A stretch of DNA of 64,000 nt from Thermus thermophilus. GTDB lineage: Bacteria; Deinococcota; Deinococci; Deinococcales; Thermaceae. Under the pieces are notes generated by a model. That model did not search any database, was not told the DNA's origin, and saw only the letters and a list, made by a program, of their open reading frames with translations. Shown one piece after another: positions 1 to 64,000 of this stretch; the first letter of the stretch is position 1, and the number at the start of each line of letters is the position of its first letter. Made by a program: the position numbers and the translations under genes. The DNA lies in assembly GCF_019974155.1 (NCBI RefSeq), contig NZ_AP025158.1:1860001-1924000 (forward strand), in the 5' to 3' direction.

Positions 1-402
1 GTGCCAGTGCTCCCCCATGGCCCCCATGACCAGGCTGTTGGCTCCCCCGGCGATGAAGTGGGCGGCGTTGCGCACGTCCTTGGCGAAGCCCAGGGGGGCG
101 CTCACGGGGTCCACACCCTCTTCCAGGTCCTTCCCCGGGTTCTTGGCCAGGAGGCTGTTGATGGTGGCCGCCACCAGCTCAATGTGGCCCAGCTCCTCGG
201 TGGCGATGTTGGCGATGAGGTCGTAGTAGGGCTTCAGGGCCTTCTTCCCCCGGAAGTTGAAGGACTGGTACATGTAGTTCATCAGGGTGGACATCTCCCC
301 GAAGCGCCCGCCCAGAAGGGCCTGGACCGCGGCGGCGGCGTTGGGGTCCTGCTCCTTGGGCATGGGCAACTCAATCTGCAGGCGGTCTATCCTCAGGAAC
401 AT
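1..402 (-). CDS. Manganese catalase, N-terminal part (cut by window edge)
   Basis: Dinuclear-manganese catalase that dismutates hydrogen peroxide to water and oxygen in the cytoplasm. Only the first 134 residues lie in the window; the rest continues beyond base 1. From the ATG at 400-402 I can place the expected metal ligands Glu36, Glu70 and His73 in the four-helix ferritin-like fold (motif TEELGHIE); the later Glu and His ligands are outside. A GGAGGGAGAAG-type ribosome binding site precedes the ATG and the leader is about 60 nt long. The gene is divergent from an OxyR-type regulator, which fits peroxide-induced expression. Family identity is very secure. Confidence 0.95.
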   Translation of the reverse strand, partial: MFLRIDRLQIELPMPKEQDPNAAAAVQALLGGRFGEMSTLMNYMYQSFNFRGKKALKPYYDLIANIATEELGHIELVAATINSLLAKNPGKDLEEGVDPVSAPLGFAKDVRNAAHFIAGGANSLVMGAMGEHWH

Positions 403-465
403 CTTCTCCCTCCTCTCGCCCGGGGGGGTTCCCCGACGGGCACCCTCACCTTAGAAGAAGGGCCG

Positions 466-501
466 GTTATAAGTCCAATACATCTCGCGTGACGCTAGAA
501 T
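466..501. promoter_or_regulatory. Divergent catalase/oxyR promoter region
   Basis: Between the Mn catalase (minus) and oxyR (plus). On the plus strand TAGAAT at 496-501 is a -10 candidate for oxyR, 11 nt before its ATG. On the minus strand TATAAC (plus-strand GTTATA, 466-471) is a -10 candidate for the catalase. Neither has a recognisable TTGACA-type -35, which would fit activator-dependent transcription. I could not recognise a clean OxyR tetranucleotide array. Confidence 0.5.
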
Positions 502-512
502 AAGCAAAGGTT

Positions 513-1466
513 ATGAGACCGACGCTGGACCAGCTGCGCTACCTCGTGGCCCTGGCGGAGGAAGGGAGCTTCACCCGGGCCGCCGAACGGGTCTACCTCA
601 CCCAGCCCGCCCTCTCCGTCCAGATCCGCAAGCTGGAGGAAGCCCTGGGGACGAGGCTCTTTGACCGGAGGAAGGGCACGCTCACGGAGGCGGGCCAGGT
701 GGCCGTGGCCCAGGCCCGGAGGATCCTCGAGGAGGTGGAAAGGCTCAGGCTTTTGGTGCAGGGGGAGGCGGCCTGCTTCCAAGGATCCTTCCGGCTCGGG
801 GTCATCCCTACCCTCGCCCCCTACCTCCTCCCCCGGCTCCTTCCGGAGCTGAAAGCACGTTTCCCCCGTCTTTCCCTCTCGGTGCGGGAGGAGCTCACCC
901 CGGGGATCGTGCGGGGGCTAGAGGAAGGAAGCCTGGACGCAGGGCTCGTGGGCACAGAGGAACGGCACCCAGGCCTTAGAGCCGAACCCCTTTTTACCGA
1001 GGCCTTCTGGGTCTACGTGGCCCCGGGCCACCCCCTCTTTGAGCGGGAGGCGGTCCACCCTTTGGAGATCCCCCTCGAGGACACCTGGGTCCTCGCCGAA
1101 GGGCATTGCTTCCGGGACCAGGTCCTCTCCGTGTGCCGTCCAAGCCTCGGCAGGCGGTCTGTGGAGTTCCAAAGCGGGGACCTGGAGACCCTGGTCCGCC
1201 TGGTGGACGCCGCGGGGGGGCTCACCCTCCTCCCCGAGGTGGCCCTCTGGACCCTCTCTCCGGCCCAAAGGACCCGGTTGCGCCCCCTAAGTCCCCCTGG
1301 GGCCGGGCGCACCGTCCACCTCCTTTTCCGGGAGGGCAGCCTCAAGGCTCCCCTGCTCCAGGCCCTGGGCGAGGAAGCGCGGCGAGTCTTCACCCTATTG
1401 CGCTCCGACACGGGGATGCAAGAAAGCACTATGATGGGGGCGGAGGTTCGCCATGACCAAGCCTGA
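513..1466 (+). CDS. oxyR: LysR-family peroxide sensor OxyR
   Basis: LysR-type regulator, 317 residues, with an N-terminal winged helix (about 1-60; FTRAAERVYLTQPALS recognition region) and a periplasmic-binding-like sensor domain (about 90-300). The sensor contains the motif GHCFRDQVLSVC, with cysteines at residues 199 and 208. This is the spacing, and by coincidence the numbering, of the disulfide pair of E. coli OxyR, so redox sensing by disulfide formation is likely. It is divergent from the Mn catalase, the obvious target. Its 3' end overlaps the start of ilvE by 14 nt, so ilvE may be co-transcribed. The start at 513 is preceded by AAAGG. Confidence 0.9.
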   Translation: MRPTLDQLRYLVALAEEGSFTRAAERVYLTQPALSVQIRKLEEALGTRLFDRRKGTLTEAGQVAVAQARRILEEVERLRLLVQGEAACFQGSFRLGVIPTLAPYLLPRLLPELKARFPRLSLSVREELTPGIVRGLEEGSLDAGLVGTEERHPGLRAEPLFTEAFWVYVAPGHPLFEREAVHPLEIPLEDTWVLAEGHCFRDQVLSVCRPSLGRRSVEFQSGDLETLVRLVDAAGGLTLLPEVALWTLSPAQRTRLRPLSPPGAGRTVHLLFREGSLKAPLLQALGEEARRVFTLLRSDTGMQESTMMGAEVRHDQA

Positions 1467-2409
1467 GGCCAAGGGCGGCGATGTGCAGATCAGGGCCGGA
1501 CTCATCTGGATGAACGGGGCCCTGGTGCCCCAGGAGGAGGCCAAGACCAGCGTCCTAAGCCACGCCCTCCACTACGGCACCAGCGTCTTTGAGGGGATAA
1601 GGGCCTACGAGACCCCCAAAGGCCCCGCCATCTTCCGGCTCAAGGAGCACGTGAAGCGCTTCTACAACTCCGCCAAGGTGCTCCGCATGGAGATCCCCTT
1701 CGCCCCGGAGGAGCTGGAGGAGGCCATCAAGGAGGTGGTGCGGAAAAACGGCTACAGGAGCTGCTACATCCGCCCCCTGGCCTGGATGGGGGCGAAGGCC
1801 CTAGGGGTCAATCCCCTCCCCAACAACCCCGCCGAGGTGATGGTGGCCGCCTGGGAGTGGGGGGCCTACCTGGGGGAGGAGGCGGTGCGCAAGGGGGCCA
1901 GGCTCATCACCAGCTCCTGGGCCCGCTTCCCCGCGAACGTCATGCCCGGCAAGGCCAAGGTGGGCGGCAACTACGTGAACTCGGCCCTGGCCAAGATGGA
2001 GGCGGTGGCCGCCGGGGCCGACGAGGCCCTCCTCCTGGACGAGGAGGGGTACGTGGCCGAGGGGAGCGGGGAGAACCTCTTCTTCGTGCGGGACGGGGTC
2101 ATTTACGCCCTGGAGCACTCGGTGAACCTCGAGGGCATCACCCGGGACTCCGTGATCCGCATCGCCAAGGACCTGGGCTATGAAGTGCAGGTGGTGCGGG
2201 CCACCCGGGACCAGCTCTACATGGCCGACGAGGTCTTCATGACCGGGACCGCCGCCGAGGTGACCCCGGTGTCCATGATTGACTGGCGGCCCATCGGCTC
2301 GGGAACAGCGGGGCCCATTACCTTGAAGCTCCGGGAGGTCTACCTGGAGGCCGCCACGGGACGGCGGCCCGAGTACGAGGGCTGGCTCACGTACGTGCAT
2401 GGGCAATAG
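1453..2409 (+). CDS. ilvE: Branched-chain amino acid aminotransferase
   Basis: Fold-type IV PLP aminotransferase that interconverts Leu, Ile and Val with their 2-oxo acids. Visible motifs are the HYGTSVFEGIRAY segment near the N-terminus, the lysine region KVGGNYVNSALAKMEA that should hold the PLP Schiff-base lysine, the glutamate segment AEGSGENLFF, and the C-terminal TGTAAEVTPV phosphate-binding region. Length of 318 residues is normal. The ATG at 1453 has GGAGG eleven bases upstream and overlaps the end of oxyR; a GTG at 1483 would remove a ten-residue extension and is a reasonable alternative start. Confidence 0.93.
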   Translation: MTKPEAKGGDVQIRAGLIWMNGALVPQEEAKTSVLSHALHYGTSVFEGIRAYETPKGPAIFRLKEHVKRFYNSAKVLRMEIPFAPEELEEAIKEVVRKNGYRSCYIRPLAWMGAKALGVNPLPNNPAEVMVAAWEWGAYLGEEAVRKGARLITSSWARFPANVMPGKAKVGGNYVNSALAKMEAVAAGADEALLLDEEGYVAEGSGENLFFVRDGVIYALEHSVNLEGITRDSVIRIAKDLGYEVQVVRATRDQLYMADEVFMTGTAAEVTPVSMIDWRPIGSGTAGPITLKLREVYLEAATGRRPEYEGWLTYVHGQ

Positions 2410-2587
2410 GCGGTTGCGCAAGAGCGTGGAGAGCTACCAAGCGCGTATCCGTGAGCACCAGGCCAAAATAGAGGAGGAGTTGCGTAGGCCCGAGCCCAGG
2501 TGGGAGCTGATCTGGTACTGGGAGCGCGAGATCCGTGCCTACCAGAAGCGGGTGGAGCGGCTTCTCCGCAGGATGGGAAGGAGGTAG
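2399..2587 (+). CDS. Small basic helical protein, function unknown
   Basis: 62-residue protein starting inside the last codons of ilvE (11 nt overlap), so probably translationally coupled. It is very rich in Arg, Glu and Trp (for example WELIWYWEREIRAY) and is predicted by eye to be one long amphipathic helix or coiled coil. I do not recognise a family. It forms a tight run with ilvE and the next small gene. Confidence 0.55.
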   Translation: MGNRRLRKSVESYQARIREHQAKIEEELRRPEPRWELIWYWEREIRAYQKRVERLLRRMGRR

Positions 2588-2588
2588 G

Positions 2589-2828
2589 ATGCCCAAGGCG
2601 GAAGCCCGGAAACGGGCGCGCAAGGAACACCTGAGGGAGGTCCTGGGGGTGCTCCTGGACGAGATGGACGAGGCTTCCAGGGCCTTCCAGAACGCTTGGA
2701 AAAGGGCCAAGGAAAACCCGGGGGACGAGGAGGCCTGGGGGGAGCTTCAGGTCTGGGTTTCCGTGCTCGGGGTCAAGGCCCAGGCCCTGGAGGAGCTCTT
2801 GGAGGAGGAGGCCCTCCTCACTTCCTGA
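2589..2828 (+). CDS. Small charged helical protein, function unknown
   Basis: 79-residue, Glu/Lys/Ala-rich, fully helical-looking protein beginning with ATG one base after the stop of the previous small gene; the preceding GGAAGGAGG provides a strong ribosome binding site. No known motif seen. Its 3' end overlaps that of the convergent trmH gene by 11 nt, leaving no room for a terminator between them. Confidence 0.6.
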
Positions 2829-3402
2829 GCCAGTCCGCAAGCACCTTCTGGTAGAGCTCCGGGTCTAGGCGGGGCCTGTCGTAAAGCCCCGCCTTTAGCC
2901 TCTGCCGTTGGGCCTCAAAGAGGATCACCGCCGCGGCCACGGAGACGTTGAGGCTTTGGACCATCCCCAGCATGGGGATCTTGATGGCCCCGTCCGCCAG
3001 GGCCAAGGCCTCCTCGGAGACCCCCCACTTCTCCGCCCCGAAAAGGACGGCGGTGGGCTTCGTGTAGTCCACCTCCCGGAAGTCCCGGGCGTCCTCCCTA
3101 AGGGCGGTGGCGTAGACGGTGAAGCCTCTTTCCCTTAGGAAGTGGAAGGCCTCGTGGATGTTGGGGTGGACCCGCAGGTAGACCCACTTGTGGCTACCTC
3201 CGCTCGTCTCGTTGAAGGTGGGCACCCCGCCCGTGGGGTTCACGGCGTGGGCCTCGAGGACCCCCACGGCGTCGCAGGTGCGCAGGATGGCCGAGAGGTT
3301 GTGGGGCTTGTGCACGTTCTCCAGGAGGACGGTGAGGTCGGGCTGCCGCCGCCTCAAGACCTCCTCTACCCTTTGCCGCCGGGTTTCCGTACGCTCCCTC
3401 AT
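2818..3402 (-). CDS. trmH: tRNA (guanosine-18-2'-O)-methyltransferase TrmH
   Basis: SPOUT-class methyltransferase that methylates the ribose of G18 in the D-loop of tRNA using S-adenosylmethionine. 194 residues, the size of the Thermus enzyme. The three SpoU motifs are present in order: [17 protein letters not shown] (about 29-45, with the catalytic Asn and Arg), [11 protein letters not shown] (about 121-131) and [18 protein letters not shown] (about 142-159), which forms the trefoil knot that binds the cofactor. Start ATG overlaps the stop of hisG as ATGA, so it is the last gene of the dcd-ppiase-hisZ-hisG-trmH operon. Confidence 0.95.
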
Positions 3403-4019
3403 GGTCCGGAAAGCTCCCTGAGCCTCTGGATCAAGGGCTTGAGGAGCGCCCGCTTGAGCTTGAGGGCCTGCCGGTTCACCACGAGCCTCGCCGTGGAGTG
3501 GGCGAGGACCTCCACCTCAACAAGCCCCGCCGCCCTCAGGGTGGCCCCCGTCTGCACCACGTCCACCACGGCGTCGGCGAGACCGGTGACCGCGGCGAGT
3601 TCAATGTTCCCGGAAAGCTCCACCACGTCCGCCGCCCAGCCCCTTTCCTTGAGGAGCCTCGCGGTGAAGTTCGGGTACTTGGTGGCGATGCGGCGGATGG
3701 GCCCCGTATCCCCGGGGCGCCTGATGAGGGAGAGCCGGCAGGCCCCAAAGCCCAGGTCCACGGGCTCAAAAAGGTCCCTTCCCGAGTCCAAAAGCACGTC
3801 CTTGCCCACCACCCCGATCTCGGCGATCCCCAAGTCCACGTAGACGGGGACGTCCTTGTTGCGAAGCTCCAGAAGGGCCACGCCCCCCTCCTTCCCGTGG
3901 AGGAGGGCCCTCTCCCCGGCTACCTCGGGGAGGTCCAGCCCGGCCCGCTTCAGGACCTCGTAGGCCTCCCGGAAGATCCGCCCCTTGGGCAGGGCCACGG
4001 TGAGGGCGAAGCGCCTCAT
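3399..4019 (-). CDS. hisG: ATP phosphoribosyltransferase, short form
   Basis: Catalyses the first step of histidine synthesis, condensing ATP and PRPP to phosphoribosyl-ATP. At 206 residues it is the short form lacking the C-terminal regulatory domain, which is known to need HisZ. Visible are the N-terminal [14 protein letters not shown] motif and the PRPP-binding segment around [17 protein letters not shown]. It overlaps hisZ upstream by ATGA and trmH downstream by the same device. The rest of the his pathway is not in this window. Confidence 0.95.
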
Positions 4020-5095
4020 TCCACCCTCCAGATCTCCTCCCCCCGGGCGAGGAAGGGGATGCCGCGCCTTCGGGCGTAGGCCACGGGGTCCTCCCCGTGG
4101 AAAAGCTCCGTGCGCCTTTCCTGGGCGAAGCGGCGGAGGGCCTTGAGGTCCAGGGCCAAGACCTCCGGGGCCTCCTCCTCCTTGGGGAGCTGCAAGGCCT
4201 CAAGAAGCCGCTCCACCCCCAGGGCAAAGCCCGCGGCCTTGGGGAAAAGGGCCCCGTCGTACCGCCCGCCCCCGAGGAGGGGGAGGCCGAACCCCGGGGT
4301 GTAGGCCCGGAAGAAGATCCCCGAGTAGTACTCGTACCGCCGGGCCATGCCCAGGTCCAGGAGGACGGGCCTTCCCAGGAGGTCCAGGGTCCTCTCCAGC
4401 TGGGCGAGGGCCTCTTGGGCCTTGGGGGGGAGAGGAAGGCCCCGCGCCTCCTTCAAGACCTCCTGCCCGCCGTAGAGGTCGGGGAGGGCGAGGAGGACCT
4501 TCCGCGCCTCCTCGGGGACGGGGGTTTGCGCGAGAAGCCCCTTGAGCTCGGGGAGGTTTTTGCGGTGGATGGCCTGCTGCGCCCGCCTTTGCAGGGGCTC
4601 GGGAAGCCCCGAGGCCTTGAGCACCTCCCCCACGAGGCTCGGCAAGCCCACCTCCACCTCCCCCTGGACCCCTAAGGCCTCGAGGGCGGCGAAGGCGAGC
4701 TCCAGCACCTCGGCGTCCGCCAAGGGCCCCGTGGCTCCCAAAAGCTCCAGGCCCACCTGGGTGTACTCCCGAAGGCGCCCAAGCTCCGCGTCCGCCTCCC
4801 TGAGCCACAGGGCCCCGGCGTACTGGAAGCGGTGCACGCCCTCCCCCAGGTGGGCCCGGAGGAGCTTGGCGAGGAGGGTGGTGAACTCGCTCCTTAAGGC
4901 CAAGACCTCCCCCGTCTTGTCCACCAGCTTGAAGGCCCTTTCCGCCAGGGGATGGTCGGGGTCGTAAAGCTCCAAGGCGGGAAGCTCCACGGGCTCGTAG
5001 CCGTGGCGCCGGAAGAGGTGCTGGAGCTTCCCCACCACCTCGGCCTTGAGCCTGGCCTCAGGGGGCAGGAGGAAGCGGGTGCCTTCGGGGATCAT
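4016..5095 (-). CDS. hisZ: ATP phosphoribosyltransferase regulatory subunit HisZ
   Basis: Histidyl-tRNA-synthetase-like protein without the anticodon-binding domain; it forms a hetero-octamer with short HisG and confers histidine feedback inhibition. 359 residues. Class II synthetase motif 2 region ([14 protein letters not shown]...[12 protein letters not shown]) is recognisable, as is the [12 protein letters not shown] motif that corresponds to the histidine-binding loop. A HisRS identity is less likely because of the length and the missing C-terminal domain, and because short hisG is directly downstream with a 4-nt overlap. Confidence 0.92.
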
Positions 5096-5694
5096 TCCTT
5101 GACCAGGATCTCCACCGCCAGGAGCTTGTCCTTCGCCCCCGTGGCCGAGGGACCTTCCGTGGGGGCGAGGCGCCTCGCCACCTCCATCCCCTCCACCACC
5201 TTGGCGAAGAGGGTGTACTGCCCGGTGAGGTGGGGGGCGGGCCCCAGGGTGATGAAGAACTGGCTCCCGTTGGAGTTGGGGTCCTGGGTGCGGGCCATGC
5301 CCACCATGCCTTCCCGGTCAAAGGCCAGCCCCGGGGCGATCTCCAGGCCGAAGGCGTAGCCGGGTCCGCCCCGGCCCGTGCCCGTGGGGTCCCCGGTCTG
5401 GGCCACGAAGCCCGGGATCACCCGGTGCCAGTCCAGCCCCTCAAAGTAGCGGTGAAGGGCCAGGAAGACGAAGGAGTTCACCGTGTTGGGGGCCTCCTTT
5501 TCCAGGAGGTCCAAAAGGATCTCCCCCTGGGTGGTTTTGAGCCGGGCGTAGTAGTCCTTGCCCGGCTCCAGCACGGGCTTGGGGGCGGCGAAGGCGCGCA
5601 CGGGGGTTTCCGAGAGGTAGGGAAGGGGCTTCATGCTCTCACCCTTGCAGGCGCCGAGGAGGACCAAGAGGAGGAAGAGAAGGCGCACGCCCAT
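5092..5694 (-). CDS. Cyclophilin-type peptidyl-prolyl isomerase lipoprotein
   Basis: 200 residues. A short hydrophobic signal ([12 protein letters not shown]) ends in a lipobox Cys at residue 16, so the protein should be lipid-anchored outside the inner membrane. The remainder is a cyclophilin domain with [24 protein letters not shown] and the [24 protein letters not shown] core, including the catalytic Arg in HRVIPGF and the [10 protein letters not shown] loop. It would assist folding of exported proteins. It sits three bases after dcd and overlaps hisZ by 4 nt; this mix of unrelated functions in one operon is noteworthy but common in compact genomes. Confidence 0.9.
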
Positions 5695-5697
5695 AGC

Positions 5698-6243
5698 CTA
5701 CACCCTGGGCAGGGTGATGCCCTTTTGCCCCTGGTACTTCCCTTTGCGGTCCCGGTAGGTGACCTCGGGGCGGGGGCCCTCCAGGAAGAGGAGCTGGACG
5801 ATGCCCTCCCCGGCGTAGACCTTGGCGGGGAGGGGGGTGGTGTTGGAGATCTCCAGGGTGACGTGGCCTTCCCAGCCGGGCTCCAGGGGCGTCACGTTCA
5901 CCACGATGCCGCACCGGGCGTAGGTGCTCTTGCCCAGGGCGATGGCGATAACGTTGTCGGGCATGCGGATGTACTCCAGGCTCCGGGTGAGGGCGAAGGA
6001 GTTGGGGGGGATGATCACCTCCTCCCCCTCGTACTCCACGAAGCTTTTGGGGTCAAAGTTCTTGGGGTCCACCACCGTGGAGAAGACGTTGGTGAAGATC
6101 TTCCACTCCGGGGCGGCCCGGAGGTCGTAGCCGAAGGAGGAAAGGCCGTAGCTGATGACCCCTTCCCGCACAAGCCGCTCCTCAAAGGGCTCAATCATGC
6201 CCTTGCGCGCCATCTCCCGGATCCACCAGTCCGGCTTCACCAT
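5698..6243 (-). CDS. dcd: dCTP deaminase
   Basis: Deaminates dCTP to dUTP for thymidylate synthesis. 181 residues, trimeric dUTPase fold. Motifs: SSFGYDLRA near residue 35-43, [31 protein letters not shown] (about 105-135, with the catalytic Glu in the HVTLE stretch), and the C-terminal GKYQGQKG nucleotide-closing segment. First gene of the five-gene minus-strand operon. A TATAGT -10 box lies 7 nt upstream of the ATG and no Shine-Dalgarno is visible, so the mRNA is likely leaderless. Confidence 0.93.
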
Positions 6244-6250
6244 GCCCTCA

Positions 6251-6267
6251 ACTATACCCGCTAGACT
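6251..6267. promoter_or_regulatory. Divergent pair of leaderless promoters (dcd / lipoprotein)
   Basis: Minus strand: TATAGT (plus-strand ACTATA, 6251-6256) then 7 nt to the dcd ATG. Plus strand: TAGACT at 6262-6267 then 6 nt to the lipoprotein ATG at 6274. The two -10 boxes are only 5 bp apart, so the two polymerases should compete for the same DNA. Confidence 0.75.
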
Positions 6268-6273
6268 GGCCCT

Positions 6274-7155
6274 ATGCGGAAGCTCTGGCCTCTGGCCCTC
6301 CTCCTCGCCGCCTGCGGCGCCCAGGACGTGGGGACAGTAGACCCCCTGCGCCTCACCGCCACGGGCCTCCCTCCCGCCTACCTGGGGGAGCCCTACGCCG
6401 CCGCCTTCAGCGCCGAGGGGGGGGTGCGGCCCTACCGCTTTAGCCTGGACGGGAAGCTCCCCGAGGGCCTCGCCTTCCAGGGAGGGCGGATCAGCGGGGT
6501 GCCCAAGGAGAAGGGAAGCTTCCCCCTCGTCCTCACCGTGGAGGACGCCGCCAAGAACAGCCGCGCCCAGAAGCTCACCCTCACCGTCTCCGACCCGCCC
6601 CCGCCGAGGCTAGCCCTCGTCCTCCCCCCGGCCCAGGTGGAAGGCCCCTTCCTCCTCCTCGCCCGGGTGGAGGGGCGGGAGGCGGTGGGCTTCCAGCTGG
6701 AGGTGCGCCTCGCTGACCTCGAGCCCGACCCCGCAAGCCTCAAGGCCCTAAGCCCCGCCCACCTCCTGGACTACGACCCGGCCACGCGGCTTTTGCGGCT
6801 GGACATGGCCTTCGCCAAGCCCGTGAAGGACCAGGAGGCCTTCCGCCTCCTCCTCACCCCCCAAAAGCCCCTCACCCCGAGGCTTTCCCCCCAGGTGGTC
6901 TTCTACGACAAGGAGGGGAAGCCCCTGGGCCAGCCCCTTCCCCGGGGGAAGCCCTTCTCCAGCCTGCTGGAGCTGGCCCAGAACTGGGGCAAGGAGGGCA
7001 AGGAGCCCAAGGGGGACCTGGACGGGGACGGCCGGGTGGGGGAGGCCGACCTCAGGCTTCTCGCCCAGGGGTACTTTTCCAAGGCCCAGACCCCCTCCCC
7101 CGAGGCCCCGGGCGGAGGCGAAGGGCGAGCGCCCGGGGAAGAAAGGGCCCCCTAA
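6274..7155 (+). CDS. Lipoprotein with putative Ig domain and dockerin-like calcium motif
   Basis: 293 residues. Signal peptide with lipobox LLLAAC (Cys at residue 14). Residues about 25-108 look like a putative immunoglobulin (He_PIG-type) domain: [23 protein letters not shown]...[20 protein letters not shown] second beta-rich region follows (about 110-215). Near the C-terminus [22 protein letters not shown] (about 246-267) is an EF-hand-like calcium loop as in a single dockerin repeat, followed by a Pro/Gly/Glu-rich tail. It is probably a surface-exposed protein; the ligand is unknown. Expressed from a leaderless TAGACT promoter. Its 3' end overlaps the convergent macro-domain gene by 4 nt. 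Confidence 0.75.
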
Positions 7156-7631
7156 AGCGCCCGGCGGATGGCCTCGGCGTCCTCCTCGCGGTAGCCGTAG
7201 AGGGTGACCTCCAGGGTGTCCGGGGCCTTCTTGATCTCCTCCAGCATCACCCGGGCCACGGCCTCCACGGGAAGCCCCCCCACCCCCGTGCCCAAAAGGG
7301 GAAAGGCCACGGTCTTCAAGCCGAGCTCCACCGCCTTCTCCAGGGCGCTTTTCGTGGCCTTGCGCACCGTCTCCAGGCTCGCGGGCTCGTCCCCGAGGAC
7401 GGCGGCGTGGATCACGTAGCGCACCGGGAGGTTCCCCGCCCCCGTGACCGCCGCCTCCCCCACCCGGATCTTGCCGATGCGGTCGCACTCCTCCTGGATG
7501 GAGGGGCCGCCCTTCCGGAGGATCGCCCCCGCCACCCCGGCCCCGAGCTTCAGGTAGTTGTTGGCGGCGTTGACGATGGCGTCCCCTTGGAACCCGGTGA
7601 TGTCTCCTTGGACCACCCGGATGCGCGCCAT
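7152..7631 (-). CDS. Macro-domain (ADP-ribose-binding) protein
   Basis: 159 residues, a single macro domain beginning [36 protein letters not shown]. The GDIT and NAAN motifs and the glycine-rich [15 protein letters not shown] loop are the ADP-ribose and phosphate binding elements. Likely a deacylase or hydrolase acting on O-acetyl-ADP-ribose or on mono-ADP-ribosylated targets; the substrate cannot be read from sequence. I chose the ATG at 7631 rather than the longer upstream option because family members begin just before the GDI strand. Confidence 0.9.
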
Positions 7632-7660
7632 GGCTTTATTCTCCCTTACAATGGGCCGTG

Positions 7661-8368
7661 ATGTCACGGGACCTTCTGGGCCTCGAGGGGAAGATCGTCA
7701 TGGTCACGGGCGCGGGCCGGGGGTTCGGGCGGGCCATCGCCCACGGGTACGGGCGCAACGGGGCCACGGTCATCGCCGTGGACCCCGACGTGGAGCTCGC
7801 CACGGGGGTAGCCTCGGAGGTGGAGGCCCTGGGGGCCACGGCCATCCCCATCCGCGGGGACATGAGCGTGGTCTTGGACGTCACCAGCACCTTTGAAAAG
7901 GTGGAGGAGCTCTTCGGCCTCCTGGACGGCATCGTCCACGTGACCACCGCCGAGAGCAAGACGCCCTTCGTGGAGCTTTTGGAGGGGGAGTGGTACGACC
8001 TCATGAGCCAGGACGTGAAGTCCAGCCTCTACGTCCTCCAGCAGGGGCTGCGCCACCTGGCGGGGGGCGGGTTCGTGACCATCGTCCTGCCCCCCGCAGC
8101 CCGCATAGAGCCCCACACCGTCTCCGTGCGCAAGGCGGTGGAAGGGCTCATTGAGGGGGCCACCCGCACCTTCCCCGGGGTGCGGGTGAACGGCGTGGTT
8201 CCCTCCCGCGACCCCGTGGGCGACCCCTACGACCTGCCCCTGGTCCGGGCCGCCTTGGGCCTGGGGTCCATGGTCTCCGAGGGGATCCGGGGGGTGGTCC
8301 TCGAGGTCCAGCTCCCCGAGCCCCCCTTGGAGTTTGAACCCTACGCCGCCTTGAGGGAGCTGCCATGA
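7661..8368 (+). CDS. Short-chain dehydrogenase-like protein lacking catalytic residues
   Basis: 235 residues with an intact Rossmann start ([32 protein letters not shown]; TGxxxGxG motif). However, the usual catalytic Ser position reads TIVLPPAA and the YxxxK motif reads VSVRK, so both Ser and Tyr are absent while the Lys is kept. It probably binds a dinucleotide without standard oxidoreductase activity. TACAAT at 7647-7652 is a -10 candidate; start could be the ATG at 7661 (8 nt away) or the GTG at 7658 (5 nt away). Its stop overlaps the nrdR start as ATGA, so the two are coupled. Confidence 0.75.
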
Positions 8369-8826
8369 AGTGCCCCTACTGCGGCCAGCCCGACACCCGG
8401 GTGGTGGACTCGAGGCCCTCCGACGAAGGCATGGCCATCCGCAGGCGGCGGGAGTGCCCCTCCTGCGGCCGCCGCTTCACCACCTACGAGCGCACCCAGC
8501 TTGAGCCCCTCATGGTGGTCAAGCGGGACGGGCGCAAAGAGCCCTTCAACCCCGACAAGCTCCTAAGGGGCCTCCTCCTCGCCTGCGAGAAACGCCCCGT
8601 GGACCGGGAGGTCCTCAAGCGCTTCGCCTACACCTTTGAGGACCAGGTCTCGGGCCCGGAGATCACCTCGGAGGAGATCGGGCTCAAGGCCCTGGCCTTC
8701 CTCAAGGAGCTGGACCACGTGGCCTACATCCGCTTCGCCTCCGTCTACCGCGAGTTTGACTCGGTGGAGCGCTTCATTGAGGAGATCCGCTCCCTCGCAA
8801 GCCTTGACAAAAAGGAAGGGGATTGA
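8365..8826 (+). CDS. nrdR: Transcriptional repressor NrdR
   Basis: 153 residues. N-terminal zinc ribbon (CPYC...CPSC, residues 3-34, followed by RRFTTYER) and an ATP-cone domain (about 47-137; VVKRDGRKEPFNPDKL). NrdR senses ATP/dATP and represses ribonucleotide reductase genes through NrdR boxes. It lies immediately upstream of the 16S rRNA gene; the -35 element of the rRNA promoter is inside its last codons. A dNTP link with dcd a few genes away may be coincidental. Confidence 0.95.
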   Translation: MKCPYCGQPDTRVVDSRPSDEGMAIRRRRECPSCGRRFTTYERTQLEPLMVVKRDGRKEPFNPDKLLRGLLLACEKRPVDREVLKRFAYTFEDQVSGPEITSEEIGLKALAFLKELDHVAYIRFASVYREFDSVERFIEEIRSLASLDKKEGD

Positions 8827-8832
8827 TAGCAT
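8804..8832 (+). promoter_or_regulatory. 16S rRNA promoter
   Basis: TTGACA (8804-8809), 17 bp spacer, TAGCAT (8827-8832). The perfect -35 lies within the nrdR coding sequence. Followed by GC-rich start region and a roughly 90-nt leader before mature 16S. Confidence 0.9.
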
Positions 8833-8873
8833 AGCTTTTGCTGCGCGGGCGAAAGCCCAAGCAGGGGGATCTT

Positions 8874-8893
8874 GAAAAGGGGAGAAGGCAGGC
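8874..8893 (+). other. 5' arm of the 16S precursor processing stem
   Basis: Positions 8874-8893 are complementary over 19 of 20 bases to 10467-10486, downstream of 16S. The two would enclose the whole 16S RNA in a long helix of the kind cut by RNase III during maturation. A small leader hairpin (CGCCC-TTTTA-GGGCG, about 8911-8925) lies between this arm and the mature 5' end. Confidence 0.85.
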
Positions 8894-8929
8894 CAAGCAT
8901 CTGCGTCCTGCGCCCTTTTAGGGCGTTGA

Positions 8930-10455
<1,526 letters not shown>

Positions 10456-10494
10456 AGCAAGCAAAAGCCTGCCTTCTCCCCTTCTCAGGTCCTC

Positions 10495-10519
10495 AGGGCG
10501 CCCTTGGGCGCCCTTTTTT
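10495..10519 (+). terminator. Intrinsic terminator of the 16S transcript
   Basis: AGGGCGCC stem (10495-10502), loop CTTG, GGCGCCCT (10507-10514), then a run of T to 10519. It directly follows the 3' arm of the processing stem. Confidence 0.9.
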
Positions 10520-10538
10520 GTTGCCGCAAGGAGGGGGT

Positions 10539-11003
10539 TTGCGCAGGAAGCGAAAGGGGCAAAGGCCCACCCGGCGCGTGGTCTCTGCGGGGGGCGTGGT
10601 CCTCAAGGGGGATCCTCCCGAGGTCCTGGTGGTGTCCCTGAGGGGCGGCCGGGTCCTCACCCTCCCCAAGGGCCAGGTGGAGCCCGGGGAACGCTACCCG
10701 GAGACCGCCGTGCGGGAGGTACGGGAGGAGACCGGGGTGGAGGCCTCGGTCCTCGCCCCTTTGGGGCGGGTGCGCTACTACTTCACCGTCCACGAGCCCG
10801 AGGGCTCGGTGACGGTGGGCAAAGAGGTCCACTACTTCCTCATGCGCTACCTGGGGGGCACCCCCAGGCCCCAGCCCACCGAGGTGGAGGACGCCTTTTT
10901 CCTCCCGGCGAGCGAGGCGCTGGAGCGCCTCTCCTATCCCAACGAGCGGGAGATGCTAAAGCGCGCCCTCCTCCGCCTTCGGCCCCGGGCCAAGAAGGCT
11001 TAG
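10539..11003 (+). CDS. NUDIX hydrolase
   Basis: 154 residues with a complete NUDIX box GQVEPGERYPETAVREVREETGVE (about residues 47-70; glycine, REUxEE and final G all present). Such enzymes cleave nucleoside diphosphate-linked compounds; the N-terminal RRVVSAGGVVL and the overall size resemble the diadenosine-polyphosphate hydrolases of Thermus, but the substrate is inferred. I choose the TTG at 10539 because AAGGAGG (10528-10534) sits 4 nt upstream; this start lies after the 16S terminator. Its 3' end overlaps the convergent meaB by 48 nt. Confidence 0.88.
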   Translation: MRRKRKGQRPTRRVVSAGGVVLKGDPPEVLVVSLRGGRVLTLPKGQVEPGERYPETAVREVREETGVEASVLAPLGRVRYYFTVHEPEGSVTVGKEVHYFLMRYLGGTPRPQPTEVEDAFFLPASEALERLSYPNEREMLKRALLRLRPRAKKA

Positions 11004-11903
11004 GGCCGCCTCCTCGGGGGTGAGCTCCCCCCGGGCCACCCGGGCCACCAAGGCGCCCGCCCCCTGGGTTCTTTGGCGGCCCCACTCCTGGATGACGCTC
11101 TCCACCTCAAACCGGGCCCGCTCCAAGCGGTGCCCCTCCAAGAGCCCGTGCTCCACGAGGTGGCGGTGGTGGGCCTCGAGGCTCTCAAAGAGGGCCTCCA
11201 CCCCCTCGCCGCTGGCCGCCACCGTGGGGTGGATGGGGGGGCGCCACCCCCCGGGCCGGGGCGGGGAGAGCTCCAAAGCGCTTTTGAGCTCCTGAACGAT
11301 CCGCTCCCCGCCGGGCAGATCAAACTTGTTGACGGCGAAGACGTCGGCGATCTCCATGACCCCGGCCTTAAAGGCCTGGACCGCGTCCCCCGCGGCCGGG
11401 GTGAGGACGAGGAGGGTGGTGTCCGCCACCCGGGCGATGTCCACCTCGCTCTGCCCCACCCCCACCGTCTCCACGAAGACGCGGTCAAAGCCGAAGGCCT
11501 CGAGGAGGCTCAGGGCGGCCACCGTAGCCCCGGCAAGCCCACCCAAGGCCCCCCGGGAGGCCATGGAGCGGATGTAGACCCCGGGGTCCTGGTGGTGGCG
11601 CATCATCCGGATCCGGTCGCCGAGGATGGCCCCTCCGCTAAAAGGGCTTGAGGGGTCCACGGCCAAGACGGCCACCCGCTCCCCCCGCTTCCGGGCCTCG
11701 AGGATGAGCCGGTCGGTCAGGGTGCTCTTCCCCGCCCCAGGGCTTCCCGTCACGCCCACCACCTTGGCCCGCCCTTTCCCCCGGACCCGCTTCAAAAGCT
11801 CCCGGCCTGCGGGGTGGCCCGACTCCACCAAGGTCAAGGCCCGGGCCAAGGCCCTGGGGTCCCCTTCCTGGAAGCGGCGCCAAAGCTCCTCGGAAATGCT
11901 CAT
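10956..11903 (-). CDS. meaB: MeaB/ArgK-type GTPase, methylmalonyl-CoA mutase chaperone
   Basis: 315-residue G3E GTPase. Walker A is GSPGAGKST (about 53-61), switch regions include DPSSPFSGGAILGDR and ETVGVGQSEVD, and the base-specificity motif is NKFD. MeaB guards adenosylcobalamin loading and protection of methylmalonyl-CoA mutase. No mutase subunit is adjacent, so the partner must lie elsewhere. TAGAAT (plus-strand ATTCTA, 11910-11915) lies 6 nt upstream of the ATG, indicating a leaderless message. Confidence 0.92.
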   Translation of the reverse strand: MSISEELWRRFQEGDPRALARALTLVESGHPAGRELLKRVRGKGRAKVVGVTGSPGAGKSTLTDRLILEARKRGERVAVLAVDPSSPFSGGAILGDRIRMMRHHQDPGVYIRSMASRGALGGLAGATVAALSLLEAFGFDRVFVETVGVGQSEVDIARVADTTLLVLTPAAGDAVQAFKAGVMEIADVFAVNKFDLPGGERIVQELKSALELSPPRPGGWRPPIHPTVAASGEGVEALFESLEAHHRHLVEHGLLEGHRLERARFEVESVIQEWGRQRTQGAGALVARVARGELTPEEAALSLLGPGPKAEEGAL

Positions 11904-11948
11904 GGGCCCATTCTACGGGTTTTTGCCCCCTTGCAGAAAAAAGTGCCC

Positions 11949-12323
11949 CTACTCGGCCAGGGCCACGCAGGCCACCTCCACCCGGACCCCCCGAGGCAAG
12001 GCCTTCACCGCCACCGTGGCCCGGGCGGGGTAAGGCGGGGCGAAGTAGCGGGCGTAGACCTCGTTGAAGCCGGGGAAGTCCTCCATGTCGGCGAGGAAGC
12101 AGGTGGTCTGGACCACGCGGGAGAGGCCGGAACCCGCCGCTTCCAAGACCGCCTTCAGGTTCTCCATCACCCGCTCCGTCTGGACCCGGATATCCCCCTC
12201 CACCAGGGAGCCGTCGGGGGCGAGGGGGATCTGGCCGGAGACGAAGACGAAGCCTCCCGCCTTCACCGCCTGCGCATAGGGGCCGATGGCCGCGGGCGCC
12301 CTGTCGGTCTTCACCGCCTCCAT
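11949..12323 (-). CDS. ridA: RidA-family enamine/imine deaminase
   Basis: 124 residues, YjgF/YER057c/UK114 fold. Hydrolyses reactive 2-aminoacrylate-type enamines released by PLP enzymes. Motifs: IGPYAQAVKAGGFVFVSGQIPL near the N-terminus, VVQTTCFLADMEDFPGFNEVYARYF, and the arginine in the conserved PARATVAVKALPRGVRVEVACVA segment that contacts the substrate carboxylate. A TAGGAT -10 (plus-strand ATCCTA, 12330-12335) is 6 nt from the ATG and overlaps the last codons of the upstream kinase gene. Confidence 0.93.
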   Translation of the reverse strand: MEAVKTDRAPAAIGPYAQAVKAGGFVFVSGQIPLAPDGSLVEGDIRVQTERVMENLKAVLEAAGSGLSRVVQTTCFLADMEDFPGFNEVYARYFAPPYPARATVAVKALPRGVRVEVACVALAE

Positions 12324-12327
12324 GCCC

Positions 12328-14139
12328 CTATCCTACGCCGAAGCGGTAGAGCCTGCCGGAGAGGCTCACCACCAGGACCTCCTCGGGAAGGGGCAGGGGC
12401 GGCACCTGCACGGGCCCGAGGCCCGAGGCCTCAAAGACCACCTGCCCCCGCCGGTCCACCGCGAGCAGTCGGCCCTCCTCCGTGGCCGCGTAGACGTGGC
12501 CTTGGGCGTAGGCGAGGCCGGCGGTGGTCTTCCCCACCTCGAGGCTCCAGACCTCCTCCCCGGTGAGGCGGTCCAGGGCCCGGAGGACCCCGTCCCACCC
12601 GGCCACGTACACGTGTTCCTCCCCCACGGCCAGCCCGCCCCAGATCTCGCCCTCCAGGGCGACGCTCCAGAGGGTCTCCCGGCTCAAGGGGTCAAAGGCG
12701 TACACCTCCCCTTGCCAGGTGGGAATGTAGAGGACGCCCTTGTAGCCGGCTACGGGGGCGTGGACGGGTCCCGTGCGCACCTTGTACCGCACCCCCCCGT
12801 CCTTGGGGTCCAGGGCGTAGAGCCAGCCGTCCTCGCTTCCCACGAAGACCATGCCCCGGTAGAAGGTGGGGCTTGCGGAGAGGTGCCCCCCGGCGCGGAA
12901 GCGGAAGAGGGGCCGGTCCTTCTCGTAGGCGTAGAGGGTTCCGTCGCGGCTTCCCACGTAGACCCGGTCCCCCACCACGAGGCAGGCGGCGGTCACCTCG
13001 GCCCCCGTCTCCGCCGACCAGTCCAGGCTCTGGCCGCGGAAGCGGCGGACGCGGCCGTCCCAGGCCCCCACGTACACCCCTCCCTTGCGCACCACGGGCG
13101 GGGCGGTCACCTCGTCGGGCAAGGCCACCCGGGCCACCTCCCCGGTGAGGAGGTCCACCGCCACCAGGCTCCGCCCCACCCCGAGGAAGACCCGCCCGCC
13201 GGCGTAGACCATCTCCCCCGGCCAGGCGGCCTCCCCGCCCAGGTCCACCCTCCCCTTGAGGGCGAGCCTCCGGGGCTCGGGGGCGAAGGGGTAGTGGCCG
13301 GAGCGGCTCGCCCCCGCCCTGGGGGTGGCCAGGCGCAGGGCCTGGAAGCCCGCCAGCACCCCGCGGAAGAGGCCGGGGTGGGAGGGGCGCTCCTCGGGGT
13401 GCTTGGCCAGGAGGGCCAAAACCGCCTCCCCCACGGCCCGGGGCACGGCCGGGTTCAGGGCCTCGGGGGGCTTGGGCTCCTCGTAGACGTGCTGGAAGAG
13501 GATCGCCTGGTCGTTCTCCCCCTCAAAGGGCGGGCGGCCCGTGAGGGTGCGGTAGAGCACGGCCCCGAAGCTGTACAAGTCGGCCTTGGGGGTGAGGGGG
13601 AGGCCCTTGGCCTGCTCCGGGGCCATGTAGGTGGGGGTGCCGAGGGTGTACCCCGTGCGCGTGAGGTGGCGGCTCTCCTGGAGCAGGTAGGCGAGGCCGA
13701 AGTCCATGACCTTGGGGTGGCCCTCCCGGGTGAGGAGGATGTTCTTGGGGGTGAGGTCCCGGTGCAGGATCCCCTGGGCGTGGAGGTGGGCCAGGGCCTC
13801 CATCACCTCCTCCGCGCCCCGGAGGATCGCGTCCCCCTCCGGCCCCTCCTCAAAGGGGCCCAGCCGGTCAAAGGTGCCCCCCTCCACCAGCTCCATGACG
13901 AAGAAGGGGCGCCCCTCCTCCTCCCCCAGGTCCAGGACCTGGACGATGCCGGGGTGGGAGAGGCGGGAGAGGGCCCGGACCTCCAAGAGGAAGCGCTCCC
14001 GCTCGGGCGGGAGGGCCCGGGGGTGGAGGAGCTTCACCGCCACCTTCCGCCCCAGGCGCTCGTCCACCGCCCGCCACACCTCGGCCATGCCCCCGGAGCC
14101 CAGGGGGGCCTCGAGGCGGTAGCGCCCGGCCAAGACCAC
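12328..14139 (-). CDS. Serine/threonine protein kinase with C-terminal PQQ-type beta-propeller
   Basis: About 603 residues. Residues 1-265 form a Hanks-type kinase: glycine loop LGSGGMAEVWRAV, VAVKLL lysine, catalytic loop HRDLTPKNILL, and DFG in VMDFGLA. The loop has Thr where bacterial Ser/Thr kinases normally have Lys (HRDLKPxN), which may affect activity or specificity. Residues about 300-603 contain repeated GxVYVGxxDGxLYALDxxxG strands of a PQQ-like propeller, probably a ligand sensor; I see no transmembrane segment between the two. TAGAAT (plus-strand ATTCTA, 14147-14152) overlaps the nominal ATG at 14148, so I choose the in-frame GTG at 14139, 7 nt from that -10. Confidence 0.85.
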   Translation of the reverse strand: MVLAGRYRLEAPLGSGGMAEVWRAVDERLGRKVAVKLLHPRALPPERERFLLEVRALSRLSHPGIVQVLDLGEEEGRPFFVMELVEGGTFDRLGPFEEGPEGDAILRGAEEVMEALAHLHAQGILHRDLTPKNILLTREGHPKVMDFGLAYLLQESRHLTRTGYTLGTPTYMAPEQAKGLPLTPKADLYSFGAVLYRTLTGRPPFEGENDQAILFQHVYEEPKPPEALNPAVPRAVGEAVLALLAKHPEERPSHPGLFRGVLAGFQALRLATPRAGASRSGHYPFAPEPRRLALKGRVDLGGEAAWPGEMVYAGGRVFLGVGRSLVAVDLLTGEVARVALPDEVTAPPVVRKGGVYVGAWDGRVRRFRGQSLDWSAETGAEVTAACLVVGDRVYVGSRDGTLYAYEKDRPLFRFRAGGHLSASPTFYRGMVFVGSEDGWLYALDPKDGGVRYKVRTGPVHAPVAGYKGVLYIPTWQGEVYAFDPLSRETLWSVALEGEIWGGLAVGEEHVYVAGWDGVLRALDRLTGEEVWSLEVGKTTAGLAYAQGHVYAATEEGRLLAVDRRGQVVFEASGLGPVQVPPLPLPEEVLVVSLSGRLYRFGVG

Positions 14140-14221
14140 GAGGGCCATTCTACCGGGGCAAGCGCCCCGCTTCGGCCCTTGCCAAACCGGGGGCCCCGAA
14201 AAGGCCTGGCCGCAAAGGCCC

Positions 14222-14455
14222 TCAGGCCTCTTCCTCGCCTTCCTCGGCCTTGAGGTGCTTCAAGAGGGCTTCCAGCTCCTCCTTGGCCTTCCCCTCTTCC
14301 AGCTCCCGGGCGATCTTCTCTATGGCCAGGCGCACCACCTCCGACTTGGAGACCAGGCGCTCGGGGCTGGAGAGGGCGTAGGCGGCGCGGGTAAGGAGGG
14401 CGTCCTGCTCCTCGGAGATCACCACCTGTAGGCGCTTCTTCTCCTTTTTGGCCAT
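14222..14455 (-). CDS. Small ribbon-helix-helix-like protein
   Basis: 77 residues. KKRLQVVISEEQDALLTRAAY followed by SKSEVVRLAIEKIARELE matches a ribbon-helix-helix (CopG/MetJ-like) DNA-binding unit, then a Glu/Lys-rich helical tail. GAAGGAGG precedes the ATG and a TACACT -10 candidate lies further upstream, so this one is leadered. It is divergent from murA and might regulate it or itself; nothing in the sequence proves this. Confidence 0.7.
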   Translation of the reverse strand: MAKKEKKRLQVVISEEQDALLTRAAYALSSPERLVSKSEVVRLAIEKIARELEEGKAKEELEALLKHLKAEEGEEEA

Positions 14456-14498
14456 GCCCCTCCTTCAGGGGCCATAGTGTAGCAAAAGCCCCCTTTGC

Positions 14499-14527
14499 TT
14501 GACAATGCCGCACCCCCACCCTATGCT
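14499..14527 (+). promoter_or_regulatory. murA promoter
   Basis: TTGACA (14499-14504), 17 bp, TATGCT (14522-14527): a near-consensus sigma-A promoter. It lies inside the upstream extension that a naive longest-ORF start for murA would include, so it rules that start out. Confidence 0.85.
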
Positions 14528-14537
14528 CAACTTGAGT

Positions 14538-14582
14538 ATGATGCGCAAGGGGCGCGTGAGGGGGCGGAAAGCGTGGGCGTGA
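14538..14582 (+). CDS. Mini-ORF upstream of and overlapping murA
   Basis: ATG ATG at 14538-14543 opens a 14-codon, highly basic ORF (MMRKGRVRGRKAWA) whose TGA (14580-14582) overlaps the murA GTG (14579) as GTGA. The -10 box ends 10 nt before the ATG, so the transcript would start only a few bases upstream. It may couple translation into murA, which lacks a good Shine-Dalgarno at the right distance. Could be chance. Confidence 0.4.
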   Translation: MMRKGRVRGRKAWA

Positions 14583-15850
14583 GCCGGGTGCTGTACGTGG
14601 AAGGCGGCACCCCCTTAAAGGGGGAGCTTAGGGTCTACCCGGCCAAGAACGCCGCCCTGCCCATCCTCGCCGCAAGCCTCCTCACCCCCGAGCCCATCAC
14701 CCTGGTGGAGGTGCCGAGGCTTAGGGACGTGGAGGTGATGCTGGAGCTCCTCGCCCACCTGGGCACCCAGTACGCCTGGGAGGGCCGGACCCTCCACCTC
14801 CAGACCCCGGAGATCAAAAGCACCCACGCCCCCTACGAGCTCGTGGGCCAGATGCGGGCGAGCTTCATCGTCTGGGGGGCCCTCCTCGCCCGGGCCGGGG
14901 AGGGGCACGTCTCCATGCCGGGGGGGTGCGCCTTCGGCTTCCGCCCCGTGGACCAGCACATCAAGGCCCTCGAGGCCCTGGGGGCGGAGGTCTGGGAGGA
15001 GGACGGCACCTTCCACGCCCGCAGGACCCGCCCCCTCTCGGGGCGGGTGGTCTTTGACCTGCCCACCGTGGGGGGCACGGAGCAGGCCATGCTGGCCGTG
15101 GCCCTGGGCGGGGAGGCCACCTTAGTCCAGGCGGCGGTGGAGCCCGAGGTGGTGGACCTGGGCCACTTCCTCGCCCTCCTCGGGGCCGAGGTGGAGGGGC
15201 TGGGAAGCCCCATCGTCCGCATCAAGGGCGCGCCCCGGCTAAAGGGCGGCACCTACCGCATCATCCCCGACCGCATAGAGGCCGGGACCTACCTCCTGGC
15301 GGCGGCCGCCACCCGGGGAAGCCTCACCCTGGAAGGCGTGCGCCCCGACCACCTGGACGCCCTCTTGGACAAGCTTTGGCGCTCGGGGCACCGGCTCGAG
15401 GTGGGGGAAGACTGGATCCGCTTCCGGGCCACCCCCGACCCCGCCCCCTTCCACGTGGAGGCCCGGGAGTACCCGGGCTTTCCCACGGACCTCCAGCCCA
15501 TCGCCACCGCCTACCTGGCCACCGTCCCCGGCCAGAGCACGGTGGTGGACCGCATCTACCCCGACCGCTTCACCCACGTGGGGGAGCTGGCCCGCATGGG
15601 GGCGGAGCTCTACCTGCGGGACCGGATCCTCACCGTCCAGGGCAGGCGGCTCCACGGCGCCCAGGTCAAGGCCCTGGACATCCGGGCGGGAGGGGCCTTG
15701 GTGGTGGCGGCCCTGAGCGCCGAAGGCGCCTCGGAGATTGAGGGCGTCTACTTCCTGGAGCGGGGCTACGAGCACCTCACGGAAAGGCTCCAGGCCCTGG
15801 GAGCCCGGGTGCACCTCCGGGAAAGCCCCGTGGCCCTGGCCGCCGACTGA
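14579..15850 (+). CDS. murA: UDP-N-acetylglucosamine 1-carboxyvinyltransferase
   Basis: First committed step of peptidoglycan synthesis: transfers enolpyruvate from PEP to UDP-GlcNAc. 423 residues from the GTG at 14579, close to the usual 419. Inverse alpha/beta-barrel repeats, KNAALPILAASLL near the N-terminus (with the conserved Lys-Asn), and the fosfomycin-target cysteine in GGCAFGFRPVDQH (around residue 117). GTG at 14573 is an alternative start. The longer frame back to 14495 runs through the promoter and is rejected. Confidence 0.93.
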   Translation: MSRVLYVEGGTPLKGELRVYPAKNAALPILAASLLTPEPITLVEVPRLRDVEVMLELLAHLGTQYAWEGRTLHLQTPEIKSTHAPYELVGQMRASFIVWGALLARAGEGHVSMPGGCAFGFRPVDQHIKALEALGAEVWEEDGTFHARRTRPLSGRVVFDLPTVGGTEQAMLAVALGGEATLVQAAVEPEVVDLGHFLALLGAEVEGLGSPIVRIKGAPRLKGGTYRIIPDRIEAGTYLLAAAATRGSLTLEGVRPDHLDALLDKLWRSGHRLEVGEDWIRFRATPDPAPFHVEAREYPGFPTDLQPIATAYLATVPGQSTVVDRIYPDRFTHVGELARMGAELYLRDRILTVQGRRLHGAQVKALDIRAGGALVVAALSAEGASEIEGVYFLERGYEHLTERLQALGARVHLRESPVALAAD

Positions 15851-15869
15851 GGCGGGCTTGCGCCCGCCT
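15850..15869 (+). terminator. Hairpin after murA
   Basis: AGGCGGGC-TTGC-GCCCGCCT perfect 8-bp stem starting at the murA stop codon. There is no T-tract, so termination is only possible, not certain. A second GC hairpin follows (about 15872-15890). Confidence 0.5.
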
Positions 15870-15892
15870 AGGCCCCGCCCCGGCCGGGGCGC

Positions 15893-16336
15893 TCACCCCA
15901 GGAGGCGGAGGGCCTCCGGGAAGCGGAAGAAGAAGCGGTCCCGGGCGAGCTCAGGGCTGTAGGCCCGCTCCACGTACCCCGCGGCCCGCATGGCCTCCAG
16001 CACCTCCCGGGCCACCTCCCGGTCCCCGAGGCGGGCGGCGAGGAAGGCCAAGGCCTCCTCCTCCTCGTCCCCCTCCCCCACGAACTCGGGGAACTCCTGG
16101 TCCAAGGCCCGCATCAGGGCCTTCAGGTCCAAAGACCGGGAGCTAAAGAACCAGCGGGGCCTCTCCCCGGGGAGGAAGTGGGCGTAGCCCTGGGCCTCCA
16201 GGGCCCGGGCCACCTCCACCGCCTCGGCGTGGGAAAGCCCCTTTCCCACCAAAAGGCCCACCAAGGCCTCCCGCTCTCCCAGAAGGCCCCTGGGGTACTC
16301 CTCCTTTAGCGCTTGCGCCCACCGCTCCACATTCAT
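15893..16336 (-). CDS. Conserved-looking protein of unknown function
   Basis: 147 residues, acidic, apparently all-alpha, with segments that look like two degenerate winged-helix repeats (HAEAVEVARALEAQGYAHFLPG... and DREVAREVLEAMRAAGYVERAYSPE). I do not recognise a family. I choose the ATG at 16336 because TATAGT (plus-strand 16343-16348) stands 6 nt upstream with TTGATA 18 bp further, a good leaderless promoter; the longer frame to 16363 would start upstream of that promoter's start point. Divergent from prfB. Confidence 0.7.
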   Translation of the reverse strand: MNVERWAQALKEEYPRGLLGEREALVGLLVGKGLSHAEAVEVARALEAQGYAHFLPGERPRWFFSSRSLDLKALMRALDQEFPEFVGEGDEEEEALAFLAARLGDREVAREVLEAMRAAGYVERAYSPELARDRFFFRFPEALRLLG

Positions 16337-16342
16337 GTCTTC

Positions 16343-16407
16343 ACTATAAAACGATGAGCGCACCTATATCAAGACACCTTGCGCCTCGCTTCGCAATCTG
16401 CTATTCT
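16343..16407. promoter_or_regulatory. Divergent promoters for the 15.9-kb gene and prfB
   Basis: Minus strand: TTGATA (plus 16367-16372), 18 bp, TATAGT (plus 16343-16348). Plus strand: TTGCGC (16379-16384), 17 bp, TATTCT (16402-16407), 9 nt before the prfB ATG. The two -35 elements are 6 bp apart. Confidence 0.75.
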
Positions 16408-16416
16408 GGTAAAGGT

Positions 16417-17515
16417 ATGGACCTGGAACGCCTCGCGCAACGCCTGGAAGGCCTCAGGGGGTATCTTTGACATCCCCCAAAAGGAAACCCGTCTAAAAGA
16501 GCTGGAGCGGCGCCTCGAGGACCCCTCCCTCTGGAACGACCCCGAGGCCGCCCGCAAGGTGAGCCAGGAGGCCGCCCGCCTCCGGCGCACCGTGGACACC
16601 TTCCGCTCCCTGGAAAGCGACCTCCAGGGCCTCCTGGAGCTCATGGAGGAGCTTCCCGCCGAGGAACGGGAGGCCCTCAAGCCCGAGCTGGAGGAGGCCG
16701 CGAAGAAGCTGGACGAGCTCTACCGCCAGACCCTCCTCAACTTCCCCCACGCGGAGAAGAACGCCATCCTCACCATCCAACCCGGGGCCGGGGGCACGGA
16801 GGCCTGCGACTGGGCGGAGATGCTCCTCAGGATGTACACCCGCTTCGCCGAGCGCCAGGGCTTCCAGGTGGAGGTGGTGGACCTCACCCCTGGGCCCGAG
16901 GCGGGCATTGACTACGCCCAGATCCTGGTCAAGGGGGAGAACGCCTACGGCCTCCTCTCCCCCGAGGCTGGGGTGCACCGCCTCGTGCGTCCCTCCCCCT
17001 TTGACGCCTCGGGGCGCCGCCACACCTCCTTCGCCGGGGTGGAGGTGATCCCCGAGGTGGACGAGGAGGTGGAGGTGGTGCTCAAGCCCGAGGAGCTCCG
17101 CATAGACGTGATGCGGGCCTCGGGACCCGGGGGCCAGGGGGTGAACACCACGGACTCGGCGGTGCGGGTGGTCCACCTGCCCACGGGGATCACCGTGACC
17201 TGCCAGAGCACGAGGAGCCAGATCAAGAACAAGGAACTCGCCCTCAAGATCCTCAAGGCCCGCCTCTACGAGCTGGAGCGGAAGAAGCGGGAGGAAGCGC
17301 TTAAGGCCCTGAGGGGCGAGGTGCGGCCCATAGAGTGGGGGAGCCAGATCCGGAGCTACGTCTTGGACAAGAACTACGTCAAGGACCACCGCACCGGGCT
17401 CATGCGCCACGACCCGGAAAACGTCCTGGACGGGGACCTCATGGACCTGATCTGGGCAGGCCTGGAGTGGAAGGCGGGCCGCCGCCAGGGGGCGGAGGAG
17501 GTGGAGGCGGAGTAG
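16417..17515 (+). CDS. prfB: Peptide chain release factor 2, programmed +1 frameshift
   Basis: Recognises UAA/UGA stop codons and triggers peptide release. Translation starts at the ATG 16417 and reads 17 codons to CTT TGA C at 16465-16471, where a +1 shift at the in-frame UGA (16468-16470) moves the ribosome into the long frame. The site is the classical one: AGGGGG Shine-Dalgarno-like element, TAT, CTT TGA C. Downstream are the SPF stop-recognition tripeptide (PSPFDASG) and the GGQ catalytic motif (SGPGGQGVN). Total about 365 residues after the shift. An annotation opening at 16379 in the long frame would give a wrong N-terminus. Confidence 0.97.
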
Positions 17516-17519
17516 CGCC

Positions 17520-18182
17520 TCAGTAGACGTCCTCCGGGGCCTTGTACACCTCCCCGGTGAGCCAGTAGATGACCCTTTCGGCGATGTTTTCCAGGTGGTC
17601 CCCGAGCCTCTCGTAGCTCCGGGCCACCCGCATCAGGGTCAGGGCCTTGGTGATGGTCCGGGGGTCCTCCATCATGTAGGTGATGAGCTCCCGGGTCACG
17701 TCCTCGTAGAGGCCGTCCACCTGGTCGTCCATCTCCAGGACCCGGCGGGCCAAGGCCGCGTCCCGCTCGGCCACCGCCTTGGCCAGGGCGTCCATCATCT
17801 CCATGAGCCTGCGCCCCATCTCGGGAAGGGTCACGTACCGCTTCAAGGGCGGCTCCTGGGCGAGGAGGAGGGCGTCCTCGGCCACGTGCATGGCGTAGTC
17901 CCCCGCCCGCTCCAGATCGGTGAGGGCCTTGATCACGGTGAAGATCAGGCGCAGGTCCGAGGCCACGGGCTGGTGGCGGGCGATGACGGCGATGGCCTGG
18001 TTCTCCACCTTGAGCTCCAGGGCGTCCACCTCCTTGTCCTTGGCCACCACCCCCTGGGCCTTGGCCCGGTCCGCCTGGACCAGGGCCTCCGTGGCCTCCT
18101 GGGTCATCTCCCGCACCAGGGAGAGCATCCTCAGGCTCTCTTCCAGAAGCTGGTTCAAGGCTCGGTCCAACGCTTCCCGCAT
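17520..18182 (-). CDS. phoU: Phosphate signalling protein PhoU
   Basis: 220 residues, two three-helix PhoU repeats, each with the characteristic acidic metal-binding segment (LTDLERAGDYAMHVAED around residue 90 and SYERLGDHLENIAERV near 195). PhoU damps the PhoR/PhoB phosphate-starvation response, normally via the Pst transporter. ATG at 18182 has AAGGAGG upstream. Third gene of phoB-phoR-phoU; no pst genes are here. Convergent with prfB, with 4 bp between stops. Confidence 0.93.
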   Translation of the reverse strand: MREALDRALNQLLEESLRMLSLVREMTQEATEALVQADRAKAQGVVAKDKEVDALELKVENQAIAVIARHQPVASDLRLIFTVIKALTDLERAGDYAMHVAEDALLLAQEPPLKRYVTLPEMGRRLMEMMDALAKAVAERDAALARRVLEMDDQVDGLYEDVTRELITYMMEDPRTITKALTLMRVARSYERLGDHLENIAERVIYWLTGEVYKAPEDVY

Positions 18183-18196
18183 GCCGCCTCCTTTCC

Positions 18197-19090
18197 TCAG
18201 TCTACGGGGAGCCAGACGCCGAAGACGTTCTCCTCCCCTTCGCGCAAGGCGTAAGCCCCTCCGCCCAGGCCCTGGGCCAGGCGGCGCACCAGGTAGAGGC
18301 CGAGCCCCTGGCCCGAGCCCTCCCCTCCCCGCCGGCCCGGCCGGAAAAGGCCCTCGTAGTCGGGAAGGGGCCCCCCGCGGTCCCGCACCTCCAGGTAGAG
18401 CCGGCCACCCCGGACCTGGCTCAGGAGGCGGATGGGGTCTTGGCCGTACTTGAGGGCGTTGTCCAGGAGGTTGAGGAGGATCTGGAGGAGGGCCTCGGGG
18501 TCCGCCTCCACCCGGTGCCCCAGGGCCACCTCCACCCGCCTTCCCCGAAGGCGGTCCTGCAGAAGGGCGGAAAGGCGGAGCCAGAGGTCCTCCAGGGCGA
18601 AGGCCTCCCGGCAGCCGGGCCGGAGGTGGGCGAGGCCTTCCACCAGCCGGGTGAGCCGGGCCACCTCCTTCTTGAGGAGGTCCAGGACCTGGGCCTCCCG
18701 GGGGTCCTTGGGGGCGAGGGCCTGGAGGAGGACGGCCATCCCGGCGAGGGGGGTGCGGAACTCGTGGGCGAGGAGGGCGCTGGCCTCCTCCGCCTCGAGG
18801 CCCCGGCGCCGGGCCTCGGTCACGTCCAGGAGGTAGAGGAGGCCCGGGCGGGCCCGCGCCGAAAGAAGCCGGCCCCGCACCTCCAACACCGCCTCTCCCC
18901 CTTCCAGGGCCAGGGCCTCCAGGCGGTGGTCCCGCAGGGCCAGGATGAGGGGCAGGCCCCGGACCTTCTCCCGGTCCACCGCAAGGAGCTCCGCCGCCGC
19001 GGGGTTTATGTAGACCACCCGCCTGTCTTGGTGCACGAGGAGCCCCTCCCGGGCCTCCTCCCAAGGGAGGGTCCAGGCCTCGGGGCTCAC
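18197..19090 (-). CDS. phoR: PhoR-like histidine kinase, cytosolic
   Basis: 297 residues: PAS domain (about 10-75; LLVHQDRRVVYINPAAAELL), HisKA with phosphoacceptor in LLAHEFRTPLAG (about 107), and HATPase with N box LLNLLDNALKYG, G1 around RDRGGPLPDYEGLF and G2 GSGQGLGLYLV. No transmembrane segment is present, unlike most PhoR proteins, so it probably senses a cytosolic signal or docks to a membrane partner. Start is the GTG at 19090 overlapping the phoB stop (GTGA). Neighbours phoB and phoU make a phosphate role likely. Confidence 0.85.
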   Translation of the reverse strand: MSPEAWTLPWEEAREGLLVHQDRRVVYINPAAAELLAVDREKVRGLPLILALRDHRLEALALEGGEAVLEVRGRLLSARARPGLLYLLDVTEARRRGLEAEEASALLAHEFRTPLAGMAVLLQALAPKDPREAQVLDLLKKEVARLTRLVEGLAHLRPGCREAFALEDLWLRLSALLQDRLRGRRVEVALGHRVEADPEALLQILLNLLDNALKYGQDPIRLLSQVRGGRLYLEVRDRGGPLPDYEGLFRPGRRGGEGSGQGLGLYLVRRLAQGLGGGAYALREGEENVFGVWLPVD

Positions 19091-19758
19091 GCCTCCTCCC
19101 GGAAGCGGTACCCCACGCCCCGCACCGTCTCCAGGAAGCGGGGGGCCTTGGGGTCCTCCCCGAGCTTCTCCCTGAGCTGGAGGACGTGCTGGTCCACGGT
19201 CCTGGGGGTGCCCAGGAAGTCCGGGCCCCAGACCGCCTCCAGGAGCTCCTCCCGGGTGCAGACCCGGCCCGGCCGCTCCGCCAGGTAGGCGAGGAGGGCA
19301 AACTCCCGCCGGGTGAGGGGGAGGGGGGTTCCTTCCAGGCGGGCCTCCATGCGCTCCAGGTCCAGGAGGAGGGGGCCCCGCCTCAGCACCCGGCGCTTCC
19401 CGGCCCGGCGCAAGAGGGCCTCGAGGCGGGCCAGAAGTTCCTCCACGGCGAAGGGCTTCACCAGGTAGTCGTCGGCCCCGCGGGAAAGCCCCTCCACCCG
19501 GTCCCGCACCCCGGCCCGGGCCGTGAGCATCAGGACGGGGAGGGACTCGTAGGGGCCCTGGCGCATCCGGTCCAGGAGGCGCACCCCGGGCTCGTCGGGG
19601 AGCATCCAGTCCAGGACCACGAGCTCCGCCTCCCGCAGGAGGGGCCAGGCCTCCCGCGCGGTGGCCGCCTCCAAAACCCGGTGCCCCGCCCCCTCGAGGG
19701 CCAGCCGCAACCCCAGGCGCAAGCTGGGCTCGTCCTCCACCAGAAGCAGGGTGGCCAC
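19087..19758 (-). CDS. phoB: PhoB-type response regulator
   Basis: OmpR/PhoB-family regulator, 223 residues. Receiver domain with acidic pair EDE near residue 8-10, phosphoacceptor Asp in LVVLDWMLPD (about 52), Thr in MLTARA and Lys in YLVKPFA. C-terminal winged helix (about 130-220) with the CTREELLEAVWG and TVDQHVLQLREKLGED segments. GTG start at 19758 lies 6 nt after TAGACT on the minus strand, so the operon mRNA should be leaderless. Confidence 0.9.
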   Translation of the reverse strand: MATLLLVEDEPSLRLGLRLALEGAGHRVLEAATAREAWPLLREAELVVLDWMLPDEPGVRLLDRMRQGPYESLPVLMLTARAGVRDRVEGLSRGADDYLVKPFAVEELLARLEALLRRAGKRRVLRRGPLLLDLERMEARLEGTPLPLTRREFALLAYLAERPGRVCTREELLEAVWGPDFLGTPRTVDQHVLQLREKLGEDPKAPRFLETVRGVGYRFREEA

Positions 19759-19859
19759 GCCCCCAGTCTAGCGGGGGCCAGGTCAGGGGAGTGTCAGGCC
19801 CTTCCTCCCCCCTCGCCACGGGCCCCCAAAAGGCCGGGGTAAGCCCGGGCCATACCCCT

Positions 19860-20987
19860 TCAGAGCACCTCCCGCACCCGGGCCAAAGCCTCCACCGCCC
19901 GCCCCGGGGGAAGGGCGCCCTGGACCGCCTCCTTCCCCCCTCCCCGGCCCCCCAGGGCCTTGAGGCGCTCCAGCACCTCCCCCCGCCTCGGCCCCACGGC
20001 CACGAACCGCCCCTCGGGGGCCACGAGGAGGAAGGTGCCCTCAAAGCGAGCGAGCCTCTTGCCGAGCTCCCCGAGGACGGGGAGGGGGACGAGGAGGGCC
20101 TTCTCCTCCAGGGCCCTGGGCAGGAGGGCCTCCGCAAGCCCCTCCCTCAGGGCCTGGTTCTCCCCCTTTAGGGCGTAGAGCTCGTCCTGGAGCTTCCTTA
20201 TGGGCTTCTCCAGCTCCAAGGGGTTCGTGGAGAAGGCGAGGGCCAGGCGGGCAAGGAGGGCGTGCTTGGCGTGGTAGTCCTCCAGGGCCTCCCAACCGGC
20301 CATGAAGTACACCCGCGTCCCTCCCTTGTACCGCTCCCACTTGAGGACCTTGATGGGCCCCGCCTGGGCGCTGGTCTTGAGGTGGGTCCCCCCGCAGGCG
20401 GCGAGGTCAAAGTCGCCGATCCGCACCAGGCGCACCTTCCCTTTGACCTTGGGGGGGCGCCTTAAGGGGTAGTGGGCGAGCTCCTCCTCGGAGACGTAAA
20501 AAGCCTCCACCGGGTAGTCGGCGTAGACGGCGAAGTTGGCGAGGGCCTCGGCTTTTAGGATTTTTTCTTCCTCGGCCTCCTCCTCGAGGTCCACGGTGCA
20601 CACCGGGGAGTCCAGGCTCACGGCCACGGTGTGGTAGTCCCCAGCCCGGAGGAGGGCCTGGGAGAGGAGGTGCTGGGCGGTGTGGCGCTGCATGTGGCGG
20701 AAGCGCCTCGGCCAGTCAATCTCCCCCTCCACCTCCACGCCCTCGGGGACGGGAGCGGAGAGCACGTGGACCACGTCCCCGAAGGCCTTCTCCTCCTCGT
20801 AGGCGTGGAGGACCTGGACCTCGCCGAAAGGCCCCCTGAGGACCCCTCGGTCCGCGGGCTGCCCCCCGGACTCGGGGTAGAAGAGGGTCTGGGAGAGCAC
20901 CGCGTAGTGCCCCTTTTCGTCCGTCCAGGCCCGTTCCACCCGGGCCTGGAAGCGGGTGGCGTAGCTGTCCAGCTGGTAAAGCCTCAT
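19860..20987 (-). CDS. Alanyl-tRNA editing protein (AlaX type with DHHA1 domain)
   Basis: 375 residues. Trans-editing hydrolase that removes Ser or Gly from mischarged tRNA-Ala. Editing site zinc ligands are visible as HTAQH (in RHTAQHLLSQAL) and CGGTH (ACGGTHLKTS). The C-terminal third, after a coiled coil (ELEKPIRKLQDELYALKGENQALREG), is a DHHA1-like domain as at the end of AlaRS. No aminoacylation domain. The ATG at 20987 follows a TATCCT -10 (plus-strand AGGATA, 20995-21000) by 7 nt; the longer frame to 21464 runs through the divergent pseudouridine synthase and is rejected. Confidence 0.88.
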   Translation of the reverse strand: MRLYQLDSYATRFQARVERAWTDEKGHYAVLSQTLFYPESGGQPADRGVLRGPFGEVQVLHAYEEEKAFGDVVHVLSAPVPEGVEVEGEIDWPRRFRHMQRHTAQHLLSQALLRAGDYHTVAVSLDSPVCTVDLEEEAEEEKILKAEALANFAVYADYPVEAFYVSEEELAHYPLRRPPKVKGKVRLVRIGDFDLAACGGTHLKTSAQAGPIKVLKWERYKGGTRVYFMAGWEALEDYHAKHALLARLALAFSTNPLELEKPIRKLQDELYALKGENQALREGLAEALLPRALEEKALLVPLPVLGELGKRLARFEGTFLLVAPEGRFVAVGPRRGEVLERLKALGGRGGGKEAVQGALPPGRAVEALARVREVL

Positions 20988-21006
20988 GCCCTTTAGGATA
21001 AGAAGG

Positions 21007-21090
21007 GTGGCGCCCTTGGACCGGGAGGAGTTCGCCCGGCTCGAGGCCAAAGGCGCCCTCTGGTGGCTGGAAGGGGCCTTGGAGCTATGA
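21007..21090 (+). CDS. Leaderless 27-codon mini-ORF overlapping the pseudouridine synthase start
   Basis: GTG at 21007 lies 7 nt after TAGGAT (20994-20999). The ORF encodes 27 residues with an acidic amphipathic look (LDREEFARLEAKGALWWLEG) and its TGA (21088-21090) overlaps the next ATG (21087) as ATGA. The -10 box shares bases with the -10 of the divergent alaX gene. Likely a coupled small protein or leader; no family recognised. Confidence 0.45.
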   Translation: MAPLDREEFARLEAKGALWWLEGALEL

Positions 21091-21818
21091 AAGGGGAAAG
21101 GCTGGACAGGCTCCTCGCCCGCCTGGGCCTCGGAAGCCGCAAGGAGGTGGCCCGGCTGGTGCGCCGAGGGGGGGTGCGGGTCCTGGGCCAGGTGGTGCGG
21201 GACCCCGGCTTCCACGTGCCGGAAGGGGCCTCCCTGGAGGTGGAGGGAAGGCCCCTGGAGGTGCGCCGCCACCTCCACGTCCTCCTCCACAAGCCGCAGG
21301 GCTTCGTGACGAGCCGGACCGAGGGGCCTTCCGTCTACGCCCTCCTCCAGGGCTTCCCCACCCGGGGCCTCTCCCCGGTGGGCCGCCTGGACAAGGACGC
21401 CGAGGGCCTCCTCCTCTTTACCACCGACGGGGAACTCCTCCACCGCCTCACCCACCCCCGGCACAAGGTGGAAAAGCGCTACCTGGTGCGGCTGGAAAGG
21501 CCTGTGGGGCCTTCGGACCAGGAAGCCTTCCAGAAAGGTATCCTCCTAGACGGCAAGAAGACCCTTCCCGCCGAGCTTATTCCCCTAGAAGACCCCACCT
21601 GGGCCGAGGTGGTGCTTAAGGAGGGGCGGTTCCACCAGATCAAGCGCATGTTCCGGGCCCGGGGCAACCGGGTCCTCCACCTCAAGCGCCTGGCCCTGGG
21701 CCCCCTGGAGCTCGGCGACCTCCCCCCGGGGAAGGCCCGCCCCCTCACGGAGGGGGAGGAAAAGGCCCTCTACACCGCCGTGGGCCTAGGGGGCGAGGAC
21801 CCTGAGGACGAGGTCTAG
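21087..21818 (+). CDS. RsuA/RluB-family rRNA pseudouridine synthase
   Basis: 243 residues. N-terminal S4 RNA-binding domain (ERLDRLLARLGLGSRKEVARLVRRGGVRV, about 4-32) and a pseudouridine synthase catalytic domain with the catalytic Asp in GRLDKDAEGLLLFTTDG (about 101-117) and the KKYxV-like EKRYLVRL and GRFHQIKRMF motifs. The RSxFKDA-type signatures of the RluB/E/F versus RsuA subgroups cannot be separated by eye, so the target uridine (23S or 16S) is open. Preceded by a coupled mini-ORF. Confidence 0.88.
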   Translation: MKGERLDRLLARLGLGSRKEVARLVRRGGVRVLGQVVRDPGFHVPEGASLEVEGRPLEVRRHLHVLLHKPQGFVTSRTEGPSVYALLQGFPTRGLSPVGRLDKDAEGLLLFTTDGELLHRLTHPRHKVEKRYLVRLERPVGPSDQEAFQKGILLDGKKTLPAELIPLEDPTWAEVVLKEGRFHQIKRMFRARGNRVLHLKRLALGPLELGDLPPGKARPLTEGEEKALYTAVGLGGEDPEDEV

Positions 21819-21899
21819 GGCGAGGCGCTCCCCCCGCTCGCCCACGGGCTCCAGGGCGTAGGCCTCCACCCAAAGGGGCTTCCCTGCATTCCGACCCAT
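21786..21899 (-). CDS. Possible 37-residue small protein antisense to the preceding 3' end
   Basis: ATG at 21899 opens a 37-codon frame (MGRNAGKPLWVEAYALEPVG at its start) ending at TAG 21786, overlapping the 3' end of the pseudouridine synthase gene on the other strand. TACAAT overlaps the ATG. The codon use is Thermus-like, but a frame of this length can occur by chance in 69% GC DNA. The flanking 21900-21961 holds no gene that I can see. Confidence 0.25.
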   Translation of the reverse strand: MGRNAGKPLWVEAYALEPVGERGERLALDLVLRVLAP

Positions 21900-21961
21900 T
21901 GTACCCCACCCGTGCGAAAACGAAGGGGGTGAGGCCGCAAAGACCTCACAACACAAACCCC

Positions 21962-22471
21962 CTACCCCCCACCCCGGCTTGCGGCGAAGGCGATGCGCTC
22001 AAACCACCGCTCGGCCTCTTCCCCTTCCACCTCCACCCGAAGCTGGGGGATGGAGAGGCTTCCCACCTTCAGGGGCTCTACCTCCGCAAAGCGCACCCGG
22101 GCCCCGGGAAGGCGGTAAACCCCTTCCCCCTCCTTGACCCCGCCCCACGCCTCCAGGTAGCGCTCAAGGAGCCAAGGGGGAAAGGCCCCGAAGGTCCGCT
22201 CAAGCCCGCCCCCCGCCACCGGGGGGAAGAGGTCCAGGGTGGCCCCGGGGGAAAGGGGGGTGGAGAGGCCCTGGAGGTAGCGCACGTCCCGGCCCTCGAG
22301 GAAGACGGAGACCCGCTCGGCAAGGCCCTCCCCCTCAAAGAGCTCCTCCTTCAAGGCGGGGTAGGCCCGGACCAGGTTTTCCAGGACCTCCCCCACGGTG
22401 GCCCCGGGCACCTCCAGCTGGCTTTTCCCCGTGAGGTCCCGGAAGGTGGCGTAGAGGTTCACCTTGGGCAT
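21962..22471 (-). CDS. MoaD-like protein with C-terminal extension, partner of aldehyde oxidoreductase
   Basis: 169 residues. The first ~90 are a ubiquitin-like MoaD fold (VNLYATFRDLTGKSQLEVPGATVGEVLENLV...LSPGATLDLFPPVAGG). The sulfur carrier's usual terminal Gly-Gly occurs internally (VAGGG near 88), and about 80 further residues follow, a second alpha/beta domain seen in MoaD proteins linked to tungsten oxidoreductases. It ends in RGGG. Whether it is cleaved or acts as a pterin-sulfur carrier is inference. It lies downstream of the oxidoreductase behind a GC-rich hairpin. Confidence 0.8.
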   Translation of the reverse strand: MPKVNLYATFRDLTGKSQLEVPGATVGEVLENLVRAYPALKEELFEGEGLAERVSVFLEGRDVRYLQGLSTPLSPGATLDLFPPVAGGGLERTFGAFPPWLLERYLEAWGGVKEGEGVYRLPGARVRFAEVEPLKVGSLSIPQLRVEVEGEEAERWFERIAFAASRGGG

Positions 22472-22492
22472 ACCCCCTGAGTCTAAGGGAAA

Positions 22493-22514
22493 GCCCCGGC
22501 CTTTGGGCCGGGGC
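22493..22514 (-). terminator. GC-rich hairpin between oxidoreductase and MoaD-like genes
   Basis: GCCCCGGCC-TTTG-GGCCGGGGC, a perfect 9-bp stem on either strand, in the 57-bp gap. No long T-tract. It may be a partial terminator or an mRNA processing/stability element that lowers expression of the MoaD-like gene. Confidence 0.55.
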
Positions 22515-22528
22515 CACCCTGGGGAGGG

Positions 22529-24355
22529 CTAGTCGTCCGCCGCCTGGGAGAGGATGCCGAGCTCCTGGAGCTTGGCCGGGGGCACCACACCCCGCTCCCA
22601 GCCCCGCTCCCGGTAGTACTCCTCCAGCATCCGGTCCAGCTCGGTGACCTGGCCCTTGGAGCCCGCGCAGTCGGAGGGCTCCTTGAGGAAGCGCTCGGGC
22701 AGGTAGTCCGAGCCCTCGCCCCAGCCCGCCAGGTTGTTGTAGTAGCGCTCCAGGTTGTAGATGCGCTCCCCGATCCTCAGGATCTCCTCGGGGGTCACGG
22801 GGCGGCCCCAGTAGGCGGCAAGCTGCTTGGCGTACTCCTCGGGGCCCTCGGCGAACTGGCTGAACTTGCAGAGGTCCAGGGAGTCGGTGAAGGCGGAGAG
22901 GTCCTGGAAGAGCTTGGTGAGCTTGCCCTTCCCCTCCCAGGCCAGGGGGTCGGTCTTGTAGGGCACGCCCAGGATCTCCGAGGCCGGGGTGTAGGCCCTA
23001 AGGTGGCAGGCCCCCCGGTTGGAGGTGGCGTAGGCGATGCCCATGCCCTTGAGGCCCCGGGGGTCGTAGGCGGGGATGGACTGGCCCTTGACCTCCAGGG
23101 CGATCTCGGGGTGGCCGATGGCCTTGGCGAAGCGGGCGGGGCCCTCCGCCAGCATGTCCCCCACGCCCTTGCGGTAGGCGATGGCCTCGAGGACCCGCAC
23201 CTCCCCCTCCTTGTCCCCGAAGCGGATCCCGTCCTCGCCCTGGTAGTAGCCCTTCTCCGTGGCCTCCATGAGGACGGCGATGGCGTTGCCCGCCTCAATG
23301 GTGTCCATGCCGTAGGCGTTGCAGAGGTAGATGGCGTAGCCCGTCCAGTCGGGGTCGGTGTGGCCCGAGTGGGCCCCCAGGGCCCAGGCGGACTCGTACT
23401 CGTAGGACTCAAAGCGGATGGTCTTGCCGTTGATGTGGACCTCCACCATCTTCTTGCAGGCCACGGGGCAGGCGTGGCAGGTGTTGTCCTTGATGAGGCG
23501 GTGCTCCCGGATGTACTCCCCGGAGATCTTCTCCGCCCCCTCAATGCAGGTGTGCTGGGCGTTAAAGGTGGGCAGGGCCCCCATGACGTTGGTGATGTTC
23601 ATGAGGACGTTGGTGCCGTAGAGGGAAAGCCCGCCCTTCTTGGGGGCGGTGACGTTCTTGGGGTCGTTGATGGTGGCCGAGGCCAGGCGGTCCGCCTCCT
23701 TCCAGAGCTCGGGGTCCTTGGGCTGGGGCATCTTGTCGTGGGTGCCCACCACCACGATGGCCTTGAGCTTCTTGCTCCCCGCCACCGCCCCGGTGCCGCC
23801 CCGGCCTGCGGCGCGCTCGTCGTTGTTGATCCAGTTGGCGAAGCGCACGAGGTTCTCCCCCGCGGGGCCGATGGCCATCACGTCCGCGTCCTCCCCGTGC
23901 CGCTCCCGGAGGATGCGGTGGGTCTCGTGGGTGGTCTTGCCCCAGAGGTCGGAGGCGTCGTGGATGGAGACTTCCCCGTCCTTCACCAGGAGGTAGACGG
24001 GCTTGTCCGAGGCTCCCTTGATGAGGAGGCCGTCAAACCCCGCCCACTTGAGCTTGGCCGCGGTCCAGCCCCCCATGTGGCTGTCCGTCACCGTGCCCGT
24101 GAGGGGGCTTTTGGTGACCACGGCGAGCCTTCCCGACATCTTGGCCCGGGTGCCGGAGAGGGGGCCGTTCATGATGCAGAGGAGGTTTTCGGGGCCCAAG
24201 GGGTCCACCTGGGGGCCGTTCTCAAAGACGTACTTCACCCCGAGGCCCCGCCCCCCCACGTACATCTCCAGGTCCTTGGGGTCGGGGGCGAAGTACTCCA
24301 CCTGGCCCGTGCTCAGGTCAATCCGGGCGATCCTATGGGCATATCCACCGAGCAT
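22529..24355 (-). CDS. aor: Tungsten/molybdenum-dependent aldehyde:ferredoxin oxidoreductase
   Basis: 608 residues, AOR family: oxidises aldehydes to carboxylates with ferredoxin as acceptor, using a bis-pterin W or Mo site and one [4Fe-4S] cluster. Three domains. N-terminal pterin-binding domain with YVGGRGLGVKYVFE (about 32-45) and GRGGTGAVAGSKKLKAIVV; cluster cysteines in CHACPVACKK (about 294-301) with a fourth Cys in DSLDLCKF; pterin motif DPRGLKG. Start ATG at 24355 has GGGAGGTG. A TATACT -10 candidate lies about 85 nt upstream, so the leader is long. AOR is mostly archaeal or anaerobic, so its presence in Thermus suggests acquisition or microaerobic metabolism. Confidence 0.92.
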   Translation of the reverse strand: MLGGYAHRIARIDLSTGQVEYFAPDPKDLEMYVGGRGLGVKYVFENGPQVDPLGPENLLCIMNGPLSGTRAKMSGRLAVVTKSPLTGTVTDSHMGGWTAAKLKWAGFDGLLIKGASDKPVYLLVKDGEVSIHDASDLWGKTTHETHRILRERHGEDADVMAIGPAGENLVRFANWINNDERAAGRGGTGAVAGSKKLKAIVVVGTHDKMPQPKDPELWKEADRLASATINDPKNVTAPKKGGLSLYGTNVLMNITNVMGALPTFNAQHTCIEGAEKISGEYIREHRLIKDNTCHACPVACKKMVEVHINGKTIRFESYEYESAWALGAHSGHTDPDWTGYAIYLCNAYGMDTIEAGNAIAVLMEATEKGYYQGEDGIRFGDKEGEVRVLEAIAYRKGVGDMLAEGPARFAKAIGHPEIALEVKGQSIPAYDPRGLKGMGIAYATSNRGACHLRAYTPASEILGVPYKTDPLAWEGKGKLTKLFQDLSAFTDSLDLCKFSQFAEGPEEYAKQLAAYWGRPVTPEEILRIGERIYNLERYYNNLAGWGEGSDYLPERFLKEPSDCAGSKGQVTELDRMLEEYYRERGWERGVVPPAKLQELGILSQAADD

Positions 24356-24479
24356 CCTGCACCTCCCTATGCGGGCTTAGGGAAGACGGCGCACCGCGCA
24401 AGGCGTGGTCACATGAGCCCTTGGAACGGCCCATAGTATACCACGCCGCTTCCGGAAAAGTGTGCCCGGTTACCCCGGC

Positions 24480-25439
24480 CTAGGGCAGGAGGAGGACCTT
24501 GCCCGTGGTCCTCCGGCCCTCCAAGGCCTCGTGGGCCTCCCGGGCCTTTTCCAGGGGGAACTCGGCCCCGATGCGCACCTTAAGCCAGCCCTCCAGCACC
24601 CCCCGGAAGACCTCCCCCGCCCGAAAGAGGAGTTCCTTGCGGCTTGCCGTGTAGTGGTGGAGGGTGGGGCGGGTGAGGAAGAGGCTTCCCATGCGGTTGA
24701 GGATCTGGGGGTCCTGGGGCGGCACCGGCCCCGAGGACTGGCCGAAGAGGACGAGCATCCCCCGGGGCCTTAGGGCCGCAAGGCTTCCCAGGAAGGTGTC
24801 CTTCCCCACCCCGTCGTAGACCACGTCCACCCCGCCCCCCGAGAGGGCCTTCACCGCCTCGGCGAAGCCCTCGTAGGGCAGGGCGTAGTCGGCCCCCGCC
24901 TGGAGGCAGAGCCGGCGCTTCTCCTCGGTGCTCGCCGTGGCGTAGACCGTGGCCCCCAGGCGCTTGGCCCACTGGATGAGGAGCTGCCCCACCCCCCCGG
25001 CCCCGGCGTGCACCAGGACCTGGTCCCCGGGGGCCACGGGGTAGGTGCTCTTGAGGAGGTAGTGGACCGTCATCCCCTGGAGGAGGGCCGCGGCGGCGAG
25101 CCTCGGGTCCAGCCCCTCGGGGAGGGGGACGAGCCTCTCCGCCGGGACCACCTGGTACTCGGCGTAGGCGCCCTGCACGTTGGCGAAGGCCACCCGGTCC
25201 CCGGGCTTCACCCCCACCACGCCTTCCCCCACCTTCTCCACCACCCCGGCCCCCTCCTCCCCCAGGGTGAAGGGGAGGGGCATGGGGTAGAGGCCCTTCC
25301 GCTTGTAGGTGTCAATGAAGTTCACCCCGATGGCCTGGAGCCGCACCAGGACCTCCCCGGGCCCAGGCTCCGGGAGGGGAAGCTCCTCAAGCCTCAAAAC
25401 CTCCGGTCCGCCCACCTCGTGCACCCGTATGGCCCGCAT
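24480..25439 (-). CDS. qor: Zinc-independent NADPH:quinone oxidoreductase (MDR family)
   Basis: 319 residues. GroES-like N-terminal domain and Rossmann domain with VLVHAGAGGVGQLLIQWAKRLGATVYATAS (about 142-172). The zinc-ligand cysteines of alcohol dehydrogenases are absent and the quinone reductase signature GVNFIDTYKRKGLY is present. One-electron quinone reduction with NADPH is the family activity. TAGACT (plus-strand AGTCTA, 25446-25451) is 6 nt before the ATG, so leaderless. Confidence 0.92.
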   Translation of the reverse strand: MRAIRVHEVGGPEVLRLEELPLPEPGPGEVLVRLQAIGVNFIDTYKRKGLYPMPLPFTLGEEGAGVVEKVGEGVVGVKPGDRVAFANVQGAYAEYQVVPAERLVPLPEGLDPRLAAAALLQGMTVHYLLKSTYPVAPGDQVLVHAGAGGVGQLLIQWAKRLGATVYATASTEEKRRLCLQAGADYALPYEGFAEAVKALSGGGVDVVYDGVGKDTFLGSLAALRPRGMLVLFGQSSGPVPPQDPQILNRMGSLFLTRPTLHHYTASRKELLFRAGEVFRGVLEGWLKVRIGAEFPLEKAREAHEALEGRRTTGKVLLLP

Positions 25440-25481
25440 GGGAAGAGTCTACACCTTGGTGGGCGGGCTCGAGGCCACCTC

Positions 25482-25510
25482 TTGACGTGCCGATAAGTTT
25501 GCGCTACAAA
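25482..25510 (+). promoter_or_regulatory. Promoter of the 25.5-26.8 kb three-gene cassette
   Basis: TTGACG (25482-25487), 17 bp, TACAAA (25505-25510), followed by GGAGGTGA and ATG at 25530. Unlike most neighbours this is a leadered, Shine-Dalgarno message. Confidence 0.8.
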
Positions 25511-25529
25511 GTTATTGGCGGAGGTGAGC

Positions 25530-25946
25530 ATGAACGCCAAGCGGGCGCTGGTCTGGGCCTGGCTCCTCCTCGCCCCGGCCCTAGGGGGCTCCCTGGGGTA
25601 CGGCTTCCTGGGCTTCCAGGGGGCCTGGCAGGTGGGCGGGGGCAGTTTCGGGACCTTCCAGGGAGTGGCCCTGGGCGGGGAGTCCTGGGGCGGGCCGAGG
25701 GGGTACGGGGGGGTCTTCCTCGTGGGGGCCTGGCTTCCCGTGGGCCCCGGGGTCTTCCTCCTCCCCGCCCTGGGCCTGGGGGGCGAAAGCGGAGGCTTCC
25801 TCCTGGACCTTGGGGTGCGGGGCTTCTGGTTCTTCCGGGAGGAAGGGGGCTGGCTTTTGGGCCTAGGCGCCGGGTACGCCCTGCCCCTGGGGGCTTCCGG
25901 GGGCGGGTGGTACGTGCGCCTGGCCTTTGGGGGAGGTAGACCGTGA
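25530..25946 (+). CDS. Exported glycine-rich protein, probable small outer-membrane beta-barrel
   Basis: 138 residues. Cleavable signal (KRALVWAWLLLAPALGGSLG). The mature part is extremely rich in Gly with alternating hydrophobic residues (YGGVFLVGAWLPVGPG, GLGLGGESGGFLLDLGVRGFWFF) and ends in WYVRLAFGGGRP, a pattern like repeated amphipathic strands. No named family recognised. First gene of a three-gene unit; the stop overlaps the next start. Confidence 0.65.
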   Translation: MNAKRALVWAWLLLAPALGGSLGYGFLGFQGAWQVGGGSFGTFQGVALGGESWGGPRGYGGVFLVGAWLPVGPGVFLLPALGLGGESGGFLLDLGVRGFWFFREEGGWLLGLGAGYALPLGASGGGWYVRLAFGGGRP

Positions 25947-26494
25947 AGCCGGAGGAGGCCAAGGCCCTGCTGGAGGCGGCCGAGCGGGCGGAAGGGGAAG
26001 CCCGGCTAAGGCTCGCCCTCCTGGGGGGATGGACCCTTGTACTTTGGGGCGCGCTCTGGGCCTTGGGAAGCTTTCTCCTGGCCTGGAATCCGGAGGTGGG
26101 AGGGCGGTTCTGGACGGTGGCGGGCCCCCTGGGCGGGCTCCTCTCCTTCTACCTAGGGGCCCGGCAGGGGGTGAGCGTGAGGAGCTTCCTGGGCCTCCAG
26201 ACCTTCTACTTCTGGGCCCTGCTCACCCTCTTTGCCCTCCTCCACTGGCTCCTCCTCCTCCCGCCCACGGACTTGAGGGGGGAAAGCTTCCTGGTCAGCC
26301 TGGTGGCCTTCGCCTACGCCTACCTGGGCACCCTGTGGCGGATCCCGGGAATGGCCTGGGCGGGGCTAGGGTTCTTCGCCGCAGACCTCCTTCTCTATCG
26401 GGCCTTCCCCGGCCTCTTCCACCTGGGGATGGGCGCGGTGGGGCTTTGTGCCCTGGTCTACGGGGGGGTGCTCCTTTGGCGCTGGACCCGGTGA
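25943..26494 (+). CDS. Membrane protein with five to six predicted segments, unknown function
   Basis: 183 residues from the GTG at 25943 (GTGA overlap with the preceding stop). A 22-residue charged N-terminal helix is followed by hydrophobic segments at about 24-47, 56-75, 88-108, 118-131, 136-152 and 158-180. No conserved polar motif stands out. It is sandwiched between a putative beta-barrel and a winged-helix regulator. Confidence 0.7.
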   Translation: MKPEEAKALLEAAERAEGEARLRLALLGGWTLVLWGALWALGSFLLAWNPEVGGRFWTVAGPLGGLLSFYLGARQGVSVRSFLGLQTFYFWALLTLFALLHWLLLLPPTDLRGESFLVSLVAFAYAYLGTLWRIPGMAWAGLGFFAADLLLYRAFPGLFHLGMGAVGLCALVYGGVLLWRWTR

Positions 26495-26769
26495 TCCACC
26501 AGGAGACCCGCCTGCGCATCGTGGCCCTCCTTGCGGGCCTGGGGGAGGGGGCGAAGGCGGAGTTCACCTGGCTCAAGGAGGCCCTGGGGCTCACCGAAGG
26601 CAACCTCTCAAGCCACCTGCAGAAGCTGGAGGAGGTGGGGTACGTGCGGGTGGAGAAGGGCTTCCGGGGCAAAAGGCCCAAGACCTGGGTGGCCCTCACC
26701 CCGGAGGGCCGGGCGGCCTACGAGGCCTACCGGAAGGCCCTTCTGGAGCTTCTGAGAACCGAGGGGTAG
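26491..26769 (+). CDS. Winged-helix transcriptional regulator (HTH_34/MarR-like)
   Basis: 92 residues from the GTG at 26491 (GTGA overlap). IHQETRLRIVALLAGL, a helix-turn-helix FTWLKEALGLTEGNLSSHLQKLEEVGYV and a wing VRVEKGFRGKRPKTWVALTPEGRAAYEAY match small DNA-binding regulators that pair with a co-encoded membrane protein. Probably controls its own operon. Confidence 0.8.
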   Translation: MIHQETRLRIVALLAGLGEGAKAEFTWLKEALGLTEGNLSSHLQKLEEVGYVRVEKGFRGKRPKTWVALTPEGRAAYEAYRKALLELLRTEG

Positions 26770-26844
26770 GCCAGAGGTCCTCCACGCCCCTTCCTCAAGG
26801 GTTCCTTTCGGGCTCCATGGAGGCGGGTCCGCGATGGGGTGGCC

Positions 26845-27894
26845 TCAGAAAGCCCGCAGGTACTGGGGCGGAATCGGGGCCTCCGCCCCCAGGGCCTTGG
26901 CCGCCTTCAGGGGGAAGTAGGGGTCCCGGAGGAGGACCCGGCCCAGAAGCACCAGGTCGGCGCTTCCCGCCTGGAGGACGGTCTCCGCCTGCTCGGGGGT
27001 GGTGAGGAGGCCCACCGCCCCCGTCGGCATCCCCACCCGCTTGCGCACCGCATCGGCGAAGGGGACCTGGAAGCCCGGGGCCGCGGGGACCCTCACCCCC
27101 GGCACCACCCCGCCCGAGGAGAGGTCCAGGAGGTCCACCCCCAGGGCCTTGAGCCGTTCGGCGAAGGCCAGGGTGTCCTCGAGGCCCCACCCCCCTTCCC
27201 CCCAGTCTGTGGCCGAGACCCGAACGAAGAGGGGAAGCTCCGGGGGCAGGGCCTCCCGCACCGCTCGGGCCACCTCCAGGGGAAAGCGCATGCGGTTTTC
27301 AAGGCTTCCCCCGTAGGCGTCCTCCCGCCGGTTGGAAAGGGGCGAGAGGAAGGAGGAGAGGAGGTAGCCGTGGGCCATGTGGAGCTCCACCACCAAAAAC
27401 CCCGCCCGGAGGGCCCTTTTGGCCCCTTCCACGAAGGCCTCGAGGACCCGCCCCATGCCCGCCTCGTCCAAAGGCTCGGGGACAGGGTAGCCCTCGGCGA
27501 AGGGGAGGGGGCTTGGCCCCACCACCTTCCAGCCCAAAGGCCTTCCTCCTTCCCAGGGCCTCGCCGTGCCCGCCTTGCGCCCGGCGTGGGCGAGCTGGAT
27601 CCCCGGCACCGCCCCCGCCTCCCGGATGCGCCGGGCAAGCTCCCTAAGGCCCGGGAGGTGGTCCTCAGACCAGATCCCAAGGTCAAAGGGGCTGATCCTC
27701 CCTTCGGGGAGGACCGCCGTGGCCTCCACGATCACAAGCCCCACCCCGCCCAGGGCCCGGGTGGGGTAGTGGAGGAGGTGCCAGTCCGTGACCTCTCCCC
27801 CTTCCGTGGCCGAGTACTGGCACATGGGGGACATGGCCAGGCGGTTTTTTAGCCTGAGGTCCCGAAGGACAAGAGGGGTGAAGAGGAGGGCCAT
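26845..27894 (-). CDS. namA: Old yellow enzyme, YqjM/NamA type
   Basis: 349-residue FMN TIM barrel that reduces activated C=C bonds with NADPH. Features of the thermophilic-like OYE class: MSPMCQYSA with Cys25 next to the flavin, [30 protein letters not shown] and the substrate pair His-x-x-His in ELHMAHGYL, and [22 protein letters not shown] box stands 6 nt upstream of the ATG on the minus strand, so leaderless; it lies back to back with the GH57 upstream promoter. Confidence 0.93.
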
Positions 27895-27933
27895 GGGACC
27901 ATTATCCCCGCCTCCCCGCCGTAGAATGGGCGC

Positions 27934-27981
27934 ATGGCGCCAAAGGGCGGTTCCATGAACGGGCAGGGGGTGAGGCCGTGA
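27934..27981 (+). CDS. Leaderless 15-codon mini-ORF coupled to the GH57 gene
   Basis: TAGAAT (27922-27927), then 6 nt, then ATG 27934. The ORF reads [15 protein letters not shown] and its TGA (27979-27981) overlaps the GH57 GTG (27978) as GTGA. The ribosome would load on the leaderless ATG and reinitiate at GTG. A GGGGGTGAGG stretch inside the mini-ORF could also serve as a Shine-Dalgarno. Confidence 0.5.
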
Positions 27982-30908
27982 AGGGAAGGCTCCTCGCGGC
28001 GGCCCTCTTCCTGACGGCAGGCCTGGCCCAGCCCCTCAAGGTGGCCATCCTCTGGCACCAGCACCAGCCCCCTTACGAGAACCCCCTCACGGGCCAGTAC
28101 GGGGAGCCCTGGGTGCGCATGCACGGGGTGAACGACTACCCCTGGATGGCCGAGGTCCTCCTGGAGTTTCCCGAGGTCAAGGTGAGCTTTGACTACACCT
28201 CCACCCTCCTCAAGCAGATCGGGGACTACCTCTCCGGCAAGGCCAAGGACGCCTACTGGCGGGTCTCGGAAAAGCCCGCGGGCGCCCTCACCCCGGAGGA
28301 GCGGGCCTTCGTGGTGGAGCGCTTCTTTGACCTCAACCCCCGCTTCGTGGCGGAAAGCCCCCGCTACCAGGAGCTTCAGGCCAAGAAGAACCGGGGGGAG
28401 GCCTTCACCGACCAGGACCTCACCGACCTCCGGGTCCTCTGGAACCTCCTCTGGATCAACCGGGACTACATCGCCAAGGACCCCCGCCTCGAGGCCCTCC
28501 GCAAGAAGGACCGGGGGTTTTCCCAGGAGGACCTGGACTACGTCCTGAAGAAGCACCTGGAGCTCATGGCCACCATCCTGCCCCTCCACCAAAGGCTTTG
28601 GGAGCGGGGCCAGATTGACCTCCTCACCACCCCCTACTACCACCCCATCCTCCCCATCCTCCTGGACAAGGAGGCCATCCGCGAGTCCAACCCCACCCTC
28701 GCCCTCCCCAAGGAGCCCATCGCCTGGCCGGAGGACGCCCGCTGGCAGGTGCGCTCCGGGAAGGCCTACTTCCGGGAGCTCTTCGGGAGGGAACCCTTAG
28801 GCATGTGGCCCCCCGAAGGGGCCGTGAGCCAGAAGGCGGCCGAGCTCTACGCCGAGGAGGGCGTGCGCTTCCTGGTGACGGACGAGGCCGTCCTGGGCAA
28901 GAGCGGCTTCCCCGTGAACCCCCTCACCCTGACCCGGCCCTACCACGTGGAGAAGGACGGCAGGCGCCTGGTCCTCTTCTTCCGGCACCGGGACCTCTCG
29001 GACCGGATCGGCTTCCGCTATAGCGGGATGCCCCCCGAGGAGGCGGTGGAGGACTTCATCGCAAGCCTCCTGGAGATCCGCCGCCAGGTGATCCGGGAAA
29101 ACCCCGAGGCCGTCCTTACCATCGCCTTGGACGGGGAGAACGCCTGGGAGAACTATCCCGAAAACGGCAACACCTTCCGCCGCCTGCTTTACAAGCGCCT
29201 TTCCGAGGAGCAGGCCAAGGGCACCCTGAAGACGGTGCGCTTCTCCGAGGTGCTGGACCTCCCCTCGGTGGCCCTTCCGCGCCTCGGCACCGGGGGGTGG
29301 GTCGGGGACTTCGCCATGTGGGCCGGGGAGCCGGAGGAGAACGAGGCCTGGGACCGGCTAAGCCGGGCCCGGCAGGCGGTGGTGGCCTACCGGGAAGCGG
29401 GCGGGGACCCCAAGGTGGCGGAGCGGGCCATGGGCCTCATCTACGCCGCCCAGGCCTCGGACTGGTTCTGGTGGTACGGCCAGGACACGGGCTTCCCCAA
29501 CAACCCGCCCTTTGACGAGGGCTTCCGCGCCCTCCTCCGGGCGGTCTACGAGACCCTGGGGAAGGAGCCCCCCGAGGAGCTCTTCATCGCCGTGCGGCCC
29601 CCCGCGGCCCCCCAGGGCACCCCGGGCCGGATAAGGCCCCAGCTGGACGGCCGGGTGGACCCTCCCGAGGAGTGGAAGGGCGCCGCCTACCTGCCCGACC
29701 TCGAGGGCACCACCATGCAGACCCAGGACGACCTCCTCAAAGGGGTGTACCTGGGCTTTGACGAGCAGAACGTCTACCTGAGGGTGGACCTAAGGGAGGG
29801 GATGAGGGCGGCGGACCTCCTGGGCCAGGGCCTCCGCCTCCACGTCTACGCCACCACGCCGGGGGAGGAGGGCGGGGCGGCCTTCCCCGAAGGGAGCGAG
29901 GTTTCCCTAGGCTTCCCCCTGCAGCAGCGGCTTACCTTGGACCTGGACCAGGTGCGGGACGGGGAGGCGGTGTTGGTGCGCTACGCCTACCGGAACGGGG
30001 CCTGGGTCCTGGCGAGTTCCCCCGCCGACCTCCAGGGGCGGCGGGCCTACGTGGGCGAGGTGGTGGAGATGCGCCTTCCCTACACCACCCTGAAGGCGGG
30101 GCCGGGGGACACCCTGCGCCTCGCCGTGGTCCTGGAGCGGCAAGGCCGGGTGGTGGACGCGGCCCCCAACGCGAGCCCCCTGGCCCTCTCCCTGCCCCAG
30201 CGCCTGGCCGGGAAAGAGGTCCTGGCCATCCCGGACCCCGAGGGGGACGAGCACGGCCCCGGCACCTACACCTACCCCAAGGAAGCGGCCTTCGCCCCCT
30301 TCCAGGGCCTCTTTGACCTCTTGGAGATGCGGGTTCTGGACAGCGGGGCCACCTGGACCTTCGTCTTCCCCTTCAAGGAGATGACCAACCCCTGGGGGGC
30401 CCCGGCGGGCTTCAGCCACCAGCTCCTCAACGTCTACCTGGACTTCAAGGAAGGGGGGCGCACCGACCCCTTCGCCGAGGGGGCCAAGGTGGCCTTTGAC
30501 CCCGAGCACCCCTGGGACCTCTTCCTCAAGGTGGCGGGCTGGCCCCAGTACGGGCAACGGGTGGGCTTCCCCGACGGCACGGACACCGCCGACGGGATCA
30601 CGGTGGGGAGCAACCCCGCGGACAAGCAGGTGATCGTCCAGCTGGACAAGAAGCACTTCAACCCCGCCCCGGGGCAACGGGTCTGCTTCTACGTGCTCGT
30701 GGGCAGCCAGGACGGCTACGGCCCCGACCACTTCCGGCCCGTGGCCAAGGAGGCAGGGCCCTGGAACCTGGGCGGGGCGGAGAACGAGGACGCCCCCCTC
30801 GTGGTGGACTACCTCTGGCCGGAGAGGGGGGTGCAGGAGGCCATGCTCTCCCGCTACGGGGGCGGGAAGCACGCGGTACTTCGGCCCTACTGCGTCTTTT
30901 GGCCTTAG
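27978..30908 (+). CDS. Secreted GH57 glycoside hydrolase (amylopullulanase-like)
   Basis: 976 residues. Signal peptide [19 protein letters not shown]57 catalytic domain about 20-530: region [13 protein letters not shown], the likely nucleophile in [11 protein letters not shown] (Glu about 279), TDEAVLG, and the likely acid/base Asp in [13 protein letters not shown] (about 382). The C-terminal half (about 545-965) is beta-rich, with two segments resembling glucodextranase/DOMON-like sugar-binding domains ([15 protein letters not shown]; ...[26 protein letters not shown]). It should hydrolyse alpha-1,4 and possibly alpha-1,6 links of extracellular starch or glycogen. GTG start overlaps the mini-ORF stop. 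Confidence 0.9.
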
Positions 30909-30929
30909 GGGTTCTAGTAGACTTTGGCC

Positions 30930-31583
30930 ATGGACCCGGGCCTCGAGGCCGCCTTCCGACGGGTGGAGGAACTCCTCTTCGGGGGCCCCTCCCGCCCCGG
31001 CCTCACCCTCTACGACCTTCAGCGCCTGGTGGGCTACCCGGCCAAGGGAAAGGGGCCCTACGTCCACACCCTGCCCGCCCTTCCCGGGGCCCAGGCGGTG
31101 CGCCTCTACTACTACCCTGAGGACCCCGAGCTGGAGCTCATCGTGGAGATCGTGGACCGGGAGGGGAAGCAACACCTCCGCCACTTCCGCTGGAACGGGG
31201 TCACCTGGGAGACCCCCAAGGGGAAGAAGGGGGAGCTCAAGGCCACGGCGGTTCCTCAAGACCCCTTGAGGGTCGGGGAGGACTACTTTCTCGGCTTCGC
31301 CCCCGAGGAGGCCGTGGCCTTGGAGGCGGCCCTAAGGCGGGGGGAGGCCCCGGGGCTCAAGTACCTCCTCTGCCCCAGGTGCCGCACCCGGATCTTCTAC
31401 GCCTACTCCGCAAACCCCCAGGGGCTCGCCTGCCCCACCTGCGGCAACCCCACCCTCCTCTTCAAGACCCTCGTCGGGGAGGAGCGGAAGGACCCCCTCG
31501 AGGCCCTGGCGGAGGAACAGAGGCGGCTCAGGCTCGCTCTGGAGGAGCTTCTGGCCTACCTCAAGCGCAAGCTGGGTCCCTGA
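30930..31583 (+). CDS. Zinc-ribbon protein of unknown function
   Basis: 217 residues. N-terminal alpha/beta part without recognisable family; a zinc ribbon near 147-170 with CPRC...CPTC; then a charged helical tail (EERKDPLEALAEEQRRLRLALEELL). TAGACT (30918-30923) lies 6 nt before the ATG, indicating a leaderless message and excluding the slightly longer frame at 30924. Confidence 0.7.
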   Translation: MDPGLEAAFRRVEELLFGGPSRPGLTLYDLQRLVGYPAKGKGPYVHTLPALPGAQAVRLYYYPEDPELELIVEIVDREGKQHLRHFRWNGVTWETPKGKKGELKATAVPQDPLRVGEDYFLGFAPEEAVALEAALRRGEAPGLKYLLCPRCRTRIFYAYSANPQGLACPTCGNPTLLFKTLVGEERKDPLEALAEEQRRLRLALEELLAYLKRKLGP

Positions 31584-31657
31584 GGCTACATGCCGGCGTG
31601 GAGGCCCCGGCAAGGCGTTTCTAAAGGCCAGTCGGGCGAAGGAAACAGGGAGATAAG

Positions 31658-32341
31658 ATGCTCCTCCTCCTGGGCCCCACGGACGCGGGAAAGACCACCC
31701 TGGCCAGGCGGCTCCTCCAGAAGGCGGGCGAGGCCTTCCTCCTGGACCTGGACCCGGGGCAGGGGGCCCTTCCCGGGACCTTCTCCCTCTTCCTCCATCG
31801 GGAGGGGCGCCTCCTCCTGGTGCGCCGGACCCTTTTGGGCACCCTCTCCCCGGCGGGGGCGGAGGCGAAGGCCCTGGTGGCGGCCCTGCGCCTGGCCCGC
31901 CTCATCCCCCAAGGAAGCCCCGCGGTGGCGGACACGGACGGGCTTTTGGACCCGGGGTACCGCCTTTTGCAGGTGGACGCCCTAAACCCCGTAGAGGTGG
32001 CGGTCCTGGAGGCGGAGGAGCTCTACAGGGCCCTCGCCTGGCGGAAGGACCTCCGGGTGCGCCTCCTCCCTCCCCTCCCCGAGGCCCGGAGGAAGACCCC
32101 GGCGGAGAGGCGGAAAAACCGGCAGGAAAGGCTCCTCGCCCACTTTCAGGAAGCGGGGCCGAGGCTTGCCCCCCTCGAGGGCCCGCCCCTCTGGGACCGG
32201 CTCTACGGCCTCCTGGACCCCGAGGGGTTCTTCCTGGGCTACGGGAGGCTCCTCGCCTTCGGGGGGCGGGGAGGGGCTCTTCCTCACCCCGGCCAAGGGG
32301 GAGGTGGCCAAGGCCCTCCCCACCCGCCTCAGCCTCCCTAG
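31658..32341 (+). CDS. Clp1/Grc3-like P-loop polynucleotide kinase, C-terminus frameshifted at a G6 run
   Basis: P-loop protein whose Walker [17 protein letters not shown] and following [15 protein letters not shown] strongly resemble the Clp1/Grc3/NOL9 polynucleotide 5'-hydroxyl kinase family. About 201 residues read well in this frame; after six consecutive G (32261-32266) the remaining residues become Gly/Pro-rich nonsense. Skipping one G enters a frame reading [20 protein letters not shown] to a TGA at 32358-32360, which fits the family's C-terminal style and overlaps the end of leuS by 23 nt. Either the gene is recently broken, the run is slippery, or there is a sequence error. AGGGAG precedes the ATG. 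Confidence 0.7.
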
Positions 32342-34974
32342 CCCCGCACTACCAGGTTGAGGATCTTCCCCGGGACGTAGATCTCCTTCACCACCTCCTT
32401 GCCCTCGAGGTGGGCCTGGACGTTTCGCACCTTAAGGGCCTCGGCCCGCGCCACCTCCAGGGGGGCGTCCTTGGGGATTCGGATCGTCCCCCGCACCCGC
32501 CCGTTCACCTGGACGGCCACCTCCACCACGTCCTTCTCCAGGGCCTTCTCGTCCAGCTCGGGCCAGCCCGCCTGGAAGAGGCTATCGGGCCAGAACCAGT
32601 GCCAAAGCTCCTCGGCCAGGTGGGGGGCGAAGGGGAAGAGCATCTGCAGGTAGTAGCGGAGGGCGGTGCGGTAAACGGGGGTCACGGGGCGGTCCTTGCG
32701 GTACTCGTAGAGGGCGTTCAGGAACTCCATGAGGGCGGCGATGGCGGTGTTGAAGCGGAGGGCCTCGAGGTCCTCCGTGACCTTCTTCAGGGTCTCGTGG
32801 AGCTTACCGTAAAGCTCCCGGTCCTTCCCCTCCAACGCCTCCGCCTGGAAGACCTCGCTCGTCGCCAAAAGGGCCTCCCGGTCCTCGGCCACCCGCCGGT
32901 AGATGCGGTTCAGGAAGCGCCAGGCCCCCTGGACCCCCTCCTCCGTCCAGACCATCTCGTTCTCCGGGGGCGCGGCGAAGAGGATGGTGATGCGGGCGAT
33001 GTCCGCCCCCTGCTCCTTCACGAAGGGCCCCACCATGACGCCGTTGCCCTTGGACTTGCTCATGACGGCGGGCTTCCAGAGGTGGAGGGTGCCGTCCTCG
33101 TGGGGCCTGAGCTCGGCCCCCATCTTCCGCACGTCCTCCAGGGAGAGGGCGCTTTCCGGGATCTCCAGCCGGATGCGGGTGGGCTCGGGGAGGCGCACCA
33201 CCTCGCCTTCCACTTCCACGGGGCCAAAGTCCGTCCAGGCGAGGACCATGCCCTGGGTGAAGAGGCCCTGGAAGGGCTCCTCCACCTTCACCATCCCCAG
33301 GTCGTGGAGGAACTTGGTGAAGAAGCGGCTGTAGAGGAGGTGAAGCACCGCGTGCTCCACCCCGCCGATGTACTGGTCCACGGGCATCCAGGCGTTCGCC
33401 TTCTCGGGGTCAAAGGGGAGGCGGTCGTTGTGGGGGTCGGTGTAGCGCAGGTAGTACCAGCTGCTGTCAAAGAAGGTGTCCATGGTGTCCGTGTCCCGCT
33501 TGGCGGGGCCGCCGCACCTGGGGCAGGTGGTCTCGTAGAACTCGGGGTGGGCCTCCAGGGGGCTTTTCCCCTTGGGGCGGATGTCCTCCACGTCCTTGAG
33601 GTCGGGAAGGAGCACGGGAAGCTCCTCCTCGGGGACGGGGACCACCCCGCAGGCCTCGCAGTGGACCATGGGGATGGGGGTTCCCCAGTAGCGCTGGCGG
33701 CTGATGAGCCAGTCCCGGAGGCGGTAGGTGACCCGGCCCTTACCCAGGCCCTTCTCCTCCAGCCAGGCGATGACCCTCTTCTTCCCCTCCTCGCTTGGCG
33801 TGCCGTCAAAGGGCCCGGAGTTCACCATGATCCCGGGCTCCTCGTAGGCCCTTTCCAGGGGCTCGGGGAGGGGGTCTTCAGGCCGCTCAATCACCTTCTT
33901 GATGGGAAGGCCGAACTTCCTGGCGAACTCGTAGTCCCTCTGGTCGTGGGCGGGGACGGCCATGATGGCCCCGGTGCCGTAGCCATAGAGCACGTAGTCC
34001 GCGGTCCAGATGGGGACCCTCTCCCCCGTGGCGGGGTTTAGGGCGTAGGCCCCGAGGAAGACCCCGGTCTTCTCCCTGCCTTCCGCCTGGCGCTCAATCT
34101 CCGTCTTGCGCTTGGCGGCCTCCACGTAGGCCAGGACCTCCTCCCGCCTCTCGGGGGCGGCGAGCTCCAGGGTGAGGGGGTGCTCCGGGGCGAGCACGAG
34201 GAAGGTGGCCCCGAAGAGGGTGTCGGGCCGGGTGGTGAAGACGGGGATCTTCACCTCCTTCCCCTCCACGGGGAAGAGGATCTCCGCCCCCTCGGAGCGG
34301 CCGATCCAGGCCCTTTGCATGGCCTTGACCTTCTCGGGCCAGTCCAGGCCCTCGAGGTCCTTAAGGAGCCTCTCGGCGTAGGCGGTGATGCGCAGGTACC
34401 ACTGCTCCAGCTCCCGCTTCTCCACGGGGGTGTCCTCGTGCCGCCAGCACCGCCCCTCCACCACCTGCTCGTTGGCGAGGACCGTCTGGCACTTGGGGCA
34501 CCAGTTGACGAGGCCCTTCGCCCGGTAGGCCAGGCCCTTTTCCCACATCTTGAGGAAGATCCACTGGTTCCAGCGGTAGTACTCGGGCTCGCAGGTGGTG
34601 ACCTCCCGGTCCCAGTCGTAGAGGATGCCCATGAGCCGGAGGCTCTCCTTGGCCTGGCGGATGTTGGCGTAGGTCCAGTCCTTAGGGTGGACGCCGAACT
34701 TCAGGGCGGCGTTCTCCGCCGGAAGGCCAAAAGCGTCCCAGCCCATGGGGTGGAGGACCTCGTAGCCCTGCATCCGGCGGAAGCGGGCCAGGACGTCCCC
34801 CATGGTGTAGTTCTTCAGGTGGCCCATGTGCAGGTCCCCCGAGGGGTAGGGGAACATGACGAGGACGTACTGCTTCCCCCGGCCCCCCGGGAGGTCCTTG
34901 GCCTTCATGAACCCCTTCTCCTCCCAGAAGCGCTGCCACTTGGCCTCAATGGCGTGCGGGTTGTACTTCTCCAT
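32338..34974 (-). CDS. leuS: Leucyl-tRNA synthetase
   Basis: 878-residue class Ia synthetase charging tRNA-Leu. HIGH-type motif HMGHLKNY (about 50-57), CP1 editing domain (about 220-420; the [19 protein letters not shown] segment), zinc-ribbon cysteines (CPKC...C and CPRC), the KMSKS-type loop VMSKSKGNG (about 637), and a C-terminal anticodon-binding and tail region. ATG at 34974 with AGGAG 2 nt upstream. The gene is preceded by a leader peptide and terminator/antiterminator structure described separately. Confidence 0.97.
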
Positions 34975-34985
34975 GGCTCCTCCTC

Positions 34986-35034
34986 AAAAAAGCCCCTCCC
35001 TAGGAGGGAAGGGGCCGCAAAAACCCTTCCCCCC
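34986..35034 (-). promoter_or_regulatory. leuS transcription attenuator (terminator plus competing antiterminator)
   Basis: Read on the minus strand. Terminator: GCCCC-T-TCCCT-CCT-AGGGA-GGGGC (35015 to 34992, ten pairs with a single bulged T) followed by six T (34991-34986), just before AGGAG and the leuS ATG. Antiterminator: GGGAAGGG (35031-35024) can pair with CCCTTCCC (35013-35006), which is the 5' arm of the terminator, so the two structures exclude each other. I see no T-box specifier or T-box sequence. Confidence 0.75.
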
Positions 35035-35035
35035 G

Positions 35036-35059
35036 CTAGGGACGTAGGGACGCGCGCAC
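35036..35059 (-). CDS. leuS leader peptide candidate (leaderless, 7 codons)
   Basis: TATCAT (plus-strand 35066-35071), 6 nt, then GTG CGC GCG TCC CTA CGT CCC TAG. The peptide MRASLRP contains one leucine, encoded by CTA, a codon that is rare in this GC-rich window. The stop lies just before the antiterminator 5' arm. A ribosome stalled at CTA would stand upstream of the arm, whereas one at the stop would cover part of it. Confidence 0.5.
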   Translation of the reverse strand: MRASLRP

Positions 35060-35065
35060 GCCCCC

Positions 35066-35071
35066 ATGATA
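35066..35071 (-). promoter_or_regulatory. -10 element for the leuS leader
   Basis: TATCAT on the minus strand, 6 nt from the leader GTG. The -35 region has no good match to TTGACA. Confidence 0.5.
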
Positions 35072-35102
35072 CGCCTTTGCGCCGGGGCGCTTCCACACGA
35101 AA

Positions 35103-35132
35103 GCCCCGCGCCGGACTTTTCCAGCGCGGGGC
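35103..35132 (-). terminator. Terminator after rpsA
   Basis: GCCCCGCGC / GCGCGGGGC stem with a 12-nt loop, followed on the minus strand by TTT. It separates rpsA from the leuS leader transcript. Confidence 0.75.
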
Positions 35133-35145
35133 CTGGGAAAGGGTC

Positions 35146-36756
35146 TTAGCCTCGGCTCTTCTCCTCAGCCTCCTCCTCGAAGCCCAGGCTCGCCAAGAGG
35201 TCGCCGTAGAGGTCGCCGAGCTTCACCGTGGCCGTGGTGGTGGGCACGCTGGAGGCGTCGTAGAGGTTGTACTCCGCCACGGCGCCGTACTCGTACTCCC
35301 TCCGGTCCTCCCGGCGGGGCGCCCCCTTGCGGCGGGCGCGCTCCTTGCCCGAGCGGGCGCGGCGGGGCCGCTCCTCCTCCTGGGGCAGGGGGGGCGGAAG
35401 GAGGCGCTTGCGGGAGAGGGAGACCCGCTGCTCCACCGGGTCAATGTTGAGGACCACGACCTCCATCTCGTCCCCCTTCTTGAAGAGGGCGGCCGGGTTC
35501 TCCACCCGCTTGTGGTCCAGCTCGGAGACGTGGACGAGCCCCTCAATGCCGGGCTCAATCTCCACGAAGACCCCGAAGTCCGTGACCCCGGTAACCTTGC
35601 CCTTCAGCACGGTGCCGGGCGGGTACTTCTCCGTGAGCTGCTGCCAGGGATCGGGCTGGGTCTGCTTGAGGCCCAGGGAGAGGCGGCGCTCCTCGGGGTC
35701 CAGGCGCAGGACCACGGCCTCCACCTCGTCCCCCTCCTTCACCACCTCGGAGGGGTGCTTGGGCCGCTTGGTCCAGGAGAGCTCGGAGATGTGGATCAGG
35801 CCCTCGAGGCCCGGCTCCACCTCCACGAAGGCCCCGAACTGGGTGAGGCCCACCACCTTGCCCCGGACCCGGGTGCCCACGGGGTACTTCTCCGCCACCG
35901 TGGTCCAGGGGTCGGGGATGAGGGCCTTGATGGAGAGGTTGACCCGCTCCTTCTCGGGGTCCACGGAGAGGACCTGGGCCTTCACCTTCTGGCCCTTCTG
36001 GATCACCTCGCGGGGGTGGTTGAACCGCCCCCAGGTGATCTCGGAGCGGTGGACCAAGCCGTCCACGGGGCCCAGGTTGACGAAGACCCCGAAGTCGGTC
36101 ACCTCCACCACGGTGCCCTCCACCACCTGGCCGGGCTCGAGGCTCTTGAGGAAGGCCTCCCGGGCCCGCTTCTGCTCCTCCTCCAGCACCGCCCGGCGGG
36201 AGAGGATGACCCGGCCTTTACGGCGGTGGAACTCAATGATCTTGGCCAGGACCTGCTGGCCCACGAACTCGTCCAGGTTCGGGACGCGCCTAAGGTCCAG
36301 CTGGGAGGCGGGCATGAAGCCCTGGACACCGTCCAGCTCGGCGACCACGCCCCCCTTCACCCGCTCCTTGATGGTCACGGTGACGGGCTCGCCCTTCTCG
36401 TAAAGCTCCTGGACCCGGTCCCACTTCTCCTGGGCCTCGATCTTCTTCCGGGAGAGCAGGATCTGGCCCGTCTCGGGGTCCACCCGGAGCACCTGGACCT
36501 TCACCTCGTCCCCAGGGCTCAGAAGGTTCCTGAGTTCCTCCTCGGAGAGGGGCTTGGTGGTGAGCTGGTTGAAGGGGATGATGCCCTCGGTCTTGGCGCC
36601 GATGTCCACCGCCACGCCTTCCGAGCCCACCAGAACCACCTTGCCCGTCAGGATCTGCCCGGGGCGCACGCGCTTCTCCAGCCGGGCCTCCGTCTCCTGA
36701 AGGGCCTCTTCCATGCTGAAGGTCTGTTCCGGGGTCTGGGTCGCCTTGTCTTCCAT
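35146..36756 (-). CDS. rpsA: 30S ribosomal protein S1
   Basis: 536 residues with five recognisable S1 OB-fold repeats (starts near 33, 108, 190, 277 and 363; typical strings VEGTVVEVTDFGVFVNLGPVDGLVHRSEITW and VLKGKVTGVTDFGVFVEIEPGIEGLVHVSEL). Binds mRNA on the 30S subunit. A basic low-complexity linker RPRRARSGKERARRKGAPRRE near residue 455 precedes a short acidic tail. Its promoter and structured leader lie at 36786-36886. Confidence 0.95.
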   Translation of the reverse strand: MEDKATQTPEQTFSMEEALQETEARLEKRVRPGQILTGKVVLVGSEGVAVDIGAKTEGIIPFNQLTTKPLSEEELRNLLSPGDEVKVQVLRVDPETGQILLSRKKIEAQEKWDRVQELYEKGEPVTVTIKERVKGGVVAELDGVQGFMPASQLDLRRVPNLDEFVGQQVLAKIIEFHRRKGRVILSRRAVLEEEQKRAREAFLKSLEPGQVVEGTVVEVTDFGVFVNLGPVDGLVHRSEITWGRFNHPREVIQKGQKVKAQVLSVDPEKERVNLSIKALIPDPWTTVAEKYPVGTRVRGKVVGLTQFGAFVEVEPGLEGLIHISELSWTKRPKHPSEVVKEGDEVEAVVLRLDPEERRLSLGLKQTQPDPWQQLTEKYPPGTVLKGKVTGVTDFGVFVEIEPGIEGLVHVSELDHKRVENPAALFKKGDEMEVVVLNIDPVEQRVSLSRKRLLPPPLPQEEERPRRARSGKERARRKGAPRREDRREYEYGAVAEYNLYDASSVPTTTATVKLGDLYGDLLASLGFEEEAEEKSRG

Positions 36757-36784
36757 GCCGCCTCTATCCTCCTCTAGCCTTCTG

Positions 36785-36886
36785 CCACACGAAAAGGAGG
36801 GGGAGAGCCACTACTCCCCGCTCTCGTGTGCACAAGCCCCGAAGGGCATACTCCCCTTTTATACCACCCCTCCTCCCGTTTGCCAA
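36785..36886 (-). promoter_or_regulatory. rpsA promoter and structured leader
   Basis: Minus strand TTGGCA (plus 36881-36886), 17 bp, TATAAA (plus 36858-36863). The roughly 95-nt leader can fold: CACACGA (36832 side) pairs with TCGTGTG (36786 side), and within it GGGGAG pairs with CTCCCC. Such a hairpin could mediate S1 autoregulation; this is inference. Confidence 0.7.
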
Positions 36887-36905
36887 GACCTGTCCAGCTG
36901 AACGC

Positions 36906-37620
36906 TCATCCCTTTCCTCCTCCCAGTTCCTGAGGCAACCGGACCAGCGCTGCCCGCACGGCTTCCCTCCAAGGCAGGGGTCCCTGGGCCAGGGCGATCC
37001 GGCCCAGACGGAAGAGGCTCTGCCGCTCGGGATGGGCCAGGAGCCGGGGAAGCCATTCCCTGCCCTGCAAGCGCGCCCCCAGAAGGACCAAGAGCGCCAT
37101 CCCCAAGGCCAGAAGCCATAACCACCCCCTGAGGCTCGCCCCCGTCCGCAGCCGATGGCGGTCCAGCCCAAACCCCTGCCCCTTCAGGTCCCTAAACCCC
37201 TCTTCAATCCACATCCGCCACCCATAGGGCGGCTCCCCCCCAAAAGGGCCCGAATAGGCCAGATACCAGGGATCCCGACCCCCTGGGTACACCAGGAGGG
37301 TGACTTCTACCCCCTCCCCACCGTGTCCGAAAAGGCGGACCTCCTCCCGCAGGGGGTGGACCACACGCTGGTAGCCCTCCTTCAGGGGAAGGCGCTTCCC
37401 CCCTTGGGGTTCCACCTCCCGGTTCTACTAGAGGCGGAGGAGGAAGCCCATGCCCCACCCCTGGAGCTTTTGCCTCAGGGAAGCCCGGTCAAAGCCGCGG
37501 TCCGGGAAGAGGGGGGTATACCCCAGATCCTGGACGGCGCGGCCCAGGCGGTGGAGGAACTCCTCCTCCACCCGGTTTTGACTGGGAAGAGGGGGGTGGC
37601 AGGCGGCCCGCCTTACTTGC
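36906..37620 (-). pseudogene. Degenerate IS4-family transposase remnant
   Basis: C-terminal half of a DDE transposase: FPDRGFDRASLRQKL (second Asp region) then YGWRMWIEEGFRDLKGQG, which fits the IS4 YxxRxxxExxxxxxK signature. A double stop TAGTAG (plus-strand CTACTA, 37425-37430) interrupts the frame between these motifs, and the N-terminal third including the first Asp is missing. No inverted repeats were recognised. Borders are approximate. The stretch up to 37695 holds nothing else that I can support. Confidence 0.75.
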
Positions 37621-37707
37621 CCCCCTCTTCCCTTCCCTCGTCAAGCCCCGGCCCTCAAAGTGAGGAGAGCTCAGCTTCCAAGGCGAGGCCCTGCCATAAT
37701 GGGGGCC

Positions 37708-38823
37708 ATGGAAAGCCTTCGCTGGATGGAAGCCCGCCTTCCCGAGATCCTCAAGGACCTGGAGGCCTTCGTCCGCCGGGAGTCCCCCTCGGGGGACCTC
37801 GCGGGCCTTAAGGAAGCCGCGGCCTTCCTGGAAGAGGCCTTCGGGCCCCTCGAGGGCCGCCTCTCCCGCAAGGACACCCCCGCGGGCCCCGTCCTCCTCC
37901 TCAAGCGGGAAGGCGAGGGCGCCCCCGTGCTCGTCCTCTGCCACTACGACACCGTCCACCCCAAGGGGAGCTTCCCCGAGCCCTTCCGCCTGGAGCGGGA
38001 GAAGGCCATCGGTCCCGGGGTCTACGACATGAAGGGGGGGATCATCGCCCTCCTCTACGCCCTGCGCTACGCCGAGGCCACGGGGCGGAGGCTTCCCGCC
38101 CTCGAGGTCCTCTTCACCCCCGACGAGGAGGTGGGCTCCCCGGAAAGCCGCCCCCTCATTGAGGCCGCCGCCAAGAAGGCCCGGGCGGTGCTGGTCCTGG
38201 AACCCCCCACCGCGGAAGGCCACCTGAAGGTGGCCCGCAAGGGGGTGGGGCTCTACCGGCTTAGGGCCATCGGCAAGGCCGCCCACCAGGGGGTAGAGCC
38301 GGAGAAGGGGGTGAACGCCATCCTGGAGCTCGCCCACCAGGTCCTCAAGGCGGCGGCCCTGGAGGACCGGGAGAAGGGGACCACCCTGGGGCCGAACCGC
38401 ATCCGGGGCGGCACGGCCACCAACGTGGTGGCCGAGGAGGCGGAGGTGGAGATTGACCTCAGGGCCTGGACCCTGGAGGAGGTGCGGCGGGTGGAGGAAG
38501 GGCTTAAGGCCCTCAAGCCCGTCCTGCCCGGGGCCAGGCTCGTGCTCTCGGGCGGCCTCAACCGCCCCCCCATGGAGCCCACGGAGGAAAGCCTCGCCCT
38601 CTTCGCCAAGGCCCGGACCATCGGGGAGGCCCTGGGCCTGAGGCTCGAGCCCGGCCGGGTGGGCGGGGGCTCGGACGGGAACTTCACCGCCGCCCTAGGG
38701 GTGCCCACCCTGGACGGCCTGGGGCTTTTCGGGGGCGATGCCCACCAGAAGACGGAGTACGTGGTGGTGCCGGAGATCCCCCGCCGCGCCGCCCTCCTCG
38801 CCGAGCTCCTCGCCGCCCTATGA
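37708..38823 (+). CDS. M20-family metallopeptidase (CPG2-like)
   Basis: 371 residues, dizinc exopeptidase. Metal-site motifs LCHYDTVHPKG (His, then Asp), GPGVYDMKGG (bridging Asp), TPDEEVGSPESR (catalytic Glu and ligand Glu) and the late GDAHQKTEY (His). Dimerisation/lid domain about 180-290. Related to glutamate carboxypeptidase; it likely trims Glu or other acyl amino acids. CATAAT (37695-37700) lies 7 nt before the ATG at 37708, so I reject the longer frame at 37660. Stop overlaps the next gene as ATGA. Confidence 0.9.
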   Translation: MESLRWMEARLPEILKDLEAFVRRESPSGDLAGLKEAAAFLEEAFGPLEGRLSRKDTPAGPVLLLKREGEGAPVLVLCHYDTVHPKGSFPEPFRLEREKAIGPGVYDMKGGIIALLYALRYAEATGRRLPALEVLFTPDEEVGSPESRPLIEAAAKKARAVLVLEPPTAEGHLKVARKGVGLYRLRAIGKAAHQGVEPEKGVNAILELAHQVLKAAALEDREKGTTLGPNRIRGGTATNVVAEEAEVEIDLRAWTLEEVRRVEEGLKALKPVLPGARLVLSGGLNRPPMEPTEESLALFAKARTIGEALGLRLEPGRVGGGSDGNFTAALGVPTLDGLGLFGGDAHQKTEYVVVPEIPRRAALLAELLAAL

Positions 38824-39296
38824 GCCTCTCCCCCTCCGCCCGGCGGGTCCAAGGCGCCCTCGAGGCCCGGGGCTTCGGCCACCTGAAGGTGGTGGAGCTT
38901 CCCGCCTCCACCCGCACCGCCAAAGAAGCCGCCCAGGCCGTGGGGGCGGAGGTGGGGCAGATCGTGAAGAGCCTGGTCTTCGTTGGGGAAAGGGGAGCCT
39001 ACCTCTTCCTGGTGAGCGGGAAGAACCGGCTGGACCTGGGAAAGGCCACGCGTCTGGTGGGCGGCCCCCTGCGCCAGGCCACGCCGGAGGAGGTGCGGGA
39101 ACTCACCGGCTTCGCCATCGGGGGTGTCCCCCCGGTGGGGCACAACACGCCCTTGCCCGCCTACCTGGACGAGGACCTCCTGGGCTACCCCGAGGTCTGG
39201 GCGGCCGGAGGCACCCCGAGGGCCCTCTTCCGGGCCACCCCCGAGGAGCTCCTCGCCCTCACCGGGGCCCAGGTGGCGGACCTCAAGGAGGCCTAG
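38820..39296 (+). CDS. YbaK/ProX-type Cys-tRNA(Pro) editing protein
   Basis: 158 residues, YbaK-like fold: FGHLKVVELPASTRTAKEAAQAVGAEVGQIVKSLVF, then the conserved Lys in GKNRLDLGK and the FAIGGVPPVGHNTPLPAYLDEDLL segment that lines the active site. Hydrolyses mischarged tRNA-Pro or related substrates. Overlaps the peptidase by 4 nt. Confidence 0.9.
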   Translation: MSLSPSARRVQGALEARGFGHLKVVELPASTRTAKEAAQAVGAEVGQIVKSLVFVGERGAYLFLVSGKNRLDLGKATRLVGGPLRQATPEEVRELTGFAIGGVPPVGHNTPLPAYLDEDLLGYPEVWAAGGTPRALFRATPEELLALTGAQVADLKEA

Positions 39297-39298
39297 CG

Positions 39299-39574
39299 AT
39301 GTTCTTCCGCAAGGACCCCCACGTGAAGCCGGAAGGCCCCCTGGCCTTCCGGGTGCGGGTGCGCACGAAAAGCGGGGAAGTGGTGGAGCTCAGGCTCTCC
39401 AAGAGCATGGAGATCTCCCCCACGGAAGGGGGCTACTACGTGCGCAAGGAGATCGTGGCCCCAAAGAGCCTGGACCGGGCGGTGCTGGAGATCTGGTTTG
39501 ACCGCGGCTACCGGCCCGTGCGCAAGGTCGTTGAGGGGGGTGAACTCATACCTATTCGGGAATGGGCGGACTAG
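39299..39574 (+). CDS. Small beta-rich protein, function unknown
   Basis: 91 residues, ATG at 39299 two bases after the ybaK stop. Composition and alternating pattern (AFRVRVRTKSGEVVELRLSKSMEI, YRPVRKVVEGGELIPIREWAD) suggest a small beta-sheet fold. No family recognised. Third gene of the run starting with the M20 peptidase. Confidence 0.7.
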   Translation: MFFRKDPHVKPEGPLAFRVRVRTKSGEVVELRLSKSMEISPTEGGYYVRKEIVAPKSLDRAVLEIWFDRGYRPVRKVVEGGELIPIREWAD

Positions 39575-39583
39575 AATGGGGAC

Positions 39584-39868
39584 ATGGAAAAGGTCCTCTT
39601 CGGCCTCGGCCTTCTGGTCATGGTCTACAACGTCCTCTATGGCCTTCGGCTCAAGCGGGCCGCCCCCGGCGGGGTCATCGGGGAAAGGAGCGGGCAGATG
39701 CTCTTCCTCATCGCCTTCTTCGCCCTCGCCTACCTGGGGGTCCTGCTCCTCACCTGGAGCGAGCCCAGTAGCCTCCTCCTTCTCCTCCTCTCCCTGATTC
39801 TCTTTCTGGGAGCGGTCTTCGTCCACCTGGTGCTCCGCCTGGTGGACGCCATCCTGGCCTCCTTGTAG
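39584..39868 (+). CDS. Small membrane protein, three predicted helices
   Basis: 94 residues with hydrophobic segments at about 4-22, 39-57 and 61-90. TAGAAT (39572-39577) is 6 nt before the ATG, so it should have its own leaderless transcript. No conserved motif seen. Confidence 0.7.
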   Translation: MEKVLFGLGLLVMVYNVLYGLRLKRAAPGGVIGERSGQMLFLIAFFALAYLGVLLLTWSEPSSLLLLLLSLILFLGAVFVHLVLRLVDAILASL

Positions 39869-39870
39869 CC

Positions 39871-40269
39871 ATGGTCTTCCGCCGCAACCCCTCCCCTCCC
39901 GAGAGCGAGTGGAAACCCACCCCGGAGGAGTGGCGGGTCTACGTCCTCTGCGACGGGCGGCGCACGGAGGAGGAGGTGGTGCGGGAAAGCGGCCTGGGGG
40001 AGGAAGCCTACCGGATTCTGGCGGGCCTTCTCAAGCGGGGCCTCATCCTCCCCGTGGAAAGCCCCAAGGAGCTTTGCGCTAAGCTTTCGGAGCTCCTCAA
40101 GGCCCGGCTTGGCCCCCGGGCGGAGCCCTTCCTTAGGCAGCTCCAGGGGTGCGAAACCCGGGAGCGCCTGGAAGAAGAAGCCCTTAGGGTGGCCCTGAAG
40201 GTCAAGCTCACCTTGGACCGGAGGGCCGGGGAGGAGCTGGAAAAGGCGGTGAAGGCCCTTTTCCGCTAG
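39871..40269 (+). CDS. Helical protein, function unknown
   Basis: 132 residues, ATG two bases after the previous stop. The N-terminal part (EWRVYVLCDGRRTEEEVVRESGLGEEAYRILAGLLKRGLI) resembles a winged-helix of the type found in PATAN/DUF4388-linked proteins. The rest is charged and helical. DNA binding is not demonstrated. Confidence 0.65.
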   Translation: MVFRRNPSPPESEWKPTPEEWRVYVLCDGRRTEEEVVRESGLGEEAYRILAGLLKRGLILPVESPKELCAKLSELLKARLGPRAEPFLRQLQGCETRERLEEEALRVALKVKLTLDRRAGEELEKAVKALFR

Positions 40270-40298
40270 CCTCCCCCAGGGAAGAACGCCCGCCGGGG

Positions 40299-40326
40299 CC
40301 CCATGCCGGCGTAAGCCAGCATGGGG
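40299..40326. repeat. Palindromic CCCCATGC element
   Basis: CCCCATGCCGGC-GTAA-GCCAGCATGGGG, a 12-bp stem with one mismatch. A half copy (CCCCATGCTGGCTTGC) occurs at 59147-59162 and a shorter match at 31588. It probably acts as a bidirectional terminator and may be a dispersed Thermus repeat. Confidence 0.6.
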
Positions 40327-40349
40327 TGGTGTTATCAGGAGTTTTCACC

Positions 40350-40730
40350 CTACCTCTCACCCCCCTTCCCGAGCCTCCTCCTTGGGGGCGAGGCGGCTTT
40401 TATCTCGGTCAGTAGCCTCTCCCCAGCTACCCTCTGGGCGTGGCGCCACGCCATCCCCGGAAAGGCCAGCCGCACCTCCCTCATCGCGTGAAAGGCCCGT
40501 ACCACCAGCTCCGCATGCATGAGCTGCGCCGCAAACGAACGCGCCTGGCTCCTTCCCTGCCCCAGGTTCTGCTTGTAGAGCCTATGCACCACCTCCGCCT
40601 TCCAACGGCAAAACCACGCCTCCAGCACCTCCTGCACACCCCCCGCCAGGGTGGAGACCAGGGCAAAGCCCCGCCACCCAGCCCCGCGCCCCACCCAGAC
40701 CAGCACCAGGCAGCTTGCAGGCCGCTAAGC
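40350..40730 (-). pseudogene. Transposase C-terminal fragment
   Basis: About 125 residues of a DDE transposase: LVLVWVGRGAGWRGFALVSTL, then AWFCRWKAEVVHRLYKQNLGQGRSQ, which resembles the final-Glu helix of IS4/IS701-type enzymes (RWxIExxxxxxKQxLGL), although the Glu position is shifted. A TAG stop lies just upstream in frame and the N-terminal two thirds are missing. Not related in detail to the remnant at 37 kb. Confidence 0.65.
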
Positions 40731-40773
40731 ATGGCGGCCACTATGTTTTCAGGCCAGGGATAGGTAACGACTT

Positions 40774-40803
40774 CCCCCACCGGGGCTTTCGCCGCGGTGG
40801 GGG
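40774..40803. repeat. GC-rich palindromic repeat, copy A
   Basis: CCCCCACCGGGGC-TTTC-GCCGCGGTGGGGG, the same palindrome as copies at 44526-44553 and 48911-48938 with one mismatch in the stem. It lies between a transposase remnant and the AGCS gene. Confidence 0.75.
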
Positions 40804-40845
40804 CCTCCAAAACCCCGCCCTCGTTCGGGCATCCCGTGGGGCCCT

Positions 40846-42201
40846 TTAGCGGGGCGGCACCCAGGGCTCCCCGCGGAAGAAGCCGTAGACCAGGCGTCCC
40901 ACCACCCCGCCCAGAAGGACCAGGCCTAGGAGGTTGGGAAGGGCCATGAGGCCGTTTAGGGTGTCGGAAACGGCCAAAAAGGCCTCGAGGCCCCCCAGAG
41001 GCCCCACGAAGGCCAAGGTGGCGAAGGCGAGGCGGTAGGGCCAGCGGACGCCCTCCCCGAGGAGGAAGGCCGCGGCCTCCTCCCCGTAAAACCCCCAGGA
41101 GACCATGGTCCCCAGGGCGAAGACCGCCACGGTGAGGGCGAGGACCACGCCCCCCAAGGGGTGGGCCTGGAAGAGGGCCTGGGCCGCCTCGGCGGCGCTT
41201 CCCCCCCTTTGCCAAAGCCCGGAGGCGACGAAGGTGAGGGCGGTGAGGGAGGTCACCAGGAAGCTCACGAGCATCTCCGTGACCCCCCAGAACCCCTGGC
41301 GCACGGGGTGGTCCACCTGGGCCTGGGCGTGGGCGATGGCCGCCGAACCCAGCCCCGCTTCATTGGCGAAGATGCCCCGGCCAAGCCCCGCGTTGATGGC
41401 GGCGAAGAGGCTGTAGCCCGCAGCCCCCCCCAAAGCGGCCTCCGGGCTGAAGGCGGCCTGGAAGACCAGGGCCAGGGCCTCGGGGATCCGCCCGGCGTAG
41501 AGGACGAGGAGGGGCCCCACCGCCGCCAGGAAGAGGAGGAGCTTCAGGGGCACCACCACCTGGGCGAAGCGGGCCACCCGCACGATCCCCCCGCCCAGGA
41601 CCACCCCCACCAGGAGGGCCAGGAAGAGGCCCACCAGGGCGGGCGGCGCCCCCAAGGGAACCAGGGCCCCCCCCACCGCCCCCGCCTGGAAGAGGTTGCC
41701 GATGCCGAAAGCGGCCACCGCGGCGAAGAAGGCGAAGAGGTGGCCCAGGAAGCGTAGCCTGGGGAGGCCCCGAAAGAGGTAGTACATGGGCCCGCCGGAA
41801 ACGGAGCCGTCGGCGAAGCGGCGGCGGTAGTGGACCGCCAGGGTGGCCTCGGCGAACTTCGTGCCGGTGCCGAAGAAGTAGCCCACCCACATCCAGAACA
41901 CCGCCCCCGGCCCCCCCACGAGCACCGCCGCCAGCATGCCGAGGAGGTGGCCCGTGCCCAGGGTGGCGGAGAGGGCCACCATGGTGGCCTGGTAGGGGGT
42001 GATCTGGCCGCCGAAGCCGTAGGCCCGCTCCCGGATCGCCCCAAGGGTCTCGCTGAAGGCCACCCGCGCCATCCTGAAGGGGGCGCTGAACCAGCGGATC
42101 TGGAAGATCACCAGGTAGGCCCCCACCAGGAGGTAGACCAGCTTCATGGGAAAGCCGAAAACGATGCGGTTCAGGGTTTCGTTCCAGGCCAGGATGTCCA
42201 T
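40846..42201 (-). CDS. Alanine/glycine:cation symporter (AGCS family)
   Basis: 451 residues, about 11 membrane segments. Family signatures are visible as GPGAVFWMWVGYFFGTGTKFAEATLAVHYR (about 95-125) and AGLGRGIFANEAGLGSAAIAHA (about 265-286). Imports Ala or Gly with sodium or protons. It starts 3 nt after the DUF4388 gene, so the two form an operon. Confidence 0.9.
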   Translation of the reverse strand: MDILAWNETLNRIVFGFPMKLVYLLVGAYLVIFQIRWFSAPFRMARVAFSETLGAIRERAYGFGGQITPYQATMVALSATLGTGHLLGMLAAVLVGGPGAVFWMWVGYFFGTGTKFAEATLAVHYRRRFADGSVSGGPMYYLFRGLPRLRFLGHLFAFFAAVAAFGIGNLFQAGAVGGALVPLGAPPALVGLFLALLVGVVLGGGIVRVARFAQVVVPLKLLLFLAAVGPLLVLYAGRIPEALALVFQAAFSPEAALGGAAGYSLFAAINAGLGRGIFANEAGLGSAAIAHAQAQVDHPVRQGFWGVTEMLVSFLVTSLTALTFVASGLWQRGGSAAEAAQALFQAHPLGGVVLALTVAVFALGTMVSWGFYGEEAAAFLLGEGVRWPYRLAFATLAFVGPLGGLEAFLAVSDTLNGLMALPNLLGLVLLGGVVGRLVYGFFRGEPWVPPR

Positions 42202-42204
42202 GGG

Positions 42205-42987
42205 CTACACCTCCGGCACGGCCTCCACCTTGTCCCCCCGGCGGAGGCGCAGGCGCTTTAGGTCCTCCTCCATAAGCCTCACCCTCCCTTGGAGGTTCGG
42301 CCGGGGACGGACCTCGAGGACCGCCCCCGGGGGCAGAAGCCGCACCCTAAACCCTCGGCGGATGGCCCGGGCCCACCGGGCGTAGAGGGCCTCGTCCACG
42401 TAGGCCACCCCCGAGCCCGGCCCGTAGATGGGGAGGACCACGAGGGGCTCGGGGGGAAGGTCCACCTCGGGGTAGGCCTCCAGGGCCCCCACCTCCAGGA
42501 GGGTGCTGAGGACCCGGGCCTGCCGCAACACCCCGGGGGCGAGGAGGACCTCGGCGATCCGCTTCCCCTCTACCCGGGCGAGGAGTCCCAGGGCCTCTGA
42601 GGGAAGCTCCACCGCGCTCCCCTCCCGGGGCAGGCGGAGGCGGAGGCCCCAGTTGGCGGGCAGCTTGACCTTCTCCCAGGCGGCTTGGGCCTGGGCGAGC
42701 CGGGCCGGGACCTCGAGGCCCCCAAGCAGGGTGGTGTGGGGCGGAAGGGCCTCGGGCTCAAAGACAAAGGGGGCCCGCCTAAGCCCTACCAAGAGGTCTA
42801 GGGCCTCCTCCCCTTCCAAGACCCTTTCCCCCGACTGGGCCTTGGCGTGGACCACCTGCCCGCCCCGAAGGTAGACCTCGGCCTCCAAAAAAGGAGGGTG
42901 CAGGCGCAGCCTCCCCGTGCGCCCCGCGCTCATCAGCGCCCCCACCAGGGAGGGAAACGGAAACTCGGCCAGGTCCCCCGAAAGCAT
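42205..42987 (-). CDS. DUF4388 (PATAN-type) domain protein
   Basis: 260 residues. N-terminal DUF4388-like unit: MLSGDLAEFPFPSLVGALMSAGRTGRLRLHPP, then GGQVVHAKAQSGERVLEGEEAL. These domains occur in gliding, type IV pilus and two-component signalling proteins. The C-terminal part (about 100-260) has no recognised family and ends in a beta-rich stretch (GRVRLMEEDLKRLRLRRGDKVEAVPEV). Start could instead be the GTG at 42996. Confidence 0.75.
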   Translation of the reverse strand: MLSGDLAEFPFPSLVGALMSAGRTGRLRLHPPFLEAEVYLRGGQVVHAKAQSGERVLEGEEALDLLVGLRRAPFVFEPEALPPHTTLLGGLEVPARLAQAQAAWEKVKLPANWGLRLRLPREGSAVELPSEALGLLARVEGKRIAEVLLAPGVLRQARVLSTLLEVGALEAYPEVDLPPEPLVVLPIYGPGSGVAYVDEALYARWARAIRRGFRVRLLPPGAVLEVRPRPNLQGRVRLMEEDLKRLRLRRGDKVEAVPEV

Positions 42988-43043
42988 TCGCCCCACGTTT
43001 TACCACGGGCACACCCTCCCGTCCAGACGGGGTATGCTTAGGC

Positions 43044-43727
43044 ATGCACCTTCTCCTCCTCCACGGCTTCACCTCCCACCCCGTCCTCACCCTCGGCCCC
43101 CTGCCAGAAAGGCTCAAGGAGGCAGGGTTCCAGGTGCGCCAGCCCGCCCTGCCGGGCCACGGCACGCGGCCCGAGGACCTCCTAAAGGTGCGCTTTGAGG
43201 ACTGGCTCCTGGCGGCGGAAGAGGCCTACCTGGAGCTTCCCGAGCCCCGGGGGGTGGTGGGGCTTTCCATGGGGGGGCTTCTCGCCGCCCACCTCGCCGC
43301 CCGCCACCCCACAAAGGCCCTCGTGGCCCTGGCCCCCGCCTTCGCCCTGAAAAACCCCTTGGCGCCCTTGGCGCCCTACCTCCACCGGCTCATCCCCCGC
43401 TTTCCCGGCCCACCCTCCATAGAGGACCCGGAGCTCAGGAAGCACAACCCCAACTACCCCTACTTCCCCACCCGGGCTGTCCTGGAGCTCCTCGCCCTCA
43501 TGCGCAAGACCCCGGAAGTCCTCCCCCGGGTGAAGGCCCGGGCCCTGGTGGTGGCGGCGGGGAAAGACCGGGTGGTAAAGGGGGTGGACCGGTACTTCGC
43601 CCTCCTGGGAAGCCCGAGGAAGGACTACCTCGTCTTCCCGGAAAGCGGCCACGACCTCCTCTTGGACCGGGACCGGGAGGCGGTGGCCCGGGCGGTGCGC
43701 GACTGGCTTATTGCAAGTGATAACTAA
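43044..43727 (+). CDS. Alpha/beta hydrolase, esterase/monoacylglycerol lipase-like
   Basis: 227 residues. LLLLHGFTSHP oxyanion region, PGHGTRPED, nucleophile elbow GLSMGG (Ser about 74), Asp in AAGKDRVV, His in ESGHDLLLD. Similar to carboxylesterases of the Est30 type. TATGCT (43033-43038) is 5 nt before the ATG, so probably leaderless. Its last codons and stop lie within the palindromic operator of the next gene. Confidence 0.88.
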   Translation: MHLLLLHGFTSHPVLTLGPLPERLKEAGFQVRQPALPGHGTRPEDLLKVRFEDWLLAAEEAYLELPEPRGVVGLSMGGLLAAHLAARHPTKALVALAPAFALKNPLAPLAPYLHRLIPRFPGPPSIEDPELRKHNPNYPYFPTRAVLELLALMRKTPEVLPRVKARALVVAAGKDRVVKGVDRYFALLGSPRKDYLVFPESGHDLLLDRDREAVARAVRDWLIASDN

Positions 43728-43739
43728 TTGCAATAAAAT
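43708..43739 (+). promoter_or_regulatory. ZIP transporter promoter with overlapping 29-bp palindrome
   Basis: Promoter TTGCAA (43711-43716), 17 bp, TAAAAT (43734-43739). Perfect inverted repeat TTATTGCAA-N11-TTGCAATAA spans 43708-43736 and so covers -35, spacer and most of -10. This AT-rich palindrome in 69% GC DNA is a convincing repressor operator; a metal-responsive Fur/Zur or DtxR-type repressor is the natural guess. Confidence 0.8.
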
Positions 43740-43748
43740 AGGCCCGGT

Positions 43749-44495
43749 ATGGAAGGCCTGCCCATCTCTCCTTGGACGGTGTTCCTCTACGCCCTCCTCA
43801 CCGCCGTCGCCACAGGCCTCGGCGCCCTCCCCTTCCTCTTCACCCGCGGGATCACGCGGCGGCACCTCGGCCTGGCCAACGCCGCCGCCGCCGGGCTCAT
43901 GGTGGCGGCGAGTTTCGGCCTCATCTACGAGGGGGTGAACTACAGCCTGGGGCGGACCCTGGTGGGCGTGGGCCTCGGCCTCCTCTTCATCCTCCTCGCC
44001 CACCGCTACCTCGAGGGCCGGGAGGTGAACCTCGGCGACCTCAAGGGCCTGGACGCCCGCAAGGCCCTGATGATGGTGGGCATCATGACCCTCCACTCCT
44101 TCGCCGAAGGGGTAGGGGTGGGGGTGGCCTTCGGGGGGGGAGAGGCCCTGGGGGTCTTCATCACCCTGGCCATCGCCGTGCACAACATCCCCGAGGGACT
44201 CGCCATCAGCCTCGTCCTCGTCCCCCGGGGGGTGAGCGCGCTCGGGGCCGCCTTGTGGAGCGTCTTCTCCAGCCTGCCCCAGCCCCTCATGGCCGTGCCC
44301 GCCTACCTCTTCGTGGAGGCCTTCCAACCCTTCCTGCCGGTGGGGCTTGGCCTCGCCGCCGGGGCCATGATCTGGATGGCCGTGGCCGAGCTCCTCCCCG
44401 ACGCCCTGAAGGAGGCCGAGGCCGAAGGGGTGGCCACGGTCCTTACCCTCTCCGTGGCCCTCATGGTGGCCTTCCAGATCCTGATCGGGGGCTAA
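43749..44495 (+). CDS. ZIP-family divalent metal transporter
   Basis: 248 residues, about eight membrane segments. Metal-site motifs LHSFAEGVGVG (about 116-126) and VHNIPEGLAIS (about 144-154) are the conserved His/Glu-containing TM4 and TM5 of ZIP proteins, which import Zn, Fe or Mn. The palindromic operator in its promoter suggests repression by metal. Confidence 0.9.
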   Translation: MEGLPISPWTVFLYALLTAVATGLGALPFLFTRGITRRHLGLANAAAAGLMVAASFGLIYEGVNYSLGRTLVGVGLGLLFILLAHRYLEGREVNLGDLKGLDARKALMMVGIMTLHSFAEGVGVGVAFGGGEALGVFITLAIAVHNIPEGLAISLVLVPRGVSALGAALWSVFSSLPQPLMAVPAYLFVEAFQPFLPVGLGLAAGAMIWMAVAELLPDALKEAEAEGVATVLTLSVALMVAFQILIGG

Positions 44496-44525
44496 GCGCC
44501 CGCGCTGGGAAGCTCCTTTTGGGGC

Positions 44526-44553
44526 CCCCACCGCGGCGAAAGCCGCGGTGGGG
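44526..44553. repeat. GC-rich palindromic repeat, copy B
   Basis: CCCCACCGCGGC-GAAA-GCCGCGGTGGGG, perfect 12-bp stem with a GNRA-like closing loop, between the convergent ZIP and sfsA genes. In this position it should act as a bidirectional terminator. Confidence 0.8.
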
Positions 44554-44556
44554 TCC

Positions 44557-45222
44557 TTAGCGCCAGACCCAGGGGAGGGGGGCCTCGAGGCGGAGGGCCT
44601 TCAGGCTCGGCCGGACCCTATAGGCCTCCAGGACCACCCCGGCCTCCCGGGCCTCCTGGGCGGCCTCGAGGAGGGCCCGGTCCGCGGGGTCCAGGGCGAA
44701 GGCCTCGGCCAGGGGGTGCTGGACGAGCCAGACGGCGAAGGCCCCGTACCCCTCCCGGGCCAAGGCGGCGAGGAGGCGGAGGTGGCGGGCCCCCCTCGAG
44801 GTGGGGGCGTCGGGGAAGAGGGCGAGGGCCCCCTCCAGCCGGTTCGCGTTCTTGGCCTCAAAGAAGGCCTCCTTTCCCCCCACCCGGGCCCAGAAGTCCA
44901 GCCTTTCCCCCCGTAGCCCCACCTCCCGCCGCAAGGCCTCCAGGGGACCGTAGCGCCCGGCGCGAAGGAGCCTTTCCAGAAGGGGCCCCGCCAGGGTGGC
45001 GTCCACCCCCACGAGGACGCCTTCCTGCTCCACCAGGTAAAGCCGCCCCCGGGTCTTGGCCGTGGGCCTCGGGTGGTAGTGGCCCCGGGTTCCGGGGAGG
45101 AGGAGCTCCCTCAGGCGGCCCGTGTTGGCGAGGTGAAGGGGCCCCACGTCCGCCTCCACCAGGAAGCGGTTCACCCGCCGGAGCACCCGGCAGGGAAGGA
45201 GGGGAGGAAGGGGAAGCTCCAT
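44557..45222 (-). CDS. sfsA: SfsA-family protein (sugar fermentation stimulation homologue)
   Basis: 221 residues. Family landmarks VNRFLVEADVGPLHLANTGRLRELL, then GRLDFW-like GERLDFWARVGGKEAFFEAKNANRLEGALALFPDAPTSRGARHLRLL, which has the PD-(D/E)xK nuclease-like arrangement known for SfsA. Biochemical role unclear. TACCCT (plus-strand AGGGTA, 45230-45235) lies 7 nt before the ATG at 45222; GGGAGG abuts the ATG too closely to act as a normal ribosome site. Confidence 0.85.
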   Translation of the reverse strand: MELPLPPLLPCRVLRRVNRFLVEADVGPLHLANTGRLRELLLPGTRGHYHPRPTAKTRGRLYLVEQEGVLVGVDATLAGPLLERLLRAGRYGPLEALRREVGLRGERLDFWARVGGKEAFFEAKNANRLEGALALFPDAPTSRGARHLRLLAALAREGYGAFAVWLVQHPLAEAFALDPADRALLEAAQEAREAGVVLEAYRVRPSLKALRLEAPLPWVWR

Positions 45223-45242
45223 CCTCCCAAGGGTACAAAAGG

Positions 45243-45363
<121 letters not shown>

Positions 45364-45370
45364 AAGCCTT

Positions 45371-45461
45371 TGGCGGAGGGTGAGGGATTCGAACCCCCGG
45401 TGGGCCCAAGGCCCACAGCGGTTTTCAAGACCGCCGCCTTCAACCGCTCGGCCAACCCTCC
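45371..45461 (-). tRNA. tRNA-Ser (TGA)
   Basis: 91-nt type II tRNA with encoded CCA. Acceptor GGAGGGT / ACCCTCC, anticodon loop CTTGAAA with TGA at 45425-45427, variable arm GTGGGCC-TTG-GGCCCAC, T-arm GGGTTCGAATCCC. Seven bases upstream of the other tRNA-Ser, same transcript. Confidence 0.95.
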
Positions 45462-45481
45462 AAGGTATGGCCGCACCCCCT

Positions 45482-45510
45482 ACTATGCGGCAAAGCCCCC
45501 CGCTTGTCAA
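45482..45510 (-). promoter_or_regulatory. tRNA-Ser operon promoter
   Basis: Minus strand TTGACA (plus 45505-45510), 17 bp, CATAGT (plus 45482-45487). The -35 overlaps the stop codon of the upstream hydrolase gene. Confidence 0.85.
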
Positions 45511-46409
45511 GGGCGGAACCAGGCCAAAAGAAACCGCTCCAGCAGGGCCTCCATGGCCGGTATTACCGCGTGGTGGAGGTCGGGGAAGAGGACAAGGTGG
45601 TCCTCCCCCGGGGGGCCAAAGCCCGTGGGGCGGAGGCAGGCCCGCCCCTTGGTGAGGGGGAGGGTCCAGGGCGTTCCCTCCCGGGTAAGGGCCACCTGGT
45701 GGACCCGCCGCCCCATCCCCTCCCGGACGTCCCGCAAGCGGCAGGCCTGGGTGGGGGGAATGAGGGGGTCGTTTCCCCCCTGCAGGACCAGAAGGGGGGC
45801 CTGGAGCCTGGCCGCGTGGGGCAGGGGGCTCTGCCGGGCGTAGCAGGCCGGGCACTCCTCGGGTAGCGCACCGAAGATCTCGCGCCACCGCGTGAGGGCC
45901 TCGGGGCGGGTGCGGCGGAGGAGGGCCACCTGTTCGGCGAAGTCCACGGGCCCGATGACGAAGGCCACCCCCTGGGCCCCCCCCTCCAGGGCGGCGGCCT
46001 TCAGGGCCACGCAGGCCCCCAGGGAGTAGCCCGCGTAGGCGTGGCGCCCCACCCCCAGGCGGGGAAGGAGCCGGGCCAGGAGGGCCAGGTCCTCCGCCTC
46101 CTCCAGGCACCCCGTGATGCGCCCGCCGCTCTTTCCCCGGCCCCGGAGGTGGGGCACGAGGGCCAGGAAACCCCTTTCTGCCCACAGGCGGCACCGCGCC
46201 CGCAGGGTCTCCGTGGGGGGGCCGAACCCCCCCGGCACGAGAAGGAGGGCGCCCATGGGGGGGCCTGAGGGGAAGCACGCCTCCGCGAAAAGCCGCACCC
46301 CTTCCCGGCGGTAGAAGACCCCCCCGGGCACCCTCTCCAAGGGGGCGGGCCCCTCCTCCGCCCCCAAGACCAGGAGGGGAAGGAGGAGGAAAAGCCAAGC
46401 CCTTCCCAT
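45507..46409 (-). CDS. Exported alpha/beta hydrolase (dienelactone hydrolase-like)
   Basis: 300 residues. Signal peptide RAWLFLLLPLLVLGAE. Hydrolase core: LLLVPGGFGPPTE oxyanion turn, nucleophile elbow GYSLGA (Ser about 139), LQGGNDPLIPPTQA acid region, and His in DLHHAV near the C-terminus. Substrate unknown. Its ATG overlaps the stop of the acyltransferase (TGATG), so it is the last gene of the SWIM-acyltransferase-hydrolase operon. Confidence 0.8.
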   Translation of the reverse strand: MGRAWLFLLLPLLVLGAEEGPAPLERVPGGVFYRREGVRLFAEACFPSGPPMGALLLVPGGFGPPTETLRARCRLWAERGFLALVPHLRGRGKSGGRITGCLEEAEDLALLARLLPRLGVGRHAYAGYSLGACVALKAAALEGGAQGVAFVIGPVDFAEQVALLRRTRPEALTRWREIFGALPEECPACYARQSPLPHAARLQAPLLVLQGGNDPLIPPTQACRLRDVREGMGRRVHQVALTREGTPWTLPLTKGRACLRPTGFGPPGEDHLVLFPDLHHAVIPAMEALLERFLLAWFRP

Positions 46410-47449
46410 CAGCGGCCGAACACCACCGGCGAGACCCGGGCGCGGGCCAGGAGGCGGGCGAGGAGGAGGGGGAGAAGGAGGGCCAGGGCCAGGTAGACGG
46501 CGAAGGCAGGCTTCAGCCCCAAAGGCTCGGGGAAGCCCGGGTACTTTTCCAGAAGGCGCATCACCATGGGGTGCACCAGGTAGATCTGCAGGGAGTAGCG
46601 GCCCAAGAAGGCCAAGGGGCCCCGCAGGGGGGTGCGAGCCAGGGCGTGGGCCAGGGCCAGGAGCAGGAAGGCCATCCCCGTGGTGAAAATCCAGTGGAAG
46701 GCCTGGTAGTGGAAGGTGTTCACGGGAACCCGTTGCAGGACGTCCAGGGCCAGGGGCAGGTAGCCCCAAAGCCCAAGGCCCGCGGCCAGAAGCCCCAGTG
46801 GCCAGTACCGCAGGAGGCGGGGGAGGGCCTCGAGGCGGCTTGCCAGGTAAAGCCCGAGGGCGATGGCCGGGAGGTACCATAGGACGAAGCTCCCCGGGTA
46901 GGGCAGGAAGCGGTAGGCCCGGTTCAGGAAGTAGAGGGCCAGCGTCCCCCCCGCCCCGAGAAGGAGGAACCAGACCCCGTGGGGCCGCCTGAGGAGGATG
47001 GGGCGGAAGAGGGGGAGGAGGAGGGCGAGCTCCAGGGCCACCACCAAAAAGTAGAGGTGGAAGTAGGCCTTGCCGAAGAGGAGCTGGTGGAGCAGGCGCT
47101 CGGGCTGGAAGACCCCCGTGTCCCAGTAGCGGAAAAGAAGGTAGATCCCGCTCCAGAGGAGGTAGGGCCAAAGAAGGCGCAAGGCGCGGCTTTTCAGGTA
47201 GCGGCCCAGGCGGAACTCCCGGTGGAAGGAGGCCCCCAGGACCAGGGCGGTCATGAAGAGGAAGGCGGGCACCGCGAAGTGCAGGGTGCGGTTCACCCCC
47301 GCCAGGAGGAGCCACTCCGGGCTCCCCGGGGAGAGCTCCCGCAGGAAGCGGCCCGTCACGTGGTGCAGGACCACCTCGAGGATGGCGAGCCCCCGGAAAA
47401 CCTCCACCCAGGGAAAGCGCTCCACGGGCTCATTATGGGTGAGGTTCAT
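46409..47449 (-). CDS. Acyltransferase 3 family integral membrane protein
   Basis: 346 residues, about ten membrane helices. N-terminal WVEVFRGLAILEVVLHHVTGRFL carries the R and double-His typical of acyltransferase-3 (OafA/NolL/YrhL) enzymes that O-acylate sugars. RFLPYPGSFVLWYLPAIALG and FLGRYSLQIYLVHPMVM are family-like. It probably modifies a cell-surface glycan. The ATG at 47449 overlaps the upstream SWIM gene by 17 nt. Confidence 0.85.
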   Translation of the reverse strand: MNLTHNEPVERFPWVEVFRGLAILEVVLHHVTGRFLRELSPGSPEWLLLAGVNRTLHFAVPAFLFMTALVLGASFHREFRLGRYLKSRALRLLWPYLLWSGIYLLFRYWDTGVFQPERLLHQLLFGKAYFHLYFLVVALELALLLPLFRPILLRRPHGVWFLLLGAGGTLALYFLNRAYRFLPYPGSFVLWYLPAIALGLYLASRLEALPRLLRYWPLGLLAAGLGLWGYLPLALDVLQRVPVNTFHYQAFHWIFTTGMAFLLLALAHALARTPLRGPLAFLGRYSLQIYLVHPMVMRLLEKYPGFPEPLGLKPAFAVYLALALLLPLLLARLLARARVSPVVFGR

Positions 47450-48857
47450 GAGGGCTCCCCAAGAGGGGGGCGAGCTCCTCCCGCAGGGCCCACCGCCGGG
47501 GATAGGCCCGAACCAGGCTCCAAGCGGCCTCCCGGGCCCTCCTGGGGTCCAGGCGGGCAAGCCGCCCAAGAAGCCCCGCCGCCTCCCGGTAGGCCGCCCG
47601 CCCCCCCGCCTCCACCCGGGCCTTGGCCGCCTCCAGGTAAAGCCGGGCCGCCTCCTCGGGAAGCCTTTCCTCCAGGACCGCGGCGAGGGCGGGGTAGGCC
47701 TCCGGGGAAGCCCGCTTGAGGAGGCGGTCCAAGGCCTTCCAGTCCTCCTCCAGGAGGTGGATTTGGGCGAGGAGGGCGGGGTCTTGCACCTGCCGGAGGA
47801 GGCGGGGCCTCTCCTCGGCGAAGGCCCGGCCCAGCTTGACCTTGAGGGCCAGGTAGTCCTCGAGGCTAGGCCTCAAGCGGAAGCGGGCCAGGTGGTCCTC
47901 GGGAAGCCCCCGGTGGGCCACGAGGAGGTCCAGGAGGGGAAGGAGCCTCGGGTCCTTGCCGAACCAAGCCACGGCCTCCTCGGCGTACCGGAGGGCCTCC
48001 TCCCGCCTCCCCAGGGCGAGGAGGCGCTCCACGAAGGCCAGGTAGTCCTCCACCCCCTCAAGCCCCTCCCGCAAGACCCCCAAAGCCTCCTCCTCCCGCC
48101 CCAGGCGGAAGAGGAGCTCCGCCTTAAGGGCGCGCTTTAGAGGCTCCCTCCCCGCAAGGAGGGCCAGGGCCTTTTCCGGCGCCTTCAGGGCGAGCTCCAA
48201 GAAGGCCTCCCCCAGGGCCTCAAAGGGGTGGCGGAGGTAAAGCCCGAGGAGGAAGGGGAGGTCCCCCCCAAGCTCCAGGTGGCGGCGGAGGACGGGCCCG
48301 AGGTAGGGCCCGGGGTCAAAGGGGGCCTCGAGGAGGGCCCGCAAAAGGGCCGCCACCTCCTCCTTCCCCGCCTGGGAAAGCCTAAGGAGAAGCGCCTTGG
48401 CCTCCTCCTCTCCCCCGCCCAGGCGGAAGGCCTGCCTGAGGCGCCGCACCCCCTCGGCAAAGGCCTCCTCGGGGAAAAGGGCCTCTTTGAGGAGGAAGGC
48501 CACCTCGGGGAGGGCAGAAAGCCGCAGGAGAAGCCCCTTGGCCTCCTCGGGAGAGAGGGCCTTCAGGCGGGGCCAAAGGTCCTCGGGCCGCCTCTCCAGG
48601 TAGGCGTAGAGGAGGGCGGCGGCGTGCTTGCAGGGAAAGAAGGGGTAGGGGCAGGTGCAACGCCCCACAAGCCCCGGCCCCACCTCCACCCGGTAGGGCG
48701 TGGGCTCCGAGCCCTGGACCTCCCCCAAAAGCCTCTCCCCCACCCGGAAGACCCGCCTCACCCGGCCCTCCCTGGCGTAGGCCAGGCCGCGGCGCGCCAC
48801 CTCCTCGGGCAAAAGGGGGGCGAAGTCCTCCTCGCGTTCGGGGGGAAAAGCGGCCAC
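47433..48857 (-). CDS. SWIM zinc-finger protein with helical-repeat tail
   Basis: 474 residues. SWIM motif CTCPYPFFPCKH (CxCx6CxH, about 68-79) in an N-terminal domain starting REEDFAPLLPEEVARRGLAYAREGRV. The remaining ~380 residues are alpha-helical repeats of TPR/HEAT style (Leu/Ala/Glu/Arg rich). SWIM proteins of this layout often sit beside SNF2-family helicases, but none is here. GTG start at 48857 lies 6 nt from TAGACT (plus-strand AGTCTA, 48864-48869), so leaderless. Confidence 0.85.
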   Translation of the reverse strand: MAAFPPEREEDFAPLLPEEVARRGLAYAREGRVRRVFRVGERLLGEVQGSEPTPYRVEVGPGLVGRCTCPYPFFPCKHAAALLYAYLERRPEDLWPRLKALSPEEAKGLLLRLSALPEVAFLLKEALFPEEAFAEGVRRLRQAFRLGGGEEEAKALLLRLSQAGKEEVAALLRALLEAPFDPGPYLGPVLRRHLELGGDLPFLLGLYLRHPFEALGEAFLELALKAPEKALALLAGREPLKRALKAELLFRLGREEEALGVLREGLEGVEDYLAFVERLLALGRREEALRYAEEAVAWFGKDPRLLPLLDLLVAHRGLPEDHLARFRLRPSLEDYLALKVKLGRAFAEERPRLLRQVQDPALLAQIHLLEEDWKALDRLLKRASPEAYPALAAVLEERLPEEAARLYLEAAKARVEAGGRAAYREAAGLLGRLARLDPRRAREAAWSLVRAYPRRWALREELAPLLGSPHEPHP

Positions 48858-48910
48858 GCTTCCAGTCTACGCGCCCCTCCGGCCACCCCCACGAGGGCCC
48901 CGTCTAAGTA

Positions 48911-48938
48911 CCCCACCGCGGCTTTCGCCGCGGTGGGG
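48911..48938. repeat. GC-rich palindromic repeat, copy C
   Basis: CCCCACCGCGGC-TTTC-GCCGCGGTGGGG, perfect. Copies A and C share further sequence on their right side (GGGGGCC...CCAAAA, later TTCGGGCA-CCCGTG), so the repeat unit is longer than the palindrome. It lies about 95 bp left of the intact insertion sequence. Confidence 0.8.
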
Positions 48939-49032
48939 GCCCCAAAAGGACCTTTCCAAGACTTATTTCGGGCAACCCGTGTTGCGAGATCAACGTGCAG
49001 CCACTTAAGATGAAAACGGGCCCTATGAAATG

Positions 49033-49947
49033 CCTTCGTGTGCTACCTCATAGCTCCACCCCGGCCATCCTGAGAAGCACCCGGCTACGTATGAGGTTGT
49101 GAACGAGCAGGATGAGATTCACCCGGGCCACCAGCCCCCAGTAGGACCGCGCTTCTATCCGATGAAGCCCCAAAGACCGCACCATCACGCTAAACCGCGT
49201 CTCAATCCAGTTCCGTACCCTCCCCATCCACTCTTTCCATCCCGTCTCCACCACCGTTCCTCCCCTGACCCGATAGGGTGGCGTCTTGACCCCCTGGACC
49301 CAGCGAAAGCCCCGGTCCCCCAAGACCGCGGGCAGACCGTCCAGCAGGTCCCTCCCCCAGGTCTCCCGGGCATTCCCGGGGAGGATAGCCCAACGAAAAA
49401 AGAGGCCGCGCTCGTTCATCACCGGCATGAGAACGTAGCCCGCGAAAGCCCCCAGGGGGCCCACCCCCACAGCGGCCTCAGGAAGGTCCAAGCCGTGAAT
49501 CCGGTGGCCGTGGGCCAGGGGGATGGGTTTGAGGTCCACCACCTGCAGAAGACCTTGCCCTCCGGAGAGCCTTATGGCCAGGTGAGCCAACAACCCCTGA
49601 GCCTTCTGAAGGACCCGGTAGAAGCGGGAGAGGTGGGGGAGGGAGGGGAAGTAGGCCTTGAGGGTGGTCTTGGCGGCCAGGTAGCCTTTGGCGAGGTCCT
49701 GGCCTTGCAACAGGACGAAGATGGCGAGGGTCAAGAGCTCGGCCAGGGTGGCCTTCTGGTGCTTTTGCTTTGGGGGGAGCTTGAATCCTTGGGCCTGCAG
49801 GGCTTTCAGTTCGTCATCTACCCAGACGTAGATAGCCACGAGAAGGGTCTCTGCGTCAAGATGGTAAAGGGGGTGCTCACGATCTTGCCGCATGGCACCC
49901 CCTCTTTTTTCACACCCCGGGGGTCCAGATCAAGTAGCACACGAAGG
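49033..49947 (-). mobile_element. IS982-like insertion sequence, apparently intact
   Basis: 915 bp bounded by inverted repeats CCTTCGTGTGCTAC (49033-49046) and GTAGCACACGAAGG (49934-49947), with 4-bp direct repeats AATG at 49029-49032 and 49948-49951 that look like the target duplication. It encodes one full transposase. The right direct repeat contains the start codon of the next gene. Confidence 0.85.
49048..49893 (-). CDS. IS982-family transposase
   Basis: 281 residues, uninterrupted DDE enzyme. Candidate catalytic residues are Asp in LLQVVDLKPIPLAHG, Asp in PAVLGDRGFRWVQG and Glu in RNWIETRFSVMVRSLG. The N-terminal part LAELLTLAIFVLLQGQDLAKGYLAA resembles the helical region of IS982 enzymes. 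The stop codon lies 2 bp inside the left inverted repeat. Probably functional. Confidence 0.85.
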   Translation of the reverse strand: MRQDREHPLYHLDAETLLVAIYVWVDDELKALQAQGFKLPPKQKHQKATLAELLTLAIFVLLQGQDLAKGYLAAKTTLKAYFPSLPHLSRFYRVLQKAQGLLAHLAIRLSGGQGLLQVVDLKPIPLAHGHRIHGLDLPEAAVGVGPLGAFAGYVLMPVMNERGLFFRWAILPGNARETWGRDLLDGLPAVLGDRGFRWVQGVKTPPYRVRGGTVVETGWKEWMGRVRNWIETRFSVMVRSLGLHRIEARSYWGLVARVNLILLVHNLIRSRVLLRMAGVEL

Positions 49948-49948
49948 A

Positions 49949-51001
49949 ATGACGCTTACCGCTACCCTAAGGGAGGCCGACCTGGTCCGGCCCCTGCCCA
50001 AAGGGTACGTGCAGTGCCGGGCCTGCGCCCACTACTGCGCCATCCCCGAAGGGGGCTCGGGCAAGTGCGGGGTGCGCCGGAACCTGGGGGGGAGGCTCTA
50101 CCTGGTCACCTACGGCAAGGCCGCCGCCCTCCACCTGGACCCGGTGGAGAAGAAGCCCCTCTACCACTTCCACCCCGGGGAGGGCATCCTCTCCGTGGGC
50201 ACCGTGGGGTGCAACCTCTTCTGCGCCTTCTGCCAGAACTGGCCGATCTCCCAGTTCCGGGAGTTCCGGGTCTCTCCAGAAGGGCACCTGGACCGCCCCA
50301 TCGGCGAGGACTGGCCCCCAAAGCGCCTCGTGGCGGAGGCCGAGGCCTTGGGCGTGAGGCTTCTCGCCTACACCTACAACGAGCCCGCCGTCTGGATAGA
50401 GTACGCCCACGACACCGCCCGCCTGGCCAAGGCGCGGGGGATGAAGAACGTCTTCGTGACGAGCGGCTTTGAAACCAAAGAGGCCTGGGACTACATAAGG
50501 CCCCACCTGGACGCGGCCAACGTGGACCTGAAGGGCTTCACCGAGAGGTTCTACCGGGAGGTCTGCGGGGCCCGGCTCAAGCCCGTGCTGGAGAGCCTGG
50601 AGCACCTCTTGGCGAGCGGGGTCTGGGTGGAGGTCACCACGCTTCTCCTGGAGGGCTACAACGACTCGGACGAGGAGGTCCGGGCCATGGCCCGCTTCCT
50701 CAAGGGCCTCTCCCCGGACATCCCCTGGCACCTCACCGCCGCCCACCCCGACTACCGGATGCTCCACCTGAGGCCCACCCGGCACGCCACCCTGGTCCGG
50801 GCCCACGCCATCGCCAAGGAGGAGGGCCTGAGGTTCGTGTACGTGGGCAACGTCCTGGACGAGGAAAGGAGCTCCACCTACTGCCCGGACTGCGGCAGGC
50901 TCCTCTTGCGCCGGCGGGGCTTTCGGGTGGAGGCCCTGTGGGAGACCCCCGGGGTCTGCCCCGGGTGCGGCCAGCGCATCCCCGGCGTATGGACCTGGTG
51001 A
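49949..51001 (+). CDS. Radical SAM enzyme of the AmmeMemoRadiSam system
   Basis: 350 residues. The radical SAM cluster motif is CNLFCAFC (about 91-98) in VGCNLFCAFCQNWPIS. There is an extra N-terminal Cys-rich segment (CRACAHYC...GKCGVRRN, about 21-44) and a C-terminal zinc-ribbon-like pair (CPDCG, CPGCG). The family is encoded with Memo-like and AMMECR1-like proteins; its reaction is not established. The ATG at 49949 lies in the IS target duplication and the IS terminal repeat supplies GAAGG just upstream. Overlaps the Memo gene by 13 nt. Confidence 0.88.
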   Translation: MTLTATLREADLVRPLPKGYVQCRACAHYCAIPEGGSGKCGVRRNLGGRLYLVTYGKAAALHLDPVEKKPLYHFHPGEGILSVGTVGCNLFCAFCQNWPISQFREFRVSPEGHLDRPIGEDWPPKRLVAEAEALGVRLLAYTYNEPAVWIEYAHDTARLAKARGMKNVFVTSGFETKEAWDYIRPHLDAANVDLKGFTERFYREVCGARLKPVLESLEHLLASGVWVEVTTLLLEGYNDSDEEVRAMARFLKGLSPDIPWHLTAAHPDYRMLHLRPTRHATLVRAHAIAKEEGLRFVYVGNVLDEERSSTYCPDCGRLLLRRRGFRVEALWETPGVCPGCGQRIPGVWTW

Positions 51002-51780
51002 GGCCCCCCGCCGTGGCCGGGCTCTTTTACCCGGAAAGGGGGGAAGCCCTCCTCAGCTTGGTGGAAGGCCTCCTACGGGGGGCCCAGACGCCCCCCAAGC
51101 CCCAGGCCCGGGGGGTTCTCTCCCCTCACGCGGGCTACCGCTACGCGGGCAAGGTGATGGCCGAGGCCTTCCGAGCCCTCTCCGCCTGGCGGGGAAGGGC
51201 AAGGCGGGTTTTCCTCCTGGGGCCGAGCCACTTCGTGCCCTTCTCCGGGGTGGCCTTCTTCCCCTACCGGGCCTGGCGCACCCCCTTGGGGGAGGTGGCG
51301 GTGGACCTGGAGGGGGGAAGGAGGCTCCTCGGCCGGGGAGCGCCCTTTCGCGCCTACCGGGAGCCCTTCCTGGAGGAGCATAGCCTCGAGGTCCTCCTCC
51401 CCTTCCTCCAGGTGGCCCTTCCCCAGACCCCCATCCTCCCCCTCCTCTTCGGGGAGGTGGACCCCGGGGAGGTGGCGGAGGCCCTACTAGGCGAACTGGG
51501 CCAAAAGGACCTGGTGGTGGCCTCCAGCGACCTCTCCCACTACCACCCCGACTCCGTGGCCCGGGAGCTGGACGCCAAGACCCTAAGGCGGGCCCTGGCC
51601 TTGGACGCCGAGGGGGTGGCCCAAGGGGAGGCCTGCGGCCGGCTCCCCTGGGCCACCCTCACCGCCTTGGCCCGGGCCCTTGGGTGGGAACCCCGGCTCC
51701 TCGCCTACGCCACCAGCGCCGAGGCCGGGGGAGGCGAGGAGCGGGTGGTGGGGTATGGGGCCTTGGCCTATGTAGGATGA
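50989..51780 (+). CDS. Memo-like protein (AmmeMemoRadiSam protein B)
   Basis: 263 residues, Memo/LigB-like dioxygenase fold. VRPPAVAGLFYPERGEALL start, metal-ligand candidates in LSPHAGYRYAG (His), LLGPSHFVPFSGVA (His) and SSDLSHYHPD (His). Human Memo binds copper or iron; activity in bacteria is unclear. No AMMECR1 (protein A) gene follows, so the set in this window has two of the three usual members. Confidence 0.88.
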   Translation: MDLVRPPAVAGLFYPERGEALLSLVEGLLRGAQTPPKPQARGVLSPHAGYRYAGKVMAEAFRALSAWRGRARRVFLLGPSHFVPFSGVAFFPYRAWRTPLGEVAVDLEGGRRLLGRGAPFRAYREPFLEEHSLEVLLPFLQVALPQTPILPLLFGEVDPGEVAEALLGELGQKDLVVASSDLSHYHPDSVARELDAKTLRRALALDAEGVAQGEACGRLPWATLTALARALGWEPRLLAYATSAEAGGGEERVVGYGALAYVG

Positions 51781-51785
51781 AGGGG

Positions 51786-52050
51786 ATGACCCCGGCGCGT
51801 CGGCGCTTCAGCGTGGAGGATGGAGGTGGCCGACGCCTCGGGGGCCTACGACCGGGAGGTAAAAGCCCCCCTCTACGCCCGGCACGGGGTCCAGGAGGTC
51901 TGGGTGGTGGACCTCGCGGAGGGAAGGGTCCACCGCTTCCTGGACCCTTCCCCTGGGGGCTACCGGGAACACCACGTCCTGGGCCCCGAGGACGCCCTCT
52001 CCCCCAGGGCCTTTCCCGAGCTTCTCGTGCCGGTGGCCTCCCTCCTCTAA
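51786..52050 (+). pseudogene. Uma2-family nuclease remnant with internal deletion
   Basis: ATG 51786 starts MTPARRRFSVED, the usual N-terminus of a Uma2 (DUF820, PD-(D/E)xK) protein. The frame then breaks and the C-terminal third follows in another frame from 51820: EVADASGAYDREVKAPLYARHGVQEVWVVDLAEGRVHRFLDPSPGGY. About 110 central residues are missing. The catalytic EVADxS-x-YDrexK tail is retained. Most likely a decayed gene; a 76-residue product from 51820 is possible. Confidence 0.7.
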
Positions 52051-52436
52051 AGCCGCACCAGGGGCCGGAACCAGGGGATGGAAAGGAGAACCACCCCTAG
52101 GGCCAGGGCGAAGAGGAGCCTGGCCCCGGGCCTCCCCTTCCGCGCCCGGGCAAGCCCCGCGTGGGCCAGGCCCAGGGCCACGAGCCCCCCCACCCAGTGC
52201 TCCGCCGCGAAGAAGCGGGCCTCCCCCCCGGCCCGCATGGCCTCCCCGAAGGCGGCGAGGAGCCCCTGGAAATAGGGGCTCACGAAGGCCAGGACCACCC
52301 CCAGGACCACCTGCAGGGTGAGGGCGTGGGCAAAGAAGGCGCCGGGCCTGGGCTCGGGGCGGAAAAGGGCCCAGAGGCCCAGGAGGAGGACGAGCCAGCG
52401 CACCAGGTTGTGCAGGGCGAGAACCGCCTCGTACAT
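52047..52436 (-). CDS. Four-helix membrane protein, cytochrome b561-like in outline
   Basis: 129 residues, four hydrophobic segments (about 12-27, 38-56, 77-95, 106-124). Histidines at the starts of helices (ALHNLVRW, FAHALTLQ, AEHWVGG, LAHAGLAR) could ligate haem, which is why a b561-type fold is considered; this is inference. TACACT (plus-strand AGTGTA, 52443-52448) is 6 nt before the ATG: leaderless. Confidence 0.65.
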   Translation of the reverse strand: MYEAVLALHNLVRWLVLLLGLWALFRPEPRPGAFFAHALTLQVVLGVVLAFVSPYFQGLLAAFGEAMRAGGEARFFAAEHWVGGLVALGLAHAGLARARKGRPGARLLFALALGVVLLSIPWFRPLVRL

Positions 52437-52486
52437 GGGGGAAGTGTACCCCGCTCCCGGGGCGCCCAGTGTGGCATCATGCCCAT

Positions 52487-52876
52487 ATGGAAGGCGTGGT
52501 GCGCCTCGAGGTCCCCACCCCCGAGGAGGGGTTCGTGAACATCACCCGCAAGGTGGAGGCGGCCCTCTCGGGCCACACGGGTTTGGTCTACCTCTTCGTC
52601 CCCCACACCACCTGCGGCCTCACGGTCCAGGAAGGGGCCGACCCCACGGTGGCCCAGGACCTCTTAGGCCGGCTCGCCGAGCTCGCCCCTAGGCACCGCC
52701 CCCAGGACCGGCACCTGGAGGGGAACTCCCACGCCCACCTCAAGAGCCTCCTCACCGGGGTCCACCTCCTCCTCCTGGCGGAGAAGGGGCGGCTGAGGCT
52801 TGGGCGCTGGCAGCAGGTCTTCCTGGTGGAGTTTGACGGCCCCCGGGTGCGGGAGGTTTGGGTGCGCCCCCTCTAA
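52487..52876 (+). CDS. YjbQ-family protein (UPF0047)
   Basis: 129 residues. Family motifs FVNITRKVEAALS, FVPHTTCGLTVQEGADPTV and HRPQDRHLEGNSHAHLKSLLTG with several conserved His residues, and a C-terminal GRWQQVFLVEFDGPR. Members have weak thiamine-phosphate synthase activity and an uncertain main role. The ATG at 52487 is 6 nt after CATCAT (52475-52480). Its 3' end overlaps hemQ by 4 nt. Confidence 0.85.
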   Translation: MEGVVRLEVPTPEEGFVNITRKVEAALSGHTGLVYLFVPHTTCGLTVQEGADPTVAQDLLGRLAELAPRHRPQDRHLEGNSHAHLKSLLTGVHLLLLAEKGRLRLGRWQQVFLVEFDGPRVREVWVRPL

Positions 52877-53622
52877 AGCCCAAGGAAGGCCCGCAGGGCC
52901 TCCTCGTCCAGGTACTTGCCCACGAAGAAGGGGCCGAACTCCCCGTAGCGGGCGGAGACCTCGTCAAAGCGCATCTCGTAGACGATCTTCTTGAACTGGA
53001 CGGGGTCCTCGCTGAAAAGGTCCACTCCCCACTCCCAGTCGTCCAGGCCCTGGGCCCCGCTGATGACCTGCATCACCTTTCCCTGGTACTTTCTCCCCGT
53101 CTCCCCGTGGGCCTTCATGAGGCTCGCCCGCTCCTTGGCCGGAAGCATGTACCAGTTGTCCTGGCCCTGGCGCCGCTTGTTCATGGGGTAGAAGCAGACG
53201 TACCCCGACTTGGGAACCCTCGGGGTGAGGCGGGGCTTGACGTAGGGGGACTCGGGGTCTAGAGGCTTCTCCTGGCTTCCCAGCTCCACCACGGAGTAGA
53301 AGCTGTAGCTCCGCCCCAGGTACCGGGCGAAGGCGGAGCGGGAAAGGCGGGCCTCCGCCTCCAGAAGGGGGTCAAGCCCGGGGCGGAGGTTGAGGAAGAG
53401 GAGGTCGGCCTTGTGGCCCACCACCTGGTAGATGCCGTAGGAACCCTGGCCCGCCTCCTCCAGCTCCCGCCACTCCCGCACCAGGCCTTTAAGCTCCTCC
53501 CAGGCGTCCTCCCGGGCCTCCAAGGGGGCGGAGAACCAGCGGGGGAAGTCCAAGAGGCGGAAGTCGTGGAGGATGTGCCAGCCCTCGAGGGTATGGGTGG
53601 GTTCGGGAACGTGCCGCTCCAT
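52873..53622 (-). CDS. hemQ: Coproheme decarboxylase HemQ (chlorite dismutase-like)
   Basis: 249 residues of the chlorite-dismutase/HemQ superfamily, which converts coproheme to haem b in the coproporphyrin pathway. KYQGKVMQVISGAQGLDDWEWGVDLF holds the proximal His region variant for this family, and the catalytic-Tyr stretch lies around YSFYSVVELGSQEKPLDPESPYVKPRL. The distal Arg needed for true chlorite dismutases is not evident. TATAGT (plus-strand ACTATA, 53630-53635) lies 7 nt before the ATG at 53622, so I reject the start at 53631. Confidence 0.88.
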   Translation of the reverse strand: MERHVPEPTHTLEGWHILHDFRLLDFPRWFSAPLEAREDAWEELKGLVREWRELEEAGQGSYGIYQVVGHKADLLFLNLRPGLDPLLEAEARLSRSAFARYLGRSYSFYSVVELGSQEKPLDPESPYVKPRLTPRVPKSGYVCFYPMNKRRQGQDNWYMLPAKERASLMKAHGETGRKYQGKVMQVISGAQGLDDWEWGVDLFSEDPVQFKKIVYEMRFDEVSARYGEFGPFFVGKYLDEEALRAFLGL

Positions 53623-53629
53623 CCTCCCC

Positions 53630-53648
53630 ACTATAGCTCCGGTATACT
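53630..53648. promoter_or_regulatory. Divergent leaderless promoters for hemQ and mscS
   Basis: Minus TATAGT (plus ACTATA, 53630-53635), 7 nt to hemQ. Plus TATACT (53643-53648), 6 nt to mscS. The two -10 boxes are 7 bp apart. Confidence 0.75.
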
Positions 53649-53654
53649 TGGCCC

Positions 53655-54722
53655 ATGCTGGCCGCGTTGCACATCGCCCTCACCCTGGTGGCGGTGGTCC
53701 TTTTGGGAAGGCTCGGCGCGAGGCTTTTGGGGAGGCTCGCCGCCCTCACCCCGAGCACCCGGGACGACGCCTTCTTCCGCCTCCTGGGCTACGCCTGGTG
53801 GGGGATGGTGGCCGTGGCCGGGGCAAGCTACCTGAGCCACGCCCTAAGCCTTCCCTACGAGCCCTTGGCCACCTGGGGGCGGAGCCTGGTGGCCTGGCTC
53901 GGGGGGAAGGGGGTGGCCGGCGGGGCCGTCCTCCTCGCCACCTGGACGGCCTACCGCCTGGTGCCCCTCCTCCTCCAAAGCCTCCCCTTGCCGGAAACGG
54001 AGGGAGAACTCACCCGGCAGGCGGTGCGGGCCAAGACCCTGAGGAACGTCTCCGAGTCGGCCCTGAAGGTCGCGGTGGTCACCGTGGGCGGCCTCTTCTT
54101 CCTCTCCAACCTCGGCCTCAACGTCACCGCCCTCCTCGCCGGGGCCGGGGTGGCGGGGCTTGCCTTAAGCTTCGCCGCTCAGAACCTCATCCGCGACTTC
54201 ATCAACGGCTTTTTCATCCTCCTGGAGGACCAGTACGGCGTGGGGGACATCGTGAAGGTGGGGGACCTCGCCGGCGTGGTGGAGAAGTTCAACCTGCGCC
54301 TCACCGTTCTCCGCGACCTCGAGGGCAAGGCCCACTTCATCCCCAACTCCCAGATCCAGCAGGTCACCGTCTTCACCCAGGAGTGGAGCCGGGCGGTGGT
54401 GGACGTGGGGGTGGCCTACAAGGAGGACGTGGACCGCGTCCTCGCCATCTTCCGGGACGAGGCGGAGCGCTTCTTCCAGGACCCGGAGTGGCAGGACAAG
54501 TTCACGAACCCCCCAGAGGTCCTCGGCGTCCAGGACCTGGCCGACTCCGCCGTGGTCATCCGCACCCTCTTCAGCACCAAACCCGCCCAGCAGTGGGCCG
54601 TGGCCCGGGAGTTCCGCCGGCGGATCAAGAAGCGGCTGGACCAGGAGGGCGTGGAGATCCCCTTCCCCCACCGGACCCTCTACTTCGGGGAGCCCCTGCG
54701 GGTGGTTAAGGAAACGCCATGA
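53655..54722 (+). CDS. MscS-family mechanosensitive channel
   Basis: 355 residues. Three to four N-terminal membrane segments, then the pore-lining and beta domain: LAGAGVAGLALSFAAQNLIRDFINGFFILLEDQYGVGDIV (about 155-195), the Gly/Ala-packed TM3 and its continuation typical of MscS. C-terminal cytosolic vestibule with FSTKPAQQWAVAREFRRRIKKRLDQEGVEIPFPHRTLYF. Releases solutes on hypo-osmotic shock. Stop overlaps the start of the coiled-coil gene (ATGA). Confidence 0.9.
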   Translation: MLAALHIALTLVAVVLLGRLGARLLGRLAALTPSTRDDAFFRLLGYAWWGMVAVAGASYLSHALSLPYEPLATWGRSLVAWLGGKGVAGGAVLLATWTAYRLVPLLLQSLPLPETEGELTRQAVRAKTLRNVSESALKVAVVTVGGLFFLSNLGLNVTALLAGAGVAGLALSFAAQNLIRDFINGFFILLEDQYGVGDIVKVGDLAGVVEKFNLRLTVLRDLEGKAHFIPNSQIQQVTVFTQEWSRAVVDVGVAYKEDVDRVLAIFRDEAERFFQDPEWQDKFTNPPEVLGVQDLADSAVVIRTLFSTKPAQQWAVAREFRRRIKKRLDQEGVEIPFPHRTLYFGEPLRVVKETP

Positions 54723-56935
54723 GGGAAAGCCCTTACCGGATCCTGGAGGAAACCCTCAGGCCCCACCTGGGGGCCCGGGCCCAAGTGGTGTTGGAGGAGG
54801 GGCTCAAGCGGCTGGGCAAGCGGCCGGAGGAGCTGAGCGAGAAAGACGCCGAGACCCTCCTCAAGGGCCTGGTCTTCCGGGAGCTCCAGGCCCGCCTCCC
54901 CGCCGCCCAGGCCCGGCGGGCGGTGGAGGAGGCCCTGGCCCGCCTCGCCCCGGCCCCGGAAGGGGGCCTGGAGGCCCTGGAGCGGGGCCTGGCCCGCTTC
55001 GGCCTCTACGTGGACTGGCCCGAGGTGGGAAGGCTACGGGCCCTGGTGAACCGCCTGCGCCGGGAGCCCGACCCCAGGCTCCTCCAGGAGGGGCTCGCCC
55101 TCCTGGACCACCTGGAGGAGAAGCTGGAGGAGGCCCTCCTGCGCCAGGCCCAGGACCTCGCCCACCTGGAGGAGGCCCTGGAGCGGGTCCGTCCCCTGGG
55201 CGGCCCCAAGGTGCGGCGGCTGGAAAGCCTCATCCAGATCGTCCGCGAGGCCCACCGGGAGGGGACCTTGGCCCAGGGGGAGGTGGAGCGGGCCAGGGCC
55301 CTTGCCCTGGAGCTCCGCAAGTACCTGGCCTCCAGCGCCGTCCAGCCCGCCACCCTCCCCGAGATGGTCTTTGAAACCCAGGAAGAGGACGTGCTCGTCA
55401 CCGTGGAGGAGGCCCCGGCCCTCGAGGAGGAGCTGGTCATAGACCTGGAAAGCCTCGCCGAACCCCAAGCCCAGGAGATCCGGGCCCTGGAGGTGGCGGA
55501 GGAGAAGCGGCGCCTGGAGGAGCTCGTCCTCCGTTACGCCCCCTTTTTGGACCACCCCCGGGCGGCCGCCTTGCGGGCGGAGGTGGAGGCCCTCCTGGAG
55601 ACGGAGCAGCCCGCCCAGGAGAAGCTCAAGGAGCTGGAAGCGGCCCTGAAGGAGGCGGAGGCGGAGGCCAAGGCCGCAAGGCGGGCGCGCCTCATCCAGC
55701 TGGAGGAGGCCCTCCGCCGCCTTCCCCTTCCCCAGGAGGCCAAGGCCCCCCTGGAGGAGGCCCTCCGCCTGGCCGAGGAGACCCTGAGGGAAGGGGGGCT
55801 TCCCGACCTCGCCGCTTTGGAGGCGGAGCTTTCGGCCCTGGAGGAGGAGGCAAGGCGCCTTAAGGAGGAGAAGGCGCGGCTCTTAGAGGAGCTTTCCGCC
55901 CTCGGCGAGGCGGCGAAGCCCCTCGCCGAGGAGCTTGCCCGCCTCGAGGGGGAGGCCCTCGCCCAGGCCCTGCCCGGGATCCGGGCCCGTTACGCCGAGC
56001 TCCTGAAGGGCGCGGGGGAGGAGGCGCGGCGGGCGCGGCTAGAGGAGAGGAGGGCGGCCCTTAAGGCCCTCAAGGAGGAGGCGGAGGCCCTGGGGCTCGG
56101 CGAGGAGGTGGCCGAGGCGGAAAAGGCCCTGGCCCGGGGGGAGCTTCCCGACCTGGAGGCCCTGAGGCGCCGCCTGGAAGAGGGCCGGGCCCTCCGGCGG
56201 AGGCTCGCCCTGGAGGAGCTCGCCCGGCTCCAGGTCCTGGCGGAGCGCTTCCGCCCCCTGGGGGGCGAGGCGGTCCTCAAGGCCATAGAGGCGGAGCGCC
56301 AAAAGCCCCTCCCCGACCCCGCCCCCATCGCCCGGGCCCTCCAGGCCCTGAAGCGCCGCCTCGAGGCCAAGCGCCAGGAGCTCGGCACCCGCCTCGCCGC
56401 CTTTTTCCGCCGCTACGCCCCCCTGGAGGGGCTCAAAAGCGACACCCAGCGCCGCATCCGCCCCTTGGTGGAGTTCCTCCGCCCCGCCCAGAAGGCCCTG
56501 GAACGGCTGGGCCCCCGTGGGGTCCTGGAGGTGGAACGCGCCCTGGCCCAGGCGGAGGAGGCCCTCAAAGAGTTGGAGAAGGAGAAGGAGGCCGCGGACC
56601 GCCTCCTCAAGGAGCTGGGCCAGGAGGATCTGGAGGCCCTCCTAAGCGCCTTGGAAGCCCCGGGGGGCGGAAGGCCGGACCTCTCCCCCCTCCGCCTCCC
56701 CGGGGTAAAGGCCCTGGGGCTTCTGGACGACCCCCTCCCCCTCCCCCGGCCCCAGCTCAAGGCCCTCCACCAGGCCCTCAAGGCCCTGGAAGCCGCCACG
56801 GGAGAGGCCTTGGGCCCTGCTCTCGTCCGCCTGGGCGGGGGCTATCTGGTCCTCGCCCCCTGGAGGGGGTACGAGGCCGTGGCCCTGGTGGAACCCGAGG
56901 CCTTGGACCCCTTCTTGAAGGCCCTCTCCGGGTAG
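54719..56935 (+). CDS. Large coiled-coil protein coupled to mscS
   Basis: 738 residues, almost entirely charged helix (Glu, Leu, Ala, Arg) with heptad-like patterns from about 30 to 650, no signal peptide and no membrane segment. A short acidic-hydrophobic break lies near 220-245 (TLPEMVFETQEEDVLVTVEEAPALEEELVIDLE). The last ~70 residues (GEALGPALVRLGGGYLVLAPWRGYEAVALVEPEALDPFL) look like a small globular beta domain. No family recognised. The ATGA overlap with mscS suggests the two act together, perhaps tethering or sensing at the membrane. Confidence 0.7.
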   Translation: MRESPYRILEETLRPHLGARAQVVLEEGLKRLGKRPEELSEKDAETLLKGLVFRELQARLPAAQARRAVEEALARLAPAPEGGLEALERGLARFGLYVDWPEVGRLRALVNRLRREPDPRLLQEGLALLDHLEEKLEEALLRQAQDLAHLEEALERVRPLGGPKVRRLESLIQIVREAHREGTLAQGEVERARALALELRKYLASSAVQPATLPEMVFETQEEDVLVTVEEAPALEEELVIDLESLAEPQAQEIRALEVAEEKRRLEELVLRYAPFLDHPRAAALRAEVEALLETEQPAQEKLKELEAALKEAEAEAKAARRARLIQLEEALRRLPLPQEAKAPLEEALRLAEETLREGGLPDLAALEAELSALEEEARRLKEEKARLLEELSALGEAAKPLAEELARLEGEALAQALPGIRARYAELLKGAGEEARRARLEERRAALKALKEEAEALGLGEEVAEAEKALARGELPDLEALRRRLEEGRALRRRLALEELARLQVLAERFRPLGGEAVLKAIEAERQKPLPDPAPIARALQALKRRLEAKRQELGTRLAAFFRRYAPLEGLKSDTQRRIRPLVEFLRPAQKALERLGPRGVLEVERALAQAEEALKELEKEKEAADRLLKELGQEDLEALLSALEAPGGGRPDLSPLRLPGVKALGLLDDPLPLPRPQLKALHQALKALEAATGEALGPALVRLGGGYLVLAPWRGYEAVALVEPEALDPFLKALSG

Positions 56936-56954
56936 GGGTGCTACACTAAAAGTA

Positions 56955-59138
56955 GTGGTCGGCGCGGATCTCGGCCTCTGGAACCGCCTGGAACCCGCCC
57001 TGGCCTACCTCGCCCCCGAGGAACGGGCCAAGGTGCGGGAGGCCTACCGCTTCGCCGAGGAAGCCCACCGGGGGCAGCTACGGCGAAGCGGGGAGCCCTA
57101 CATCACCCACCCCGTGGCCGTGGCCGAGATCCTGGCCGGCCTGCAGATGGACGCCGACACGGTGGCCGCGGGCCTCCTCCACGACACCGTGGAGGACTGC
57201 GGGGTAGCGCCCGAGGAGCTGGAGCGCCGCTTCGGCCCCACGGTGCGCCGCATCGTGGAGGGGGAGACCAAGGTCAGCAAGCTCTACAAGCTGGCGAACC
57301 TCGAGGGGGAGGAGAGGCGGGCGGAGGACCTCCGCCAGATGTTCATCGCCATGGCGGAGGACGTGCGCATCATCATCGTCAAGCTGGCGGACCGCCTGCA
57401 CAACCTCCGCACCCTGGAGCACATGCCCCCCGAGAAGCAGAAGCGGATCGCCCAGGAAACCCTGGAGATCTACGCCCCCCTCGCCCACCGCCTGGGGATG
57501 GGCCAGCTCAAGTGGGAGCTGGAGGACCTCTCCTTCCGCTACCTCCACCCCGAGGCCTTCGCCAGCCTGTCCGCCCGGATCCAGGCCACCCAGGAGGCCA
57601 GGGAGCGCCTCATCCAGAAGGCCATCCACCTCCTCCAGGAAACCCTGGCCCGGGACGAGCTCCTCCAGAGCCAGCTCCAGGGCTTTGAGGTGACCGGGCG
57701 CCCCAAGCACCTCTACTCCATCTGGAAGAAGATGGAACGGGAGGGGAAAACCCTGGAGCAGATCTACGATCTCCTGGCGGTCCGGGTCATCCTTGACCCC
57801 AAGCCCGCGCCCACCCGGGAAAGCCAGGCCCTGAGGGAGAAGCAGGTCTGCTACCACGTCCTCGGTCTGGTCCACGCCCTCTGGCAGCCCATCCCCGGCC
57901 GGGTCAAGGACTACATCGCCGTGCCCAAGCCCAACGGCTACCAGAGCCTCCACACCACGGTGATCGCCCTCGAGGGCCTACCCCTGGAGGTGCAGATCCG
58001 CACCCGGGAGATGCACCGCGTGGCCGAGTACGGCATCGCCGCCCACTGGCTCTACAAGGAGGGGCTCACCGACCCCGAGGAGGTCAAGCGGCGGGTCTCC
58101 TGGCTGAAGAGCATCCAGGAGTGGCAGAAGGAGTTCTCCAGCTCCCGGGAGTTCGTGGAGGCGGTGACCAAGGACCTCCTCGGCGGCCGGGTCTTCGTCT
58201 TCACCCCCAAGGGCCGCATCATCAACCTGCCCAAGGGGGCAACCCCCGTGGACTTCGCCTACCACATCCACACCGAGGTGGGCCACCACATGGTGGGGGC
58301 CAAGGTCAACGGCCGCATCGTCCCCCTCTCCTACGAGCTCCAAAACGGGGAGATCGTGGAGATCCTCACCAGCAAGAACGCCCACCCCTCCAAGGGCTGG
58401 CTGGAGTTCGCCAAGACCCGCAGCGCCAAGAGCAAGATCCGCCAGTACTTCCGCGCCCAGGAGCGCCAGGAGACCCTGGAAAGGGGCCAGCACCTCCTGG
58501 AGCGGTACCTCAAGCGCCGTGGCCTGCCCAAGCCCACGGACAGCCAGCTGGAGGAGGCGGCCAAACGCCTTTCCCTCCCCCCTTCCCCGGAGGAGCTCTA
58601 CCTGGCCCTGGCCCTGAACCGCCTCACCCCCCGGCAGGTGGCGGAAAAGCTCTACCCCAAGGCCCTCCTCAAGCCGGAGAAGCCCAAGCCCCAGGTCCGC
58701 AACGAGTGGGGCATCCGGCTGGAGCAGGACCTGCAGGCCCCCATCCGCCTCGCCTCCTGCTGCGAGCCCATGAAGGGCGACCCCATCCTCGGGTTCGTGA
58801 CCCGGGGCCGCGGGGTCACGGTCCACCGGGCCGACTGCCCCAACCTCCGCCGCCTCCTCCAGGGGCCGGAGGCGGACCGGGTGATCGGGGCCTACTGGGA
58901 AGGGGTGGGGGGGAAGGTGGTGGTCCTCGAGGTCCTGGCCCAAGACCGGGCCGGCCTCCTCCGGGACGTGATGCAGGTGGTGGCCGAGGCGGGCAAGAGC
59001 GCCCTCGGCTCCGAAACCCGGGTTTTGGGCCCCCTGGCCCGGATCCGGCTCCGCCTGGCGGTCCAGGACGGGGAGGAGGAGCGGATTCTCCAGGCGGTGC
59101 AGAAGGTGTCCGGGGTCAAAGAGGCACGCTGGGCCTGA
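56955..59138 (+). CDS. relA: Bifunctional (p)ppGpp synthetase/hydrolase
   Basis: 727 residues, RelA/SpoT long form. HD hydrolase domain (HPVAVAEILAGLQMDADTVAAGLLHDTVED, about 52-81, and VKLADRLHNLRTL), synthetase domain (about 240-360; KDYIAVPKPNGYQSLHTTVI), TGS domain (RVFVFTPKGRIINLPKGATPVDFAYHIHTEVGHH), zinc-finger/CC region with CCEPMKGD, and C-terminal ACT domain. The HD metal residues are present, so both activities are expected. GTG at 56955 lies 7 nt after TACACT (56942-56947): a leaderless GTG message for the stringent-response enzyme. Confidence 0.95.
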   Translation: MVGADLGLWNRLEPALAYLAPEERAKVREAYRFAEEAHRGQLRRSGEPYITHPVAVAEILAGLQMDADTVAAGLLHDTVEDCGVAPEELERRFGPTVRRIVEGETKVSKLYKLANLEGEERRAEDLRQMFIAMAEDVRIIIVKLADRLHNLRTLEHMPPEKQKRIAQETLEIYAPLAHRLGMGQLKWELEDLSFRYLHPEAFASLSARIQATQEARERLIQKAIHLLQETLARDELLQSQLQGFEVTGRPKHLYSIWKKMEREGKTLEQIYDLLAVRVILDPKPAPTRESQALREKQVCYHVLGLVHALWQPIPGRVKDYIAVPKPNGYQSLHTTVIALEGLPLEVQIRTREMHRVAEYGIAAHWLYKEGLTDPEEVKRRVSWLKSIQEWQKEFSSSREFVEAVTKDLLGGRVFVFTPKGRIINLPKGATPVDFAYHIHTEVGHHMVGAKVNGRIVPLSYELQNGEIVEILTSKNAHPSKGWLEFAKTRSAKSKIRQYFRAQERQETLERGQHLLERYLKRRGLPKPTDSQLEEAAKRLSLPPSPEELYLALALNRLTPRQVAEKLYPKALLKPEKPKPQVRNEWGIRLEQDLQAPIRLASCCEPMKGDPILGFVTRGRGVTVHRADCPNLRRLLQGPEADRVIGAYWEGVGGKVVVLEVLAQDRAGLLRDVMQVVAEAGKSALGSETRVLGPLARIRLRLAVQDGEEERILQAVQKVSGVKEARWA

Positions 59139-59267
59139 GGCCACCCCATGCTGGCTTGCGGCCCCGGTAAAGGGTCCTCAAGGGGCTTCCTCGGGCTAGC
59201 CGAGCGGAGACACCGCCCTGGCGGAAAGGCCTCCTCACGGGCCCAACGCCCTGAGGGCGCGAGCCCC

Positions 59268-59329
59268 TTGCGCGCGAGGGAAAAAAGGGTTAGGGTAAAG
59301 GCGTACCCCACCCCACCTGGGGTGGGATA
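59268..59329 (+). promoter_or_regulatory. copZ promoter with CsoR operator
   Basis: TTGCGC (59268-59273), 17 bp, TAGGGT (59291-59296). The operator TAC-CCCACCCCA-CC-TGGGGTGGG-ATA (59304-59329) is a perfect 9-bp inverted repeat with T/A flanks, of the G/C-tract type bound by CsoR, covering the expected start point. GGAGGTGGAAGG precedes the copZ ATG. The rest of 59139-59267 holds short GC hairpins (for example CGCCC-TGA-GGGCG) and a half copy of the CCCCATGC palindrome, but no gene that I can support. Confidence 0.8.
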
Positions 59330-59341
59330 GGAGGTGGAAGG

Positions 59342-59542
59342 ATGCTGAAGCTCAAGGTGGAAGGCATGACCTGCAACCACTGCGTGATGGCGGTGACCAA
59401 GGCCCTTAAGAAGGTCCCCGGCGTGGAGAAGGTAGAGGTCTCCCTAGAAAAGGGGGAGGCCCTGGTGGAGGGAACAGCCGACCCCAAGGCCCTCGTCCAG
59501 GCGGTGGAAGAGGAGGGGTACAGGGCCCAGGTCCTGGCCTAG
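59342..59542 (+). CDS. copZ: Copper chaperone CopZ
   Basis: 66-residue HMA (ferredoxin-like) domain with the Cu(I) motif GMTCNHC (Cys11, Cys14). Hands Cu(I) to the CopA ATPase and possibly to CsoR. First gene of the copper operon, 2 nt before csoR. Confidence 0.95.
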   Translation: MLKLKVEGMTCNHCVMAVTKALKKVPGVEKVEVSLEKGEALVEGTADPKALVQAVEEEGYRAQVLA

Positions 59543-59544
59543 CC

Positions 59545-59829
59545 ATGCCCCATGCCCATCTGCACCTGGACCCCAAGGTGAGGGAGGAGGCGAGGAGGCG
59601 CCTCCTCTCCGCCAAGGGGCACCTGGAAGGCATCCTCCGCATGCTGGAGGACGAGAAGGTCTACTGCGTGGACGTCCTCAAACAGCTCAAGGCGGTGGAG
59701 GGGGCTCTGGACCGCGTGGGGGAGATGGTCTTAAGGGCCCACCTCAGGGACCACGTGGCCACCGCCCACGAGCGGGGGGACGTGGAGGAGATCGTAGAGG
59801 AGCTGATGGAGGCCCTCAAGTACCGGTGA
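59545..59829 (+). CDS. csoR: Copper-sensing repressor CsoR
   Basis: 94-residue helical DUF156 repressor that leaves its operator when Cu(I) binds. Metal ligands read Cys41, His66, His70: the Cys-His-His variant known from Thermus, rather than the usual Cys-His-Cys. Basic N-terminal helix [21 protein letters not shown] contacts DNA. Autoregulates copZ-csoR-copA through the palindrome upstream. Confidence 0.95.
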
Positions 59830-59833
59830 AGCC

Positions 59834-62212
59834 ATGGCCCAGGAGATCAAGGTAGGCGTCAGGGGCATGACCTGCGCCGCCTGCGTGGCCCGGGTGGAAA
59901 GGGCCTTGAAGCGGGCGGAGGGGGTGGAGGAGGCCCGGGTCAACCTCACCACCGAGGAGGCTTTCTTGCGCCTGCAGGAGGGCGTGGACCTCCGGGAAAT
60001 CCTCAGGCGGGTGGAGGAGGCCGGGTACGAGCCCGTGGTGGCCCGGGCCGAGATCCCCGTGAAGGGGATGACCTGCGCCGCCTGCGTGGCCCGGGTGGAA
60101 AGGGCCCTGGCCAAGCTTCCCGGGGTACTCGCGGTGAGCGTGAACCTGGCCACGGAAAAGGCCTTCGTGGAGTACCTACCGGACACGGTGAGCCTGCCCC
60201 GCCTGCACCAGGCCATCCGGGAGGCGGGCTACGAGCCCATGGAGGGCGCGGAGGAGGCGCAAGAAAAGGCGCCCACCTACCGCAAGGACCTCCTCCTCGC
60301 CCTCCCCTTCGCCCTCCTCACCCTCCTCCTCGCCATGGGGCCCATGCTCCTCCCCCTGCCCCGCTTCCCCGGCTTCCTCCAGGCCCTCGCCGCCCTCCCC
60401 GTCCTCTACGCGGGAAGGCGCTTTTTCCGGCAGGCCCTGGCCGAGGCCCGCCACCTCGCCTTCGGCATGAGCACCCTGGTGGCCCTGGGGGCGGGAAGCG
60501 CCTACCTCTACTCCTTCCTGGTCCTTCTCTTCCCGGGGCTTTTCCCCGAGGAGGCCCGCCACTTTTACTTTGAGGCCGGGGCGGTGATCCTCGCCCTCGT
60601 CCTCCTCGGCAAGCACCTGGAGGAAAGGGCCAAGGGCAAGGCCTCGGAGGCCATAAGGAAGCTCCTCGCCCTACGGCCCAAGACCGCCCGGGTGGTTCAG
60701 GACGGGGAGGAGAAGGAGGTCCCCGCCCTGGCCCTGATCCCCGGGGACGTGGTGCGGGTGCTGCCGGGGGAGCGCATCCCCGCGGACGGGGTGGTCCTGG
60801 AAGGGCAAAGCCACGTGGACGAGTCCATGCTCACCGGGGAGCCCATCCCCAAGGCCAAGGGCCCGGGGGACGAGGTGGTGGGGGGGACAGTGAACGGCGA
60901 GGGGGCCCTCCTCGTGCGGGTGAGCCGGGTGGGCGAGGCCACCTTCCTCGCCCAGATGGCCCGGATGGTGGAGGAGGCCCAGGGCCACAAGCCCAAGGTC
61001 CAGGAGCTCGCCGACCGCATCGCGGGGGTCTTCGTGCCGGTGGTCGTGGGGATCGCCCTCCTCACCTTTACCCTTTGGCTCCTCTTAGGCCCCGGCCTCG
61101 CCCACGCCTTCGTGGCCGCCCTCGCCGTGCTCCTCATCGCCTGCCCCTGCGCCATGGGCCTCGCCACCCCGGCGGCCATCGCCGTGGCCACGGGGCGGGC
61201 GGCCCAGATGGGCCTCCTCTTCCGCAAGGGGACGGCCCTCGAGGCCCTGGCCCGGGCGGACACCGCCGTCCTGGACAAGACCGGGACCCTCACCCTGGGA
61301 AGGCCCACCCTGGTCCGGGTCCTCCCCTTCGGCCTCTCCCAAGAGGAGGCCCTAAGGCTTGCCGCCGCCCTGGAGCGGGGAAGCGAGCACCCCCTGGCCA
61401 AGGCGGTGCTGGAGGCGGCAAAGGGCCTACCCCAGGCCCAGGCGGAGGAGGTGCGGGCCCTTCCCGGGGAGGGGGTGGAGGGCCGGGTGGAAGGAAGGCG
61501 CCTCCACCTGGGAGGCCCCGCCCTCATGGAGCGCCTCGGCGTGCACCTTCCCGAGGAGGCCAAGGCCCTCCCCGAGGAGGGGTACACCCCCCTCTACCTG
61601 GCGGAGGGAACGCGGCTCCTCGCCGCCTTCGCCGTCTTTGACCCCCCAAGGCCCGAGGCCGAGGAAGCGGTGGCGGCCCTGAAGGCCCTCGGCCTGAAGC
61701 CCGTCCTCCTCACCGGGGACCACCCCGCCCCGGCCAGGCGGGTGGCCGAGGCCTTAGGCATCCCCGAGGTCCTCGCCGGGGTGAGGCCTGAGGGGAAGGT
61801 GGAGGCCATCCGCAGGCTCCAGGCCGAGGGGCGGAAGGTGGTCTTCGTGGGGGACGGGATCAACGACGCCGCCGCCTTGGCCCAGGCGGACGTGGGCCTC
61901 GCCATGGGAAGCGGCACGGACATCGCCCTCGAGGCCGGGGACGTGGTCCTCCTCACCCCCGACCTCCGGGGGGTGGTGAACGCCGTCCTCCTCTCGCGGC
62001 GCGCCTTGCGCACCATCCACCTCAACTTCTTCTGGGCCTACGCCTACAACGTTCTCCTCATCCCCGTGGCCGCGGGGGCCCTCTACCCCTTCACCGGCCT
62101 CCTCCTCAACCCCATGCTGGCCGCGGCGGCCATGAGCCTAAGTAGCCTCTTCGTCCTCACCAACTCCCTCAGGCTGAGGGGCTTCCAACCGCGCGGCTTT
62201 ACCGTGGCTTAA
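59834..62212 (+). CDS. copA: Cu(I)-translocating P1B-type ATPase CopA
   Basis: 792 residues. Two N-terminal HMA domains, both with [14 protein letters not shown] (about 10-23 and 77-90), eight membrane helices, TGE actuator loop ([10 protein letters not shown]), CPC in [14 protein letters not shown] in helix 6, phosphorylation site DKTGTLTLG, the nucleotide-domain SEHPL, and the hinge [20 protein letters not shown]. Exports Cu(I). Five nt after csoR. Confidence 0.96.
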
Positions 62213-62249
62213 CCGGACGGGGCTAGGCTGCAACTGGGAGGTGAAGAAC

Positions 62250-62462
62250 ATGTGGTGGTGCGGAAGCGGCTGGTACCTGGGTTGGTGGGGGCCCATCCTT
62301 GGCCTCCTCTGGTTCGTGCTTCTGGGGCTTTTTGTCTACTGGCTGGTCCGTGCCCTCGCCCCGGAGAGGCGGGACCGGGCCTTGGAGGTGCTGAGGGAGC
62401 GGTACGCCCGGGGGGAGATTGACAAGGAGACCTTTGAGCGGATGAAGCGGGACCTCGCATGA
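62250..62462 (+). CDS. Small membrane protein with SHOCT domain
   Basis: 70 residues: a Trp-rich hydrophobic helix (about 10-36, PILGLLWFVLLGLFVYWLV) and a C-terminal SHOCT motif (ALEVLRERYARGEIDKETFERMKRDL). GGGAGGTGA sits 7 nt upstream of the ATG at 62250; the GTG at 62241 is within that ribosome site. Overlaps the response regulator start by 4 nt. Often found beside metal-stress genes. Confidence 0.8.
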   Translation: MWWCGSGWYLGWWGPILGLLWFVLLGLFVYWLVRALAPERRDRALEVLRERYARGEIDKETFERMKRDLA

Positions 62463-63124
62463 AGGTCCTCCTGGTGGACGACGACCCGGCCATCCTCGAG
62501 GTCCTGGGGGCTTACCTCCGGGGGGCCGGGTTTGAAGTCCTGGAGGCGGAAAACGGCGAAAACGCCCTGGAGCTCTTCCCCCGGGCCGACCTGGTCATCC
62601 TGGATCTCATGCTACCCAAACTAGATGGATTCCACGTGCTGGCGGAAATCCGCCGGGAACGGCCGGAGCTTCCCGTGCTGATGCTGACCGCCAGGGGGGA
62701 GGAGGAGGAGCGGGTGCGGGGCTTGGAACTAGGGGCCGACGACTACGTGGTGAAGCCCTTTAGTCCCAAGGAGGTGGTGGCCCGGGTCAAGGCCCTCCTC
62801 AGGCGGGCGGGGCTTAGGGAAGAGCTCTGTTACGGCCCTCTCCGCCTCCTCCCCCGGGAGCGCCAGGCCTACCTGGAGGGAAAGCCCCTCCCCCTCTCCC
62901 CGCTGGAGTTTGATCTGCTCCTCACCCTGGCCCAGCACCCGGGCATGGTCTTTAGCCGGGAAAGGCTTTTGGAAAAGGTCTGGGGCCCCGACTTCCCCGG
63001 GGTGGACCGGGTGGTGGACGTCCACATTGCCGGGCTTAGAAAAAAGCTCGGAGACGACCCGGACCATCCCCGCTTCATAGAGACGGTGCGGGGAGTAGGC
63101 TACCGCTTCCGGGAAGGCCCCTGA
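62459..63124 (+). CDS. OmpR/PhoB-family response regulator
   Basis: 221 residues. Receiver: DDD near 7-9, phosphoacceptor Asp in LVILDLMLPKLDG (about 51), MLTARG Thr, YVVKPFS Lys. Winged helix in the C-terminal half with FSRERLLEKVWGPDFPGVDRVVDVHIAGLRKKLG. Directly precedes its kinase. Position after copA suggests a copper- or envelope-stress role, which is inference. Confidence 0.9.
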   Translation: MKVLLVDDDPAILEVLGAYLRGAGFEVLEAENGENALELFPRADLVILDLMLPKLDGFHVLAEIRRERPELPVLMLTARGEEEERVRGLELGADDYVVKPFSPKEVVARVKALLRRAGLREELCYGPLRLLPRERQAYLEGKPLPLSPLEFDLLLTLAQHPGMVFSRERLLEKVWGPDFPGVDRVVDVHIAGLRKKLGDDPDHPRFIETVRGVGYRFREGP

Positions 63125-63126
63125 GC

Positions 63127-64000
63127 ATGCGCCTTTTCCTCAAGCTTTTCTTGAGCCACCTGCTGGTGGCCTTCTTAGCGCTTGTCCTCCTCTTTCTCCT
63201 GGCCGAGGCCCTCGCTCCCCCCTTCTACCGGGGGCACGTGGAGCGCATGTACCATGCCCTCTCCATGATGGGAGGCCTGATGATGGGCGAAGCCCTGCGG
63301 CGGGACCTGGAGGAGGGGCTTCGCTCCACCCTCACCGCCGCCCTCCTTGCGGCCCTGCCCCTCGCCGCCCTGGGAGCCGCCATCATCGCCTCCTTCGCCA
63401 GCCTCCGGGTTGCCCGCACCGCCCGGCTCCTCATGGAAGGAAGCCGCCGCATGGCCCAAGGAGAGTACCGGGTGCGCCTGCCCGTCTTGGAGAGGGACGA
63501 ACTCGGGGAGCTCGCCCTTCACTTCAACCGCCTGGCCGAGGCCCTGGAGCAGGTGGAAAAGACCAGGGTAGAGCTCATCGGCACCGTGGCCCACGAGCTC
63601 AGGACCCCCCTCTCCGCCCTCCAGGCTTACGCGGAGGCCTTGGCCGACGGCGTTATGGCCCCAGAGAAGGTGGCCCGGAGCATAGAGCGGGAGGTCCGGG
63701 CCATGGCCCGCCTGGTCCAGGACCTGGCCCTGGTCTCCCAGGTGGAGGCCAAGGCGGTGGTCCTCCACCCCAAGCCCCTGGACCCCAAGGCCCTCCTGGA
63801 AGAGGCGGTGGAGCGCTTCCTCCCCGCCTTCCAGGCCAAGGGGGTAGCCCTCCGGGTGTTCTCCACCCCCACCTTGCCCCTGGTCCTGGCGGACGAGGAG
63901 CGGGCTTTGCAGGTTTTCGCCAACCTGCTTTCCAACGCCCTGCGCCACACCCCGGAAGGAGGGGAGGTCCGCCTGAAGGCGGAGGATCGGGGCAAAGAGG
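63127..64000 (+). CDS. Sensor histidine kinase, 3' end cut by window
   Basis: First 291 residues. TM1 about 8-30, a short 35-residue extracytoplasmic loop that is unusually Met/His-rich (HVERMYHALSMMGGLMMG), TM2 about 72-92, HAMP domain, HisKA with phosphoacceptor in TVAHELRTPLSALQAY (about 157), and the start of the HATPase (NLLSNALRHTPEGG). The Met/His loop would suit Cu(I)/Ag(I) sensing, in line with the upstream copper operon. Confidence 0.88.
   Translation, partial: MRLFLKLFLSHLLVAFLALVLLFLLAEALAPPFYRGHVERMYHALSMMGGLMMGEALRRDLEEGLRSTLTAALLAALPLAALGAAIIASFASLRVARTARLLMEGSRRMAQGEYRVRLPVLERDELGELALHFNRLAEALEQVEKTRVELIGTVAHELRTPLSALQAYAEALADGVMAPEKVARSIEREVRAMARLVQDLALVSQVEAKAVVLHPKPLDPKALLEEAVERFLPAFQAKGVALRVFSTPTLPLVLADEERALQVFANLLSNALRHTPEGGEVRLKAEDRGKE

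Follow-up and report, generated by a model that had tools for sequence, protein, structure and literature searches.

The leucyl-tRNA synthetase gene leuS of Thermus thermophilus is very probably controlled by ribosome-mediated transcription attenuation with a leaderless leader peptide, as judged from its upstream sequence and from related genomes. Charged tRNA-Leu(UAG) is the best explanation for the signal that such a leader would sense. All parts of the predicted switch, their recurrence in relatives, the bias in codon choice and reading frame, the constant spacing and the mutually exclusive helices are seen in the sequences compared here.

Architecture of the leuS upstream region

We analysed a stretch of 64,000 nucleotides of T. 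thermophilus DNA, here called the window, in which leuS is encoded on the minus strand. The gene product matches the solved leucyl-tRNA synthetase 1h3n, which we take to be the T. thermophilus structure, over residues 1-878. The following features were located, in the order of transcription:

35101..35133, minus strand: strong hairpin 3' of the upstream gene (fold z -4.58)
35066..35071, minus strand: -10 box TATCAT, read from the sequence, 6 nt (GGGGGC) before the leader start codon
35036..35059, minus strand: leader ORF of 7 codons, GTG CGC GCG TCC CTA CGT CCC TAG (fM-R-A-S-L-R-P)
35045..35047, minus strand: candidate control codon CTA (rare Leu codon, read by tRNA-Leu UAG)
35014..35057, minus strand: possible protector fold of the ORF (segment 1) with segment 2 in untranslated nascent RNA
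35024..35033, minus strand: antiterminator 5' arm (segment 2), GGGGGAAGGG
35004..35013, minus strand: antiterminator 3' arm (segment 3), inside the 5' half of the terminator
34986..35016, minus strand: intrinsic terminator, ten pairs at 35016-34991 and T6 at 34986-34991 (about -19 kcal/mol)
34977..34985, minus strand: leuS ribosome-binding site, GAGGAGGAG, read from the sequence
32338..34974, minus strand: leuS, leucyl-tRNA synthetase, 878 aa, ATG at 34974

An earlier note on this DNA had described TATCAT, a spacer of 6 nt, GTG and a 7-codon ORF with one CTA and its stop, as well as a ten-pair terminator with T6 directly before the leuS ribosome site; all of these are present on the minus strand. 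The antiterminator stem that it had proposed is there as well, and only its length has to be revised: 8 Watson-Crick pairs (GGGAAGGG/CCCTTCCC) can be extended to 10 pairs including one G-U (35033-35024 with 35013-35004, -17.5 kcal/mol). Since the antiterminator 3' arm lies within the terminator 5' arm, both helices are mutually exclusive, just as had been claimed.

Judged by the promoter spacing, the leuS transcript would start at or next to 35059, and the leader ORF is predicted to be leaderless and translated. The upstream ORF (35146-36756) is presumably rpsA-like. The strong hairpin that follows this gene makes it likely that leuS has its own promoter, isolated from the preceding gene. The length from the leader start codon through the end of T6 is 74 nt.

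Altogether, 47 matches to tRNA genes were found in the genome of the window. The ten with long variable arms were typed, and five of these are tRNA-Leu, with the anticodons UAG, CAA, UAA, CAG and GAG in one gene each. Two adjacent tRNA-Ser genes (anticodons GCT and TGA) are located in the window on the minus strand at 45271-45461, and a minus-strand ORF at 36906-37415 presumably resembles the C-terminal part of a transposase.

Proposed mechanism

RNA polymerase would start on the first base of the mini-ORF or beside it, and the ribosome would load on the RNA 5' end; with 74 nt up to the end of the T run, it would have to load very fast. If Leu-tRNA(UAG) is scarce, the ribosome would wait with CTA in the A site and its front edge just short of segment 2. 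Segment 2 would then pair with the emerging segment 3, block the terminator and allow transcription of leuS. If the tRNA is charged, the ribosome would reach the stop codon and cover all or part of segment 2, and the terminator would form. Untranslated RNA would terminate too in most Thermus leaders, because there segment 2 folds back onto the ORF. What we infer from these parts is a stall at CTA and a leucine-responsive read-through. The proposal of the earlier note that the leader senses charged tRNA-Leu is thus supported by the sequence comparison, with the clarification that its "tRNA-Leu(CUA)" corresponds to the tRNA-Leu that decodes CUA, whose anticodon is UAG.

A mini-ORF with an in-frame CTA recurs across the phylum

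The sample comprised 111 genomes of the phylum, of which 100 had a leuS match at a cut-off of E 1e-20; the upstream regions of these matches were scanned. The 11/111 genomes that had no leuS match at this cut-off were left out; three of them have a completeness of 90% or more and a contamination of 5% or less. Two genomes (G090 and G109) have two leuS matches each, of which one apiece was used, and the upstream region of G086 is only 47 nt long.

Mini-ORFs were picked without reference to CTA: a -10 box starting with TA and ending with T had to be followed after exactly 6 nt by ATG or GTG and an ORF of 6-45 codons, within 330 nt. Such a mini-ORF was found in 65/100 leuS upstream regions, and all of these except that of G063, 64 in total, have a CTA in frame. 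The same pick returned 74 mini-ORFs from 2000 mononucleotide-shuffled upstream regions, 18 of these with CTA. The main doubt in the earlier note, that a single Leu codon is too weak a count, is answered by this result. Picks with CTA were obtained in 27/27 genomes of the genus and, given by our group labels, in f1g2 (2/2), f1g3 (1/1), f1g4 (12/17), f1g5 (2/2), f2 (2/2), f3 (13/34), f4 (2/12) and f5 (3/3). With a looser rule, which allows a spacing of 5-9 nt and demands a CTA, a leader was found in 80/100 genomes. Because this rule itself asks for CTA, the 80 leaders are no evidence for the codon, whereas the 65 blind picks are.

The set of mini-ORF, CTA, -10 spacing, antiterminator and terminator recurs in five families of the phylum. 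A terminator with a strict U-tract was detected in 63 of the 80 leaders and not found in 17, 12 of which are from f3. The leader is present in most, but not all, of the genomes examined: 20/100 lack a CTA leader even with the looser spacing. Reading by eye the upstream regions that had given no early hit in the scan also revealed some leuS genes that have no visible leader, which makes losses likely.

The same attenuator could be preceded by a short 5' UTR, so that the ORF would not be leaderless. This is unlikely. The start site is deduced from promoter spacing, and this spacing is 7-9 nt in some f1g4, f3 and f4 leaders and 5 nt in one, which leaves some room for a 5' UTR; against it stand the blind picks with exactly 6 nt in 65/100 upstream regions. 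A -10 motif located approximately 6-7 bp before ORFs has been reported to drive leaderless expression in D. radiodurans, and genome analysis extends this rule to the whole phylum (PMC12340547), which also argues for a leaderless ORF.

Three f1g4 genomes carry a gene for tRNA-Leu(UAA) just upstream of leuS (L120, 914-999, plus strand; L199, 518-603, minus strand; L204, 518-603, minus strand). One of the f1g4 genomes with this upstream tRNA (G032) has no leader, and two (G069 and G074) retain the CTA mini-ORF after the tRNA. The leader ORF of G021 is identical to that of the window. Its leuS N-terminus match (G021:C1:1812310-1812608) consists of two overlapping pieces in different open frames, which is perhaps due to a frameshift in the assembly or in the gene. 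A related-locus search of genome contigs gave 80 loci, none of which is titled from this phylum.

Codon choice and reading frame of the leader ORFs

The 55 distinct leader ORFs contain 101 Leu codons, of which 78 are CTA (CTC 7, TTG 5, CTG 5, CTT 4, TTA 2). For comparison, CTA accounts for 46 of 3022 Leu codons (1.5%) in the part of leuS that was sampled from the same 100 genomes. The preference is confined to one reading frame, with 78 CTA in frame versus 6 in the other two frames of the same ORFs. A bias in both codon and frame points to decoding as its cause, rather than RNA structure or base composition. CUA has been described as the most suitable Leu control codon by theory and by experiments in Salmonella (cited in PMC1183508).

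Spacing and folding of the predicted switch

The geometry was analysed with the 59 distinct leaders among the 63 (out of 80) that have a strict terminator. For each of them, the transcript was searched from nucleotide 10 onwards for the helix that pairs best with the terminator 5' arm, and CTA was not used in this step. In 52/59 leaders the antiterminator 5' arm starts 11-17 nt past the first base of the first CTA, compared to 18% in shuffled sequences; outside the genus this holds for 28/35 leaders. The front edge of a ribosome lies approximately 12-13 nt beyond the first base of the A-site codon, and a ribosome waiting at CTA would thus just leave segment 2 free. The seven leaders that deviate are those of G034 (-7), G038 (5), G041 (7), G109 (9), G101 (19), G100 (21) and G081 (30). 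The positions of CTA and arm are correlated (Spearman 0.68 overall and 0.72 outside the genus), with the reservation that related sequences are not independent.

When nascent RNAs were folded with the ribosome-covered part masked, the antiterminator was obtained in 53/59 leaders for a ribosome stalled at CTA and in 1/59 for a ribosome at the stop codon. In RNAs folded with no ribosome, pairing between segments 1 and 2 is seen in 21/59 distinct leaders, including 18/24 in the genus and that of the window. For complete leaders with a CTA-stalled ribosome, the lowest-energy fold is still the terminator in 47/63, and in these the switch would have to be kinetic, with the antiterminator forming first. 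In the complete leader of the window the lowest-energy fold lacks the terminator at the CTA stall and has all of it with the ribosome at the stop. When its nascent RNA is truncated at the last base of the terminator 5' arm, the fold fails to distinguish the two ribosome positions (0.29 of the helix at CTA, 0.43 at the stop); with three more bases the antiterminator helix forms fully.

The antiterminator helix is better than in shuffled sequences (p<=0.05) in 35/59 leaders, and p is 0.065 for that of the window. The fold z is -1.16 for the 80-nt leader of the window, 0.29 for the 52-nt nascent leader (35008-35059, -19.2 kcal/mol, no better than shuffles), -1.59 and -1.48 for the antiterminator pieces and -2.48 for the terminator alone. 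Apart from the terminator, the folds of this one leader are therefore unremarkable, and the case against chance rests on the comparison. The antiterminator letters vary between genera yet stay complementary. Covariation was analysed in an alignment of 25 rows, made up of 24 of the 27 genus leaders and G028 (f1g3), with G006, G008 and G024 omitted as duplicates. In this alignment neither the antiterminator nor the terminator was above shuffles, and the pairing of segments 1 and 2 was slightly above them. The earlier note had proposed to check relatives for a conserved ORF with a Leu codon and for covariation in both stems; mini-ORF, CTA and stems do recur in five families, but covariation within the genus is weak or absent.

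These data bear on a second explanation, in which the mini-ORF is a bystander and the level of leuS depends on the intrinsic terminator, alone or together with a protein or RNA factor, with no ribosome involved. The wide occurrence of the terminator among the leaders (63/80) would fit this explanation, as would the preference of full-length folds for the terminator despite a stalled ribosome (47/63). We nevertheless consider it very unlikely, since a bystander ORF accounts neither for 78 CTA in frame versus 6 out of frame nor for the nearly fixed distance from CTA to the arm.

Arrest could also be brought about by the nascent chain, or by slow release at a Pro-stop, instead of CTA decoding. 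The codon just before the stop (35039-35041 in the window) is Pro in 27/27 genus leaders, which agrees with such an arrest. Outside the genus the last residue varies (e.g., Thr, Cys, Arg, Gly, Asp and Pro), and the residues around CTA differ between families, so that arrest in place of CTA decoding appears very improbable indeed. Slow termination at the Pro-stop might keep the ribosome over segment 2, where termination is favoured, and could thus assist attenuation by CTA decoding, our preferred model.

Specificity of the leader and search for similar designs

The genome-wide pattern consisted of a -10 box, a start codon and a T run with a gap of 55-85; a gap of 30-60 is too short for the leuS leader. 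This pattern matched the leuS leader in 27/27 genus genomes. In the genome of the window it had, besides the leuS leader, a single further match, where an ordinary ORF of 124 codons begins (L164). Other matches in the genus, some of them recurrent, are mostly ordinary genes: among 18 non-leuS loci checked, 16 are starts of ORFs that extend beyond the T run, and two have short ORFs, with 19 codons in L141 and 8 codons in L157. A hairpin of -10 kcal/mol or better precedes the T run in 8/18 of these matches; thus, a hairpin alone does not discriminate. The 19-codon ORF of L141 (G024:C3:1164421-1164504; MLLLAYVQKEVYAKRPTPL) has a -10 box 6 nt upstream and ends ahead of a T run that has a weak hairpin. 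With a gap of 86-116, no leader-like repeat was seen by eye in the match list.

As a control, the blind pick was applied upstream of other genes. The starts of leuA and pheS were located by tblastn, and whole loci were used for ileS and valS; approximate gene starts gave the same counts. No mini-ORF was picked for ileS (0/9), valS (0/9) or leuA (0/30). Four of 30 were picked for pheS, all of them in f5, with Phe codons and without CTA. The four pheS mini-ORFs (L277, L281, L284 and L292, from G040, G044, G052 and G048, respectively) are located 208-234 nt before the start of the pheS match, and each follows a -10 box after 6 nt and contains Phe codons that are conserved, as in the example ATG GTC AAT GCA CTT TCG CCA TTT ACA AGA TTC GCG TAG. 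We regard them as candidate Phe attenuators of the leuS-leader design.

A tRNA-sensing T-box, as in Firmicutes aminoacyl-tRNA synthetase genes, would share gene class and signal with the leader described here and has a negligible probability, since none of the 18 Rfam matches obtained for 34800-35250 up to E 5 is a T-box and the leader has just 74 nt, fewer than T-boxes usually have. The 18 Rfam matches were taken as chance: all are below the gathering score, the best being 'sok' with 28.2 bits compared to a gathering score of 59.

Discussion

Leaders of the Thermus trp and leu genes are the subject of older papers. The leu operon leader of Salmonella and E. coli is not known to be leaderless, nor is the gamma-proteobacterial pheST leader. 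A partial literature search found no description of a leuS leader of the present kind for Thermus or Deinococcus, and the terms leuS, attenuat- and leader peptide are absent from the main text of the report on leaderless expression in D. radiodurans (PMC12340547). From Streptomyces, both leader peptides of the leaderless type and attenuators of leuS are known already; what appears to be new, within this partial search, is their predicted occurrence in Thermus and its relatives.

The closest parallel is in Streptomyces. The leuS leader LeuL2 of Streptomyces lividans is reported to encode a leader peptide that is transcribed leaderless (PMC8079986), and candidate leuS attenuators have been listed for S. 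coelicolor and S. avermitilis (PMC1262725). The Streptomyces leaders share with the one described here the gene leuS, the leaderless leader peptide (in S. lividans) and a hairpin with uridines before leuS, but they belong to another phylum and carry three consecutive Leu (MRAVRLLLSEPR). The leu operon leader of Salmonella and E. coli is alike in its CUA control codon and in that the ribosome position chooses between antiterminator and terminator; in contrast, it precedes a biosynthetic operon and has three CUA (PMC1183508), where the leuS leaders often have a single CTA. The polycysteine short ORFs of mycobacteria (Canestrari 2020, via PMC9031893) are leaderless too and have codons that sense an amino acid, but they belong to Cys operons, and the candidate leaders described there are without obvious terminators (PMC1262725). 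The gamma-proteobacterial pheST leader represents classical attenuation of an aminoacyl-tRNA synthetase gene, with another amino acid (PMC1262725). The actinobacterial LEU element combines a leader ORF with a pseudoknot before leuA, a different gene, for which our blind pick found nothing.

If the proposed mechanism is correct, it extends attenuation by leaderless amino-acid leader peptides to Thermus and its relatives. For this phylum an annotation rule can be derived, namely a -10 box, 6 nt, a start codon, an in-frame CTA, a terminator and leuS. Since ribosomes and RNA polymerase from Thermus are standard material for structural work, it should be possible to assemble a CTA-stalled ribosome behind the polymerase and to test it in vitro. 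The leader would also be a small natural system for asking for the minimum number of codons and bases that attenuation needs.

More tentatively, and with somewhat less than even chances in our estimate, the leader may be a regulator ancestral to the phylum and an attenuator of minimal design, often with a single CTA and outside Thermus mostly with no protector hairpin, in which the ribosome has to capture the nascent 5' end directly behind the polymerase. If this is true, leaderless loading would take over the role of the pause hairpin, by which ribosome and polymerase are synchronised in classical attenuators.
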